Positions 1-43,890 of a stretch of 43,890 bases of DNA are shown one piece after another. Position 1 is the stretch's first letter. Each line of letters begins with the position of its first letter. The position numbers were made by a program, and so were the translations under genes. The DNA comes from Acetofilamentum sp. (lineage in GTDB: Bacteria; Bacteroidota; Bacteroidia; Bacteroidales; DYOH01). The notes under the pieces were generated by a model, which was not told the DNA's origin, searched no databases, and was given only the letters and a program-made list of their open reading frames with translations. The DNA lies in NCBI GenBank assembly GCA_020720625.1, contig DYOH01000024.1:1-43890 (forward strand), written 5' to 3'.

Positions 1-20
1 CCGTAGCATAAATGCTACGG
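1..20. terminator. Perfect 9-bp hairpin at window edge
   Basis: CCGTAGCAT and ATGCTACGG form a perfect 9-bp stem around a 2-base loop. No long T-run follows directly on either strand, so it may be the end of a gene outside the window or part of a dispersed repeat. Only the hairpin itself is seen in the sequence. Confidence 0.4.
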
Positions 21-50
21 CTAATTATAAATATATCTCTTAAAAAAATA

Positions 51-303
51 CATGCGCCGTTCGGCTTAGGCTCCTTGCCTAAGTCGCCAATATTTTTCAT
101 GGCTTTTGCCATTATTTACATTGTTTTGCATAAAAAATCAACTTTTAAAATATCTGGTAAATTGTCTAAACTAGCATAATTTCGTGCACTCAAATATAAA
201 TATTCTACATCATTTATATTCTACATTTCATGTTTTTATTAATCAAGGCAAAGCCTTAAGAAATAGAACGTCTAAGGCAAGAGCCTGAGACGAACGTGGG
301 ATG
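51..303. repeat. ~250-bp element with diverged ~65-bp inverted ends
   Basis: The left arm (51-118) and the reverse complement of the right arm (239-303) align over about 65 bases, with roughly 78% identity in the outer 37 bases and one single-base gap there. Each arm carries its own small palindrome of the CTTAGGC...GCCTAAG type. The interior (119-238) is AT-rich, has a short direct repeat (TATTCTACAT) and no plausible gene. The right arm ends just where similarity to a LytTR response regulator begins, so this looks like a non-autonomous insertion or a rearrangement endpoint. No target-site duplication can be shown, because nothing left of the element looks like the missing part of the gene. 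Confidence 0.55.
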
Positions 304-821
304 TGGATTTCGAAATTATTTTTACCAACGCTTATAGCCAATATGCTTTAAAAGCTTTCGAAGTTTCGGCAGTCGATTATTTGCTAAAACCTATTCAAAT
401 TTCCAAATTGGAGGCAAGTATCGAAAAACTTAAAAAAAAACTCATTGTTGTAACCATGCAAAAGCGATTAGAGTTACTAAAGGAGAACTTAAAGGAAGAA
501 ACCATTAAAAAAATTGCCTTGCCTGTTTCCGATGGACATCTATTCGTAAATATTGACCATATTATAAATTTTAACGCGGATGGGGCATACACAAAAGTAT
601 GCATTAAAAGCGGAGAATGTGTGTTGGTGAGTAAAAATCTAAAATATTTCGAAGATTTATTACAGCACCAAAGAAATTTTTTTAGACCTCACAGATCTTA
701 TATAATAAATCTTCATTTTTTAAAAAAGTATTCGCAAAACAATTCTTTGATAACGCTGGAGAACGATGAGAAAATAAGCATCGCTAAGTCTCAAAAGCAT
801 TATTTTGAGTTACTTATCTAA
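303..821 (+). pseudogene. 5'-truncated LytTR-family response regulator
   Basis: The first ~35 residues match only the last part of a receiver domain, including the conserved Ala-Tyr of the TNAYSQYALKAFE stretch and the Lys of the DYLLKP motif. The acidic pocket and phospho-acceptor Asp are absent. Residues ~70-172 are a full LytTR DNA-binding domain (HRSYIIN region near residue 130). A LytR/AlgR-type regulator is normally ~230-250 residues; this has 172 from a GTG codon, and the frame upstream hits a stop at 273. The truncation coincides with the end of the inverted-repeat element at 51-303. It may still make a free DNA-binding domain, but it cannot be controlled by phosphorylation. No partner histidine kinase is adjacent. 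Confidence 0.8.
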
Positions 822-860
822 GAACTTAAACTTTAAACCTAGGACCATTGATTATGTTGG

Positions 861-891
861 AGCAACTTACTGGGTTAAGTTGCTTTTTTTT
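861..891 (+). terminator. Rho-independent terminator of the LytTR remnant
   Basis: AGCAACTTA (861-869) pairs with TAAGTTGCT (876-884) around a 6-base loop and is followed by a run of eight T. It lies 40 bases after the LytTR stop. Confidence 0.85.
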
Positions 892-1051
892 GAATTTTCG
901 CTGTATATATTTTGAGATAAGTTTTTAATCCGGATAATTTCCATGGAGTGACGACTTATTCTTTTAAAAAAAATCTTTTCCTTTTCTGAACTTATATTCA
1001 TAAAATGAGATGTTTAAGTATAATGCAGGGAGGCTTTTATTTCTATGCAAC

Positions 1052-1084
1052 TTGCTGCAATGTAATTTTTTTTGTGTACATTTG
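1052..1084 (+). promoter_or_regulatory. Candidate Bacteroidota promoter for the LRR gene
   Basis: TACATTTG at 1077-1084 fits the -7 consensus TAnnTTTG, and TTG at 1052-1054 is 22 bases upstream, within the usual -33 spacing. It would leave a leader of about 145 bases. Apart from this and the terminator at 861-891, the 822-1235 gap shows nothing else recognisable. Confidence 0.45.
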
Positions 1085-1235
1085 AAATTCAATTTGAAGT
1101 ATAAAGCATAATAAATGTTGATTTTTATTGCTTCAAGTATGCAATTTTGAGATTATTCTTGAAAAATCCGTTTTTTTGATATTTGAAGAAACTGTTTTTT
1201 GTTGTATTTATGCCCATTAATTTATATTGTTTCAA

Positions 1236-4200
1236 ATGAAATTGCTTCAATTGCTTTCTGTAAAGTTTTCTTTACTCATTCTAATCACAATTACTCCTAT
1301 ATGGCTCAAATCTCAAGTATTTCAGAGCGATTTAGATGCATTAAAAAGCTTATATTATGCCACCGGAGGCGATCAATGGCATAATAAAACCAATTGGGAT
1401 ATGAATGCCGACCAGAATGATGTAAATAATTCATGGTATGGCATAACCGTAGAAAATTTCAGAATTACAAAAATAAAACTGGCGGCCAATAATCTCAACG
1501 GACATATTCCCGAAGAAATAGAAAACCTTGAAATGCTTCAATATTTTGATATTAGTCAGAACGATGTTGATTCGATTTCGATAGATGCTGACATACTCGT
1601 TCATATAGATACACTTTTGCTTTCTTATAACGAATTTGTAAATTTTCCTGTTGTAGTTTGTAATTATGATAGTTTGCGTGTGCTCGAAATAAGTTTAAAC
1701 AAATTGACCCAAATACCGCCGGAAATTGGCCAATTAAAATTATTGCAAACTTTAAAACTTAATTCCAACAAAATAAAATCTATTCCATCAGAAATTAAGG
1801 AATTAAAGCAGTTGCGCGAACTAGATATTAGTAATAATCCGCTAAAAATGCTTATTTCTGAAATATATTCTTTATCTAATCTGATTTCTCTGAATGCATC
1901 TAACGATTCACTCTCTCAAATCTCACCTTCAATTAAAAATTTAAAACTCCAAAAACTTAATTTGTCTTATAATCAGTTAGACTCAATTCCGGCTGATTTG
2001 GTTAATATTAGTACTTTAAATAATATCGATTTCAGTCATAATAAAATCAAGTCTTTAGCATTTGGGTTTAGCTCATTTTTTGCCTTGGAGGTGCTCAATT
2101 TGTCGTATAACCAGATAACGCAATTTCCGGGAGGACTAACGGGAGCCACTTTTTTAAAGGAGTTGCAAGTGCAGAATAATCAAATCTCAAATTGCGAAAA
2201 TCTTTCGGCATCGATTATGCTCAGTAGATTAAATTTGGAAAATAACCGATTGTCTTTCAATAATCTTGATAGTCTGAAAATTGATTGGAGTTTGCTCTCT
2301 TTTTCCACAATTAGTCCGCAGGCATATCTTCCAATCATAAAATCTTATCAAACCGATAAGTTAAAACTACAGGTTGATGCTTTGGGTGATAGAAATGTTT
2401 ATCAATGGTATAAAAATTTTGAACCAATTGACGGACAAAATTCGGGTGTAATTCTGGTAGATACTACTCAGAGTGCTGTTTACCAATGCCTTGTTAGCGA
2501 TGCTTATTATCCGCGACTAATTTTACAATCGGATGCTGTGGGCTTAAAAATTGTAAACGGTGTTTTGGCCGGAGATTACTTGGCTTTAGTCGATTTGTAT
2601 AACGCTACCGGAGGTGAAAACTGGTTCTCGAATGCAAATTGGCTCAGCAGCGATTCTGTTCAGCTATGGAAAGGCTTGAGCGTAAAAAATTATCGTGTGT
2701 CTTCAATAAATCTGGCTAATAATAATTTAATGGGTACATTGCCCGAAACTTTGGGTAATCTGAATGCCTGCGAAACACTTACGCTATCAAATAATAAGCT
2801 AAACAACCTTGGCTCAGGAATTGGAAATTTATCTGCATTAATGCGCTTGGATGTGAGCAATAATCTATTATCCAATATTCCTTCAACGATTGGAGAGCTT
2901 AAGAAGCTTGAGATTTTGTTGCTCAACAAAAATTCAATCAGCGAATTACCTACTGAAATTGGTGGTCTGGCGGCTTTGCAAACACTTAATATTGCTTATA
3001 ATCAACTTCGCACTATACCATCGCAAATTGGAGCCATCTCTCTTTTAAAATATCTCGAATTGAATAATAATTTTCTTAGTAGTTTTCCCCCCGAAATTGG
3101 GTTGTTAAATAGTTTATGGAAATTAAATGCTGCTAATAATCTATTGGATTCTATTCCGTCGGAATTAGGTGGTATGCCAGAATTATTAATGCTATATCTG
3201 AATAATAATCAAATTACGCATTTGCCTTCGCTCAAAAATATGCATAAAATTTCCCGGATTTATCTCGCCGATAATTATCTCGATTTTTCTGACTTTGATG
3301 CCGATAGTTTGGCTTTTGATACATTATTAGAAGCAATATATTATCCTCAGAAAAATATAGAATTATTGGTAAATCGAAATACCGAAAACTATGTTTTGAG
3401 TGTTGCCGTTGGTGGAATAAATAACCAATATCAATGGTTTAGTGATAGCATGGCTATCGACGCACAAGTTACTGATAATCTGGTAATAGCGCTAAATGAA
3501 AAGGCCGTTTTTTATGCGAATGTACAAAATGCCGCATATCCTCTGTTAACGTTAAAAACAGCGGGTATTCACTTTCCATCGCAAATTCCGGTTAATGAGT
3601 ATAATGCTTTGCTTGAGCTCTACAATACTTGCAATGGCGATTTATGGACTGATAACACTAACTGGCTTAGCAGCGCACCCGCAGATGAGTGGTTTGGCGT
3701 AAATGTCATTAATTATGAGGTTAAGTCTGTTTTATTGCCAAATAATCAGTTGTTGGGTTTTATTCCGGTTGAAATTGGTCAGCTTACCGGGCTACAATCT
3801 CTCGATTTGAGTAATAATCAACTTAGCGGTACGCTGCCATCGTCAATAGGCCTTTTAAACAATCTGCAAACCCTCGGTTTATCGAATAATAGCATTCAGG
3901 GCGAAGTTCCTGCTGATATAAAAAACATGGCAGCACTTAGCAATTTGTATTTGCAACATAACGAATTTACCCAATTGCCCAATTTGGCAGGTATGTCAAA
4001 ACTTGAGCAAGTAAATGTGGCATATAATAAACTTGGGTTCGACGATTTGGAAGCTAATATTTTTATGCAGGCAACATCTTTTATTTACAGTCCGCAAGAT
4101 ACTTTTGGCCTTTCTAAGGAATATATCAGGTTTGAAGGAGAACAACTTTTTCTGGAAATATTTACCGATGGATATTTTAATCTTTATCAATGGTACAAGG

Positions 4201-4847
4201 ATGGTGAGATACTAGCAAACCAAAATAATAATTCTTTGCAAATACAGCATTTTGCTTTTCAGGATATTGGTATTTATCATTGTGTTGTAAGCAATTCGTT
4301 GGTGCCCGATTTGGCGCTTATTTCTGCATCAATGGTGGTTAATCAGCTTTTCAAAATAAAGTTTTTTATTTCGGATGCCAAAGGTTTGGTTAAAAATGCG
4401 CAGGTTGAACTGGAGAACTATGGTCAAAAACTTAGCAATATTGTTGGTGAGGCACAGTTCGATAGCATTGCTGCCGGTTCCGAATTGGGTTATCAGATTA
4501 ATGCATCGGGGCACTATACTTTTTCTGATGATTTATTGCTTGATAATCAGGATTTAAGTATTAATGTATATTTGGGTATTACCGATATTGCCAAATATGG
4601 CGAAATGCTTATCTCAGTATTTCCTAATCCGATTTCTGATGTTTTGGAAATAAAATTTGCTGGAGTGCAAAATACCGGAAATTGGCAATTACACATTTTG
4701 GATATTAACGGAAAGATTTTGCTCACTGAATCTTTTGTTGCACCTGCACATCGCTTCAATTTGCAAAATCTTTCCTCAGGAATTTATTTTTTAGTACTAA
4801 AATCGTCCGATGGTGAAATAATCAGACACAAAGTACAGAAAATGTAA
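1236..4847 (+). CDS. Triplicated LRR / Ig-like surface protein with T9SS sorting domain
   Basis: Secreted or surface-anchored protein of 1203 residues. I chose the ATG at 1236 over the in-frame TTG at 1227 because it opens a normal signal peptide (MKLL..., hydrophobic to residue ~24, cleavage near LKSQ). Three modules follow, starting near residues 31, 446 and 787. Each opens with an LRR cap of the 'LYxATGGxxW...NWL' type, continues with leucine-rich repeats (xxLxxLxLxxNxLxxIPxxI), and ends in an Ig-like segment carrying YQWY/YQWF (near 389, 731 and 984). Residues ~1039-1115 resemble a carboxypeptidase-regulatory-like beta domain. Residues ~1126-1203 (FPNP...GIYFL) are a type A Por/T9SS sorting domain. 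A role in adhesion or protein binding is inferred; the partner is unknown. It converges on the next gene with one base between the stops. Confidence 0.9.
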   Translation: MKLLQLLSVKFSLLILITITPIWLKSQVFQSDLDALKSLYYATGGDQWHNKTNWDMNADQNDVNNSWYGITVENFRITKIKLAANNLNGHIPEEIENLEMLQYFDISQNDVDSISIDADILVHIDTLLLSYNEFVNFPVVVCNYDSLRVLEISLNKLTQIPPEIGQLKLLQTLKLNSNKIKSIPSEIKELKQLRELDISNNPLKMLISEIYSLSNLISLNASNDSLSQISPSIKNLKLQKLNLSYNQLDSIPADLVNISTLNNIDFSHNKIKSLAFGFSSFFALEVLNLSYNQITQFPGGLTGATFLKELQVQNNQISNCENLSASIMLSRLNLENNRLSFNNLDSLKIDWSLLSFSTISPQAYLPIIKSYQTDKLKLQVDALGDRNVYQWYKNFEPIDGQNSGVILVDTTQSAVYQCLVSDAYYPRLILQSDAVGLKIVNGVLAGDYLALVDLYNATGGENWFSNANWLSSDSVQLWKGLSVKNYRVSSINLANNNLMGTLPETLGNLNACETLTLSNNKLNNLGSGIGNLSALMRLDVSNNLLSNIPSTIGELKKLEILLLNKNSISELPTEIGGLAALQTLNIAYNQLRTIPSQIGAISLLKYLELNNNFLSSFPPEIGLLNSLWKLNAANNLLDSIPSELGGMPELLMLYLNNNQITHLPSLKNMHKISRIYLADNYLDFSDFDADSLAFDTLLEAIYYPQKNIELLVNRNTENYVLSVAVGGINNQYQWFSDSMAIDAQVTDNLVIALNEKAVFYANVQNAAYPLLTLKTAGIHFPSQIPVNEYNALLELYNTCNGDLWTDNTNWLSSAPADEWFGVNVINYEVKSVLLPNNQLLGFIPVEIGQLTGLQSLDLSNNQLSGTLPSSIGLLNNLQTLGLSNNSIQGEVPADIKNMAALSNLYLQHNEFTQLPNLAGMSKLEQVNVAYNKLGFDDLEANIFMQATSFIYSPQDTFGLSKEYIRFEGEQLFLEIFTDGYFNLYQWYKDGEILANQNNNSLQIQHFAFQDIGIYHCVVSNSLVPDLALISASMVVNQLFKIKFFISDAKGLVKNAQVELENYGQKLSNIVGEAQFDSIAAGSELGYQINASGHYTFSDDLLLDNQDLSINVYLGITDIAKYGEMLISVFPNPISDVLEIKFAGVQNTGNWQLHILDINGKILLTESFVAPAHRFNLQNLSSGIYFLVLKSSDGEIIRHKVQKM

Positions 4848-4848
4848 T

Positions 4849-6837
4849 CTACTGAACGATAACGGTATTTCCAGCTTTTTCTTCTTTTATTTTTTTTGCC
4901 TGAATTTCCTTATCTACTGAGCTTTGCATTTTTTGAATGTACTTTTCTTTAAATGTTGCATCAGATTCTATCTGACTGAAAAAAGGATGGTTTTTTACGT
5001 CTATACCGTTTTCGGCCAGTTTTTGTTTGGCTAATTCAATTCCTTCGTTTAGCTGTTTTTCTGTAAGTCTGTACAAATATACTGTGCGGGGTTGTTCTAA
5101 TATATTCTCGGCACAGGCAGTAACTTTAATATTTTGAGGCTCCGCCCCTAAAAGAGCTTTTTCGATGCGCTCCAATCTGGCTTTTAAGTCTCGTATTTCA
5201 GCATCTTGCTTATCAATTTGGGCTTGTTGCTTTTCTACCAATATGGCTATATCGTTGGCATTGATTCCTACAGCCACCAAAATAAGATTAAAAACTTCGT
5301 TTTTGGATTCCGACCATGCAATTCCAACAATATTTTTAAAATCTGCGGCTTTTAAGTTTTCGGGCTTAACGGCTATACCAAAACCATTGTTTTGTCGCGA
5401 AGGCAGAATATAATCACCTTTACTTACTTTACCCAAAACTTTTACTGGCACCTGGCCCATAAAGGCTACTTTTTCGTATAGATGTTCCTCGTTTTTAGGT
5501 GGCATATTTCCGAGCACAATAGGAGTGGTAGAAATAACCATCTGATTTTCTGCTCCCGCAGTTTCGTAGCCAATAGAACCACCCTTAACTCCTACAATAT
5601 CGCCTGGCTGGAAATTTATGCTTTGGCTCGCTTTTGGAAGCCATTCGGCATAATCACCGGCCCCCGATTCGTAGGTGATACCAATATTGGATTTGGCAAA
5701 TACTTCGTAGGTTGTTAAATCTGTGATGGCAGCCGCCTCGTTGATACCTGCCGAAACTAAATTGGCTGTTTTTAGCACTAAATTTACTATTGCTGCAGGA
5801 ATAAGAGATGGTACAGGCGGACATGCCACAGCGCCTAAGCCTGCGCAGGCATTGGCCGATGTGCTTGCTGCGGTTAAATCTATAACTGCTTGTACTTCTT
5901 CGGCAATGGATATTCCTAAATCGATAGAGGATGTAACGATGCCTGTTGAGAGTAAAGTGGTTTGAACAATATACTCTGGCGATGAGTTGAGTTCGTCAAC
6001 GGTTTGTCCTTCTATGCGGCCTTGTATTCCGGAATTATCCCAAAACGAAATGTAGTTGTTGCTGTTGGACCTGCTGGAGTTTACGTTTATGGCAATTCCC
6101 TGGTTGCTGCCTTCAATTATTAAGGGGTACGATGCTTTTTCATTGTCGTTGCCGCTTAAATTGGGCGAAATTGTCATTTGACCGCTAAATAGACTTGTTC
6201 CTGCAACGTTTACAGCATTATTTAATTGGCTTATTCCTTCAACTTGCAGTTGGTCGTTAAGTCGGGTAATTCCGGCTACATTGGCAGAGCCTAATACGGT
6301 TAATGAGTCGCCAATGTCTACTGTTTCGGTTATGCTAGCTCTTGCGTTTACGGTTAAATCTGATTGCAGCGTGCTTTCTCCATCTATTATCATGCTACCT
6401 GTTGCTGTAATATTTCTATGGTACGCATACGGTACAAAATTCAGTGTATCTATACTGAAATCTTCGAATTCCCATTGGCTTAAATCTAAATTTATTTCTA
6501 CCCGAAGCATTTTCACCTGGCCTTCCCAGTCGATGTCGCTAAATACTCCGGGACTTAGCGTGGTAGGGTTTCCCCAGCCAATAATCAAGTGTATCATCCC
6601 GTATTCGTCGGTTTTGGTTTGATGCTCTTCCTGATAATCAATTCCATTGAACTGATTCAGTATCGAAAATCGAATTGCTAATTCTTTGTCTGGAAGGTAA
6701 TTTCCTTGAATATCCACTCCTGGCAATTCTTCCGGATTTTTATCTATTACAACCGCCTGATAGCTTATACCCTGACTTTGGGAAAACATGTTGGTAACAA
6801 GAAACAAGAAGACGATAAGCGAAATTATTTTTTTCAT
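4849..6837 (-). CDS. Secreted tail-fibre-like protein with peptidase_G2-type C-terminal module
   Basis: 662 residues with an N-terminal signal peptide (ends near VTNMFSQ). Residues ~23-125 match the Bacteroidota N-terminal domain that starts 'ISYQAVV' and contains 'YGMIHLIIG'. Residues ~140-250 are repetitive beta-helix-like strands (SLTVLGSANVAG-like). Near 393 is GDYAEWLP, followed by a long hydrophobic beta region typical of the intramolecular-chaperone/peptidase_G2 (IMC) family of phage tail spikes. A coiled coil rich in Q/K/E lies at ~530-560, with a charged C-terminus after it. The protein is probably a trimeric surface fibre; whether it self-cleaves cannot be judged without locating the Ser/Lys dyad. 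It is the last gene of a three-gene minus-strand operon, 22 bases after the barrel gene. Confidence 0.7.
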   Translation of the reverse strand: MKKIISLIVFLFLVTNMFSQSQGISYQAVVIDKNPEELPGVDIQGNYLPDKELAIRFSILNQFNGIDYQEEHQTKTDEYGMIHLIIGWGNPTTLSPGVFSDIDWEGQVKMLRVEINLDLSQWEFEDFSIDTLNFVPYAYHRNITATGSMIIDGESTLQSDLTVNARASITETVDIGDSLTVLGSANVAGITRLNDQLQVEGISQLNNAVNVAGTSLFSGQMTISPNLSGNDNEKASYPLIIEGSNQGIAINVNSSRSNSNNYISFWDNSGIQGRIEGQTVDELNSSPEYIVQTTLLSTGIVTSSIDLGISIAEEVQAVIDLTAASTSANACAGLGAVACPPVPSLIPAAIVNLVLKTANLVSAGINEAAAITDLTTYEVFAKSNIGITYESGAGDYAEWLPKASQSINFQPGDIVGVKGGSIGYETAGAENQMVISTTPIVLGNMPPKNEEHLYEKVAFMGQVPVKVLGKVSKGDYILPSRQNNGFGIAVKPENLKAADFKNIVGIAWSESKNEVFNLILVAVGINANDIAILVEKQQAQIDKQDAEIRDLKARLERIEKALLGAEPQNIKVTACAENILEQPRTVYLYRLTEKQLNEGIELAKQKLAENGIDVKNHPFFSQIESDATFKEKYIQKMQSSVDKEIQAKKIKEEKAGNTVIVQ

Positions 6838-6859
6838 TGTTGCGATGTTTTATTTGTAT

Positions 6860-7537
6860 TTACCATTTTTGATAGCGAAGATTAACCGAAAATCCAAAAC
6901 TTATTGTATGGGTAATCAAATTAAGTTTTTCTTTTTCCGGAAATTTTGATTTAAATACGGAGAAACCTCTGCCATATTGATAGGTTCCAAATACAGAAAT
7001 TGATTTTGATGGATAATATACTAAGCCCATGGTGCCATTAGCAAATAAAAAGGGTTTGTCGAACTGCTCAATGCCTTTTAGATTATATATTTGGCCATTA
7101 ATAGTTTGTATGCCATGAACTAAAAAATCGGTGCTTGTACTGGCTTGGATCAGAATGGTAAATCCATGATTTTTGTTTACGTTGTTGTAATTAAAATAGG
7201 AGCCTTCGCGCAGAAATTCATATCCAAAGCCCAAGCCTGTGCTCACATAGTTTAAATCCCATGCGTAATAGTTGTCTAAGATAGAATTGCTTCCTAATGA
7301 GCTGTATTTATTGTAGTTAGATTGTAACAACATATATACGGCTGTTTCTTTGAAATAGTACTTATAGGCTAGTCCGAGGTGAATATTGGTGCCGGGTTCG
7401 AGATTTTGCAAAGGCTCATTTTCTGAATTATGATAATCGAATTGAGATATTACCTTACCAAATTCGAAATCGAGTTGCTGTGCATCACTTAAAGTGCCCG
7501 AAACGATTAAAACTAACAGGATAAATATTCGTTTCAT
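6860..7537 (-). CDS. Outer-membrane beta-barrel-like protein
   Basis: 225 residues with a signal peptide (MKRIFILLVLIVSGTLSDAQ). The rest alternates hydrophobic and polar residues with many aromatic positions, and ends in a strand finishing LRYQKW, as in small outer-membrane barrels. I do not recognise a named family; it resembles the generic porin-like barrels common in Bacteroidota. It sits between a small T9SS protein and the fibre-like protein in the same operon, so it may anchor or export one of them, but that is inference. Confidence 0.6.
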   Translation of the reverse strand: MKRIFILLVLIVSGTLSDAQQLDFEFGKVISQFDYHNSENEPLQNLEPGTNIHLGLAYKYYFKETAVYMLLQSNYNKYSSLGSNSILDNYYAWDLNYVSTGLGFGYEFLREGSYFNYNNVNKNHGFTILIQASTSTDFLVHGIQTINGQIYNLKGIEQFDKPFLFANGTMGLVYYPSKSISVFGTYQYGRGFSVFKSKFPEKEKLNLITHTISFGFSVNLRYQKW

Positions 7538-7605
7538 TTTGTTGATGGTTTTTAGGTTTATAATTTTTATTTGGATATATTTTTTATTATCGTTGAATGT
7601 TGTTT

Positions 7606-8109
7606 CTATCTGATGATTTTTAGAGCCCTATTTCCCATATTTGTTTGCACATGCATAATGTAGCATCCTGGCACTTTGGAATGCAAATCTACGGTAATTT
7701 GTGTTTCCTGATTATAATTCTGGTGCATTAATTTCTGACCGCTAATGGAATAAAGGCTCCATGATTCTATGTGGATGTTTTGGGTTGTTTTTATCAGAAA
7801 TCGATTTGAATTTGCTATGGCATAAACACTTATATCTGTTGCAATTGTTTTTTTTATGTTCTTATTATCAAGTTGTGGAAAAATATAACCTTGTATTACA
7901 TCATATTTTTTTGAGCTAATACAACCAACAATGCCATTCTGACCAATATTTTGTTGAATTATTGTGTTATTTGCGTAAATATGGCTTGATTTACAAACTC
8001 CTAACGCAGATTTTTGTTTGCTGCTTATTTGTGCTAATAGGTTTGATGGAAAAATGAAGAGAACTCCTAACAATAGCATTAACTTGAATTCTAAAAATCT
8101 ATTTTTCAT
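7606..8109 (-). CDS. Small secreted protein with T9SS type A sorting domain
   Basis: 167 residues. Signal peptide at 1-27 (ends LLAQ), then a short region (~28-85) containing 'IGQNGIVG...VIQGYIFPQ', which looks like a degenerate form of the 'sysiGQ...aqGvQqpy' segment seen in short Bacteroidota T9SS proteins. Residues ~90-167 are a Por secretion tail (ISVYAIANSNRF ... SLYSISGQ ... CYIMHVQ). Almost half of the mature protein is therefore the sorting signal, so it may be a minimal cell-surface adaptor. It is the first gene of the minus-strand operon 8109-4849. A MITE lies only 55 bases upstream of its start and could affect its expression. Confidence 0.75.
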   Translation of the reverse strand: MKNRFLEFKLMLLLGVLFIFPSNLLAQISSKQKSALGVCKSSHIYANNTIIQQNIGQNGIVGCISSKKYDVIQGYIFPQLDNKNIKKTIATDISVYAIANSNRFLIKTTQNIHIESWSLYSISGQKLMHQNYNQETQITVDLHSKVPGCYIMHVQTNMGNRALKIIR

Positions 8110-8164
8110 TGTTCAGTTTGTTTGATTAGTCAGGTATAAGTATTTAATTGATTATTAAATTAAT

Positions 8165-8295
8165 GAGTCTAGTTTAAAAACCCTGCCAGCGTTGATTTTT
8201 ATAAAATGCTGTAACTGTACTAAACAGTTTATAAGTCAATTAAGAAAACGCTGGCAGGGGTATAATCATTTTTTCAATCTTTTTAGACTGAACTC
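8165..8295. mobile_element. MITE copy 1 (131 bp)
   Basis: Flanked by the 6-bp direct repeat ATTAAT (8159-8164 and 8296-8301). The ends are imperfect terminal inverted repeats (GAGTCTAGTTTAAAAA against the complement of TTTTTAGACTGAACTC), with a second perfect inner inverted repeat CCCTGCCAGCGTT (8181-8193) / AACGCTGGCAGGG (8247-8259). An inner AACTG/CAGTT pair extends the fold. It contains no coding capacity. It differs from the copy at 14018-14149 by one substitution and one inserted G. It lies between the terminator of sucC and the start of the small T9SS gene. Confidence 0.88.
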
Positions 8296-8330
8296 ATTAA
8301 TGCTTAAAGGTACTGATTTATCTTCAAAAA

Positions 8331-8363
8331 AAAAAGGTTTACGATTTTTTCGTAAACCTTTTT
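8331..8363 (-). terminator. Terminator after sucC
   Basis: AAAAAGGTTTACG (8331-8343) pairs with CGTAAACCTTTTT (8351-8363) across a 7-base loop. A long A-run on the plus strand gives a T-run on the minus strand, 20 bases past the sucC stop. Confidence 0.85.
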
Positions 8364-8382
8364 GTTCTCGATTATATAATAA

Positions 8383-9573
8383 TTAAATCATTACAGATTT
8401 TACAGCGTTTGCGGCTTCTTGTAGTGTAATGGCCGAAATAACTTTTAAGCCCGATAAATCAATCAATTCTTTGCCTTCTTCTGCGTTTGTTCCTTGCAAA
8501 CGAACTATTACCGGAATTTTTATGTCGCCAATTGCTTTATAGGCTTCAACAACTCCGGCTGCAACGCGGTCGCAACGTACAATTCCTCCAAAAATATTGA
8601 TAAGTATTGCTCTAACGTTGGGATCTTTTAGTATGATACGAAATCCTGCTTCTACTGTTTGCGCATTGGCTGTGCCTCCTACATCTAAAAAGTTGGCTGG
8701 TTCGCCGCCCGAAAGTTTTATGATGTCCATGGTTGCCATTGCCAATCCGGCACCATTTACCATGCAACCTACATCTCCGTCTAGTTTGATAAAGTTCAGA
8801 TTGTATTTTCCGGCTTCAATTTCGTGTGGATTTTCCTCTGATAAGTCTCTTAAATCGGCATAATTTGGATGACGATACATTGCATTATCGTCCAGATTTA
8901 CCTTGGCATCTACGGCAATTACCTTGTCGTCGGATGTTTTTAGCACCGGATTGATTTCGAACATCGAAGCATCGGTTTTTTCGTAAGCTTTGTATAAGGA
9001 GATGATAAAATTTACCATTTCCTTAAACGCTTTTCCGCTTAGTCCTAGGTTAAACGCAATTTTTCGCGCTTGAAAACCTTGTAAACCAACTTTGGGGTCA
9101 ATTTCTTCTGTGAAAATTTTTTCGGGTGATTTCTCTGCCACTGTTTCAATGTCCATACCGCCCTCGGGAGAATACATAATAATATTTCTGCCTGTTTGAC
9201 GGTTTAGTAATACACTCATGTAGTACTCCTGGGTTTGACTTTCGCCCGGATAGTAAACATCTTGAGCTATAAGTACTTTGTTTACCTTTTTGCCTTCTGG
9301 CCCTGTTTGATGGGTAACTAATTGCATGCCAATTATTTTAGACGCAAGTTCTTTTACTTCGTCCAGATTTTTGGCTAACTTTACGCCGCCTCCTTTGCCT
9401 CTTCCGCCGGCATGTATCTGGGCTTTTACAACCCACCATGTTGTGCCTGTTTGGCGATTTAATTCTTTGGCTGCTTCTACTGCTTCTTCAGGGCTATGGG
9501 CTACAATTCCTTCCTGAATGCCTACTCCATTGCTTTTCAATATTTCTTTTCCTTGATACTCGTGGATATTCAT
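8383..9573 (-). CDS. sucC: Succinyl-CoA synthetase (ADP-forming) beta subunit
   Basis: 396 residues, close to the usual ~388-400. The enzyme interconverts succinyl-CoA and succinate with substrate-level phosphorylation in the citric-acid cycle, as a heteromer with SucD. The start MNIHEYQGKEILK is the family signature. The ATP-grasp glycine-rich loop GGRGKGGGVKLA lies at ~57-68, and the C-terminal ligase domain contains GGTANAQTVEAGF and NIFGGIVRCDRVAAG. sucD is not in this window, so the subunits are not adjacent here. It has its own probable promoter (9601-9608) and terminator, so it is likely transcribed separately from the aspS operon upstream. Confidence 0.97.
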   Translation of the reverse strand: MNIHEYQGKEILKSNGVGIQEGIVAHSPEEAVEAAKELNRQTGTTWWVVKAQIHAGGRGKGGGVKLAKNLDEVKELASKIIGMQLVTHQTGPEGKKVNKVLIAQDVYYPGESQTQEYYMSVLLNRQTGRNIIMYSPEGGMDIETVAEKSPEKIFTEEIDPKVGLQGFQARKIAFNLGLSGKAFKEMVNFIISLYKAYEKTDASMFEINPVLKTSDDKVIAVDAKVNLDDNAMYRHPNYADLRDLSEENPHEIEAGKYNLNFIKLDGDVGCMVNGAGLAMATMDIIKLSGGEPANFLDVGGTANAQTVEAGFRIILKDPNVRAILINIFGGIVRCDRVAAGVVEAYKAIGDIKIPVIVRLQGTNAEEGKELIDLSGLKVISAITLQEAANAVKSVMI

Positions 9574-9600
9574 ATCGTAGATTTTTTTTTAAATTTGCAT

Positions 9601-9608
9601 CAAAAATA
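9601..9608 (-). promoter_or_regulatory. -7 box for sucC
   Basis: On the minus strand this reads TATTTTTG, fitting TAnnTTTG, 28 bases before the sucC start. No exact -33 TTTG is seen at the right distance. Confidence 0.4.
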
Positions 9609-9650
9609 TAGTTTTTTTAATCTAAATTATTATACAATGCTGTTGAACAT

Positions 9651-10001
9651 CTAAATTTGTCCATATTTATTTAAACAATTATTTAGAGCTGCTTTTAGGC
9701 GCGGCACTTTGGTATGAATAAGCTCCCAAGCCAAATCCAAATCAAGGGTAAATCTTACATCTGCCACTTTTTTTTCCAGGTAATCAAATTCATCCCATTG
9801 AATGGTGGTTATTTGGGCTTTTGCCGATTCATCAATCTTTTTTACTGCATCGCTCACGCTGATAAAATTTAGTATTACTGCATGATTGGCTATGGAATGA
9901 TTTTTAAATTCATCGGCATTGGTAAAATTTCCTGCAAGTTCCTGAACCTTTTTTATTCCGGTTAACATGGTTTGTAATAATTCGAGGGTTTGCTTATCCA
10001 T
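9651..10001 (-). CDS. HepT-like (DUF86) protein lacking the RNase motif
   Basis: 116 residues, all helical. The layout 'AVILNFISVSDAVKKI ... IQWDEF ... DLDLAWELIHTKVPRLK' matches HepT/DUF86 proteins, the RNase or AMPylation-target partner of MNT nucleotidyltransferases. In that family an Arg-X4-6-His catalytic motif follows the 'W..I' helix. Here the stretch near residue 83 (VRFTLDLDLAWE) keeps the Arg but lacks the His-Asp-Tyr segment. No MNT antitoxin gene is adjacent. It begins 9 bases after the aspS stop and is probably co-transcribed with it. It is best read as a domesticated or inactive homologue; a different four-helix family is possible. Confidence 0.55.
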   Translation of the reverse strand: MDKQTLELLQTMLTGIKKVQELAGNFTNADEFKNHSIANHAVILNFISVSDAVKKIDESAKAQITTIQWDEFDYLEKKVADVRFTLDLDLAWELIHTKVPRLKAALNNCLNKYGQI

Positions 10002-10010
10002 TGTCTGATA

Positions 10011-11765
10011 TTATTGTTTAATAATCTGAATATTAAGCTCTTTTAGCTGTTTCTCGTTGATTGCCGATGGTGCATCAGACATTACATCTTTGCCCGAATT
10101 ATTTTTTGGGAAGGCGATTACATCTTTTATCGAATCTACCCTGGCAAACAGCGAAACCCATCTGTCTAAACCAAACGCTAAACCTCCGTGAGGGGGTGCA
10201 CCATATTTAAATGCGCCTATCAAAAATCCGAACTGGTTTTGGGCTTCTTGATCACTAAAACCCAATAATTTAAACATTTTTTCTTGTAAATGTTGGTCGT
10301 GAATCCTAATGGATCCTCCTCCTACTTCTACTCCATTTATTACCAAATCGTAGGCATTTGCTCTTACAACTGCCGGATTTTTTTCCAATAGATGTAAATC
10401 TTCCGGAATTGGTGAAGTAAATGGGTGGTGCATTGCGAAAAATCGTTGTTCTTCTTCATTGTATTCTAATAGCGGAAAATCTACTACCCATAAGGGCTTA
10501 AATTCATCAGGGTTTCTTAATTCCAGTCTATTACCCAGTTCTAAACGTAATTCGCTAAGTGCTGATAGTGTTTTGTTTTTGCTTCCAGAGAGAATTAATA
10601 CTAAGTCGCCGGGTTTTGCATTGGTTTTTTCTGCCCAAACGCCCAATTCTTCGGTTGTGTAAAATTTATCTACCGACGATTTAAGGCTGCCGTCGGTATT
10701 GTATTTTAAGTAGACCATTCCTTTAGCGCCAATTTGAGGTCTTTTTACAAAATCTGTTAGTTCATCGAGTTGTTTTCTTGTATATTCTGAGCATGATTTG
10801 GCGCAAATGGCTCCAATATATTCTGCTTCGTCGAATACTTTAAACTCCGGTTTTTTTGCCGAATCTGTTAGTTCCGTTATTGTCATCTCAAAACGTATGT
10901 CGGGGCGGTCGTTTCCGTATTTTTCCATGGCCACTTGATAGGTCATTTTCGGAAAATCGTAGTTTAAATCCACGCCTGCCACTTGTTTAAATACGTGTTT
11001 AGCCATGCCTTCAAATGTTCTTAAAACGTCATCGCGCTCCACAAACGACATTTCGCAGTCTATCTGTGTAAATTCTGGCTGACGGTCGGATCGTAAATCC
11101 TCGTCGCGGAAACATTTTACAATTTGATAGTATTTATCGTAGCCTCCTACCATAAGCAATTGTTTAAACATTTGGGGAGATTGCGGCAAAGCATAAAATT
11201 CGCCTGAATTCATTCGCGATGGTACTACAAAATCGCGTGCACCTTCGGGGGTCGATTTTATGAGATAAGGGGTTTCTATGTCTAAAAAGTCGAGGCTGTC
11301 GAGGTATTTTCTTACTTCGCGGGTAAATTTATGTCTTAATATCAGGTTTTTTTGCATCGGACCTCGACGCAAATCTAAGAATCGGTATTGGTATCGCAGT
11401 TCTTCTCCTCCGTCGGTTTTTTCTTCTATCGTAAATGGTGGCGTTTCCGAAGCATTCAGAATGCTAAAGCTTTCAACCAGAATTTCTATCTCTCCTGTGG
11501 GAATTTTAACATTTTTGCTGCTTCGCTCTTGCACTTTTCCATGGGCTGTAATTACAAATTCTCTTCCCAGCTCTTTGTTTGCCCGGGCTGATAGTTCGGG
11601 CATTTTTTCCTGGTCGAAAAATAATTGCGTAATTCCGTATCTGTCTCGTAAATCTACGAATGTAAGTCCTCCCAGATTTCGGATTCTTTGTACCCAACCG
11701 CTAAGCTGCACCTGCTGCCCAAGGTTTTCAATTCTTAATTCACCACAATTGTGCGTTCTGTACAT
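10011..11765 (-). CDS. aspS: Aspartyl-tRNA synthetase, bacterial type
   Basis: 584 residues (E. coli enzyme 590). Class II synthetase that charges tRNA-Asp. The N-terminal OB-fold anticodon domain covers ~1-105. Motif 2 ([18 protein letters not shown]) is at ~219-236, the bacterial GAD insertion at ~290-390, and motif 3 ([11 protein letters not shown]) at ~531-541. GAD and the length place it with the bacterial discriminating-type enzymes rather than the shorter archaeal type. First gene of a probable operon with the HepT-like gene. Two tRNA-Asp genes lie about 2.5 kb away. Confidence 0.97.
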
Positions 11766-11861
11766 ATAATTATCTTGTTATTTTAAATATGCATTTTTTC
11801 ATAGCGTTTTCTTTTTTTCTTTGCCTAATTAGGAAACCATTTGGTCGCTATTTATTTTATG

Positions 11862-11869
11862 CAAAAGTA
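11862..11869 (-). promoter_or_regulatory. -7 box candidate for aspS
   Basis: The minus strand reads TACTTTTG, fitting TAnnTTTG, about 97 bases before the aspS start. The -33 partner is unclear: the nearest minus-strand TTTG gives a spacer of only 13. The rest of the 11766-12039 divergent gap shows nothing further. Confidence 0.35.
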
Positions 11870-12039
11870 ATTGAAAAGAAATCAAATTTAAATTTTTTTT
11901 GAAATATTGGACATAAAAATTGAATGCTTTTTGGCCTTTTTGTTGTCAATCTGACTTATTTTTTGGATTCAATTTAATACTAAATTAATGTTTAGGCAAT
12001 ACTAATGTATTATTATTGTGGTTTGAAAATTAATTGATT

Positions 12040-12849
12040 ATGCGTATTTGTGTTATTTCAGACTTGCATATCGGAGCCGGAAAAGAATTTGATACTTTTA
12101 ATTGGAATATCGATGATTTCTTATTGATGCTAGAATATGTAGAAAAAAAATTCGATATCAGGAAAATTGTTCTTAATGGTGATATCTTTGATTTATATCA
12201 GCATAATTTTAGCGAGATTCTTGAGCATAATAAACAACTTTTTCAATATTTTGCTCAGGAAAAATTTATTTTTTTGAGAGGAAATCATGATGCCGGTATT
12301 CCTGATATTTTTGATAATTTTTTGATAACCAATAAGCAGGGAAAGAAAATTTATTTCGAACACGGGCATTTGGCCGATTTTATGAACGGTACTCATTTTG
12401 GCCGAAAATTAGGGCAATGGGGATATAGATTGCTTAAAAATTTTATGCACATGGAGATTGTTCAAAATATTTTTATGAAGATTGTGCAATTAAATGATCA
12501 GATTGATAGAATTCCTAGAAAGTATGATACATATAAATATTTAAATTATGCACTCAAATTGCTACGAAACTACGATTTTGTGGTTTTAAGTCATACACAC
12601 AAGCTCGAAGAGCATAAAACTTATTATTTGAATCAGAAGAAGATATATGTAAATACTGGTTCTTGTTCTTTGGGTCGGTTTCAGGCTTTGGTTTTGGATA
12701 CCGAAAATTTGAAATACACCACTTTAAAACTTGGGAAAAAGGCGGTGGCGCGAAGGTTGGTGAAAATCAAAAACCCTGATATTGAAAATCAAATATTTGT
12801 AAATGAGACATCTGAACTTATAATGGAAAATGTTTTAGTGGAACAATAA
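12040..12849 (+). CDS. Calcineurin-like metallophosphoesterase (UDP-diacylglucosamine hydrolase-like)
   Basis: 269 residues from the ATG at 12040; an in-frame TTG two codons earlier is less likely. All metal-binding blocks are present: SDLH (D8, H10), GD (47-48), GNHD (81-84), an H-G-H at 108-110, and SHTH (184-187). No signal peptide or membrane segment is seen, so it is cytoplasmic or peripheral. The layout resembles LpxH-type UDP-2,3-diacylglucosamine pyrophosphatases and the related Bacteroidota group, but the substrate is not proven. It is followed after 9 bases by a HAD-family lipoprotein gene, so the two probably form an operon of phosphohydrolases. Confidence 0.8.
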   Translation: MRICVISDLHIGAGKEFDTFNWNIDDFLLMLEYVEKKFDIRKIVLNGDIFDLYQHNFSEILEHNKQLFQYFAQEKFIFLRGNHDAGIPDIFDNFLITNKQGKKIYFEHGHLADFMNGTHFGRKLGQWGYRLLKNFMHMEIVQNIFMKIVQLNDQIDRIPRKYDTYKYLNYALKLLRNYDFVVLSHTHKLEEHKTYYLNQKKIYVNTGSCSLGRFQALVLDTENLKYTTLKLGKKAVARRLVKIKNPDIENQIFVNETSELIMENVLVEQ

Positions 12850-12858
12850 TGTGAAATT

Positions 12859-13995
12859 ATGAAAAATTGGGGTATTTTTTTTAGTCTGTGGTTTTTCGTT
12901 TTATCTTGTCAAAAAAAAATGGAGTTTGAACCGATGTTTTCTGAGAACTGGACTAGCAGTAATCAGCTCAAATTGAGTGAAATAATTGCTCATAATGCGC
13001 ATAATGGGAAAGTAGCTATTTTCGATTTTGATAATACCACGCTCTGCCGTGATATTGGCGAAGCTACCATGGCCCAACTCGAAATGGATAGCCTCCTCTT
13101 TTTTTCGGAATCGCTTGCGGCTATTAGTCCGCAGCTTGGTAATCCTGATGTGAAAAGTGTTTCGGGTTATTACGATGCTTTGTTGCATTTAGAGCCTAAT
13201 AGTCATACAAATGCCTATTTATGGGCGGCGCAGAGTTTGTCGGGGCTTAATCTAAGGCAAATCATTGAGGCTACAAAAAGGGTGATGGATAAGGGTGAAG
13301 CAAGTTTTGAGCTAAATAAAACCCAGGCATTCATCGTAGGAGATTTTCCTGTACCATATATTTATCCGGAGATGGTTGAATTATATGCTGTTTTAATTCG
13401 AAATGGAATTGAACCCTTTGTTGTGTCGGCTTCTAACATTTGGAGTGTGCGTTATACCGTGCTAAAATATCTGAATCCCAAAATATCTGCTAAAAATGGG
13501 ATGGATTCTATTGTAAAGCCTGAGAATGTGTTTGGTATTCATTTTTGGCTGCGCGATAAGCGGGATAATAAACTCTACAAGGATGAATATTTGTTAAAAA
13601 CTAATGTACTATATGCTCAAATGGATTATGTAGAGCTTGAGAATTACGTGATAACAAATTTGCCTATTTTGCCTGTTACTGCTTATGGTGGAAAGCTTGC
13701 GCTTATTTACGAAAAAATCGGTAAAATAAAACCTTTACTCGTGGCAGGTGATAGTCCAAACGACTTTTTGATGCTTTCGATTGCAGAATATAAACTCTGG
13801 ATTGCCAGAATGGAGAAACCTGATTATTTAGAAGCTTTTTTTGAAGAATTCAAGGATGAAAAAAATATTATTCTGCAGCCGGTACTAAACAGCTACAATT
13901 CCGGATTTTATGGCGATACTAATGCGCTAATTAAATTATCCGAAAAACATGCTAAAATTTTGTTTATCAAAAAGTCCGTAGAATTATTGCATTAA
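12859..13995 (+). CDS. HAD-superfamily phosphatase lipoprotein
   Basis: 378 residues. The signal peptide ends in a lipobox FVLSC with Cys17, so it is a predicted lipoprotein. HAD motifs: I DFDNT at 56-60, II the Ser of 'VVSAS' near 195, III the Lys of GGKLALI, IV GDSPND at 297-302. A cap region lies between motifs I and II. The tone of motif I (DFDNTTLCRDIGEA) recalls phosphorylcholine and phosphoserine phosphatases; PchP-like activity is possible but unproven. It probably shares a transcript with the metallophosphoesterase 9 bases upstream. A MITE follows 22 bases after the stop. Confidence 0.75.
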   Translation: MKNWGIFFSLWFFVLSCQKKMEFEPMFSENWTSSNQLKLSEIIAHNAHNGKVAIFDFDNTTLCRDIGEATMAQLEMDSLLFFSESLAAISPQLGNPDVKSVSGYYDALLHLEPNSHTNAYLWAAQSLSGLNLRQIIEATKRVMDKGEASFELNKTQAFIVGDFPVPYIYPEMVELYAVLIRNGIEPFVVSASNIWSVRYTVLKYLNPKISAKNGMDSIVKPENVFGIHFWLRDKRDNKLYKDEYLLKTNVLYAQMDYVELENYVITNLPILPVTAYGGKLALIYEKIGKIKPLLVAGDSPNDFLMLSIAEYKLWIARMEKPDYLEAFFEEFKDEKNIILQPVLNSYNSGFYGDTNALIKLSEKHAKILFIKKSVELLH

Positions 13996-14017
13996 AATGA
14001 TATTAGTAATAAAGTAA

Positions 14018-14149
14018 GAGTCTAGTCTAAAAACCCTGCCAGCGTTGATTTTTATAAAATGCTGTAACTGTACTAAACAGTTTATAAGTCAATTAAGAAA
14101 ACGCTGGCAGGGGGTATAATCATTTTTTCAATCTTTTTAGACTGAACTC
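14018..14149. mobile_element. MITE copy 2 (132 bp)
   Basis: Same element as 8165-8295, here flanked by a different 6-bp direct repeat AAGTAA (14012-14017 and 14150-14155). The inner inverted repeat is at 14034-14046 / 14100-14112. Different target duplications at the two sites show independent insertion rather than segmental duplication. It has no coding capacity, so mobilisation would need a transposase elsewhere in the genome. Confidence 0.9.
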
Positions 14150-14183
14150 AAGTAATCTTTCTGAACTAATTAATAATAAACAC

Positions 14184-14211
14184 AAAAAGCAGCACAAATG
14201 TGCTGCTTTTT
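14184..14211 (-). terminator. Bidirectional terminator next to tRNA-Asp 1
   Basis: GCAGCACA (14189-14196) pairs with TGTGCTGC (14199-14206). A-runs and T-runs flank the stem on both sides, so it can serve the minus-strand tRNA and also the plus-strand HAD gene. Confidence 0.85.
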
Positions 14212-14212
14212 G

Positions 14213-14286
14213 CGGTCTGGACGGGACTCGAACCCGCGACCCCATGCGTGACAGGCATGTATTCTAACCAACTGAACTACCAAACC
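14213..14286 (-). tRNA. tRNA-Asp(GTC)
   Basis: The minus strand gives a 7-bp acceptor stem (GGTTTGG with CCAGACC, one G-T pair), discriminator G73 as expected for tRNA-Asp, anticodon stem CATGC/GCATG with loop CTGTCAC (anticodon GTC), and T-arm GCGGG-TTCGAGT-CCCGT. CCA is not encoded. It is identical to the copy at 14409-14482. Confidence 0.96.
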
Positions 14287-14329
14287 ATTATATTTATTTT
14301 TATATTTTGTTTGAAATGTGGTTGTATTA

Positions 14330-14370
14330 TCCCGATGAATCGGGATATTCTAATCATAGAACACCAAACC
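14330..14370 (-). pseudogene. tRNA-Asp 5'-half remnant with hairpin
   Basis: On the minus strand, bases 14370 to 14346 resemble the first ~27 bases of tRNA-Asp: GGTTTGGT, GTTC and TTAGAATA are in the same order, with small deletions between. Instead of the anticodon arm there is a 7-bp hairpin TCCCGAT-GA-ATCGGGA (14330-14345). It cannot fold as a tRNA. It is either an internally deleted copy or a tRNA-derived short element. Confidence 0.5.
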
Positions 14371-14385
14371 AAATTTTTATTATTA

Positions 14386-14407
14386 AAAATCTGACTTTAC
14401 AGATTTT
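14386..14407 (-). terminator. Terminator of tRNA-Asp 2
   Basis: AAAATCTG (14386-14393) pairs with CAGATTTT (14400-14407) directly after the 3' end of the second tRNA on the minus strand, and an AT-rich T-run follows. Each tRNA therefore seems to have its own terminator. Confidence 0.7.
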
Positions 14408-14408
14408 G

Positions 14409-14482
14409 CGGTCTGGACGGGACTCGAACCCGCGACCCCATGCGTGACAGGCATGTATTCTAACCAACTGAACTACCAAACC
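14409..14482 (-). tRNA. tRNA-Asp(GTC), second copy
   Basis: Base-for-base the same 74-base gene as at 14213-14286, with the same anticodon GTC and discriminator G. The duplication gives two identical genes 122 bases apart. Confidence 0.96.
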
Positions 14483-14713
14483 AATATTTCATTTTATATG
14501 CTAGTCTTTGATGCGATTCTCCCGAGTATTCGGGATATTCTAACCTAAGATTACTAAGCAAGTATATTTATATAGTTTTAAATGTTTGTGCGGCTCTCCC
14601 ATTTATTTGGGATATTTCGTTCAAAGTACCCTCAACTATAAGTTTTACCCTTTCTTTAAAGGCGATGCAAAGATAGTTTCAATTTTTTATTTTGCAAAAT
14701 AATTTCGAAAAAA
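14483..14713. other. Spacer with two more tRNA-linked hairpins
   Basis: No gene is seen. TCCCGA-GTAT-TCGGGA (14520-14535) is followed by TATTCTAACC, the same 10 bases as in the tRNA-Asp D-arm region. TCCCA...TGGGA (14597-14612) is a weaker third version followed by TATTTCGTT. Both are preceded by GCG-TCT-like bases similar to the tRNA 3' end, as if the middle of a tRNA gene had been replaced by a short hairpin. Confidence 0.4.
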
Positions 14714-15247
14714 TTAAATCGAAAAAAAACTTATATGAACTTTTCCGTATTTTTTCTCTTTTTTGAAACGCGGATGATTTTTAAAATTATTCTTAGCCGA
14801 ATGCTCAAGGATAAGCATTCCTTCGGGTTTAATTGCATTTTTGTTGAAAATAAAATCAGGAATTTTATCAATTCCGGGCATGTCGTAGGGCGGGTCGGCA
14901 AATATGATGTCAAACTGTTGGTTCGATTCTTCAATGAATTTAAACGCATCTGCATGCAAAGGAATTACAGAGCTAAGGCCAAAGTATTCGGCTGTTTTCC
15001 GAATAAAATCAATATGTTTTGTGCTAATATCTAGTGCAATAACCTTTGTGGTTCCCCTTGATGCAAATTCGTAGCTAATACTTCCGGTTCCTGCAAACAT
15101 GTCTAATACGCTAAGTTCATCGAAATAATAATCGTTGTTTAGCATATTAAACAAACTTTCTTTTGCCAAATCAGTGGTTGGTCTCGAACTAAAGAATTTG
15201 CTTTCGGGAATAGGTCTACCAGCTAAATCGCCTCCAATAATTCTCAT
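14714..15247 (-). CDS. rsmD: 16S rRNA (guanine(966)-N(2))-methyltransferase
   Basis: 177 residues, near the usual 180-200. SAM-dependent methylation of G966 in 16S rRNA. It opens with MRIIGGDLAGRPI, has the family 'RPTTDLAKESLFNML' segment at ~22-37, SAM motif I DMFAGTGS at 49-56, and the catalytic DPPY at 118-121. Its start codon overlaps the stop of the DUF3822 gene by one base (TAATG), so the two are translationally coupled and form an operon with the membrane-protein gene at 16819. Confidence 0.93.
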   Translation of the reverse strand: MRIIGGDLAGRPIPESKFFSSRPTTDLAKESLFNMLNNDYYFDELSVLDMFAGTGSISYEFASRGTTKVIALDISTKHIDFIRKTAEYFGLSSVIPLHADAFKFIEESNQQFDIIFADPPYDMPGIDKIPDFIFNKNAIKPEGMLILEHSAKNNFKNHPRFKKEKKYGKVHISFFSI

Positions 15248-16092
15248 TACTCAAGAGCTAATAGAGGAAATAATAAATGTTCGGGTAACTCATCAAAGGA
15301 GTACACATAAGTAGTATTATTGTCGAGTTTTAAAAAACTGAATGTTGAAAAGAAACCTAGCAGCGTTTTGTGTCGCTCGCTATTTTCTTCCACATCACCG
15401 GCTAAAATAATCTCTACTTTTAGGGGGTCTTTTTTTAGATTTTTCAGAACATCTAAAATATAATATACTGCATCAAGGTCGGTTTCTGCTCTGTAACTAT
15501 TAAAAAACATCATTTGTCCGTTTTCCACTACAGCCAGATAGAAAGAAACCGAGTTGAAAAATACCGCAGTAAACGAAGCAATTTCTTTTTGCTTATTGTA
15601 AAGCGACTGAAGCCAAATAGATGTTTGATGGTAAAACTCCACTTGCGGAAATTTGTTTACCAGATAATTGGTAAGATCCGAAGGAACAGAGAAAACCGTG
15701 TATAAATCCCAGCCCTTAACATGGTTAAATTGCAGTTCGTCTTCATCGTGCAAGGAATAATGAAGTTCAAATGCAAATTTTATATCCTGTCTGTTGAAAG
15801 AATTCTTTGGTATTACAATTACAGACGGAAACGCATAAACAAAACTTACGGCCTTGTAGTTTTTATTCAAAAATGCGTCGCCATTAATTTGTTGTCTAAC
15901 GAAATCAAGAAAAACGCCACTTGTTTGGTTGTATTTTTCCTGAAAACGAACAATTTTTAATCCATTATATCTTTTTCTGATGGCATCCGATACTGAAAAA
16001 GCATATCCGTCCAAACCTAATTGAACGGATAAGTGATATGTAGACGATTTTTGTACGTTAAAGCTGTTGTTGAATAAAGAGATATCTTTCAT
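15247..16092 (-). CDS. DUF3822 family protein
   Basis: 281 residues, cytoplasmic, no signal peptide. The length, the start (NVQKSSTYHLSVQLGLDGYAFSV) and the internal 'FYLAVVENGQMMFFNSYRAETDLDAVYYIL' pattern, given here only as family resemblance, fit DUF3822, a Bacteroidota family with an actin/ASKHA-like fold. Its biochemical role is not known. Coupling to rsmD by a one-base overlap is a common arrangement in the phylum and suggests a link to translation or growth, which is inference. Confidence 0.75.
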   Translation of the reverse strand: MKDISLFNNSFNVQKSSTYHLSVQLGLDGYAFSVSDAIRKRYNGLKIVRFQEKYNQTSGVFLDFVRQQINGDAFLNKNYKAVSFVYAFPSVIVIPKNSFNRQDIKFAFELHYSLHDEDELQFNHVKGWDLYTVFSVPSDLTNYLVNKFPQVEFYHQTSIWLQSLYNKQKEIASFTAVFFNSVSFYLAVVENGQMMFFNSYRAETDLDAVYYILDVLKNLKKDPLKVEIILAGDVEENSERHKTLLGFFSTFSFLKLDNNTTYVYSFDELPEHLLFPLLALE

Positions 16093-16105
16093 ACAATTTT
16101 AGGGT

Positions 16106-16819
16106 TTACTCCCAGTTTCCGGTGGTAAGTACTTCTGTAAGCGAGCCCACTTTTAATCCCGGGTATTTTTCGTTTTTTGTTCTGTCATCATTTAGATTTA
16201 CAATCAGTTGCCTGTTTAATCCTTTTAAAATGATATCGTTATGTGCTTTCGCTTCGAAAGCAGGTTCTTTGGTTTTCGACAGGGTTTCTAAAATGGTGGC
16301 AGCCATTTCAAATCTTTCATTCGAGAAAGGAACCAAAATCATGTCTTCCGGTTTCATCTCTTTAAATAAAGAGTCGCTTACGGCTAGTTTTACTGTGTCG
16401 CGACTAATTATGCCCATGTTGATTGCAATTTTTTCGGCCTCTTCGGCAGAGTGCATTAATGCGATGCTATCCGGAACCATGCCAATTGCCTTGATAATAA
16501 CCAAAGAATCGTACTTGGCAAATTGATACAAGGTATCTAAACTGCCTGTGTACTTGCCGTAAACACTTTTGTAGGCAAATTGTGTATCTTTGATTTTTTT
16601 TAGGCGTTTGATTGTTTCTTCATAACGCTCTTTTTTACCTTTTTCAAATTGAATAGGTTTCTGGATACTAGAAAACAAAAAATAGGCCAAAACTAGTATT
16701 GCTAATGTATACACTACATTGAGCGAATGCCTCATTATCGGCGATTTACTGGCTATAAAATACGTAAATACCGATAAGCCTATTAGTACAACGATTGCTA
16801 AGATTAAATAAAGTCCCAT
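16106..16819 (-). CDS. Membrane protein with cytoplasmic coiled region, unknown function
   Basis: 237 residues. Two transmembrane segments at ~3-22 and ~33-51, then a charged helical stretch (~57-80, EKGKKERYEETIKRLKKIKD-like) and a soluble C-terminal domain. Related uncharacterised proteins occur beside DUF3822 and rsmD in Bacteroidota as far as I recall, but I cannot name a family. It ends 13 bases before the DUF3822 start, so it is probably the first gene of that operon. Confidence 0.6.
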   Translation of the reverse strand: MGLYLILAIVVLIGLSVFTYFIASKSPIMRHSLNVVYTLAILVLAYFLFSSIQKPIQFEKGKKERYEETIKRLKKIKDTQFAYKSVYGKYTGSLDTLYQFAKYDSLVIIKAIGMVPDSIALMHSAEEAEKIAINMGIISRDTVKLAVSDSLFKEMKPEDMILVPFSNERFEMAATILETLSKTKEPAFEAKAHNDIILKGLNRQLIVNLNDDRTKNEKYPGLKVGSLTEVLTTGNWE

Positions 16820-16842
16820 TTTTATAATATTTTATTCTTTTG

Positions 16843-16850
16843 CAAAATTA
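16843..16850 (-). promoter_or_regulatory. -7 box for the rsmD operon
   Basis: The minus strand reads TAATTTTG, fitting TAnnTTTG, 24 bases before the start of the membrane-protein gene. No -33 element at the expected spacing is obvious. Confidence 0.4.
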
Positions 16851-16894
16851 AAAAAAGAAATTAATTAATAAATTTATAGTGCAAAAATTACAGC

Positions 16895-18313
16895 ATGTTA
16901 GATAACGTTATTCGAAACAAAATTATTGAATATTTTGATTTTAACCCTACTGAGAACCAAAAAAAAGTTATTCAGTTGTTGTCAAATTTTACTGCATCGG
17001 GCAGAAGAGACAAAATAATTTTACTAAAGGGTTATGCCGGAACAGGAAAAACCACCTTGGTTTCGGCATATATTAAGGCTTTAAACGAGTTTAAAATTAA
17101 AACACAATTGCTTGCTCCTACCGGAAGAGCTGCAAAGGTGCTCTCCAATTATTCTGGATTCAAGGCTTATACAATTCATAAAAAAATTTACAGGCAAAAA
17201 TCTTCAAAAGATGCTTTTGGTAAATTTGACCTGAATGTAAATTTGCAAAAGGATACGATATTTATTGTTGATGAGGCCTCTATGATTTCGAATGCTGGTG
17301 CAAATGAGCATATTTTCGGTTCTGGCAGATTGCTAAATGATTTAATAGAATTTGTTTATTCGTGCAGTTCGTGCAGTTTAATCTTAGTCGGTGATTCTGC
17401 GCAATTACCGCCGGTGGAGATTGCAGATAGCCCTGCATTACAGGCGGATGTGTTAAGATCTTATGGCTTTGATGTTGATACAGTGGTTTTAACCGAGGTG
17501 GTTCGACAGGAATTAGATTCTGGTATTTTATTTAACGCTACAATGATAAGGCAACTCGTGGATAGTATTGAAATTGATTATCCCAAAATGCTCACCCAAT
17601 CGTTTAACGATTGCGTAAGAATTACAGGGGCGGAGTTAATTGAAGAGTTGGCCAATGCTTATGCTCAATTTGGGCTTAGCGAAAGTATTGTGCTTTGTTA
17701 TTCAAACAAAAGGGCTAATATTTACAATCAGGGTATTCGGAATCGTATTTTGTATCGCGAAGAGGAAATTTCTTCTTCGGATATTCTCATGGTGGTAAAG
17801 AATAATTATTTTTGGGCAAAGGAGCTCGAAAGTATTGATTTTATTGCTAATGGAGATATTGTTCGAATCAAACGTATTAAAAAGTTTCAGGATGCTTATG
17901 GTTTTCGATTTGCCGATATTGTTTTGGAACTACCAGATTATGATAATGAGGAGATAGATGCCAAGATTTTTCTCGATGCTTTGTCTATTGAGTCTGCTGC
18001 GATGCCTTTTGATGCAATGAATCGCTTGTATTTGCAACTCGATGAAGAATACAATCATATAAAGAGCAAAAAAGATCGATACAAGCTTATTCGTGAGAAT
18101 CCTTATTTTAATGCGCTACAGGTAAAGTTTGCTTATGCAATAACCACACACAAGGCACAGGGTGGGCAATGGTCGGTGGTTTTTCTGGATCAGGGATATT
18201 TTAAGGCCGAGATGCTCGATTTGGCTTATTTGCGATGGCTTTATACTGGTATTACGCGTGCAACGCAAAAAATTTATTTCGTTAATTTTTCGGACGATTT
18301 TTTTGAAAAATGA
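16895..18313 (+). CDS. RecD-like ATP-dependent DNA helicase (SF1)
   Basis: 472 residues, much shorter than RecD2 (~700-800) and lacking its N-terminal HhH region. Walker A GYAGTGKT at 46-53, motif Ia LLAPTGRAA at ~72-80, Walker B VDEAS at 125-129, motif III GDSAQLPPV near 166, and the C-terminal UvrD_C_2-type motifs ITTHKAQGGQW (~416) and YTGITRA (450-456). This is the compact AAA_30/UvrD_C_2 helicase common in Bacteroidota, often annotated as an ATP-dependent endonuclease. It is a single gene, divergent from the rsmD operon, and closed by a perfect palindromic terminator. Confidence 0.9.
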   Translation: MLDNVIRNKIIEYFDFNPTENQKKVIQLLSNFTASGRRDKIILLKGYAGTGKTTLVSAYIKALNEFKIKTQLLAPTGRAAKVLSNYSGFKAYTIHKKIYRQKSSKDAFGKFDLNVNLQKDTIFIVDEASMISNAGANEHIFGSGRLLNDLIEFVYSCSSCSLILVGDSAQLPPVEIADSPALQADVLRSYGFDVDTVVLTEVVRQELDSGILFNATMIRQLVDSIEIDYPKMLTQSFNDCVRITGAELIEELANAYAQFGLSESIVLCYSNKRANIYNQGIRNRILYREEEISSSDILMVVKNNYFWAKELESIDFIANGDIVRIKRIKKFQDAYGFRFADIVLELPDYDNEEIDAKIFLDALSIESAAMPFDAMNRLYLQLDEEYNHIKSKKDRYKLIRENPYFNALQVKFAYAITTHKAQGGQWSVVFLDQGYFKAEMLDLAYLRWLYTGITRATQKIYFVNFSDDFFEK

Positions 18314-18328
18314 ATTTTTTTTAAAACC

Positions 18329-18360
18329 AAAAGGTAGAAAAACCGGTTTTTCTACCTTTT
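18329..18360 (+). terminator. 32-bp perfect palindromic terminator
   Basis: AAAAGGTAGAAAAACC and its exact complement meet at ACCGGT with no loop. A second hairpin AAAGCAC/GTGCTTT follows at 18365-18385. Works in either direction, between the helicase and glutathione peroxidase genes. Confidence 0.8.
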
Positions 18361-18415
18361 ATTTAAAGCACTTTTTTAGTGCTTTGGCTTAGTTTTGTAG
18401 ACTAATACCAAACAA

Positions 18416-18958
18416 CTATTTTCCTTCAATCCAGTTTTTGATTTTTTCGTCTGTCGGACTAACTCTTGGCGCAGCAAAATCTACCCATTTTCCATTTTCG
18501 TCAATCATAAATTTCTGAAAATTCCAAGATACATCAGCATCCATAACTCCATTTTTCGATTTTTCTGTAAGCCATTGATAAATTGGATTTATGTCGTTTC
18601 CTTTTACCGAAATTTTTTCCATCATTAAAAAGCTAACTCCATAATTCTCTTTGCAGAATTCTTTAATGTCTGCATTTGAACCCGGTTCCTGGCTCATAAA
18701 GTTGTTTGCAGGGAAACCAATAATCAAAAAGTTCTTGTCTTTATAGCTGTTGTAGAGTTTTTCAAGTTGCTCGTATTGTGGTGTAAAGCCGCATTTTGAT
18801 GCCGTATTTACAACCAAAATTTTTTTTCCGGCAAATTGCGAAAAACTAATATTTTCGCCATCAATTGTTTTGGCCGAAAAATCGTGAAAACTATTATTTT
18901 GTGCTACCATACCAAATAGTATTAAGTTTGAAAATAAAATAAGAAATAATTTTTTCAT
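18416..18958 (-). CDS. Exported glutathione peroxidase (Cys type)
   Basis: 181 residues from the ATG at 18958; another ATG lies two codons upstream at 18964. The signal peptide ends near MVAQ (residue 20). Reduces hydroperoxides with thiol or thioredoxin donors. Peroxidatic Cys56 in NTASKCGFTPQY replaces the selenocysteine of animal enzymes. The other tetrad residues are Gln90 (FMSQEPGS) and Trp145/Asn146 (SWNFQKF). Export to the periplasm is inferred from the leader. A single gene; its minus-strand 3' end faces the palindromic terminator. Confidence 0.92.
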   Translation of the reverse strand: MKKLFLILFSNLILFGMVAQNNSFHDFSAKTIDGENISFSQFAGKKILVVNTASKCGFTPQYEQLEKLYNSYKDKNFLIIGFPANNFMSQEPGSNADIKEFCKENYGVSFLMMEKISVKGNDINPIYQWLTEKSKNGVMDADVSWNFQKFMIDENGKWVDFAAPRVSPTDEKIKNWIEGK

Positions 18959-19109
18959 AAACATTTTTTTAAAAAGGATTATATTTTTTTTGATTGCTTG
19001 GTAAAGGTATGCAAAAAGAGAAGAGCGTTTGTGTTTATTTAGTCTAAATTAGAATAAAATTAAGGCCTGTTTTATTTAGCTCAAAGTTAGATTCTTAGGT
19101 ATATATAAT

Positions 19110-19132
19110 AAAAAAAAGCCGCAACGGCGGCT
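19110..19132 (-). terminator. Terminator of the ECF sigma gene
   Basis: AGCCGC (19117-19122) pairs with GCGGCT (19127-19132) around loop AACG. The A-run before it gives a T-run after the stem on the minus strand, 30 bases past the sigma-factor stop. Confidence 0.8.
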
Positions 19133-19161
19133 CTAAGTTTGGGTTTTTTCTAGGTATATTA

Positions 19162-19752
19162 TTAGTTTGTTGTAAGTATAATGTTGTGTTTTTCAATAAT
19201 TTTGCGAAGGTTAATCAGTGCATACCTCATTCTTCCGAGAGCCGTATTTATGCTTACACCTGTTTGGTCGGCAATTTCTTTAAAGCTTAGTCCTGCATAA
19301 TGACGTAATACAATAACCTCACGTTGGTCGTCGGGTAACAAATCTACAAGTTTTTGAACATCCATATTAATCTGTTCTTTGATTATGGATTCCTCAATGG
19401 TTTCGTCGGCAAAACGAGCCGAGTTAAACAAATCGCCATCATATTGGTCGTTTGAGTATGTTTTAAGATTTTTTTCTCTACGGAAATGGTCTATAATCAG
19501 ATTGTGAGCAATACGCATAACCCATGATGAAAATATGCCTTTTTCGCTATATTTTCCGCTCTGTAGGGAACTAATAACTTTAATAAATGTGTCCTGAAAA
19601 ATGTCTTCGGCCAGTTGTTGGTCTTTAACAATTAAAACAATGTAGGTGTAAACCTTGTTTTTGTACCTGCTGATTAAAACTTCTATAGCCTCTTCTCTTC
19701 CGTTTTCAAATAATTCGATCAATTCATGATCTTTTAACTGTGCGTAATTCAT
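19162..19752 (-). CDS. RNA polymerase sigma factor, ECF type
   Basis: 196 residues. Sigma-70 region 2 lies at ~10-90 (AEDIFQDTFIKVI ... FSSWVMRIAHNLIIDHFRR), and region 4 at ~135-185 (LPDDQREVIVLRHYAGLSFKEIA, then a helix-turn-helix with GVSINTALGRMRYAL). Length and motifs fit the Bacteroidota housekeeping-like ECF group that lacks an adjacent anti-sigma gene; none is seen here. Targets are unknown. Monocistronic, with its own terminator, and divergent from uvrA with 168 bases between them. Confidence 0.93.
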   Translation of the reverse strand: MNYAQLKDHELIELFENGREEAIEVLISRYKNKVYTYIVLIVKDQQLAEDIFQDTFIKVISSLQSGKYSEKGIFSSWVMRIAHNLIIDHFRREKNLKTYSNDQYDGDLFNSARFADETIEESIIKEQINMDVQKLVDLLPDDQREVIVLRHYAGLSFKEIADQTGVSINTALGRMRYALINLRKIIEKHNIILTTN

Positions 19753-19920
19753 AGCAACTATTTTTGGTTTGTAAAGTAGAGGTACATTCTATAGGCTTTT
19801 TAGTTTTAAAGTTCAACAATTTTTATTTAGTAAATTTTAATGTGCAATTATAGTTTTTTTTCTCAAATTTGCCAACAACTAAAATCAATTTAATATTTTA
19901 TTAATACAATATCAATTTTC

Positions 19921-22776
19921 ATGCCAGAGAATCCTAATATTCAGCAAAAATACATTCAAATTAAAGGTGCTCGTGTTCACAACCTTAAGAACATTGATTT
20001 GCAAATTCCAATTGGCAAATTTATTGTTATTACCGGATTATCCGGTTCGGGTAAATCTACCTTGGCTTTCGACACCCTTTATGCCGAAGGGCAAAGACGG
20101 TATGTTGAAAGTTTGAGTTCGTATGCCCGACAATTTTTGGGCAGAATGAATAAACCCGAAGTTGATTATATTAAAGGTATACCGCCGGCCGTTGCCATTG
20201 AGCAGAAAGTGAATACCCGTAATCCTAGGTCTACTGTGGGCACTTCAACGGAGTTATACGACTATCTTAAAATTTTGTTTGCCAGAATTGGCAAAACTTT
20301 TTCTCCGGTAAGTGGTAAGGAAGTTGAAAAACATACTGTTTCTAGTGTAACTAGTTATATTCTAAATAGTAATGACGATGATGTTTTTTTTATTCTTTCG
20401 CCTATTTTTTTTCCTGCCGATAGGGAGCCTGCTGTCCATTTGAGTGTACTTGCTCAACAGGGATTCTCCAGAGTGTTTATTAAGAAGGAGATACATCGGA
20501 TTGATGATTTATTGCAAAACAAAGTAAAGCTCAATAAAAATGATGTTTTTTTAATGATTGACCGCATCCTGGTGAAGCATGATGATGATGATTTACAGGC
20601 AAGAATCGACGATTCTGTGCAGACGGCCTTTTACGAAGGACATGGCGAGTGTTTGGTGTATAATCAGTCGAAAGACTTGAGCGAAAAGTTTACCAATCGT
20701 TTTGAAGCCGATGGAATTAACTTCGAAGAGCCTTCGGTAGATACTTTTAGCTTTAACAATCCTTTGGGGGCATGTCCAAGATGCGAAGGTTTTGGTACGG
20801 TGATTGGCATAGACCCCGATTTGGTTATTCCGAATAAGCATTTAACGGTATACGAAGAAGCGGTGGCTTGCTGGAAGGGGGCTCAAATGTCGGACTACAA
20901 AAAGGAGCTTATTCAGGTGGCCGATAAACTTAGTTTTCCTATTCATACTCCTTATTATAAACTTACTAAGGAGCAAAAGTATTTGCTTTGGAACGAAAGC
21001 AAACATTTTACCGGTATTTTTCCTTTTTTTGATATTATTGAAAGTCAGAGACATAAAATTCAATACCGTGTTATGCTTTCGAGATACCGCGGAAAAACTG
21101 TGTGCCCCGATTGCAATGGCACTAAGCTGAAAAAGGAGGCTTCTTACATACAGGTAGGGGCTAGGAGCATTAGCGAGTTGGTTGATTTACCTTTATCTGA
21201 ACTAAAAAAGTTTTTTGAGCAATTGGAGCTGGACGAAAGAAGTGCTCAAATTGCTAAAAGATTGTTAATAGAAATTAACAACCGACTTGATTTTCTTTGC
21301 AACGTGGGTCTGGGATATCTCACACTCAACAGGCAATCGGCCAGTCTTTCGGGTGGAGAGTCGCAACGTATTAATTTGGCCACTTCGCTGGGCAGTAGTT
21401 TGGTTGGCTCTATGTATATTTTGGACGAGCCAAGCATTGGCTTGCATCCGCGCGATACCGAGCGACTAATTACGGTATTAAGGCAGTTGCAGCAAATTGG
21501 CAATTCTGTATTGGTTGTTGAGCACGACGAAGATATTATTAAAGCCGCCGACGAAATAATCGATATTGGTCCGGCTGCAGGCTCTTATGGAGGCGAAATT
21601 GTTTTTCAGGGAAAATTTAGCGATTATCTCAAATCCGACTGTAAACCAGATAGTTGTCTTACGCTTAAATATTTAACCGGCGAAATGGAAATTGTTGTAC
21701 CGGATATCAGAAGAAAAACAAATTCTTATATTTTGATAGAAGGTGCATACGAAAATAATCTGAAAAATATAGATGTAAAATTTCCACTTAATACTTTTAC
21801 CGTAGTAACCGGTGTGAGCGGATCGGGCAAAACTTCGTTGGTGCGAAAAGTATTTTACGAAGCTGTAAAGAATCATCTAAATCAATACCCACAAAATAAA
21901 ATTCATTTTGCCGGAATTAGCGGCGATTTATCACGTATTCAGGCTGTGGAGTTTATAGACCAGAACCCTATTGGCAAATCGTCGCGTTCTAATCCGGCTA
22001 CTTATGTTAAGGCTTACGACGAAATTCGACAATTGTTTGCCAATCAGCCAAAAAGCAAGGCCGAAGGCTACACTCCCGGCACTTTTTCTTTCAATGTAGA
22101 AGGGGGGCGTTGTCCGGAATGTGAGGGCGAAGGTTTTTTAAAAGTAGATATGCAGTTTATGGCCGATGTAAGTATTACCTGCGAAGCATGCGGCGGCAAG
22201 CGATTTAAAGAGGGTGTGCTTGATGTGGAAGTTCATGGAAAAAATATTTTCGATATTTTGGAAATGACCATCGACGATGCTATTATTTTTTTTAAAGAGC
22301 ATCAGAATGCCTTGTCCGAAAAAGTGGTGAAAAAACTGGAGCCTTTGCAGTATGTTGGACTGGGGTATCTAAAACTAGGGCAATCGTCGAGCACGCTAAG
22401 TGGTGGAGAGAGTCAAAGAATAAAATTGGCCAGTTATATAGGCCAGGGAACAAGTGCCGGCAGAATATTGTTTATCTTCGATGAGCCCACTACCGGTTTG
22501 CATTTTCATGATATCAATAAGCTTTTGAGCGCTTTTAATGCACTTATTGATAATGGTCATTCTTTGGTAGTAATAGAGCACAACCTCGAGATTATTAAAT
22601 ATGCCGATTGGATTATCGATATAGGTGCCGAAGGAGGCGAAACTGGCGGAAATGTTGTTTTTACAGGAACTCCAGAAGAAATTTTGGATTGTAATGAATC
22701 GTATACCGGTAAATATCTTCAAACAAAAATGAAAACACAATCTCATGACAAATCAGGAAAGAGAATTAAGAAATAA
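19921..22776 (+). CDS. uvrA: Excinuclease ABC subunit A
   Basis: 951 residues, normal length. ATPase of nucleotide-excision repair that scans for bulky lesions with UvrB. First Walker A GLSGSGKS at 39-46, second GVSGSGKT near 631. Zinc-finger pairs: CPRC near 285, CPDC near 395, and CPEC near 731 with a partner CEAC soon after. ABC signatures LSGGES occur near 474 and 826, with Walker B ILDEPSIGLH and IFDEPTTGLH after them. Its last 32 bases overlap the next gene in another frame, so the downstream genes are probably translationally coupled to it. Confidence 0.98.
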   Translation: MPENPNIQQKYIQIKGARVHNLKNIDLQIPIGKFIVITGLSGSGKSTLAFDTLYAEGQRRYVESLSSYARQFLGRMNKPEVDYIKGIPPAVAIEQKVNTRNPRSTVGTSTELYDYLKILFARIGKTFSPVSGKEVEKHTVSSVTSYILNSNDDDVFFILSPIFFPADREPAVHLSVLAQQGFSRVFIKKEIHRIDDLLQNKVKLNKNDVFLMIDRILVKHDDDDLQARIDDSVQTAFYEGHGECLVYNQSKDLSEKFTNRFEADGINFEEPSVDTFSFNNPLGACPRCEGFGTVIGIDPDLVIPNKHLTVYEEAVACWKGAQMSDYKKELIQVADKLSFPIHTPYYKLTKEQKYLLWNESKHFTGIFPFFDIIESQRHKIQYRVMLSRYRGKTVCPDCNGTKLKKEASYIQVGARSISELVDLPLSELKKFFEQLELDERSAQIAKRLLIEINNRLDFLCNVGLGYLTLNRQSASLSGGESQRINLATSLGSSLVGSMYILDEPSIGLHPRDTERLITVLRQLQQIGNSVLVVEHDEDIIKAADEIIDIGPAAGSYGGEIVFQGKFSDYLKSDCKPDSCLTLKYLTGEMEIVVPDIRRKTNSYILIEGAYENNLKNIDVKFPLNTFTVVTGVSGSGKTSLVRKVFYEAVKNHLNQYPQNKIHFAGISGDLSRIQAVEFIDQNPIGKSSRSNPATYVKAYDEIRQLFANQPKSKAEGYTPGTFSFNVEGGRCPECEGEGFLKVDMQFMADVSITCEACGGKRFKEGVLDVEVHGKNIFDILEMTIDDAIIFFKEHQNALSEKVVKKLEPLQYVGLGYLKLGQSSSTLSGGESQRIKLASYIGQGTSAGRILFIFDEPTTGLHFHDINKLLSAFNALIDNGHSLVVIEHNLEIIKYADWIIDIGAEGGETGGNVVFTGTPEEILDCNESYTGKYLQTKMKTQSHDKSGKRIKK

Positions 22777-23269
22777 GCAGCTAGTAGAGGCTCTTTTTCA
22801 TCAGGATACAGAAAAATCGCTCGAAGCAATTGAACAGATTCGAGATTTGAACGAGGTAGAATTTTTGTATCCGCTATTGCAATTAATTAAACATACAAAG
22901 AATCAGAAAATTGAGCGTAAGGCAAAGTCGGTGTTTTTTGATTTGAAGAACAATGCCGCAGCAAAGTTTATCGTGGAAAACATAAAATTGGAATCCGACG
23001 CTGCTATCAAACAGTTTTTGGTTTCGGCATGCTGGAATAATGGGCTCGATTATTCGGCCTATTTAGATGTTTTTGTTGCGCTTTTTATCGATGATATTTT
23101 TGAGATTTCTTTTGATGCTTTTACTGTAATAGAGGATATGACAGGATTTGCGGAGCGAAATGTAATTATGGACCAGGTTTTGAAATTGAGAAAAGTTCGA
23201 GGGCAAATTGCTTCCGACAGAGTAAAGCTTTTGGATGAGTTAATTATTATTCTCGAAAATCTTTTGTGA
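22745..23269 (+). CDS. HEAT-repeat-like helical protein
   Basis: 174 residues, all alpha-helical, without signal peptide. The pattern of paired helices (VEFLYPLLQLIKHTKNQKIE..., AAAKFIVENIKLE..., IKQFLVSACWNNG) resembles HEAT/ARM repeats, so a protein-binding role is likely. I recognise no named family. It starts inside the uvrA 3' end (32-base overlap) and its stop overlaps or nearly touches the next gene, giving a tight uvrA-HEAT-DUF3108 unit. Confidence 0.65.
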   Translation: MTNQERELRNKQLVEALFHQDTEKSLEAIEQIRDLNEVEFLYPLLQLIKHTKNQKIERKAKSVFFDLKNNAAAKFIVENIKLESDAAIKQFLVSACWNNGLDYSAYLDVFVALFIDDIFEISFDAFTVIEDMTGFAERNVIMDQVLKLRKVRGQIASDRVKLLDELIIILENLL

Positions 23270-23274
23270 TTTTT

Positions 23275-24069
23275 ATGGTGAAATTGTTATTGTTTTTTTT
23301 CGTATCTCTGCTTTCGTTTTTTCCACTGATAGCTCAGGTGAACTTCAATTCGGTAAAAAATTTTTTAGAAAACTCGGCTTTTCAATCGGGAGAAGTATTG
23401 AAATACGAAGTTAGCTATGGCATTATTAAAGGTGGTGTTGCCGAATTAAATCTCGATGTGGTAAACCAAGGCGGAGATTGGTTTTATTATAGCCGCGCAG
23501 TGGCACAAACTGCCGGGGTGGCCGCAAAATTGTTTACAATTTACGATGTTTACGACAGTTTTTTTAGTATAGACGATGGTTTGCCTATAAGGGCTACACG
23601 TAATATCCGGGAGGAAAAATACCTGAAATATAACGAAATTCTGTTTCGAAGGTCTGATAGCACACTTTTTAGCTTACTTTCCGGACAAAAAAAAATACCC
23701 GCCGAAACTTTAGATGTGCTTTCGGCGTTTTATTTTGCCCGCCGATATTTGTTCAAAGAGGTTGTGAACATTGGCGATACCATACACTTGCTTACTTATT
23801 TCGACGATAAACTCTACGATATTAATATTGCGCTCGAAAAAAAAGAGCTTATCAGAACAAAATTCGGTAAAATTAATGTGCTAAAATTTTCGCCTGTGAT
23901 AGATGGAAAGCTTTTTACTGAAAAAAATCAAATGGAAGTTTGGTTTACCAACGATTTGAATTTTATTCCCATACTTATTCGCATAGATTTACCCCTTAGC
24001 AAAATCAATTGTCAGTTGATTGATTACACAGGTCTTAAATCAAAAAAATCCGAATTAAACTTCCGCTGA
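23275..24069 (+). CDS. DUF3108 domain-containing exported protein
   Basis: 264 residues from ATG 23275. An upstream GTG at 23266 would overlap the previous stop as GTGA and is an alternative. The signal peptide (MVKLLLFFFVSLLSFFPLIAQ) is followed by the DUF3108 beta-rich domain (GEVLKYEVSYGIIKGGVAEL near 35, then IYDVYDSFF, and a late 'VWFTNDLNFIPILIRI'). Members are periplasmic or outer-membrane-associated and of unknown function. The 3' end overlaps the convergent receiver gene by 15 bases, with no terminator between them. Confidence 0.75.
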   Translation: MVKLLLFFFVSLLSFFPLIAQVNFNSVKNFLENSAFQSGEVLKYEVSYGIIKGGVAELNLDVVNQGGDWFYYSRAVAQTAGVAAKLFTIYDVYDSFFSIDDGLPIRATRNIREEKYLKYNEILFRRSDSTLFSLLSGQKKIPAETLDVLSAFYFARRYLFKEVVNIGDTIHLLTYFDDKLYDINIALEKKELIRTKFGKINVLKFSPVIDGKLFTEKNQMEVWFTNDLNFIPILIRIDLPLSKINCQLIDYTGLKSKKSELNFR

Positions 24070-24438
24070 TAAATATTTTCCCACCTTGCTTCTAAATAAT
24101 TCTAAATTAATAGGTTTGGAGATATAGTCGTCGCAACCGGATTCTTTTATGGCTTTTACTTCATTTTTCATTACAAAAGCTGTTTGGGCAATAATCGGAA
24201 CATGAGGTTTGCGACTTTTTATTTCTACTATGGCTTCTCGTCCATTAATTCCCGGCATTTTTATATCCATCAGAATTAAATCGATATTATTTTCAAGTGC
24301 CATATCGATGGCTTGTTGTCCGGTTTTAGCCCACAAAATATTTACTCCGGATCCATAGAATGTTTCTTCGAGCAGGAAAAAATTTACTTCTTCGTCTTCG
24401 GCAATTAAAACTGTTTTACCTTCCCATTGATTTGACAT
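24055..24438 (-). CDS. Stand-alone response-regulator receiver
   Basis: 127 residues from ATG 24438; a TTG at 24450 is less likely. A single receiver domain with acidic pair EDE near 14-16, phospho-acceptor Asp58 in DLILMDIKMP, Thr of IIAQTAF and Lys of DYISKP. No output domain, so it is a phosphorelay carrier or allosteric partner. It is closely similar to the C-terminal receiver of the hybrid kinase 65 bases upstream (MDIKMP, PIIAQTA, GCDDYISKPI shared), which suggests duplication of that domain. Last gene of the signalling cluster. Confidence 0.92.
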   Translation of the reverse strand: MSNQWEGKTVLIAEDEEVNFFLLEETFYGSGVNILWAKTGQQAIDMALENNIDLILMDIKMPGINGREAIVEIKSRKPHVPIIAQTAFVMKNEVKAIKESGCDDYISKPINLELFRSKVGKYLSAEV

Positions 24439-24503
24439 AATAACTTTCAACTTTTAAATTTTAGATATTCAAATGCCAGATAAATATAGTATAAATAATT
24501 GAA

Positions 24504-26423
24504 TTATGATGCAATATTTTTATAAATAATATCGATTAATGCCGAAACGCTTATGGGTTTTGAAATATAATCGTCGCATCCGGCCTCCAGAATTTTTTCT
24601 TTTTCGTTATGCATGGCGTATGCTGTTTGTGCTATAATGGGCAGCTTGGGATAAATATGTTTGATTGCATTTGTTGCTGCATATCCATCCATTACGGGCA
24701 TTTTTATATCCATTAGCACAATGTCTATGGCATTTTTTTGCACAATATCTAAAGCTTCTTGGCCTGTTTTGGCTCTGATAATTTTGAAATTATGCTTTCC
24801 TAGTGCTACTTTCAGAAAATGGAAATTGGTATCTTCGTCTTCGGCTATTAAAATGGTTTTTCCTCCAAAATCCGGACGTATTTCTGTCGGGTTTTGGGTC
24901 GAATTTTTCTTTTGGTTGTCGAATTCCGGAATTTGCAATGGGATATGAAATTTAAACAGGGAACCTTTTCCAACAACAGATTTTACCGATAGTTCGCCAC
25001 CTAAAAGCCCCACAAGGCTATAAGATATTGTAAGCCCAATGCCTGAACCACGGTAGAGTTTGTTTTCCGAGTCGCCGGCTTTTCTAAACCAATCGAAAAT
25101 TACATTTAGTTTCTCCGGCGAAATGCCAATTCCGGTATCTTGCACAAAAAATTCCAGGAATTTGTTCTCTTTTACGGAGTATCCAAATTCTATTGTTCCT
25201 TTTTCCGTAAATTTTAGGGCATTATCAAGTAAATTTCCTAATATTTGTTTTAATCGGAAAGCATCTGATAAAATTATGAATCCGGGGTCGGGAATCGATT
25301 TTTTTATGCTTATTTCTATTTGATTTTTTTTTGTATATTCTTTTTTGCGTGTGATATTTAAAAATAAATCGTCTAAAATGCTATTTACATTGAATGCCGA
25401 TTTATTTACTTCTATTTGTCGGGCTACAATTTTAGATACTTCAATAATATCGTTGATAAGGTTGAGTAAGGTTTCCGATCCGTCTTTCAGGTGTACGGCG
25501 CATTCTTTTTTTTGTTTGGAGCTTAAGTTCTCGTCGGTGATTAATTCGCTGAATCCAATGATTGCATTGAGTGGGGTTCTAATTTCGTGCGATAAATTGG
25601 CTAAAAAGGCCGATTTTAATCTATCGGCTTCTTCTGCTTTTATTTTGGCTAATTTTAGTTCTTGCTCATATTTTTTTCTGGCGCTTATGTCTCTCATCAT
25701 AAGGTATATGTGATTTTTTCCTTGTTTTTTCATCAATACTCCGTTGATGAGCATAAATATTTCGCTATCGAAATTATTCTGCATTGGTAGCTCCAGATTG
25801 CTTATGCTTCCTGTTTGAAGGCATTCGTCAATGGCATGAATTATTTTATGCTGTGATTCCGGCGAAATCCAGTCGCTGATATGCCTTTCTTTTACAAGTT
25901 TTTCGTTAGGCTGCTGAATAAGAGCTAGGAATACGTTGTTTACATCTTGCACAAAGCCTTTTTTATCTAATACTATAAGCGAAGTTTCGGTTTTTTCGAT
26001 AAGTGTTTGGAGCATGTTTTGGGTAAACTGTAGTTTTTCGTCACCCTCTCTTTTTTCAAGTAAATGCCTGATTGTTTTTTCTATTAAATCAAGAGATAAT
26101 TCGTTTTTGTTGAGGTAATCAGATGCGCCTGCTCTAAGTGCTTTTCGCACAAGGTCTTCGTTGCCAAACCCGGTAAGTAATACAAACGGAACATTTAATT
26201 TTAAATCTTTTGATTTGGCAATCAGGTCAATGCCGTTTTGTTTGCCCAGCAGATAATCTACAAATACGATATCCAGTTGATTTTTTTGTATAAACTCAAA
26301 AAAATCGGAATCTGCATGAAAAACAAATATCTCAAATTGCCAAAAATTCAATTTACTGATAAATCGGCGAAGCAAATTTGAGTCAGCAGCATTATCGTCA
26401 ATAATAGCAACCCTAATAAGCAT
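24504..26423 (-). CDS. Hybrid sensor histidine kinase REC-PAS-HisKA-HATPase-REC
   Basis: 639 residues, soluble. The N-terminal receiver (~1-125) has its acceptor Asp at 56 (FVDYLLGK). A PAS domain lies at ~140-255. HisKA has His279 in LSHEIRTPLNA. The HATPase domain has an N-box NLLDNALKF near 397, DTGIGIS near 429 and GSGIGLT near 460. The C-terminal receiver (~522-637) has its acceptor Asp near 572. With no membrane segment it likely receives phosphate through its N-terminal receiver and passes it to its own C-terminal receiver or the stand-alone one downstream. It starts 5 bases after the Rcp-type regulator, so the two are co-transcribed. Confidence 0.94.
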   Translation of the reverse strand: MLIRVAIIDDNAADSNLLRRFISKLNFWQFEIFVFHADSDFFEFIQKNQLDIVFVDYLLGKQNGIDLIAKSKDLKLNVPFVLLTGFGNEDLVRKALRAGASDYLNKNELSLDLIEKTIRHLLEKREGDEKLQFTQNMLQTLIEKTETSLIVLDKKGFVQDVNNVFLALIQQPNEKLVKERHISDWISPESQHKIIHAIDECLQTGSISNLELPMQNNFDSEIFMLINGVLMKKQGKNHIYLMMRDISARKKYEQELKLAKIKAEEADRLKSAFLANLSHEIRTPLNAIIGFSELITDENLSSKQKKECAVHLKDGSETLLNLINDIIEVSKIVARQIEVNKSAFNVNSILDDLFLNITRKKEYTKKNQIEISIKKSIPDPGFIILSDAFRLKQILGNLLDNALKFTEKGTIEFGYSVKENKFLEFFVQDTGIGISPEKLNVIFDWFRKAGDSENKLYRGSGIGLTISYSLVGLLGGELSVKSVVGKGSLFKFHIPLQIPEFDNQKKNSTQNPTEIRPDFGGKTILIAEDEDTNFHFLKVALGKHNFKIIRAKTGQEALDIVQKNAIDIVLMDIKMPVMDGYAATNAIKHIYPKLPIIAQTAYAMHNEKEKILEAGCDDYISKPISVSALIDIIYKNIAS

Positions 26424-26428
26424 AATTA

Positions 26429-26881
26429 TCAGTATTTAGGAGGAAATTGGTTGTAGTTAAGCCAGAAATCTTCGAGTTTACCTATCAGATTTTGGAATTC
26501 ATCTATGTTGTGAGGCTTTGTAATATAGGCATTTGCCCCAAGTTTGTAAGAATCGAGGATATCTCGTTCTTCGTTGCTTGTAGTGAGCATTATAATTGGA
26601 ATATATTTTATAGCCTGCGAGTTTCTAATACGGCGCAATGTTTGTTTGCCATCGAGCCCGGGCATATTAATATCCATTAGTATTATGTCGGGGATTGGCG
26701 ATAATTGTTTATTGTCGTACGGCGGTAATTGATGCAGATAGTTTATGGCCTCATTGCCACTGTCAACTATCTTGAGGTCAATTGTTTTTTTGCTTTTTTT
26801 GAAGGCTCTTTCCGTAAGTTTTTGATCGGCAATATTGTCTTCAACAAGCAAAATGGTAATGGAATTTCGGTTATTTGTCAT
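26429..26881 (-). CDS. Rcp1-type single-domain response regulator
   Basis: 150 residues. A receiver with an insertion after helix 2 (QLPPYDNKQLSPIPD) and a C-terminal 'FWLNYNQFPPKY' tail, both typical of Rcp1-like regulators that partner phytochrome-type and multi-PAS kinases. Acidic pocket ED at 14-15, Asp70 in ILMDINMPG, Thr of MLTTSN, Lys of ITKPHN near 122. It lies between the CHASE8 kinase (159 bases upstream) and the hybrid kinase (5 bases downstream), fitting a relay from one to the other. Confidence 0.93.
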   Translation of the reverse strand: MTNNRNSITILLVEDNIADQKLTERAFKKSKKTIDLKIVDSGNEAINYLHQLPPYDNKQLSPIPDIILMDINMPGLDGKQTLRRIRNSQAIKYIPIIMLTTSNEERDILDSYKLGANAYITKPHNIDEFQNLIGKLEDFWLNYNQFPPKY

Positions 26882-26909
26882 CTTGGCTAAAAATCTTATC
26901 TAAAGCAAA

Positions 26910-26917
26910 CAAAGATA
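26910..26917 (-). promoter_or_regulatory. -7 box before the Rcp-type regulator
   Basis: The minus strand reads TATCTTTG, fitting TAnnTTTG, 29 bases before the start. A second match (TACTTTTG) lies at 26932-26939. This suggests that the three downstream signalling genes have a promoter separate from the membrane kinase. Confidence 0.4.
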
Positions 26918-27040
26918 TAAAATAAGTGAAACAAAAGTAGGTATATCGTATTTTTCACTTAAATAAATTTATGCTGATTATAGGTGTTTGAAAAACAATA
27001 TACTAAGTTTATAGTCTATTGTTTTGTGTGATTATTTGTG

Positions 27041-29224
27041 TTATTGTGTCTTTTCTTCTGCTATTTTTATGCTGAATGTGAATTTGCTTCCATTGTTGGG
27101 TTTGGAATATAGCTCAATTTTTCCGCCGTGTCTTTCTATAATTTTTTTGCAAATGGCCAGACCAATTCCTGTGCCTTCGTATTTACCGGAAGGATGCAAT
27201 CTCTTGAAAGGGGCAAACACTTGGAGTTGAAATTCTTCGTCGATGCCAATTCCATTATCTTCGACAGAGATTTTTACTTGATATTCTGTTTGATCTAAAA
27301 CGATAATTTTTACTATTGGTTTTTTTGAATTATTAAATTTGATTGCATTATGAATTAAATTTTGAAAAACCCTTGTAAGATGCATTTCGTCGCCAATTAC
27401 TTCGGGTAATTTTTCAATCGTAACTTGTGCATTTTTTTCTTTTATAAAGGAGTCGAGGTCTTTAACTGCATTGGTGGCACATTTGTTTAAATCTGTTTTT
27501 CTCCTATTCATGTCTACCCTTCCTGCTCTCGATAATTCCAGTAAGTCTTGTATCAGGGCATTCATTCTTCTTGCGGCATTAACAATAAATTCGAGATCTT
27601 CTTTGGCATCATTGTTCAAATTGTCGCCGGCATCTTCTTTTAGTAATTCGCAATAACTTGTAAGTGTGCGCAATGGTTCTCTTAAATCGTGGCTTGCTAC
27701 ATAATTAAATTCGGCCAATTCCTGATTATTCCTTTTTAATTCATCAATAAAAAAGTTTATTTTTTTTTCGGCTCTTTTCCTGTGCGTTATTTCAACGGCT
27801 ATTCCGCCGATGAGTGGTTCTTTATCTTTTCGTTTTACAGGAAATTTCCAGGTTGCGTAATGTCGTAAATTTCCGTGTTTGTCTAATAGAATTTCTTCGA
27901 AAGAGGTGGCAGCTTCTATGGCTTTTTTATCTTCGGATATGACTCGGGATAAATCTTTGTCGGTATTTATAACTACCAGATTATCAATCCATAATTGTGC
28001 TTCGAAATTTCTTTTTAGGTATTCGTTTACATAAAGATACTTACTGTCGGAGTTTTTTATAAAGGTTGCGGCAGGCAACATATCCATAAAAACTGCAAAT
28101 AGTTCCTGCGATTCGCGTAATGCATTTTCGGCTCTCAATACCCCTGTGATATCTACTCCTACTCCCAAAAGCGAATTTTGACCGTTGTACATAAATGGAA
28201 GCTTCGTAAGTTGCAAAAAGGCAGTATTTCCCATATAATCAGAAAATTCTGCTTCGGGGATAAATATGGAATCGTGTTTGTTTATCACTTTGTCTAACTC
28301 TCTTGTCTTGTCTAATTCAAAACTAAACCAAGGAGCTATTTCCTTTTGGGTTTTACCGATAAGCTCCGATGGCAGAACATTGAACAAATCGCAAAGTCGT
28401 TTATTGGCCAGTAAATATCTGTTGTTGATGTCTTTTATGTAGATTAGCTGTGGAATGGCATCTATAATTTCGATTAGTTGTCGGTGGTTTTCTTTTAGTT
28501 TTATTCGGGCTTCGTTGTTTTCTGCCTGCCTTTTTTCTATTTGGCCGAGCATGTAGTTAAAATTTTGGTATAGTTCGCCTATTTCGTCGGGAGTATCGTG
28601 CAAAATTCGTTCTCCTTCGGTTCCTTTTTCCGATATCTTGGCTGTAAACCTAGCCAGATTGATTATTGGCGAACTAATTACCCCTTGCACATAATTAGAA
28701 ATGAAAAGTGAAAAGATTAAAAGTAATGCCATAACTAATCCTACCATTTGCCCATGCTGGCCAATGGTGTAATTTAACGATTTGGTGGATATCCGTAGGT
28801 AAATTATACCGTACCTTACTGCCTGAAAATTTATGGGCTGGTAAATGTGGAGATATTTTCCTTCGAAATAGGTACTGTCGGTAAATAGGCTTTGGTTATG
28901 CACCAAATTATCTTTTTTTTGATTATAACTTACGAATAATTTTCCGTATTCGTCGTAAATCATGCAATTCTGAATATCGGGCATTTGTTTGAGCTTTAGT
29001 AGTGTTTGAAAAGCTCTGTCTTCTTCTTGATAGGTTAGCGGAATGAGTGCAAATTCTCCTACCAAACGAGCGGTTAGTATTCCATTATCTATGAGATTTG
29101 TTTTGTAGGTATTGATGGTATTATATGAGAATATACTAAATCCGAGCACTACTGTTGAAAAAGAAACGCTCAGAATTACTATATTTATTTTAACTTTTAA
29201 TCTGAAATTTTTGAGCAGGTTCAT
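27041..29224 (-). CDS. Membrane sensor histidine kinase, CHASE8-HAMP-PAS-PAS-HisKA-HATPase
   Basis: 727 residues. TM1 at ~13-34, an extracytoplasmic CHASE8-like sensor (~35-158, with MPDIQNCMIYDEYGKLF near 81), TM2 at ~160-179, and HAMP at ~180-232. Two PAS domains at ~245-365 and ~370-490 follow. HisKA has His512 in YVASHDLREPLR, the variant common to bacteriophytochrome-like kinases. The ATPase has FQNLIHNAIKF near 614, DNGIGID near 656 and GTGIGLA near 685. It lacks a receiver. Its HisKA type matches the Rcp-like regulator encoded next, its likely partner. The signal is unknown. Confidence 0.93.
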   Translation of the reverse strand: MNLLKNFRLKVKINIVILSVSFSTVVLGFSIFSYNTINTYKTNLIDNGILTARLVGEFALIPLTYQEEDRAFQTLLKLKQMPDIQNCMIYDEYGKLFVSYNQKKDNLVHNQSLFTDSTYFEGKYLHIYQPINFQAVRYGIIYLRISTKSLNYTIGQHGQMVGLVMALLLIFSLFISNYVQGVISSPIINLARFTAKISEKGTEGERILHDTPDEIGELYQNFNYMLGQIEKRQAENNEARIKLKENHRQLIEIIDAIPQLIYIKDINNRYLLANKRLCDLFNVLPSELIGKTQKEIAPWFSFELDKTRELDKVINKHDSIFIPEAEFSDYMGNTAFLQLTKLPFMYNGQNSLLGVGVDITGVLRAENALRESQELFAVFMDMLPAATFIKNSDSKYLYVNEYLKRNFEAQLWIDNLVVINTDKDLSRVISEDKKAIEAATSFEEILLDKHGNLRHYATWKFPVKRKDKEPLIGGIAVEITHRKRAEKKINFFIDELKRNNQELAEFNYVASHDLREPLRTLTSYCELLKEDAGDNLNNDAKEDLEFIVNAARRMNALIQDLLELSRAGRVDMNRRKTDLNKCATNAVKDLDSFIKEKNAQVTIEKLPEVIGDEMHLTRVFQNLIHNAIKFNNSKKPIVKIIVLDQTEYQVKISVEDNGIGIDEEFQLQVFAPFKRLHPSGKYEGTGIGLAICKKIIERHGGKIELYSKPNNGSKFTFSIKIAEEKTQ

Positions 29225-29310
29225 TTTTTGCCGGGCTTTACTTTTTGCTTTAAACCCCCAAATTAGTGATAAATATTTTAAAACGCCAAAGTTTTACATG
29301 TTTTATAATA

Positions 29311-29318
29311 TATTTTTG
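29311..29318 (+). promoter_or_regulatory. -7 box for the 29346 gene
   Basis: TATTTTTG fits TAnnTTTG and lies 27 bases before the start. No clear -33 TTTG is seen. Confidence 0.4.
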
Positions 29319-29345
29319 CTTCTTTCGTATTAATATCAAATTCTA

Positions 29346-30041
29346 ATGAAAGAAAAAATGAAAAAATTGTTGTCTGTTGTATTTTTGTTGCTGCTGATAA
29401 ATGGAATAAATGCTCATCCGATTCCTAAATCGGGCGAATTACATTTAAAATATCAGTTACAGTTTTTGGCCGGTTATACCAATGGTTTGGGGGGGCAATT
29501 CAATTTTATTTTAAGCGATTTTGCCCAAGATTTTCCTTTTGCTCTTAAAATGGGTTATGGATTAAGTGCTATGAATCCGGGTAACTCTCTCGATGCCAGA
29601 CGTATTTTTATTAACGATGCCACCAATGGAACACCTGAGAAAAAAGGGCGAATGGGCGAATTTAAACTCGACTTTTTATATAATGCTAAACTGTTTAATC
29701 TTGAGAATGCTTATTTTTATGGTGGTTTGAGATATTCTAATTTTGTTGGAAATTTCAATTTTATTGGTGGAAACGAAGATTTTGATGTAGTGCAAAATAC
29801 TTTTGGATTTGGTATTGGATTGGATTTGTTTTTTGCTATGACATCTAAGCTTAACTTATCTTTAAGCTCAGGCACATCTTACTATTTACCAGATATGCTC
29901 AAAGGGCATGATACTGGCTATAGTCCCGATGGCGAAAATATTAATCCTAGAAATGATTATACTTATAAAGATGCCGATTTGGCTATAAATCAACCTAAGT
30001 TAGAATTTCAGTTACTCATGGGTGTGAGTTACAAATTTTAA
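29346..30041 (+). CDS. Outer-membrane beta-barrel-like protein
   Basis: 231 residues. The ATG at 29346 is used; the internal ATG at 29358 gives the same signal peptide (KKLLSVVFLLLLINGINA). The mature part has alternating hydrophobic strands (GGLRYSNFVGNFNFIGG, FGFGIGLDLFF, LNLSLSSGTSYYL) and ends LLMGVSYKF, with a terminal Phe as in outer-membrane barrels. No family name is recognised. Single gene, divergent from the kinase cluster, followed by an elaborate hairpin terminator. Confidence 0.62.
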   Translation: MKEKMKKLLSVVFLLLLINGINAHPIPKSGELHLKYQLQFLAGYTNGLGGQFNFILSDFAQDFPFALKMGYGLSAMNPGNSLDARRIFINDATNGTPEKKGRMGEFKLDFLYNAKLFNLENAYFYGGLRYSNFVGNFNFIGGNEDFDVVQNTFGFGIGLDLFFAMTSKLNLSLSSGTSYYLPDMLKGHDTGYSPDGENINPRNDYTYKDADLAINQPKLEFQLLMGVSYKF

Positions 30042-30078
30042 GCTATTTTTATTTTTGTGCAACAGATTAATCAAAAAA

Positions 30079-30170
30079 AAATCATCGCCTGAATTTAGCT
30101 CAACTTTTCGTTTTATTTCTTATAAACGAGAGTTACTAAAATTTAAGCGATGATTAATTAAGTTTTTTTT
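30079..30170 (+). terminator. Long compound hairpin with T-run
   Basis: ATCATCGC (near 30090) pairs with GCGATGAT (near 30147). Further matching blocks inside (AATTTAG / AAAATT and CGTTT / AAACG) extend the stem, and a run of eight T follows at 30163-30170. It is longer than a normal terminator. Confidence 0.6.
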
Positions 30171-30226
30171 AAAAAGCTATTATTAGCATGGTGATAAAAA
30201 AAACAGAAAAGTATTTTGATAAACTT

Positions 30227-30673
30227 TTATTTTTGTTTTTTCCAGGTTTGTGAGCGGCCAATAAGGCTCCATCCCATATAACCTCTTACTATTAGGTCGC
30301 CTTTGGCATCAATATACATTTTACAATCGTAAACACTACCTGAGCTTGGGTCTAATATCTCGCCGTCATCCCATTCATTGTCGTCTACTTTTTTTAGTTT
30401 GTCAATAATTATCATTCCAACAATAGGTTTGTTGTAACGCGGGTCATCAGTAGCACATTTGGTGCATTTGTTATTTTTGTCTTCAGTTTTAATAATGTCT
30501 ATAATTTTTCCCTTATAAACATTTCCTTCTTTGTAAATCTGTACATAAGATTTTTCGGTTACACCATCATCGTCGATTGTTTTCCATGTGCCTACAATAT
30601 CTTTTTGGGCGGTCATAGAAAGTGGAAGCAAAAGAAATGCAATTGCAATCACTAATAAAACTTGTTTTTTCAT
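30227..30673 (-). CDS. DUF2147 domain-containing exported protein
   Basis: 148 residues. Signal peptide 1-22 (ends SMTAQ), then the DUF2147 calycin-like barrel: DIVGTWKTIDDDG at the start, VQIYKEGNVYKGKIIDI, a CTKC pair (residues ~70-73) followed by D-D-P-R-Y-N-K-P, and a closing 'GYMGWSLIGRSQTWKK'. The family is periplasmic and its ligand unknown. Monocistronic. Confidence 0.88.
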   Translation of the reverse strand: MKKQVLLVIAIAFLLLPLSMTAQKDIVGTWKTIDDDGVTEKSYVQIYKEGNVYKGKIIDIIKTEDKNNKCTKCATDDPRYNKPIVGMIIIDKLKKVDDNEWDDGEILDPSSGSVYDCKMYIDAKGDLIVRGYMGWSLIGRSQTWKKQK

Positions 30674-30866
30674 AAGCTAAAATTTAATTCGTTATTTTGG
30701 TGAAAATTAGAAAATACTCTGTAAATCACAAAATATGCAGTTAAAAATATAGTTAAAATTACGGATGTGATTTTAATGTACTGATTTATAGTAGTGTTTT
30801 TAGGCCATAGAGAATAGGCTTATCGCCAGAGAAGAGAAATATTTTTTTTTAAATATCTCTTTAGCA

Positions 30867-30922
30867 TAAGCAAAACCTGTAGAAAAGATATTTTTCGAAT
30901 TACAGGTTTTGCTTAGTTTTTT
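30867..30922 (-). terminator. 15-bp stem after the dehydrogenase gene
   Basis: TAAGCAAAACCTGTA (30867-30881) pairs perfectly with 30901-30915 around a 19-base loop, and T-rich sequence follows on the plus strand. A weaker second stem (AGAGA...TATTT type, 30834-30860) stands beside it and supplies T-runs on the minus strand. Confidence 0.7.
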
Positions 30923-32121
30923 TATTCAAGAATCCAGTCCGACAAATAAGCAAAATAATTTCCGAGTTCTCCATTTTTTGTAATACTGGCTTTTTCGATA
31001 ATTTTTTGAGCATCGTTTCCTAAAATATGAGGGAAAACTTTTTCAATTAAATCGTTGCCAAAATCAATAGATGAGTTTCTTGGTGCTTCTCCGGGTAAAT
31101 TATCAACGGCCATAACGGTAATATTATCCTGGGTATAAGGTTGGTCTTCTTCACCGGTTTGCGGATTAAATCCAAAAATTGGTTCGGCAATTGATGCCGC
31201 TCTTATGGTAGATGGAATAGGCCCGTTTACATCGCAGCTAACATCGGCAATTACTTTCATTTTAAATTCGGGTTTTGACATGTCTTGGCGACTAAAAAAC
31301 ATGGGGGCTTTGGGATCCCAAAAATGGCATGCTATATACAGGTCGGTTACTCTGGTGAATGGTTCAAATGCCGTTTCGTAATCTTCGGGGTATTTAAAAA
31401 AATTCTCTAAATCCCAGAGTCCACCGTCTTTTCTTTTGGTGTAATGCCATGGGTCTATTTGGGTATAAACAGGATAATCGAAATTCTGCTGTAAAAATTT
31501 CTGGGGGCTTATTTTTCGTATAGCCATAGGTGCCAATGTTTCCATGGCTCCATGCGCTACTCTGCCGCCACCCGAAATTAGTATTTTCATGGGCGGAAGT
31601 TTTATTTTCATTAGTTCGGCGAAAAACTCATCCATATCATGACATTCGTGCGCCCTTTTTAGATTGAAGAGCGCATTTCTCTTCCCATAAGCATAGAGCG
31701 CATTATAAGCGCCTACAATACCTGCCCATCTGCCAAAGGCTACCAGGCGTTGTCCATGTTGGTCGGCAAGATATTCGTAATCTATAAGTTGAATTTTTTT
31801 TTCTAAAATGGCTTTGAGAAGTTTTTTGTTGTGCTCTTGTTTTTTGGCCGTATGTGAAAAGAAGATATATTTTTTACCTGCAATGAGTTGCGATATTTCT
31901 ACTTCTTTTACTCCAATCAGGATATCGCAATCCGATAAGTCTTCTTGAATCTGAATTCCCAGCTTCTCGTATTCGCTGTTGGTATAGGCTCTAAAATCGC
32001 TTGGCTGCACCACTACATCTAATGCCGGATATTTTTCTATTAATTTTTTTACTTGCTCCGGCGGCAGAGCCACTCTGCGATCGGGTGGCGTTTTTGTTTC
32101 GCGCAGTACACCTAGTTTCAT
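30922..32121 (-). CDS. Saccharopine/alanine dehydrogenase-like NAD(P) oxidoreductase
   Basis: 399 residues. The start MKLGVLRETKTPPDRRVALP is the AlaDH/PNT N-terminal domain signature. The nucleotide-binding loop GGGRVAHGA lies near 206-214. Later blocks (VIADVSCDVNGPIPST and AVDNLPGEAPRNSS) match the lysine-forming saccharopine dehydrogenase (LYS1/LKR-SDH) branch rather than classical alanine dehydrogenase. The substrate is therefore uncertain: an amino-acid or imino-acid dehydrogenase acting in the cytoplasm. No lysine-pathway gene is adjacent. It is divergent from the 5'-nucleotidase gene. Confidence 0.75.
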   Translation of the reverse strand: MKLGVLRETKTPPDRRVALPPEQVKKLIEKYPALDVVVQPSDFRAYTNSEYEKLGIQIQEDLSDCDILIGVKEVEISQLIAGKKYIFFSHTAKKQEHNKKLLKAILEKKIQLIDYEYLADQHGQRLVAFGRWAGIVGAYNALYAYGKRNALFNLKRAHECHDMDEFFAELMKIKLPPMKILISGGGRVAHGAMETLAPMAIRKISPQKFLQQNFDYPVYTQIDPWHYTKRKDGGLWDLENFFKYPEDYETAFEPFTRVTDLYIACHFWDPKAPMFFSRQDMSKPEFKMKVIADVSCDVNGPIPSTIRAASIAEPIFGFNPQTGEEDQPYTQDNITVMAVDNLPGEAPRNSSIDFGNDLIEKVFPHILGNDAQKIIEKASITKNGELGNYFAYLSDWILE

Positions 32122-32306
32122 AAGTTTTTTGTTAGTTAATTGTTTCTGTTTTTTTCTTTGGCCACAAAATAAGTATAATTTGGCTAGATTTAAAATGACT
32201 TTAATAGCTGTTCTGTTGAAAAATATTTTTCCCTTTCTATTTTTTTTGTTTGATTCCGAATAAATACTTAAAAAACATTACTTTTGACCCTTTAAGACTT
32301 TACAAT

Positions 32307-33749
32307 ATGAAAAAATGGAGTATTATTCTGTTTCTTAGCATATTTTTTGGATTTTGTGCTTGCAAGCAAGGCATCCAAAATGTTGGCGACGAAACGGAGA
32401 AGGTTTTTACGCTTATTTATACAAACGATGAGCATGGTTGGTTAGAAGGAAATGATGAATTTGGCGGAGCCGACGGTATGCTGAATCATTGGATGAAGAA
32501 CGAAAATTACGATCGTTCCGAAAAATTTTTAGTACTTAGTGGCGGCGATACTTGGAGCGGTCCTGCTATTTCTAATTGGTTTAAGGGAAAACCGATGATC
32601 GAGATAATGAGTGCAATGGGCTATGACGCATCTGCCATTGGTAATCATGAGTTTGATGCTCGCGTGGAAAACTTGCAGGAATTGGTTAAAATGGCTAAAT
32701 TTCCGTTTTTAGCTGCCAATATTACAGAAAAAGTTTCCGGTGAAATTCCTTCTTTTGCTAAACCTTTTGTAATTATTGAAAAACAAGAGGTTAAATTTGG
32801 TATTATTGGTTTAGGAACCATGTCTACTCCATCTACTACTTTTCCGGAATATGTTGAAAATTACAACTTTACTAGTTATAAGCCTGCCATTCAGAAATAT
32901 GCCGAAGAGGCCAGGAAGAGTGGGGCAGAAGTGCTGATTATTCTTGGTCATATTTGCGAAGACGAAATGGATGAAATTAGCGACCTTGCTGCTGAGCTTG
33001 ATGTTTTATTTATTGGCGGGGGGCACTGCCATCAGGCTGTGTTGCGCAACGATGGAAAGTTGGTGCGTATTCAGGCGCGTTCTTACTTTAAATCTTACGG
33101 TGTGGTTGAATTTAAATACAAACCGGCCAGTAAATCTACCGAAATTATCTCTGCTACTATCAAGGAAAATTCCCCTGGAGTGGTTGAAAATGAGATTTCT
33201 CCTATTATTGATTATTGGGTTAGCAGAATTGATTCTATTCTTGATGTTACTATAGGATACTCCGAAAAGGAAATTGGAAAATCTTCGGTTGAAATGGCCA
33301 ACATGATTACAGATGCCTGGCTGAACACTTTTCCTAATGCAGATGTTAGCATTACTAATTCGGGTGGAATTAGACAGGACATTGAAATGGGTGATATTAC
33401 GCTGGAAACTATAGTTGGCGTTTTACCTTTTAATAATTCTATTGTGCAACTTGAATTAAAAGGCAGCGAATTACTCGATTGTATTTATACCTTCGAGCTT
33501 GGTGGCATGAGTACGCGTTATGGCAATAAACTGGCCGATGGAACACCTATCCATGCCGACAGTATTTATATTGTGCTTACAACCGATTATTTATATACTG
33601 TTCCCGAAAATCATTTTGCCCGTTACGATTCTACTCCTTATAATACATCTGTTCATTACCGCGATCCGGTTATTCACTGGATAAAGATGAAGAATACCAG
33701 CAAAACAAATCCTATTAATAAATATCTGGATTATCAGCCCAGAAGATAA
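32307..33749 (+). CDS. UshA/5'-nucleotidase-type lipoprotein
   Basis: 480 residues. I place the start at ATG 32307, because it begins MKKWSIILFL and gives a lipoprotein signal with Cys19 (FCAC); an upstream in-frame ATG at 32250 would bury that signal. The metallophosphatase domain has NDEHG (D41, H43), GGDTW 79-83, GNHEFD 112-117 and GGGHCHQ near 237. The 5'-nucleotidase C-terminal domain has NSGGIRQDI near 351. It likely hydrolyses periplasmic nucleotides or related phosphoesters at the outer membrane. Single gene with its own terminator. Confidence 0.9.
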   Translation: MKKWSIILFLSIFFGFCACKQGIQNVGDETEKVFTLIYTNDEHGWLEGNDEFGGADGMLNHWMKNENYDRSEKFLVLSGGDTWSGPAISNWFKGKPMIEIMSAMGYDASAIGNHEFDARVENLQELVKMAKFPFLAANITEKVSGEIPSFAKPFVIIEKQEVKFGIIGLGTMSTPSTTFPEYVENYNFTSYKPAIQKYAEEARKSGAEVLIILGHICEDEMDEISDLAAELDVLFIGGGHCHQAVLRNDGKLVRIQARSYFKSYGVVEFKYKPASKSTEIISATIKENSPGVVENEISPIIDYWVSRIDSILDVTIGYSEKEIGKSSVEMANMITDAWLNTFPNADVSITNSGGIRQDIEMGDITLETIVGVLPFNNSIVQLELKGSELLDCIYTFELGGMSTRYGNKLADGTPIHADSIYIVLTTDYLYTVPENHFARYDSTPYNTSVHYRDPVIHWIKMKNTSKTNPINKYLDYQPRR

Positions 33750-33759
33750 TACTACAAAT

Positions 33760-33789
33760 GGAGTTTTCTAAATTGAAACTCCTTTTTTT
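33760..33789 (+). terminator. Terminator of the 5'-nucleotidase gene
   Basis: GGAGTTT (33760-33766) pairs with AAACTCC (33776-33782), followed by seven T. Confidence 0.88.
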
Positions 33790-33802
33790 GTGGCTTTTTT
33801 TG

Positions 33803-33868
33803 AATATTTTGCGTTTATATGCCTTATTGTTAGTAGTTTATTGGCTAATTGGCTTTGGTTAATCAATA
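33803..33868 (+). repeat. 66-bp direct repeat, left copy
   Basis: Matches 35145-35210 over 66 bases without gaps, with 12 mismatches (82%). The best block is TTTATTGGCTAATTG. The two copies bracket the toxin-antitoxin genes and the structured element. Confidence 0.8.
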
Positions 33869-33938
33869 CGTAAGCATGGAAATTGGCACTCCATGCAATG
33901 GTGCGTTTTTTGTTTTAAGGTATTTTGAAAATAAATTG

Positions 33939-33946
33939 TATATTTG
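33939..33946 (+). promoter_or_regulatory. -7 box for the toxin-antitoxin operon
   Basis: TATATTTG fits TAnnTTTG, 18 bases before the antitoxin ATG. The only upstream TTTG (33909-33912) has a spacer of 26, a little long. Confidence 0.45.
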
Positions 33947-33964
33947 TAAAAAACAATACATAAC

Positions 33965-34225
33965 ATGAGAGCTTTAGAATTTAATGCCGATATAGTAAAC
34001 GGATTAATCGTGTTGCCGATAAAGTATCGAAATGTAAATTTGAAACGCAGTCGAATTATAATTCTTATTGAAGAAGAAATTAGCGATGGGATAGTTTTAG
34101 AGAAAAAAGAACGTTTGCGAAAGGCATTTTTGAAGTTGCAACAAGTTAATCCATTTCGGGATATTACAGATCCTTTAGAATGGCATAAAAATATACGTGA
34201 TGAATGGGAAAGAAGCTTAGATTGA
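33965..34225 (+). CDS. Probable antitoxin of a VapBC-like pair
   Basis: 86 residues. The N-terminal half (MRALEFNADIVNGLIVLP ... RSRIIILIEEE) resembles the small beta-rich domain found at the start of Bacteroidota antitoxins that sit before PIN toxins. The C-terminal half is charged and helical (NPFRDITDPLEWHKNIRDEW), suited to wrapping the toxin. No classical ribbon-helix-helix can be read with certainty. The stop TGA overlaps the likely ATT start of the PIN gene. A promoter box lies directly upstream. It sits between 66-bp direct repeats. Confidence 0.7.
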   Translation: MRALEFNADIVNGLIVLPIKYRNVNLKRSRIIILIEEEISDGIVLEKKERLRKAFLKLQQVNPFRDITDPLEWHKNIRDEWERSLD

Positions 34226-34580
34226 CAGTAATATTTTTGTGTATATATCGCAAAAGAAATTAGAATTTGAAAAATTGCTTAATAATTATGATGTTTTTTG
34301 TACTTCAGTTATTTCATATATGGAAGTATTTGGATACATATTTAGTAATGAAGATGAGAAAGCGATTGTTGATGCCTTATTTGAAAACATCGAAATTATT
34401 AACTTAAATCAGGATATTGTAAAAAAAGTAATTGAGATCAGAAAGCATAAAAAAATTAAACTTCCTGATGCGATTGTTTCTGCTACTGCATCTATTAATG
34501 AGTTGGATTTAATAACCAGAAATATTGATGATTTTAAGAATATTGATTCTACGGTTAAATTGTTTAATCCATTTGATTAG
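34221..34580 (+). CDS. PIN-domain toxin (VapC-like), unusual start
   Basis: 120 residues if read from ATT at 34221. The first conventional start is GTG at 34239, but that removes 'IDSNIF', the first PIN strand with its catalytic Asp, so it is unlikely to give an active enzyme. A TAG stop precedes the ATT in frame. From ATT the acidic set is complete: Asp2, Glu of SYMEVF, Asp of KLPDAIVSATA, and Asp of RNIDDF. GGGAAAGAAG lies just upstream as a possible ribosome site. Family knowledge: VapC-type RNases cleave tRNA or rRNA and are held by the upstream antitoxin. An indel near 34220 that broke a normal start is the alternative. Confidence 0.75.
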   Translation: MDSNIFVYISQKKLEFEKLLNNYDVFCTSVISYMEVFGYIFSNEDEKAIVDALFENIEIINLNQDIVKKVIEIRKHKKIKLPDAIVSATASINELDLITRNIDDFKNIDSTVKLFNPFD

Positions 34581-34712
34581 GAATAGCCTTTAGAACTAAT
34601 TTTCTATCCGTATGCAAGCAAAAAATTACTTTTAACCGGTAAATAAATCTTATCCCAAATGTTTATCTTAGTTAGCCACCTACTTATTTCGGACTAGCTA
34701 TGCTTATAATTA

Positions 34713-35045
34713 GGGTTTGCTGAATGCCGCTAAAAATAAGTTCTTTATATTATTATTTCTATAAATTATAATTTCGGGTGCAAGCTTTTTTAAGCAGAAC
34801 TTGCGAAAACCTTATGCTTAATTAGGATAAGGTAATAAGGTAGAAAGAAAAGCAGTTGTTTATTTCTACTAAGGTGTACCACCCACGTAAGAGCACCAAA
34901 AACCTTATCTGCTATTTACACCTTAGTAGTTAGTATTTTAAAAACGCTGTTAAACCTTATTACCTTATTATATAGCCACTGAGATGAAAACCTTTTTTTG
35001 AAATTCTCATTTAAAATCGTTCTATTTAAGTTTTTCAGCAGACCA
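34713..35045. mobile_element. 333-bp structured repeat element, complete copy
   Basis: Ends are inverted (left GGGTTTGCTGAA; right, complemented, TGGTCTGCTGAA) and TAATTA stands on both sides (34707-34712 and 35046-35051). Inside are two perfect nested inverted repeats: ATAAGGTAATAAGGT (34827-34841) with 34954-34968, and CTACTAAGGTGTA (34866-34878) with 34917-34929. A 5-bp stem (34775-34779/34799-34803) encloses a GCTT/AAGC hairpin. It has no coding capacity. The left 170 bases recur at 43716-43890 with about 80% identity. In the rest of the 34581-35293 gap I see only the right direct repeat and a terminator. Confidence 0.75.
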
Positions 35046-35144
35046 TAATTAGTTAGTAGTATAAGTCTTTTTTATTGACATTAAAGTGGTTATGTATGAA
35101 TACGATTTATGCGCAACGGATTTTATAAATTAGCTTATCAGTTT

Positions 35145-35210
35145 AATTTTTTGCATCTATGTGCCTTACTTACAGGAGTTTATTGGCTAATTGTTTTTGG
35201 TTATTCAATA
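35145..35210 (+). repeat. 66-bp direct repeat, right copy
   Basis: Partner of 33803-33868, same orientation, 54 of 66 bases identical. Between the copies lie the toxin-antitoxin pair and the structured element. Confidence 0.8.
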
Positions 35211-35236
35211 AGAAAAGTGTAGGACTATAAAAATGG

Positions 35237-35264
35237 AAAACTGCGAAAAATTATTCGCAGTTTT
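35237..35264 (-). terminator. Terminator of the S9 peptidase gene
   Basis: AAAACTGCGAA (35237-35247) pairs perfectly with TTCGCAGTTTT (35254-35264) around a 6-base loop, 29 bases past the peptidase stop. Confidence 0.8.
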
Positions 35265-35293
35265 CACTCTTTCGTAGTAATTTTCCAAACCTA

Positions 35294-37711
35294 CTACTTT
35301 TTATTTTTCACGTATTTGTTAAGCCATTCTGTCATCTCCCAAGCCATGTGCATAATTGATTCGTAAGATGAATATCCGTGGCTCTCGTGTGGAAGCATTA
35401 CCAAACGAACAGTTTTACCGTTGCCTTTAAGTGCTGCAAAATATCTTTCGCTTTGCATCGGAAATGTGCCCGAATTATTGTCGGCCTCGCCGTGTATAAG
35501 TAGAATAGGAGCATTTAACTTTTCGGCATGCATAAAAGGCGACATTTCTGCATAAACATTTTTGGCTTCCCATAATGTGCGCTCCTCCGATTGAAATCCA
35601 AATGGTGTGAGGGTGCGGTTGTAAGCTCCGCTTCGGGCAATTCCGGCAGCAAACAAATTAGAATGGCTAAGCAAATTGGCTGTCATAAAGGCACCATAAG
35701 AATGCCCTCCAACGGCTACCCTGTTTTTATCGCCTACTCCCATTTCTACTAGTTTGTTTATGGCCGCTTCCGCACTACCAACAAGTTGTTCAATAAACTT
35801 ATCGTTAGGTTCTTCTTCGCCTTCGCCGATAATTGGAAAAGATGGGTCGTCTAATACCGCATAGCCGTCGGCAACCCAATAAAGTGGCGAGTGTGCGCTC
35901 ATGCGAATAAAGCGATAGGGCGAATCTGTTATCTGACCGGCAGCGCTCGCACTTTTAAACTCCTGCGGATATGCCCACATCAATACAGGAAGAGGGCCAT
36001 CTTTTGCCTTATCATATCCGGCAGGCAGATACAATTTTCCGCTGAGTTTAACACCGTCTTTTCGCTCATATTGAATATATTCAGATTTTACGTTTGCCAG
36101 AGATGGATAAGGGTGTCCGAAATTGGTGATTTGTGCTAAATCTTTTCTTTTTTTATAATCAACTAAAAAATAATTTGGATTTTGAGTTTGCGATTCTCTG
36201 CTTACCAATATCTGAGATTTTTCTAAATTTACCATTAACATGGCTTCTTCGAAAAAAGGTGCTTTTGATTGCCATAAGCGTGTGCTTTTAAAAGTGCTCA
36301 TATCAAACTCGTCGATGAATGGTTCGTTGCCTTTTGGCGATGCACCCATGCCGTTTAGGTAGAGTTTGTTTTGCGCCTTGTTCATCAGTAACACAAGTTT
36401 TCCGTTTGCGTTTCGTTCCATCTCGAAACTGCCTGGATTGCTGTATGCATCTTCGGAGTTTAGGTCGAAAATTAATTTTAACTCTTTGGGTTCCGATGGA
36501 TTGAAAGCATAGCTTACTTCTTTTCTTGTTTTGTAAAAATATTCCGAAATAATGGCAAAAGTGTTGTTTCCCCATTCTATTCCAGCAAATCTTAGTTTTA
36601 GTTTAGTTACAGAAACAGGCTCATCATGGAAAGGAGCATTCCACGAAAATACTTCGTCGCGAAATTCTACTTCGTTTTTTGGGTCTCCACCGTCGAGTGC
36701 TTTCACAAAATAAAGTGTAGAAGGTGCATCACTTCGCCAGGAAAAGTAACGTGGGCCTTCTCTTTCGGCATCAAATCCTTTGGGCATTTCTTCTACAGCA
36801 GGTATCTCGGCCAGCACTTTCAGCAGTTTTCCGTCAATAGTCCAAATCTCATATTTTTGGGTAAATCGGTTGTAAGGAACAATATACGAAAAGGGTTCAA
36901 GAATGCGTGTAAGGAGTATATATTTTCCATCGGGCGATATATCCACAGATGGAAAGATGCCTTTGTTGGTGATGGGTGTTTGTTTTCCGGCTAAATCTAC
37001 CCGAATAATTTTGCCCGAGGAGTAAAAATTAAAAAGTTGCTCGTCGAACTTATTCTTCAGTAAATCCTGATAGGTTCTTACCGGCGCTTCACCGCCAGTA
37101 TTCGACTGGATTACAGGGCCACTTGGAGCTAAGGGAGCTGTAGGTTCGTTTCCTCTTTCTGTGTCAACTACTCTCACAATCAGGGCATCGCTTGCAGGTG
37201 TCCAGCTTATAGTGTTTCGGAACACATCGTTTAGCATGTCGATGGATATTTTTTTGGCTTTTTTGCTGACTAAATCGTTAATCCATAGTTCAATACCATT
37301 GGGAGTGGAATTACTAAAGGCAAATTTGCTTCCATCAGGCGACCAGCTTAGATTGCTTATTCTCGGGTTTTGGGGCAATCCATCTATTGGGTATTCTATA
37401 CTGGTTTTTAAATCTTTAATGGTAATTTTATTGTAGGAGTAGCTTCTGCTTGGGCCATTATTTTTAGGATTAATTCTCAATCCGGCCAATCGCATTTCGG
37501 GTTGCGCTACTTCTTCTATAGATGGAAATCCGGGGCGCTCCATAAGCAACATATAAGTGCGTTGGGTGTTCATTGTGATTGATGGAGTTTGTGGAGCTTC
37601 GAATAGTTTTGCCAAATGCTCTGGTGGCTTTTGATAAGTCAGATTTTCCTGTGCTTGCATGTTGGAAAAATGTAAGAATAAAAGACTGATTAAAAAGTGT
37701 AATTTTTTCAT
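35294..37711 (-). CDS. S9 family peptidase, glutamyl endopeptidase-like (S9D)
   Basis: 805 residues with a signal peptide (ends SNMQAQ), so periplasmic or exported. The N-terminal two thirds is a beta-propeller (ISNLSWSPDGSKFAFSN, WTPASDALIVRV, ISPDGKYILL repeats). The C-terminal alpha/beta-hydrolase domain has nucleophile Ser near 671 in GHSYGAFMTANLL, Asp near 745 (HGEADNNSG) and His near 779 (HESHGY). The GHSYGAFM form is that of the S9D group related to the plant chloroplast glutamyl endopeptidase, rather than the GWSYGG of dipeptidyl peptidase IV. It probably trims peptides in the periplasm. Single gene. Confidence 0.92.
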   Translation of the reverse strand: MKKLHFLISLLFLHFSNMQAQENLTYQKPPEHLAKLFEAPQTPSITMNTQRTYMLLMERPGFPSIEEVAQPEMRLAGLRINPKNNGPSRSYSYNKITIKDLKTSIEYPIDGLPQNPRISNLSWSPDGSKFAFSNSTPNGIELWINDLVSKKAKKISIDMLNDVFRNTISWTPASDALIVRVVDTERGNEPTAPLAPSGPVIQSNTGGEAPVRTYQDLLKNKFDEQLFNFYSSGKIIRVDLAGKQTPITNKGIFPSVDISPDGKYILLTRILEPFSYIVPYNRFTQKYEIWTIDGKLLKVLAEIPAVEEMPKGFDAEREGPRYFSWRSDAPSTLYFVKALDGGDPKNEVEFRDEVFSWNAPFHDEPVSVTKLKLRFAGIEWGNNTFAIISEYFYKTRKEVSYAFNPSEPKELKLIFDLNSEDAYSNPGSFEMERNANGKLVLLMNKAQNKLYLNGMGASPKGNEPFIDEFDMSTFKSTRLWQSKAPFFEEAMLMVNLEKSQILVSRESQTQNPNYFLVDYKKRKDLAQITNFGHPYPSLANVKSEYIQYERKDGVKLSGKLYLPAGYDKAKDGPLPVLMWAYPQEFKSASAAGQITDSPYRFIRMSAHSPLYWVADGYAVLDDPSFPIIGEGEEEPNDKFIEQLVGSAEAAINKLVEMGVGDKNRVAVGGHSYGAFMTANLLSHSNLFAAGIARSGAYNRTLTPFGFQSEERTLWEAKNVYAEMSPFMHAEKLNAPILLIHGEADNNSGTFPMQSERYFAALKGNGKTVRLVMLPHESHGYSSYESIMHMAWEMTEWLNKYVKNKK

Positions 37712-37836
37712 GTCTATAGGTTTATTAAATTAATTGACTAATGTAACTGATATTATTGAAAAAAGAACAAGTTTATCGCCGAAATGCTTTTTGTGGTGGA
37801 TATTCGGCAGTATTTTTTTACTTTTTGTATTTGAAT

Positions 37837-39525
37837 CTAAATTTTTTTTCTATTTCGCAGAACGCTAAGAAGAAGCAGAAAAACGAGAACAGCAGCCATG
37901 GAAAATCCGATAAAGGGTATAAGCGGAATTCCCAAGAAAACCTGTTTGCTGTGAATAGTTGTGGATGTGTATATTATGGCAGAACCAATAAGCAATGCCA
38001 CAATTATCATAGTAAGCATAAATCTGTTGGCTATGGATTCTGCTTTTAGAATGGCAGGTTCAAGACCGCCAATGTTTACATTCGTTTGTAAATCGCCGGC
38101 TCTAAGTTTTTTTAGAATATATTTAATATCTATCGGGGAACTATAGAATAAGCTTGCTAAATGGGAGAGGTTATATTTTATATCGGCCTGAATATTTGCC
38201 GGATTATACTGTTGGGCAATAATATTGGCACCAAAGGGGCGCATAATTTTGATGAAATTGAATTTTGGGTCGAGTTTATTTCCAATTCCTTCCAGAATGG
38301 CAAAGGATCTAAACATAATAAATATAATGCCCGGAACATGGAGTTTGTATTCGTATATGATGTTTTGCAATTTAGCCGTAAGCTCCGACAAATCAATTTC
38401 TTTTATTTCCATAAATCGAAATTCCTCAATCAATTCTTCCAATTGATTTTCGAATTTTCGCATGTCTTTTATTTCGCTGTTGGTGGCCAATCGTCTGATG
38501 TTTGATGCCAGGGCGCGGTAATCTTCTTGTGCAAACCCGAGCATTAGTCCGGCAAAAGCAAATTTTTGCTTTTTAGTTAGCTTTCCTACCATCCCAAAAT
38601 CTATGAGTGCTATTGTGCCATCGGGCTGAACTAGCACATTGCCGGGGTGGGGATCGCCATGAAAAAATCCATATTCAAAAATTTGGGTCAGATAGATGCT
38701 AATGGTTTTTTTGGCTATCTTTTGTGGGTTTAATCCCCAGGATTTTATGGTATTTAAATCGTCGACTTTGCAGCCGCTGATAAACTCCATTACCAGTATT
38801 TTTTTTCCCGAGAGTTCTTTATAAACTTTCGGAATTTTAAAGCCCTGGTGGTATTTATATACTTTCTGAAAGTGTATAATATTCTCTAGCTCAGAGTTAT
38901 AGTCGAGTTCCTGGAGTAATGAAAGCTCAAATGTATCTACAACATCGAGCGGATTGAGAATGCCTTGGTTTATAAAATAGTTTTCTGTAAGACTAATTAT
39001 TTCGCGAAGCAGGGCTAAGTCGGTTTTTACTTTTTCTACAACACCGGGGCGTTGAATTTTTACGGCTACGTCTGTGCCGTCGATTAAACGTGCTCTGTAT
39101 ACCTGACCAATAGATGCTGAACCTAAAGGCATTGTGTCGAAAAACGAAAATACATCCCCAATGTTTTTATTTAGCTCATTTTCAATTATTTCTTTTGCTA
39201 TTTTGTAGCTTATTGGAGGTACATCGTTTTGTAGTTTCTCAAATTGGTCTATTAATTTTGCCGGAATTATATCGGGTCGGTTGCTAAGCATTTGCGCCAA
39301 TTTGATATATGTTGGCCCTAATTCTTCAATTACCATCCTGATTCTTTCGAAACGGGTATATTCAAATACCGATTTATCAGCATGGGTCCAGCTTAATTGT
39401 TGTTTGGCAGGTATAAATCGTTTTAATGCTGTGGTAGTTACAATATCTTCAAAGCTGTATTTCAGCAAAATATTTATTACTTCGCTAATTCGGCTGATAT
39501 TTCTTACAGTTTTGTTAAATATCAT
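37837..39525 (-). CDS. ABC1/UbiB (AarF) family atypical kinase
   Basis: 562 residues. Atypical kinase/ATPase linked to quinone or lipid metabolism. The nucleotide loop GSASIGQV lies at 135-142, with Lys156 in VAVKIQRPG. The catalytic block FHGDPHPGN is near 290, and IDFGMVG near 308. Two C-terminal transmembrane helices (~507-527 and ~533-557) anchor it. The family's KxGQ signature near residue 75 reads KLAQ here (Gly replaced by Ala). No ubiquinone gene is adjacent; menaquinone is usual in this phylum, so the substrate is open. Confidence 0.92.
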   Translation of the reverse strand: MIFNKTVRNISRISEVINILLKYSFEDIVTTTALKRFIPAKQQLSWTHADKSVFEYTRFERIRMVIEELGPTYIKLAQMLSNRPDIIPAKLIDQFEKLQNDVPPISYKIAKEIIENELNKNIGDVFSFFDTMPLGSASIGQVYRARLIDGTDVAVKIQRPGVVEKVKTDLALLREIISLTENYFINQGILNPLDVVDTFELSLLQELDYNSELENIIHFQKVYKYHQGFKIPKVYKELSGKKILVMEFISGCKVDDLNTIKSWGLNPQKIAKKTISIYLTQIFEYGFFHGDPHPGNVLVQPDGTIALIDFGMVGKLTKKQKFAFAGLMLGFAQEDYRALASNIRRLATNSEIKDMRKFENQLEELIEEFRFMEIKEIDLSELTAKLQNIIYEYKLHVPGIIFIMFRSFAILEGIGNKLDPKFNFIKIMRPFGANIIAQQYNPANIQADIKYNLSHLASLFYSSPIDIKYILKKLRAGDLQTNVNIGGLEPAILKAESIANRFMLTMIIVALLIGSAIIYTSTTIHSKQVFLGIPLIPFIGFSMAAVLVFLLLLSVLRNRKKI

Positions 39526-39551
39526 CTGTTTTGTGGCTTAAAAGGTAAAAT

Positions 39552-39621
39552 AAAGAGATTGCTTTTTGATTTTTGCGAAGGTAGATATTTAAAATTAATT
39601 CGCATAAAAAACAATCTCTTT
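39552..39621 (-). terminator. Long hairpin after the phasin-like operon
   Basis: AAAGAGATTG (39552-39561) pairs with CAATCTCTTT (39612-39621). Inside, TTGCGAA pairs with TTCGCAT, giving a ~70-base stem-loop between the phasin-like genes and the UbiB-family gene. Confidence 0.65.
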
Positions 39622-39646
39622 CTAAAATGTTCAATAGATTTACTTT

Positions 39647-40039
39647 TTATTCTTCCGTTTCTTTTGGATTTTCAGTTTTAGTTACTTTTTTTGTTTTAGG
39701 AGCTTTTTTATCTCCTTTGTCGGCAGCATCTTCGGCATCTTTTTTGTTGGCAAGAACTGCTTCGAGCACTGTAACTCTGTTTGTTAGTTCGGCTAAATCC
39801 TGATTGGTCGCAAATTTAAACGATTTTACGATTTTTTCGACTACACTATTGAATTGTGTTTCCAATTCTTCTTTTTTTGTGTCGGTATTGGCTGTAAACT
39901 CATCCACAATTTTTTTACCTTCTTCGGCACTTAATTTGCCTTCTTCTATTAATCTGTCTACAAGTTTTTTAGCTTTTTCTGCGGATAGAGCCACCAAGCC
40001 AACTCCTGTGTATACAAATTGCTTAAAAAAATTTTCCAT
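39647..40039 (-). CDS. Phasin-like coiled-coil protein, paralogue 2
   Basis: 130 residues. Opens MENFFKQFVYTGVGLVALSAEKAKKLVDRL, then helical repeats with heptad spacing (ELETQFNSVVEKIVKSF; LAELTNRVTVLEAVL), and ends in a Lys/Glu-rich tail. The pattern fits the phasin/PhaF-like family, granule- or membrane-associated coiled coils. It shares the N-terminus, the 'EGKKxVDEF' block and the coiled coil with the gene 26 bases upstream, so it arose by tandem duplication. No polyhydroxyalkanoate synthase is in the window. The acidic/basic tail is specific to this copy. Confidence 0.7.
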   Translation of the reverse strand: MENFFKQFVYTGVGLVALSAEKAKKLVDRLIEEGKLSAEEGKKIVDEFTANTDTKKEELETQFNSVVEKIVKSFKFATNQDLAELTNRVTVLEAVLANKKDAEDAADKGDKKAPKTKKVTKTENPKETEE

Positions 40040-40065
40040 GCGCTTAAAAATTAGTTTTGTAATAA

Positions 40066-40365
40066 TTATTTTTCTGATAAAGCAGCTTCCAATTCTTTAA
40101 TGCGGGCTTCTAGCTCTTCCATTTCTTTTCTGCTGGCAAAGTTGAATTTTTTTACCATATTCTCTACAGCCTCTTTTAATTGTGTTTCTAGCTCTTTTCT
40201 CTTTGATTCTGTGCTCTCTAAAAATTCGTCCACTAATTTTTTTCCCTCGTGAGATGATAGTTTATTTTCGTCTACTAATTCATCTACTAATTTTTGAACT
40301 TTGTCTTTAGTCAACGAAACAAGGCCTACGCCTGTATACACAAATTTTTTGAACAGATTTTCCAT
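40066..40365 (-). CDS. Phasin-like coiled-coil protein, paralogue 1
   Basis: 99 residues from ATG 40365. The upstream GTG at 40389 would add eight residues (MKPIKIKK) and is less likely, since MENLFKKFVYTGVGLV then aligns with the paralogue's start. Same layout as the downstream gene: short hydrophobic segment near 9-18, 'KLSSHEGKKLVDEF', then a coiled coil ending LEARIKELEAAL, but without the charged tail. They are probably co-transcribed and may form a hetero-oligomer. Confidence 0.7.
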   Translation of the reverse strand: MENLFKKFVYTGVGLVSLTKDKVQKLVDELVDENKLSSHEGKKLVDEFLESTESKRKELETQLKEAVENMVKKFNFASRKEMEELEARIKELEAALSEK

Positions 40366-40634
40366 TTTTTTAATTTTAATTGGTTTCACAAAATTTACAA
40401 TTTTTTTTCTTCCTAAACAATAATTTTATCAAGAAACGATTGTTTTTGGCGATTATATTTAATTTAATAATTTATTGCAAATTACGTGTTTTTTGAAAAT
40501 AAATACAAATTAGTCGAAAATTTTAACTTTTGTTGGTTTTGTCGTTAATTAATTGATTATTATTAATATAACGTTTTTTGCATTTTCTTAATTGTATAAT
40601 AAAATGGGTTAAACGCTTTATTTGTCGATAGTGC

Positions 40635-40668
40635 AAAAAAATCAATGCTTTACAACATTGATTTTTTT
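40635..40668 (-). terminator. Terminator overlapping the hydrolase stop codon
   Basis: AAAAAAATCAATG (40635-40647) pairs with CATTGATTTTTTT (40656-40668). The right arm lies inside the last codons of the hydrolase gene and the stop codon sits in the loop. Confidence 0.75.
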
Positions 40669-41591
40669 TGATATATCTCTTTGATAAAATCCACAATCAA
40701 TTCTACGGCTTCGTTGGCTTCGGGTATTAATTTCTGGAATAAATGCCACCAATGTATTAATCCATCCCAGGTTTGTATATGGGCGTTGTGCGATTGCCTG
40801 TTTATTTTTTCGTACAGCCTTAGTCCGTCGTCATAGAGCATTTCGTCTTTACTTACTTGAATAAGGGAAGGCGGAAAATTTTCGAAATTACCATAGAGCG
40901 CTGATACATAGGGCGATTCTAGGTTCTCGTGGCTGGCATACATCGAGGCCCAGTACCGCATTTTTTGTAAATCTATCAGTGGGTCTTTGTCTGCATTTTT
41001 TATTACGGATTCGCCACTACCTGTTAAATCTACCCAAGGTGATAAACCTATGATGGCTCCCGGAAGTGGTTCGCCCAAATCTTTTAGCTTTAGTGCTAGT
41101 GAAAAAGCTAGTCCACCACCTGCCGAATCTCCGGCAAAGATTATATTTTCTGGCGCCTTTCCTCTGTCGAGCAAAGAGCAGTAGCAAGAATAGGCATCTT
41201 CGAGGGCTGCGGGGAAGGGATTTTCCGGCGCTTTTCGGTAATCGGGCAAAAGGGCTATAATTCCTGCTTTTTTTGCAATTTTTCCTACCAGTGAGCGGTG
41301 CGAATTTACTGAACCTATGGTATAGCCGCCTCCATGGAAATAGAGTAGCACTTTTTCTTTGTCGGCATCAGAAGGTACAAGCAAATCGGCATTGATCTGC
41401 GTAAACATGCTGCCTTTTATCTTAATTTTTATTTGTTTATGATGTACACCCCAAGGTAGTAGGTAAAAGAAGGTTCCCAGCTCCAGTAAATGCCTCATGT
41501 GGTGTATTTCCGGAATTCGTCCTTTGTCTTTTAGCGGCTGAACGGCTTTGTTCAATATGTTTTTTACCGACTCATGTTGTCTGGAAGGCAT
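40650..41591 (-). CDS. Alpha/beta hydrolase, hormone-sensitive-lipase family
   Basis: 313 residues, no signal peptide. Oxyanion motif HGGGY at 86-90, nucleophile Ser156 in GDSAGGG, Asp near 253 (SKDEMLYDDG), His near 284 (LIHWW). This is the HSL (esterase family IV) layout. It hydrolyses short-chain or aromatic esters; the real substrate is unknown. The stop codon is inside its own terminator hairpin. Divergent from the SGNH-hydrolase/kynureninase pair. Confidence 0.92.
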   Translation of the reverse strand: MPSRQHESVKNILNKAVQPLKDKGRIPEIHHMRHLLELGTFFYLLPWGVHHKQIKIKIKGSMFTQINADLLVPSDADKEKVLLYFHGGGYTIGSVNSHRSLVGKIAKKAGIIALLPDYRKAPENPFPAALEDAYSCYCSLLDRGKAPENIIFAGDSAGGGLAFSLALKLKDLGEPLPGAIIGLSPWVDLTGSGESVIKNADKDPLIDLQKMRYWASMYASHENLESPYVSALYGNFENFPPSLIQVSKDEMLYDDGLRLYEKINRQSHNAHIQTWDGLIHWWHLFQKLIPEANEAVELIVDFIKEIYQKKSML

Positions 41592-41703
41592 AATTAATTT
41601 TATTTTTTGTCTAAATTAACTTTTTTTCGTTTAAAAAGAAAGGATAAAGCGCTATTTTCATGTTTTACTTTATTTTTCTTCATTTTTTTTTTGCGAAATG
41701 TAT

Positions 41704-41711
41704 TAATTTTG
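41704..41711 (+). promoter_or_regulatory. -7 box for the SGNH hydrolase/kynureninase operon
   Basis: TAATTTTG fits TAnnTTTG. Transcription would begin near 41718, after the upstream ATG at 41660, which supports the start at 41750. Confidence 0.45.
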
Positions 41712-41749
41712 GTTTTACTATGTTTCTAAATTATTTCCAAATTAATACA

Positions 41750-42436
41750 ATGATGTATAAAAACTTTTTTTTGCTGCTGTTTTTTTTATTTTATCAGTGT
41801 AACGAAAATTCAAATTCGGATATGAAAACTTTGTCGTACCTTGCTCTTGGCGATTCGTATACTATTGGAGAGCGTGTGTTGCCAGTGGAGCGTTTTCCGG
41901 TGTTGCTTTATCAGAAACTAAAAAATGATGGTTTTAATTGGGTGGAGCCAACAATTATTGCCAAAACCGGTTGGACTACCAGCGAATTGGCTGGTGCAAT
42001 TTCTGCAAGAAATATCGGCGATTCCGTTTTTTCGATGGTTAGTTTGCTCATCGGTGTAAATAATCAATATCGTGGGGGAGATACAGCAGATTATCGACGC
42101 GAATTTGCCGATTTACTGAAAACTGCCATTAAATTTGCAGGAAATAAAGCCGAGAGGGTGCTTGTTTTGTCTATTCCCGATTGGGGTGTTACTCCTTTTG
42201 CTGCCAATAGGGATACTGCTTTAATTGCATCGCAAATTGATGCATTTAATCGTATTAATAAAGAAATTGCTGTGAATAATGGCGTTTTTTATGTGGATAT
42301 TACCGAAATTTCGAGATTTGCTAAATTCCAGCCTGATTTAATTGCCGATGATGGTTTGCATCCATCAGCGTTGATGTATCAGATGTGGGTAGATAAAATG
42401 TTTGTTTTTGCAAAAAATATACTAAAAAATGAGTAA
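41750..42436 (+). CDS. SGNH/GDSL hydrolase, predicted lipoprotein
   Basis: 228 residues from ATG 41750 (a second ATG follows directly). The ATG at 41660 adds 30 residues without homology and lies before the promoter box. A signal segment ends in LFYQC with Cys17, a plausible lipobox. Catalytic Ser36 is in GDSYTIGE, block III is GVNNQYRGG, and Asp/His are in IADDGLHPS near the C-terminus. An esterase or lipase with unknown substrate. Its last 8 bases overlap the start of kynU, so the two are coupled; a functional link to kynurenine is not obvious. Confidence 0.88.
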   Translation: MMYKNFFLLLFFLFYQCNENSNSDMKTLSYLALGDSYTIGERVLPVERFPVLLYQKLKNDGFNWVEPTIIAKTGWTTSELAGAISARNIGDSVFSMVSLLIGVNNQYRGGDTADYRREFADLLKTAIKFAGNKAERVLVLSIPDWGVTPFAANRDTALIASQIDAFNRINKEIAVNNGVFYVDITEISRFAKFQPDLIADDGLHPSALMYQMWVDKMFVFAKNILKNE

Positions 42437-43709
42437 TTCGTATCTTCATTTTGCTATTGCACAAGATGCCAAAGATGAGTTGAGAAAGTTTAGAGCGGAA
42501 TTTTTCAAAACCGACGAAAATTTAATTTATCTCGATGGAAATTCATTGGGCAAAATGCCTTTATCCACCATTGATGTTTTAAAAAACACACTAGAGAAGG
42601 AGTGGGGCGAAAATCTTATCCGAAGTTGGAATAAAAGCTGGTATACTAAAAATAGGGCAATCGGCGCCAAAATTGCCGGGCTTATCGGGGCAAAGCCCGA
42701 AGAAATAATTGTGGCCGATAGTACCTCTATAAACATCTATAAGCTTGCCTTTGCAGCGCTGCAATATCGACAAGGAAGAACGGCCATAGTGAGCGATGAG
42801 CTCAATTTTTCTACAGATTTATATGTTTTGCAAGGTTTAATAGCGCATCAGTTTAAAAATCACCAACTAAACATAGTTGCCTCTGCCGACGCAATGAGCA
42901 TTCAATTAGATGATTTGGCTTCGGCAATTACGCATCATACAGCTCTGGTTCAGCTTAGCCATGTGGCTTTTAAAAGTGGTTTTATGTATTCCATTGACGA
43001 GGTTAATAAACTTATTCATCATGCAGGTGCACTTGACTTGTGGGATTTAAGTCATTCTGTTGGCGCTGTTCCTTTGGAATTAAATCGTTGGAATGTTTCG
43101 CTGGCTATAGGATGCACCTATAAATATCTGAATGGCGGACCGGGTTCGCCCGCTTTTTTGTATGTGCGAAAAGATTTGCACGAAGATTTGATAAATCCGG
43201 TAAGCGGTTGGTTTGGTGCGGCAAAGCCCTTTAATTTTTCTTTAGAATATGAAGCAGCGAGCGATATCTCTAAATTTTTGAGTGGAACGCCTTCTATTTT
43301 GGCGCTTAATGCCTTAGAGGTGGGTATTGATATGCATTTAAATGCCGGAAAGCAAAATATCAGGGCTAAAAGTTTGTTATTGTCGCAATTTCTTTTGCAT
43401 TTGTTTCATCAAAAACTTCGTAAGCTTAATTTTGAATTGGGTAGCCCCGAAGTGGATGAAAACCGTGGCTCGCATATTTCTTTGAAACACCCCGAAGCGC
43501 GCCGAATTTGCGAAGCCCTTATTCAACCGGATATTGGAAACCATGTGGTGATTCCCGATTTTAGAAGTCCGGATAATATTCGCATTGGTTTAACTCCTTT
43601 ATACACATCGTTTCAGGATATTTACTATGCCGTTGAAGAATTGGAATTAATTGTGAAAGAAAAACTTTATGAGAAAATACAGTTAGATTCGAATCAGGTG
43701 GTTACATAG
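42429..43709 (+). CDS. kynU: Kynureninase
   Basis: 426 residues, normal length. PLP-dependent hydrolysis of kynurenine or 3-hydroxykynurenine to anthranilate or 3-hydroxyanthranilate plus alanine, in tryptophan breakdown or NAD synthesis. LDGNSLGKMP near 36, 'RSWNKSWY' near 65, Asp and His of LWDLSHSVGAVP near 205, PLP Lys near 232 in GCTYKYLNGGPG, and 'SGWFGAAKPF' near 258. The start overlaps the SGNH gene by 8 bases. Its stop codon stands directly before a structured repeat element, but the C-terminus looks complete. Confidence 0.95.
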   Translation: MSNSYLHFAIAQDAKDELRKFRAEFFKTDENLIYLDGNSLGKMPLSTIDVLKNTLEKEWGENLIRSWNKSWYTKNRAIGAKIAGLIGAKPEEIIVADSTSINIYKLAFAALQYRQGRTAIVSDELNFSTDLYVLQGLIAHQFKNHQLNIVASADAMSIQLDDLASAITHHTALVQLSHVAFKSGFMYSIDEVNKLIHHAGALDLWDLSHSVGAVPLELNRWNVSLAIGCTYKYLNGGPGSPAFLYVRKDLHEDLINPVSGWFGAAKPFNFSLEYEAASDISKFLSGTPSILALNALEVGIDMHLNAGKQNIRAKSLLLSQFLLHLFHQKLRKLNFELGSPEVDENRGSHISLKHPEARRICEALIQPDIGNHVVIPDFRSPDNIRIGLTPLYTSFQDIYYAVEELELIVKEKLYEKIQLDSNQVVT

Positions 43710-43710
43710 T

Positions 43711-43890
43711 GGCTGCTGAAATAACGCTAATAATTAGTTCCTTAGGATATTACTTCTATAGATAATAATTTCGAGTGCAAGCTTTTTAAAGCAGAACTCG
43801 CGAAAACCTTATTCTTATATAGGATAAGGTAATAGGGTAGAAATTAAAGCTACAGTTTTTTTTCTACTAAGGTGTACCCCAAACATAAGT
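43711..43890. mobile_element. Structured repeat element, second copy cut by window end
   Basis: Begins TGGCTGCTGAA one base after the kynU stop. It aligns with the first 180 bases of the element at 34713-35045 at about 80%. The stem at 43772-43776/43796-43800 (CGAGT/ACTCG) matches CGGGT/ACTTG of the other copy with pairing kept, and the inner hairpin reads GCTTT/AAAGC against GCTT/AAGC. ATAAGGTAATAGGGT and CTACTAAGGTGTA are also kept. The right half lies outside the window. Confidence 0.7.

Follow-up and report, generated by a model that had tools for sequence, protein, structure and literature searches.

An IS5-type MITE of Acetofilamentum sp. that probably carries a REPIN-like core tied to a single-copy Y1 transposase

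The repeated element at positions 34713 to 35045 of an Acetofilamentum sp. contig (GenBank assembly GCA_020720625.1, DYOH01000024.1) is in all probability (roughly 0.8) a non-autonomous IS5-type MITE, ∼335 bp long, whose center holds a REPIN-like passenger. The window, by which we mean the whole stretch of 43,890 nucleotides that was analyzed, is the entire contig (C4) of a 3.8 Mb genome assembled in 143 contigs. Besides the complete copy it holds a second copy on the plus strand (43709-43890), the remainder of which is cut off by the contig end; because the window is the whole contig and the copy runs to its end, the shortening reflects the assembly and not the biology. A sequence-only reading of this DNA had reported both copies, the full one exactly and the second from 43711, and had estimated that they differ at about one base in five; the BLAST identity is 83%, that is, about one in six. 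It had also proposed a search of the genome and its relatives for further copies, which returned 44 matches in this genome by DNA search, seven of them near full length; among the 99 genomes searched from the order, 9 hold the central part of the element, the core. The near-complete copies are 13 to 19% different from the window copy. Numerous other matches end at or close to contig ends, the usual effect of repeats on an assembly, and 5 of the 44, comprising the core only, lie on contig C92 next to a Y1 transposase gene. No ORF of at least 100 aa overlaps 34713-35045, and the element is thus devoid of a transposase gene; plasmid records gave no match to it. The alignment for this genome comprises 18 of 30 loci, leaving out L016 (internal deletion) and L020 to L030, all but one of which have a match shorter than 110 bases.

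The ends of the element are inverted repeats of the GGGTCTGCTGAAAAA type accompanied by a 6-bp duplication, TAWWTA. In the window copy, the left terminal inverted repeat (TIR; GGGTTTGCTGAAT, 34713-34725, plus strand) and the right one (35031-35045, minus strand) are bordered by the same hexamer, TAATTA, at 34707-34712 and 35046-35051, whereas the second copy has TACATA on its left (43703-43708), its right side lying beyond the contig end. Alignment of the copies gives TIRs of the form GGG(G/T)CTGCTGAAA..., and a genome search for TAGGGNYTGCTGAAA that tolerated one mismatch gave 78 matches versus 2 for the reversed control; loose TIR matches inside the window alone are not above the number expected by chance. 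The duplication is exact in six of the eight copies in this genome that have both ends on one contig, and off by one base in L005, while L003 fails to show it, and in the sister family of another genome, G002, it is exact in only one of five copies. Copy L004 sits in the TAATTA of a second, 465-bp MITE with the same ends, a site that is uninterrupted at six other places; comparison of the filled site, which has TAATTA twice, with these empty sister sites, which have it a single time, identifies TAATTA as the duplication. For the window copy, no empty chromosomal site was found in a genome of the same genus, where solely a core fragment matched. A kynureninase-like ORF (42429-43709) runs up to the second copy, and its final TAG spans the insertion junction (43703-43709): the TA comes from the target hexamer and the G is the first base of the element, so that the insertion supplies the stop of the ORF.

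The same TIR followed by TAAWTA was found in at least 109 stretches from Bacteroidota, cyanobacteria, and other phyla. Two elements (L187:2554-4155 and L192:1654-3437) have end pairs enclosing 1602 and 1784 bp, a TATTTA duplication, and a transposase inside, and their transposases score 385 and 375 bits with the NCBIfam IS5 model NF033578 (cut-off 275). Elements without the core have these ends too, namely the second family of this genome and the transposase-bearing IS5 elements. Based on the TIRs and the TAWWTA duplication, which are as on intact IS5-family transposons of other genomes, the outer shell is classified as an IS5-type MITE, and since ends and 6-bp duplications of this kind are those of a DDE transposon, they show that the element was inserted by an IS5-family (DDE) transposase acting in trans. 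An IS5 transposase gene with these ends was not found in the fragmentary assembly of this genome, where the only IS5 match is one of 44 positions, without these TIRs, on contig C64. The second MITE family (L059:938-1402, L060:111-575, and also L056 and L062 to L064) is 465 bp long, with the same IS5-type ends, other hairpins (CCGTAGCATTTATGCTACGG, GGCTTTAGCC), and a role as target of the element studied here. Both MITE families contain a third short element (L058 near 1850, L061 near 1350-1460), its ends resembling GAGTCTAGTCTAAAAACCC, and another repeat (TTGAATTAGGC[GA]TTTA..., GTAGAGCAAAAAATATGCATG) stands beside truncated copies, in the flanks of L008, L010, L017, L025, and L027.

The REPIN-like core occupies 34825-34969 on the plus strand and consists of two inverted units of ∼75 nt each in the order x' a' z' - z a x. 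Its arms are x' (34826-34841, the minus strand reading ACCTTATTACCTTATC), a' (CTACTAAGGTGTA, 34866-34878), z (AAACCTTATC, 34900-34909), a (TACACCTTAGTAG, 34917-34929), and x (ACCTTATTACCTTATT, 34954-34969), the last four on the plus strand. The pair x'/x is ATAAGGTAATAAGG/CCTTATTACCTTAT and a'/a is CTACTAAGG.../...CCTTAGTAG, while z'/z is weaker; the two perfect nested inverted repeats noted in the sequence-only reading fall in the first two of these pairs and were recovered at 15 nt (34827-34841 with 34954-34968) and 13 nt (34866-34878 with 34917-34929). The core is separated from the TIRs by a left arm (34726-34824), which has no detectable homology to the sister family of another genus, and a right arm (34970-35030), both given on the plus strand. 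The fold beats chance both as DNA (z = -3.7) and as RNA (z = -3.9), with none of 100 shuffles equal in either case. Judged by reading the alignments, a hairpin within the single unit a-x is not evident, and GTAG occurs within arm a (ACCTTAGTAG), away from any hairpin foot.

Pairing in the core was examined in 37 rows from six genomes, aligned with plain MAFFT without structure fitting. The helices are paired in 95.7% of cells, 27 cells are changed on both sides, and the covariation score was reached by none of 500 shuffles. In a tree-null test, a home-made imitation of R-scape, the mean score of the 28 proposed pairs lies above all 300 simulations; no single pair is significant: the best of the 28 has an E of 0.08, and once every column pair is counted these pairs have E above 20. 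With 15 rows (this genome, G002, and one from G004) the signal did not clearly exceed that of shuffles, the covariation score being reached by 34 of 500 and other measures by more. Alignments A1 and A2 omit L209, which has a deletion in arm x', and A2 further omits the near duplicates L003 and L006, the core hits of G001, G084, and G086, and the weak G002 hit L275; many covariance-model core hits lie outside the pairing alignments. Covariation of this sort is no proof of RNA, because a protein-binding unit that is present twice, in inverted orientation, can show covariation even when folding is not under selection. At gathering scores, Rfam 15 matched two tRNAs alone in the window and nothing over the element; the tRNA genes, on the minus strand at 14213-14286 and 14409-14482, have equal scores and are 122 bp apart.

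The sequence-only reading had based its case for folding on a different hairpin, which lies in the left arm (34775-34803, plus strand). The stem CGGGT/ACTTG (34775-34779 with 34799-34803) is indeed CGAGT/ACTCG in the second copy, and the inner GCTT/AAGC is paired in both, as that reading described. Among 14 distinct copies (18 rows), 89.7% of cells are paired, a share reached by 1 of 500 shuffles, and the covariation score was reached by 20 of 500; several pairs are broken overall, pair 8-30 in 4 of the 14. A tree-aware test on 16 of the 18 aligned copies (L018 and L019 have no left half) found no significant pair, with a best E of 0.72, and the covariation anticipated at this stem thus fell short of significance among copies genome-wide. 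The stem is poor evidence for folding selection. Of the proposal that folding is selected in a mobile element, the mobility holds; folding as single-stranded DNA is plausible, though in the core and not in this stem. A match to a known insertion-sequence end, which the same reading had named as speaking against its view, is provided by the IS5-type ends; its statement that no named family matches accordingly fails for the ends and largely stands for the core. Taken together, the evidence points to transposase recognition rather than to selection on RNA.

The stems of the core are more conserved than the rest of the element. In eight nearly full copies from this genome, the mean pairwise difference is 0.038 in the core stems, 0.236 in the core linkers, 0.155 and 0.236 in the arms, and 0.156 in the TIRs, a stem divergence 4 to 6 times below the rest of the element. 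The corresponding values for six sister copies are 0.079 (stems), 0.200 (linkers), 0.173 and 0.207 (arms), and 0.142 (TIRs). Column permutation with the TIRs left out gave a result as extreme in 0 of 10000 trials for this genome and 1 of 10000 for the sister family. Private changes, those found in a single copy and mostly younger than its insertion, are also rarer in the stems, at 0.013 versus 0.031 per cell in this genome (p = 0.003) and 0.033 versus 0.058 in the sister copies (p = 0.04). Such conservation is compatible either with a factor that still recognizes the core or with copy-against-copy repair.

The core arms recur beside the only Y1_Tnp gene found in this genome, on contig C92, in the order a' a x - gene - x' a' a. 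This gene has one in-frame TAA; its homologue in genome G018 is open and flanked by the same units, and both encode the Y motif YILNQKEHH, which fits Y---Q--HH. Close to its Y1 gene, G018 also has tight a x - x' a' doublets, whose arrangement resembles what would remain if the gene were lost and its two ends joined. The G018 homologue scores 59.6 bits with the IS200 model NF033573 (cut-off 55) and 20.4 bits with the RAYT model NF047646 (cut-off 80), and by these scores the transposase is classed as IS200-like, not as a classical RAYT. R-R' doublets of Y1 units bounded by an outer repeat (GGCATTTTTCAT...ATGAAAAATGCC) occur at L033 in G084 and at L047 and L055 in G018, in two families of the order.

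With the G018 protein as the query against a sample of 395 genomes of the phylum, we examined 30 returned loci, nine of which have at least 63% identity (the gene of this genome, at 73%, among them); the next best complete gene in the 395 genomes has 46%. Units a and x stand directly upstream of the start in all nine of these close homologues, and x' and a' within ∼90 bp downstream in eight; the ninth, L326, shows no unit in the 137 bp that remain downstream before the contig end. By comparison, none of the 21 homologues of 39 to 47% identity has a unit within 650 bp, and three of them have a lone unit match at 681, 710, and 1250 bp. A search at the level of the order found close homologues with units on both sides in G004 and G018 and, in G077, one with units downstream and none upstream. 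Across both searches, units flank the examined close homologues on at least one side in 12 of 12 cases and on both sides in 10 of 12, a count made without two fragments, from G246 (59% identity, two stops) and from G084 (52% over 52 residues), the latter with no units nearby. A search of G002, the genome of the sister family, gave no Y1 homologue; those found in G037, G019, and G001, genomes that likewise contain cores, are distant (28-35%) and not flanked by units. Through the units that they share, the core can be assigned with confidence to the system of a single-copy HUH (Y1, IS200-like) transposase.

The covariance model of the core, made in R'-R order from 15 sequences and run with stricter filters that may lose weak matches, accounts for the nine genomes of the order mentioned above (G000, G001, G002, G004, G012, G019, G037, G084, and G086); G018, with its units in R-R' order, is not hit. 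In G002, from another genus of the same family, the core lies in the sister family, which measures 335 bp and has the same TIR and layout. The cores of the two families are homologous (mean z = 11; in none of 10 comparisons did any of 100 shuffles do as well), whereas the arms show no homology (mean z ∼0), their lengths agreeing within a few bases. In G004, in another family, the core lies inside an element of ∼227 bp with quite different outer inverted repeats (AACCTGAGTTCGGGATAAG). Outer repeats of this type are present in 6 of the 99 genomes, the five besides G004 having no core hit, and 12 fetched loci revealed no clean duplication and no transposase between the ends, which as pairs are only 226 to 244 bp apart. 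One core in this genome (C123, L272) and likewise a core in G012 are without IS5 ends. G012 has two core types with matching changes on both arms (AATAAGGTAATAAGG/CCTTATTACCTTA versus AATAAGGGAATAAGG/CCTTATTCCCTTATT), and clear terminal inverted repeats could not be set for the cores of G037.

How the core came to lie in a MITE can be set out conditionally. It may have been placed there by the Y1 transposase, or the MITE may have formed around it; entry into the MITE lineage would have occurred once, before the families of the two genera split, and IS5-type transposition would then have multiplied it. The stems would be kept because the Y1 transposase recognizes them as single-stranded hairpins, or because stem-keeping copies were favored; that the Y1 enzyme acts on the core is our inference. 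Both engines look spent in the assembled genome, given the in-frame stop of the Y1 gene and the failure to find an IS5 gene with these ends, and this, together with the 13 to 19% distance of the near-complete copies, suggests that the family is probably old. A credible competitor, although on balance somewhat improbable, is that the core is a mere passenger, a REPIN-like pair trapped by chance in a MITE that was amplified once, its stems kept by gene conversion or base composition. The apparent inactivity of both engines suits this account, and a single ancestral capture suffices for both families, whose arm lengths agree so closely. However, the stems are conserved in both genera, also among private changes; the G004 core inside another inverted-repeat element implies that the association was repeated; and one pair that is G-C in 8 of 8 A2 rows of this genome, as in its own gene-flanking units, is T-A in 24 of the 29 rows from other genomes.

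A structured RNA element with a fold kept for the sake of a transcript would explain the strong RNA fold and the pairing maintained across genera, but it is very unlikely given that what is conserved is the sequence of the units beside the transposase gene, units also found in the opposite order, R-R', and given the lack of an Rfam match at gathering scores. It is harder still to believe that the whole 333 bp is mobilized by the Y1 enzyme and that the IS5-like ends are coincidental. Longer arms do surround some cores of other genomes, in some cases bearing outer inverted repeats, yet the same ends and TAWWTA occur on core-less elements, including the second family of this genome and transposase-bearing IS5, and the target duplication is present, whereas Y1 enzymes of the IS200 kind are not known to make one. 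We thus retain the IS5-type MITE with a REPIN-like passenger. A more ambitious version, in which the 335 bp keep, under selection, the recognition signals of both a double-strand DDE (IS5-type) and a single-strand HUH transposase and represent a new, phylum-wide REPIN-like system of IS200-like 'subclass 1.2' transposases, is doubtful at present. The proposed element matters in that one short piece of DNA would bear recognition signals of two different mobile systems, the units of one being carried, and kept conserved, within miniature transposons that belong to an unrelated other. REPIN-like repeats may use such carriage in MITEs to spread, or to survive once their own transposase decays. A likely DNA partner also emerges for a clade of orphan IS200-like transposases, and its units are strict enough for searches and tests.

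Among known systems, the REPINs and their RAYTs, as described in the available text of PMC3116915 and PMC3733652, resemble the core in having two inverted units that fold together, in being dispersed, and in their tie to a single-copy Y1 gene flanked by the same units. The units here differ in measuring ∼75 nt, and the short hairpin with a GTAG (GT[AG]G) foot that characterizes each REP is not seen in them, neither an evident hairpin within the unit nor a GTAG at the foot of one; the transposase is IS200-like and below the cut-off of the RAYT (TnpA_REP, class 2) model. Among titles and the starts of abstracts in the open-licence literature, we found no MITE carrying REP units and no REPIN/RAYT work in this phylum, and the available text of a MITE review (PMC10969869) does not contain the words 'IS200', 'nested', or 'Bacteroidetes'. 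According to the available text of PMC6006769, where TnpA_Y1 subclass 1.2 was first characterized, this subclass has the Y motif Y---Q--HH, is found mostly in Cyanobacteria and Bacteroidetes, and is generally without typical IS200 terminal structures. The transposase described here fits it by the Y motif (YILNQKEHH), the one feature used for the assignment, and is also IS200-like and present in one copy in its genome; that text names no repeats, whereas the clade with this motif has flanking units and dispersed copies. TIRtrons and their TIRYT genes, in the available text of PMC3733652, likewise combine a Y1 gene with flanking long inverted repeats that form a repeat family, but the repeats here are also found inside DDE-type MITEs, a comparison made by description and not by sequence. 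With IS5-family MITEs the element shares the kind of TIR found on transposase-bearing IS5 elements, the 6-bp TAWWTA, and the lack of a transposase gene of its own; an autonomous partner, which is not always required, was not found in the fragmentary assembly. What sets it apart from them is its center, which carries the units of an unrelated HUH transposase, with stems more conserved there than the TIRs.
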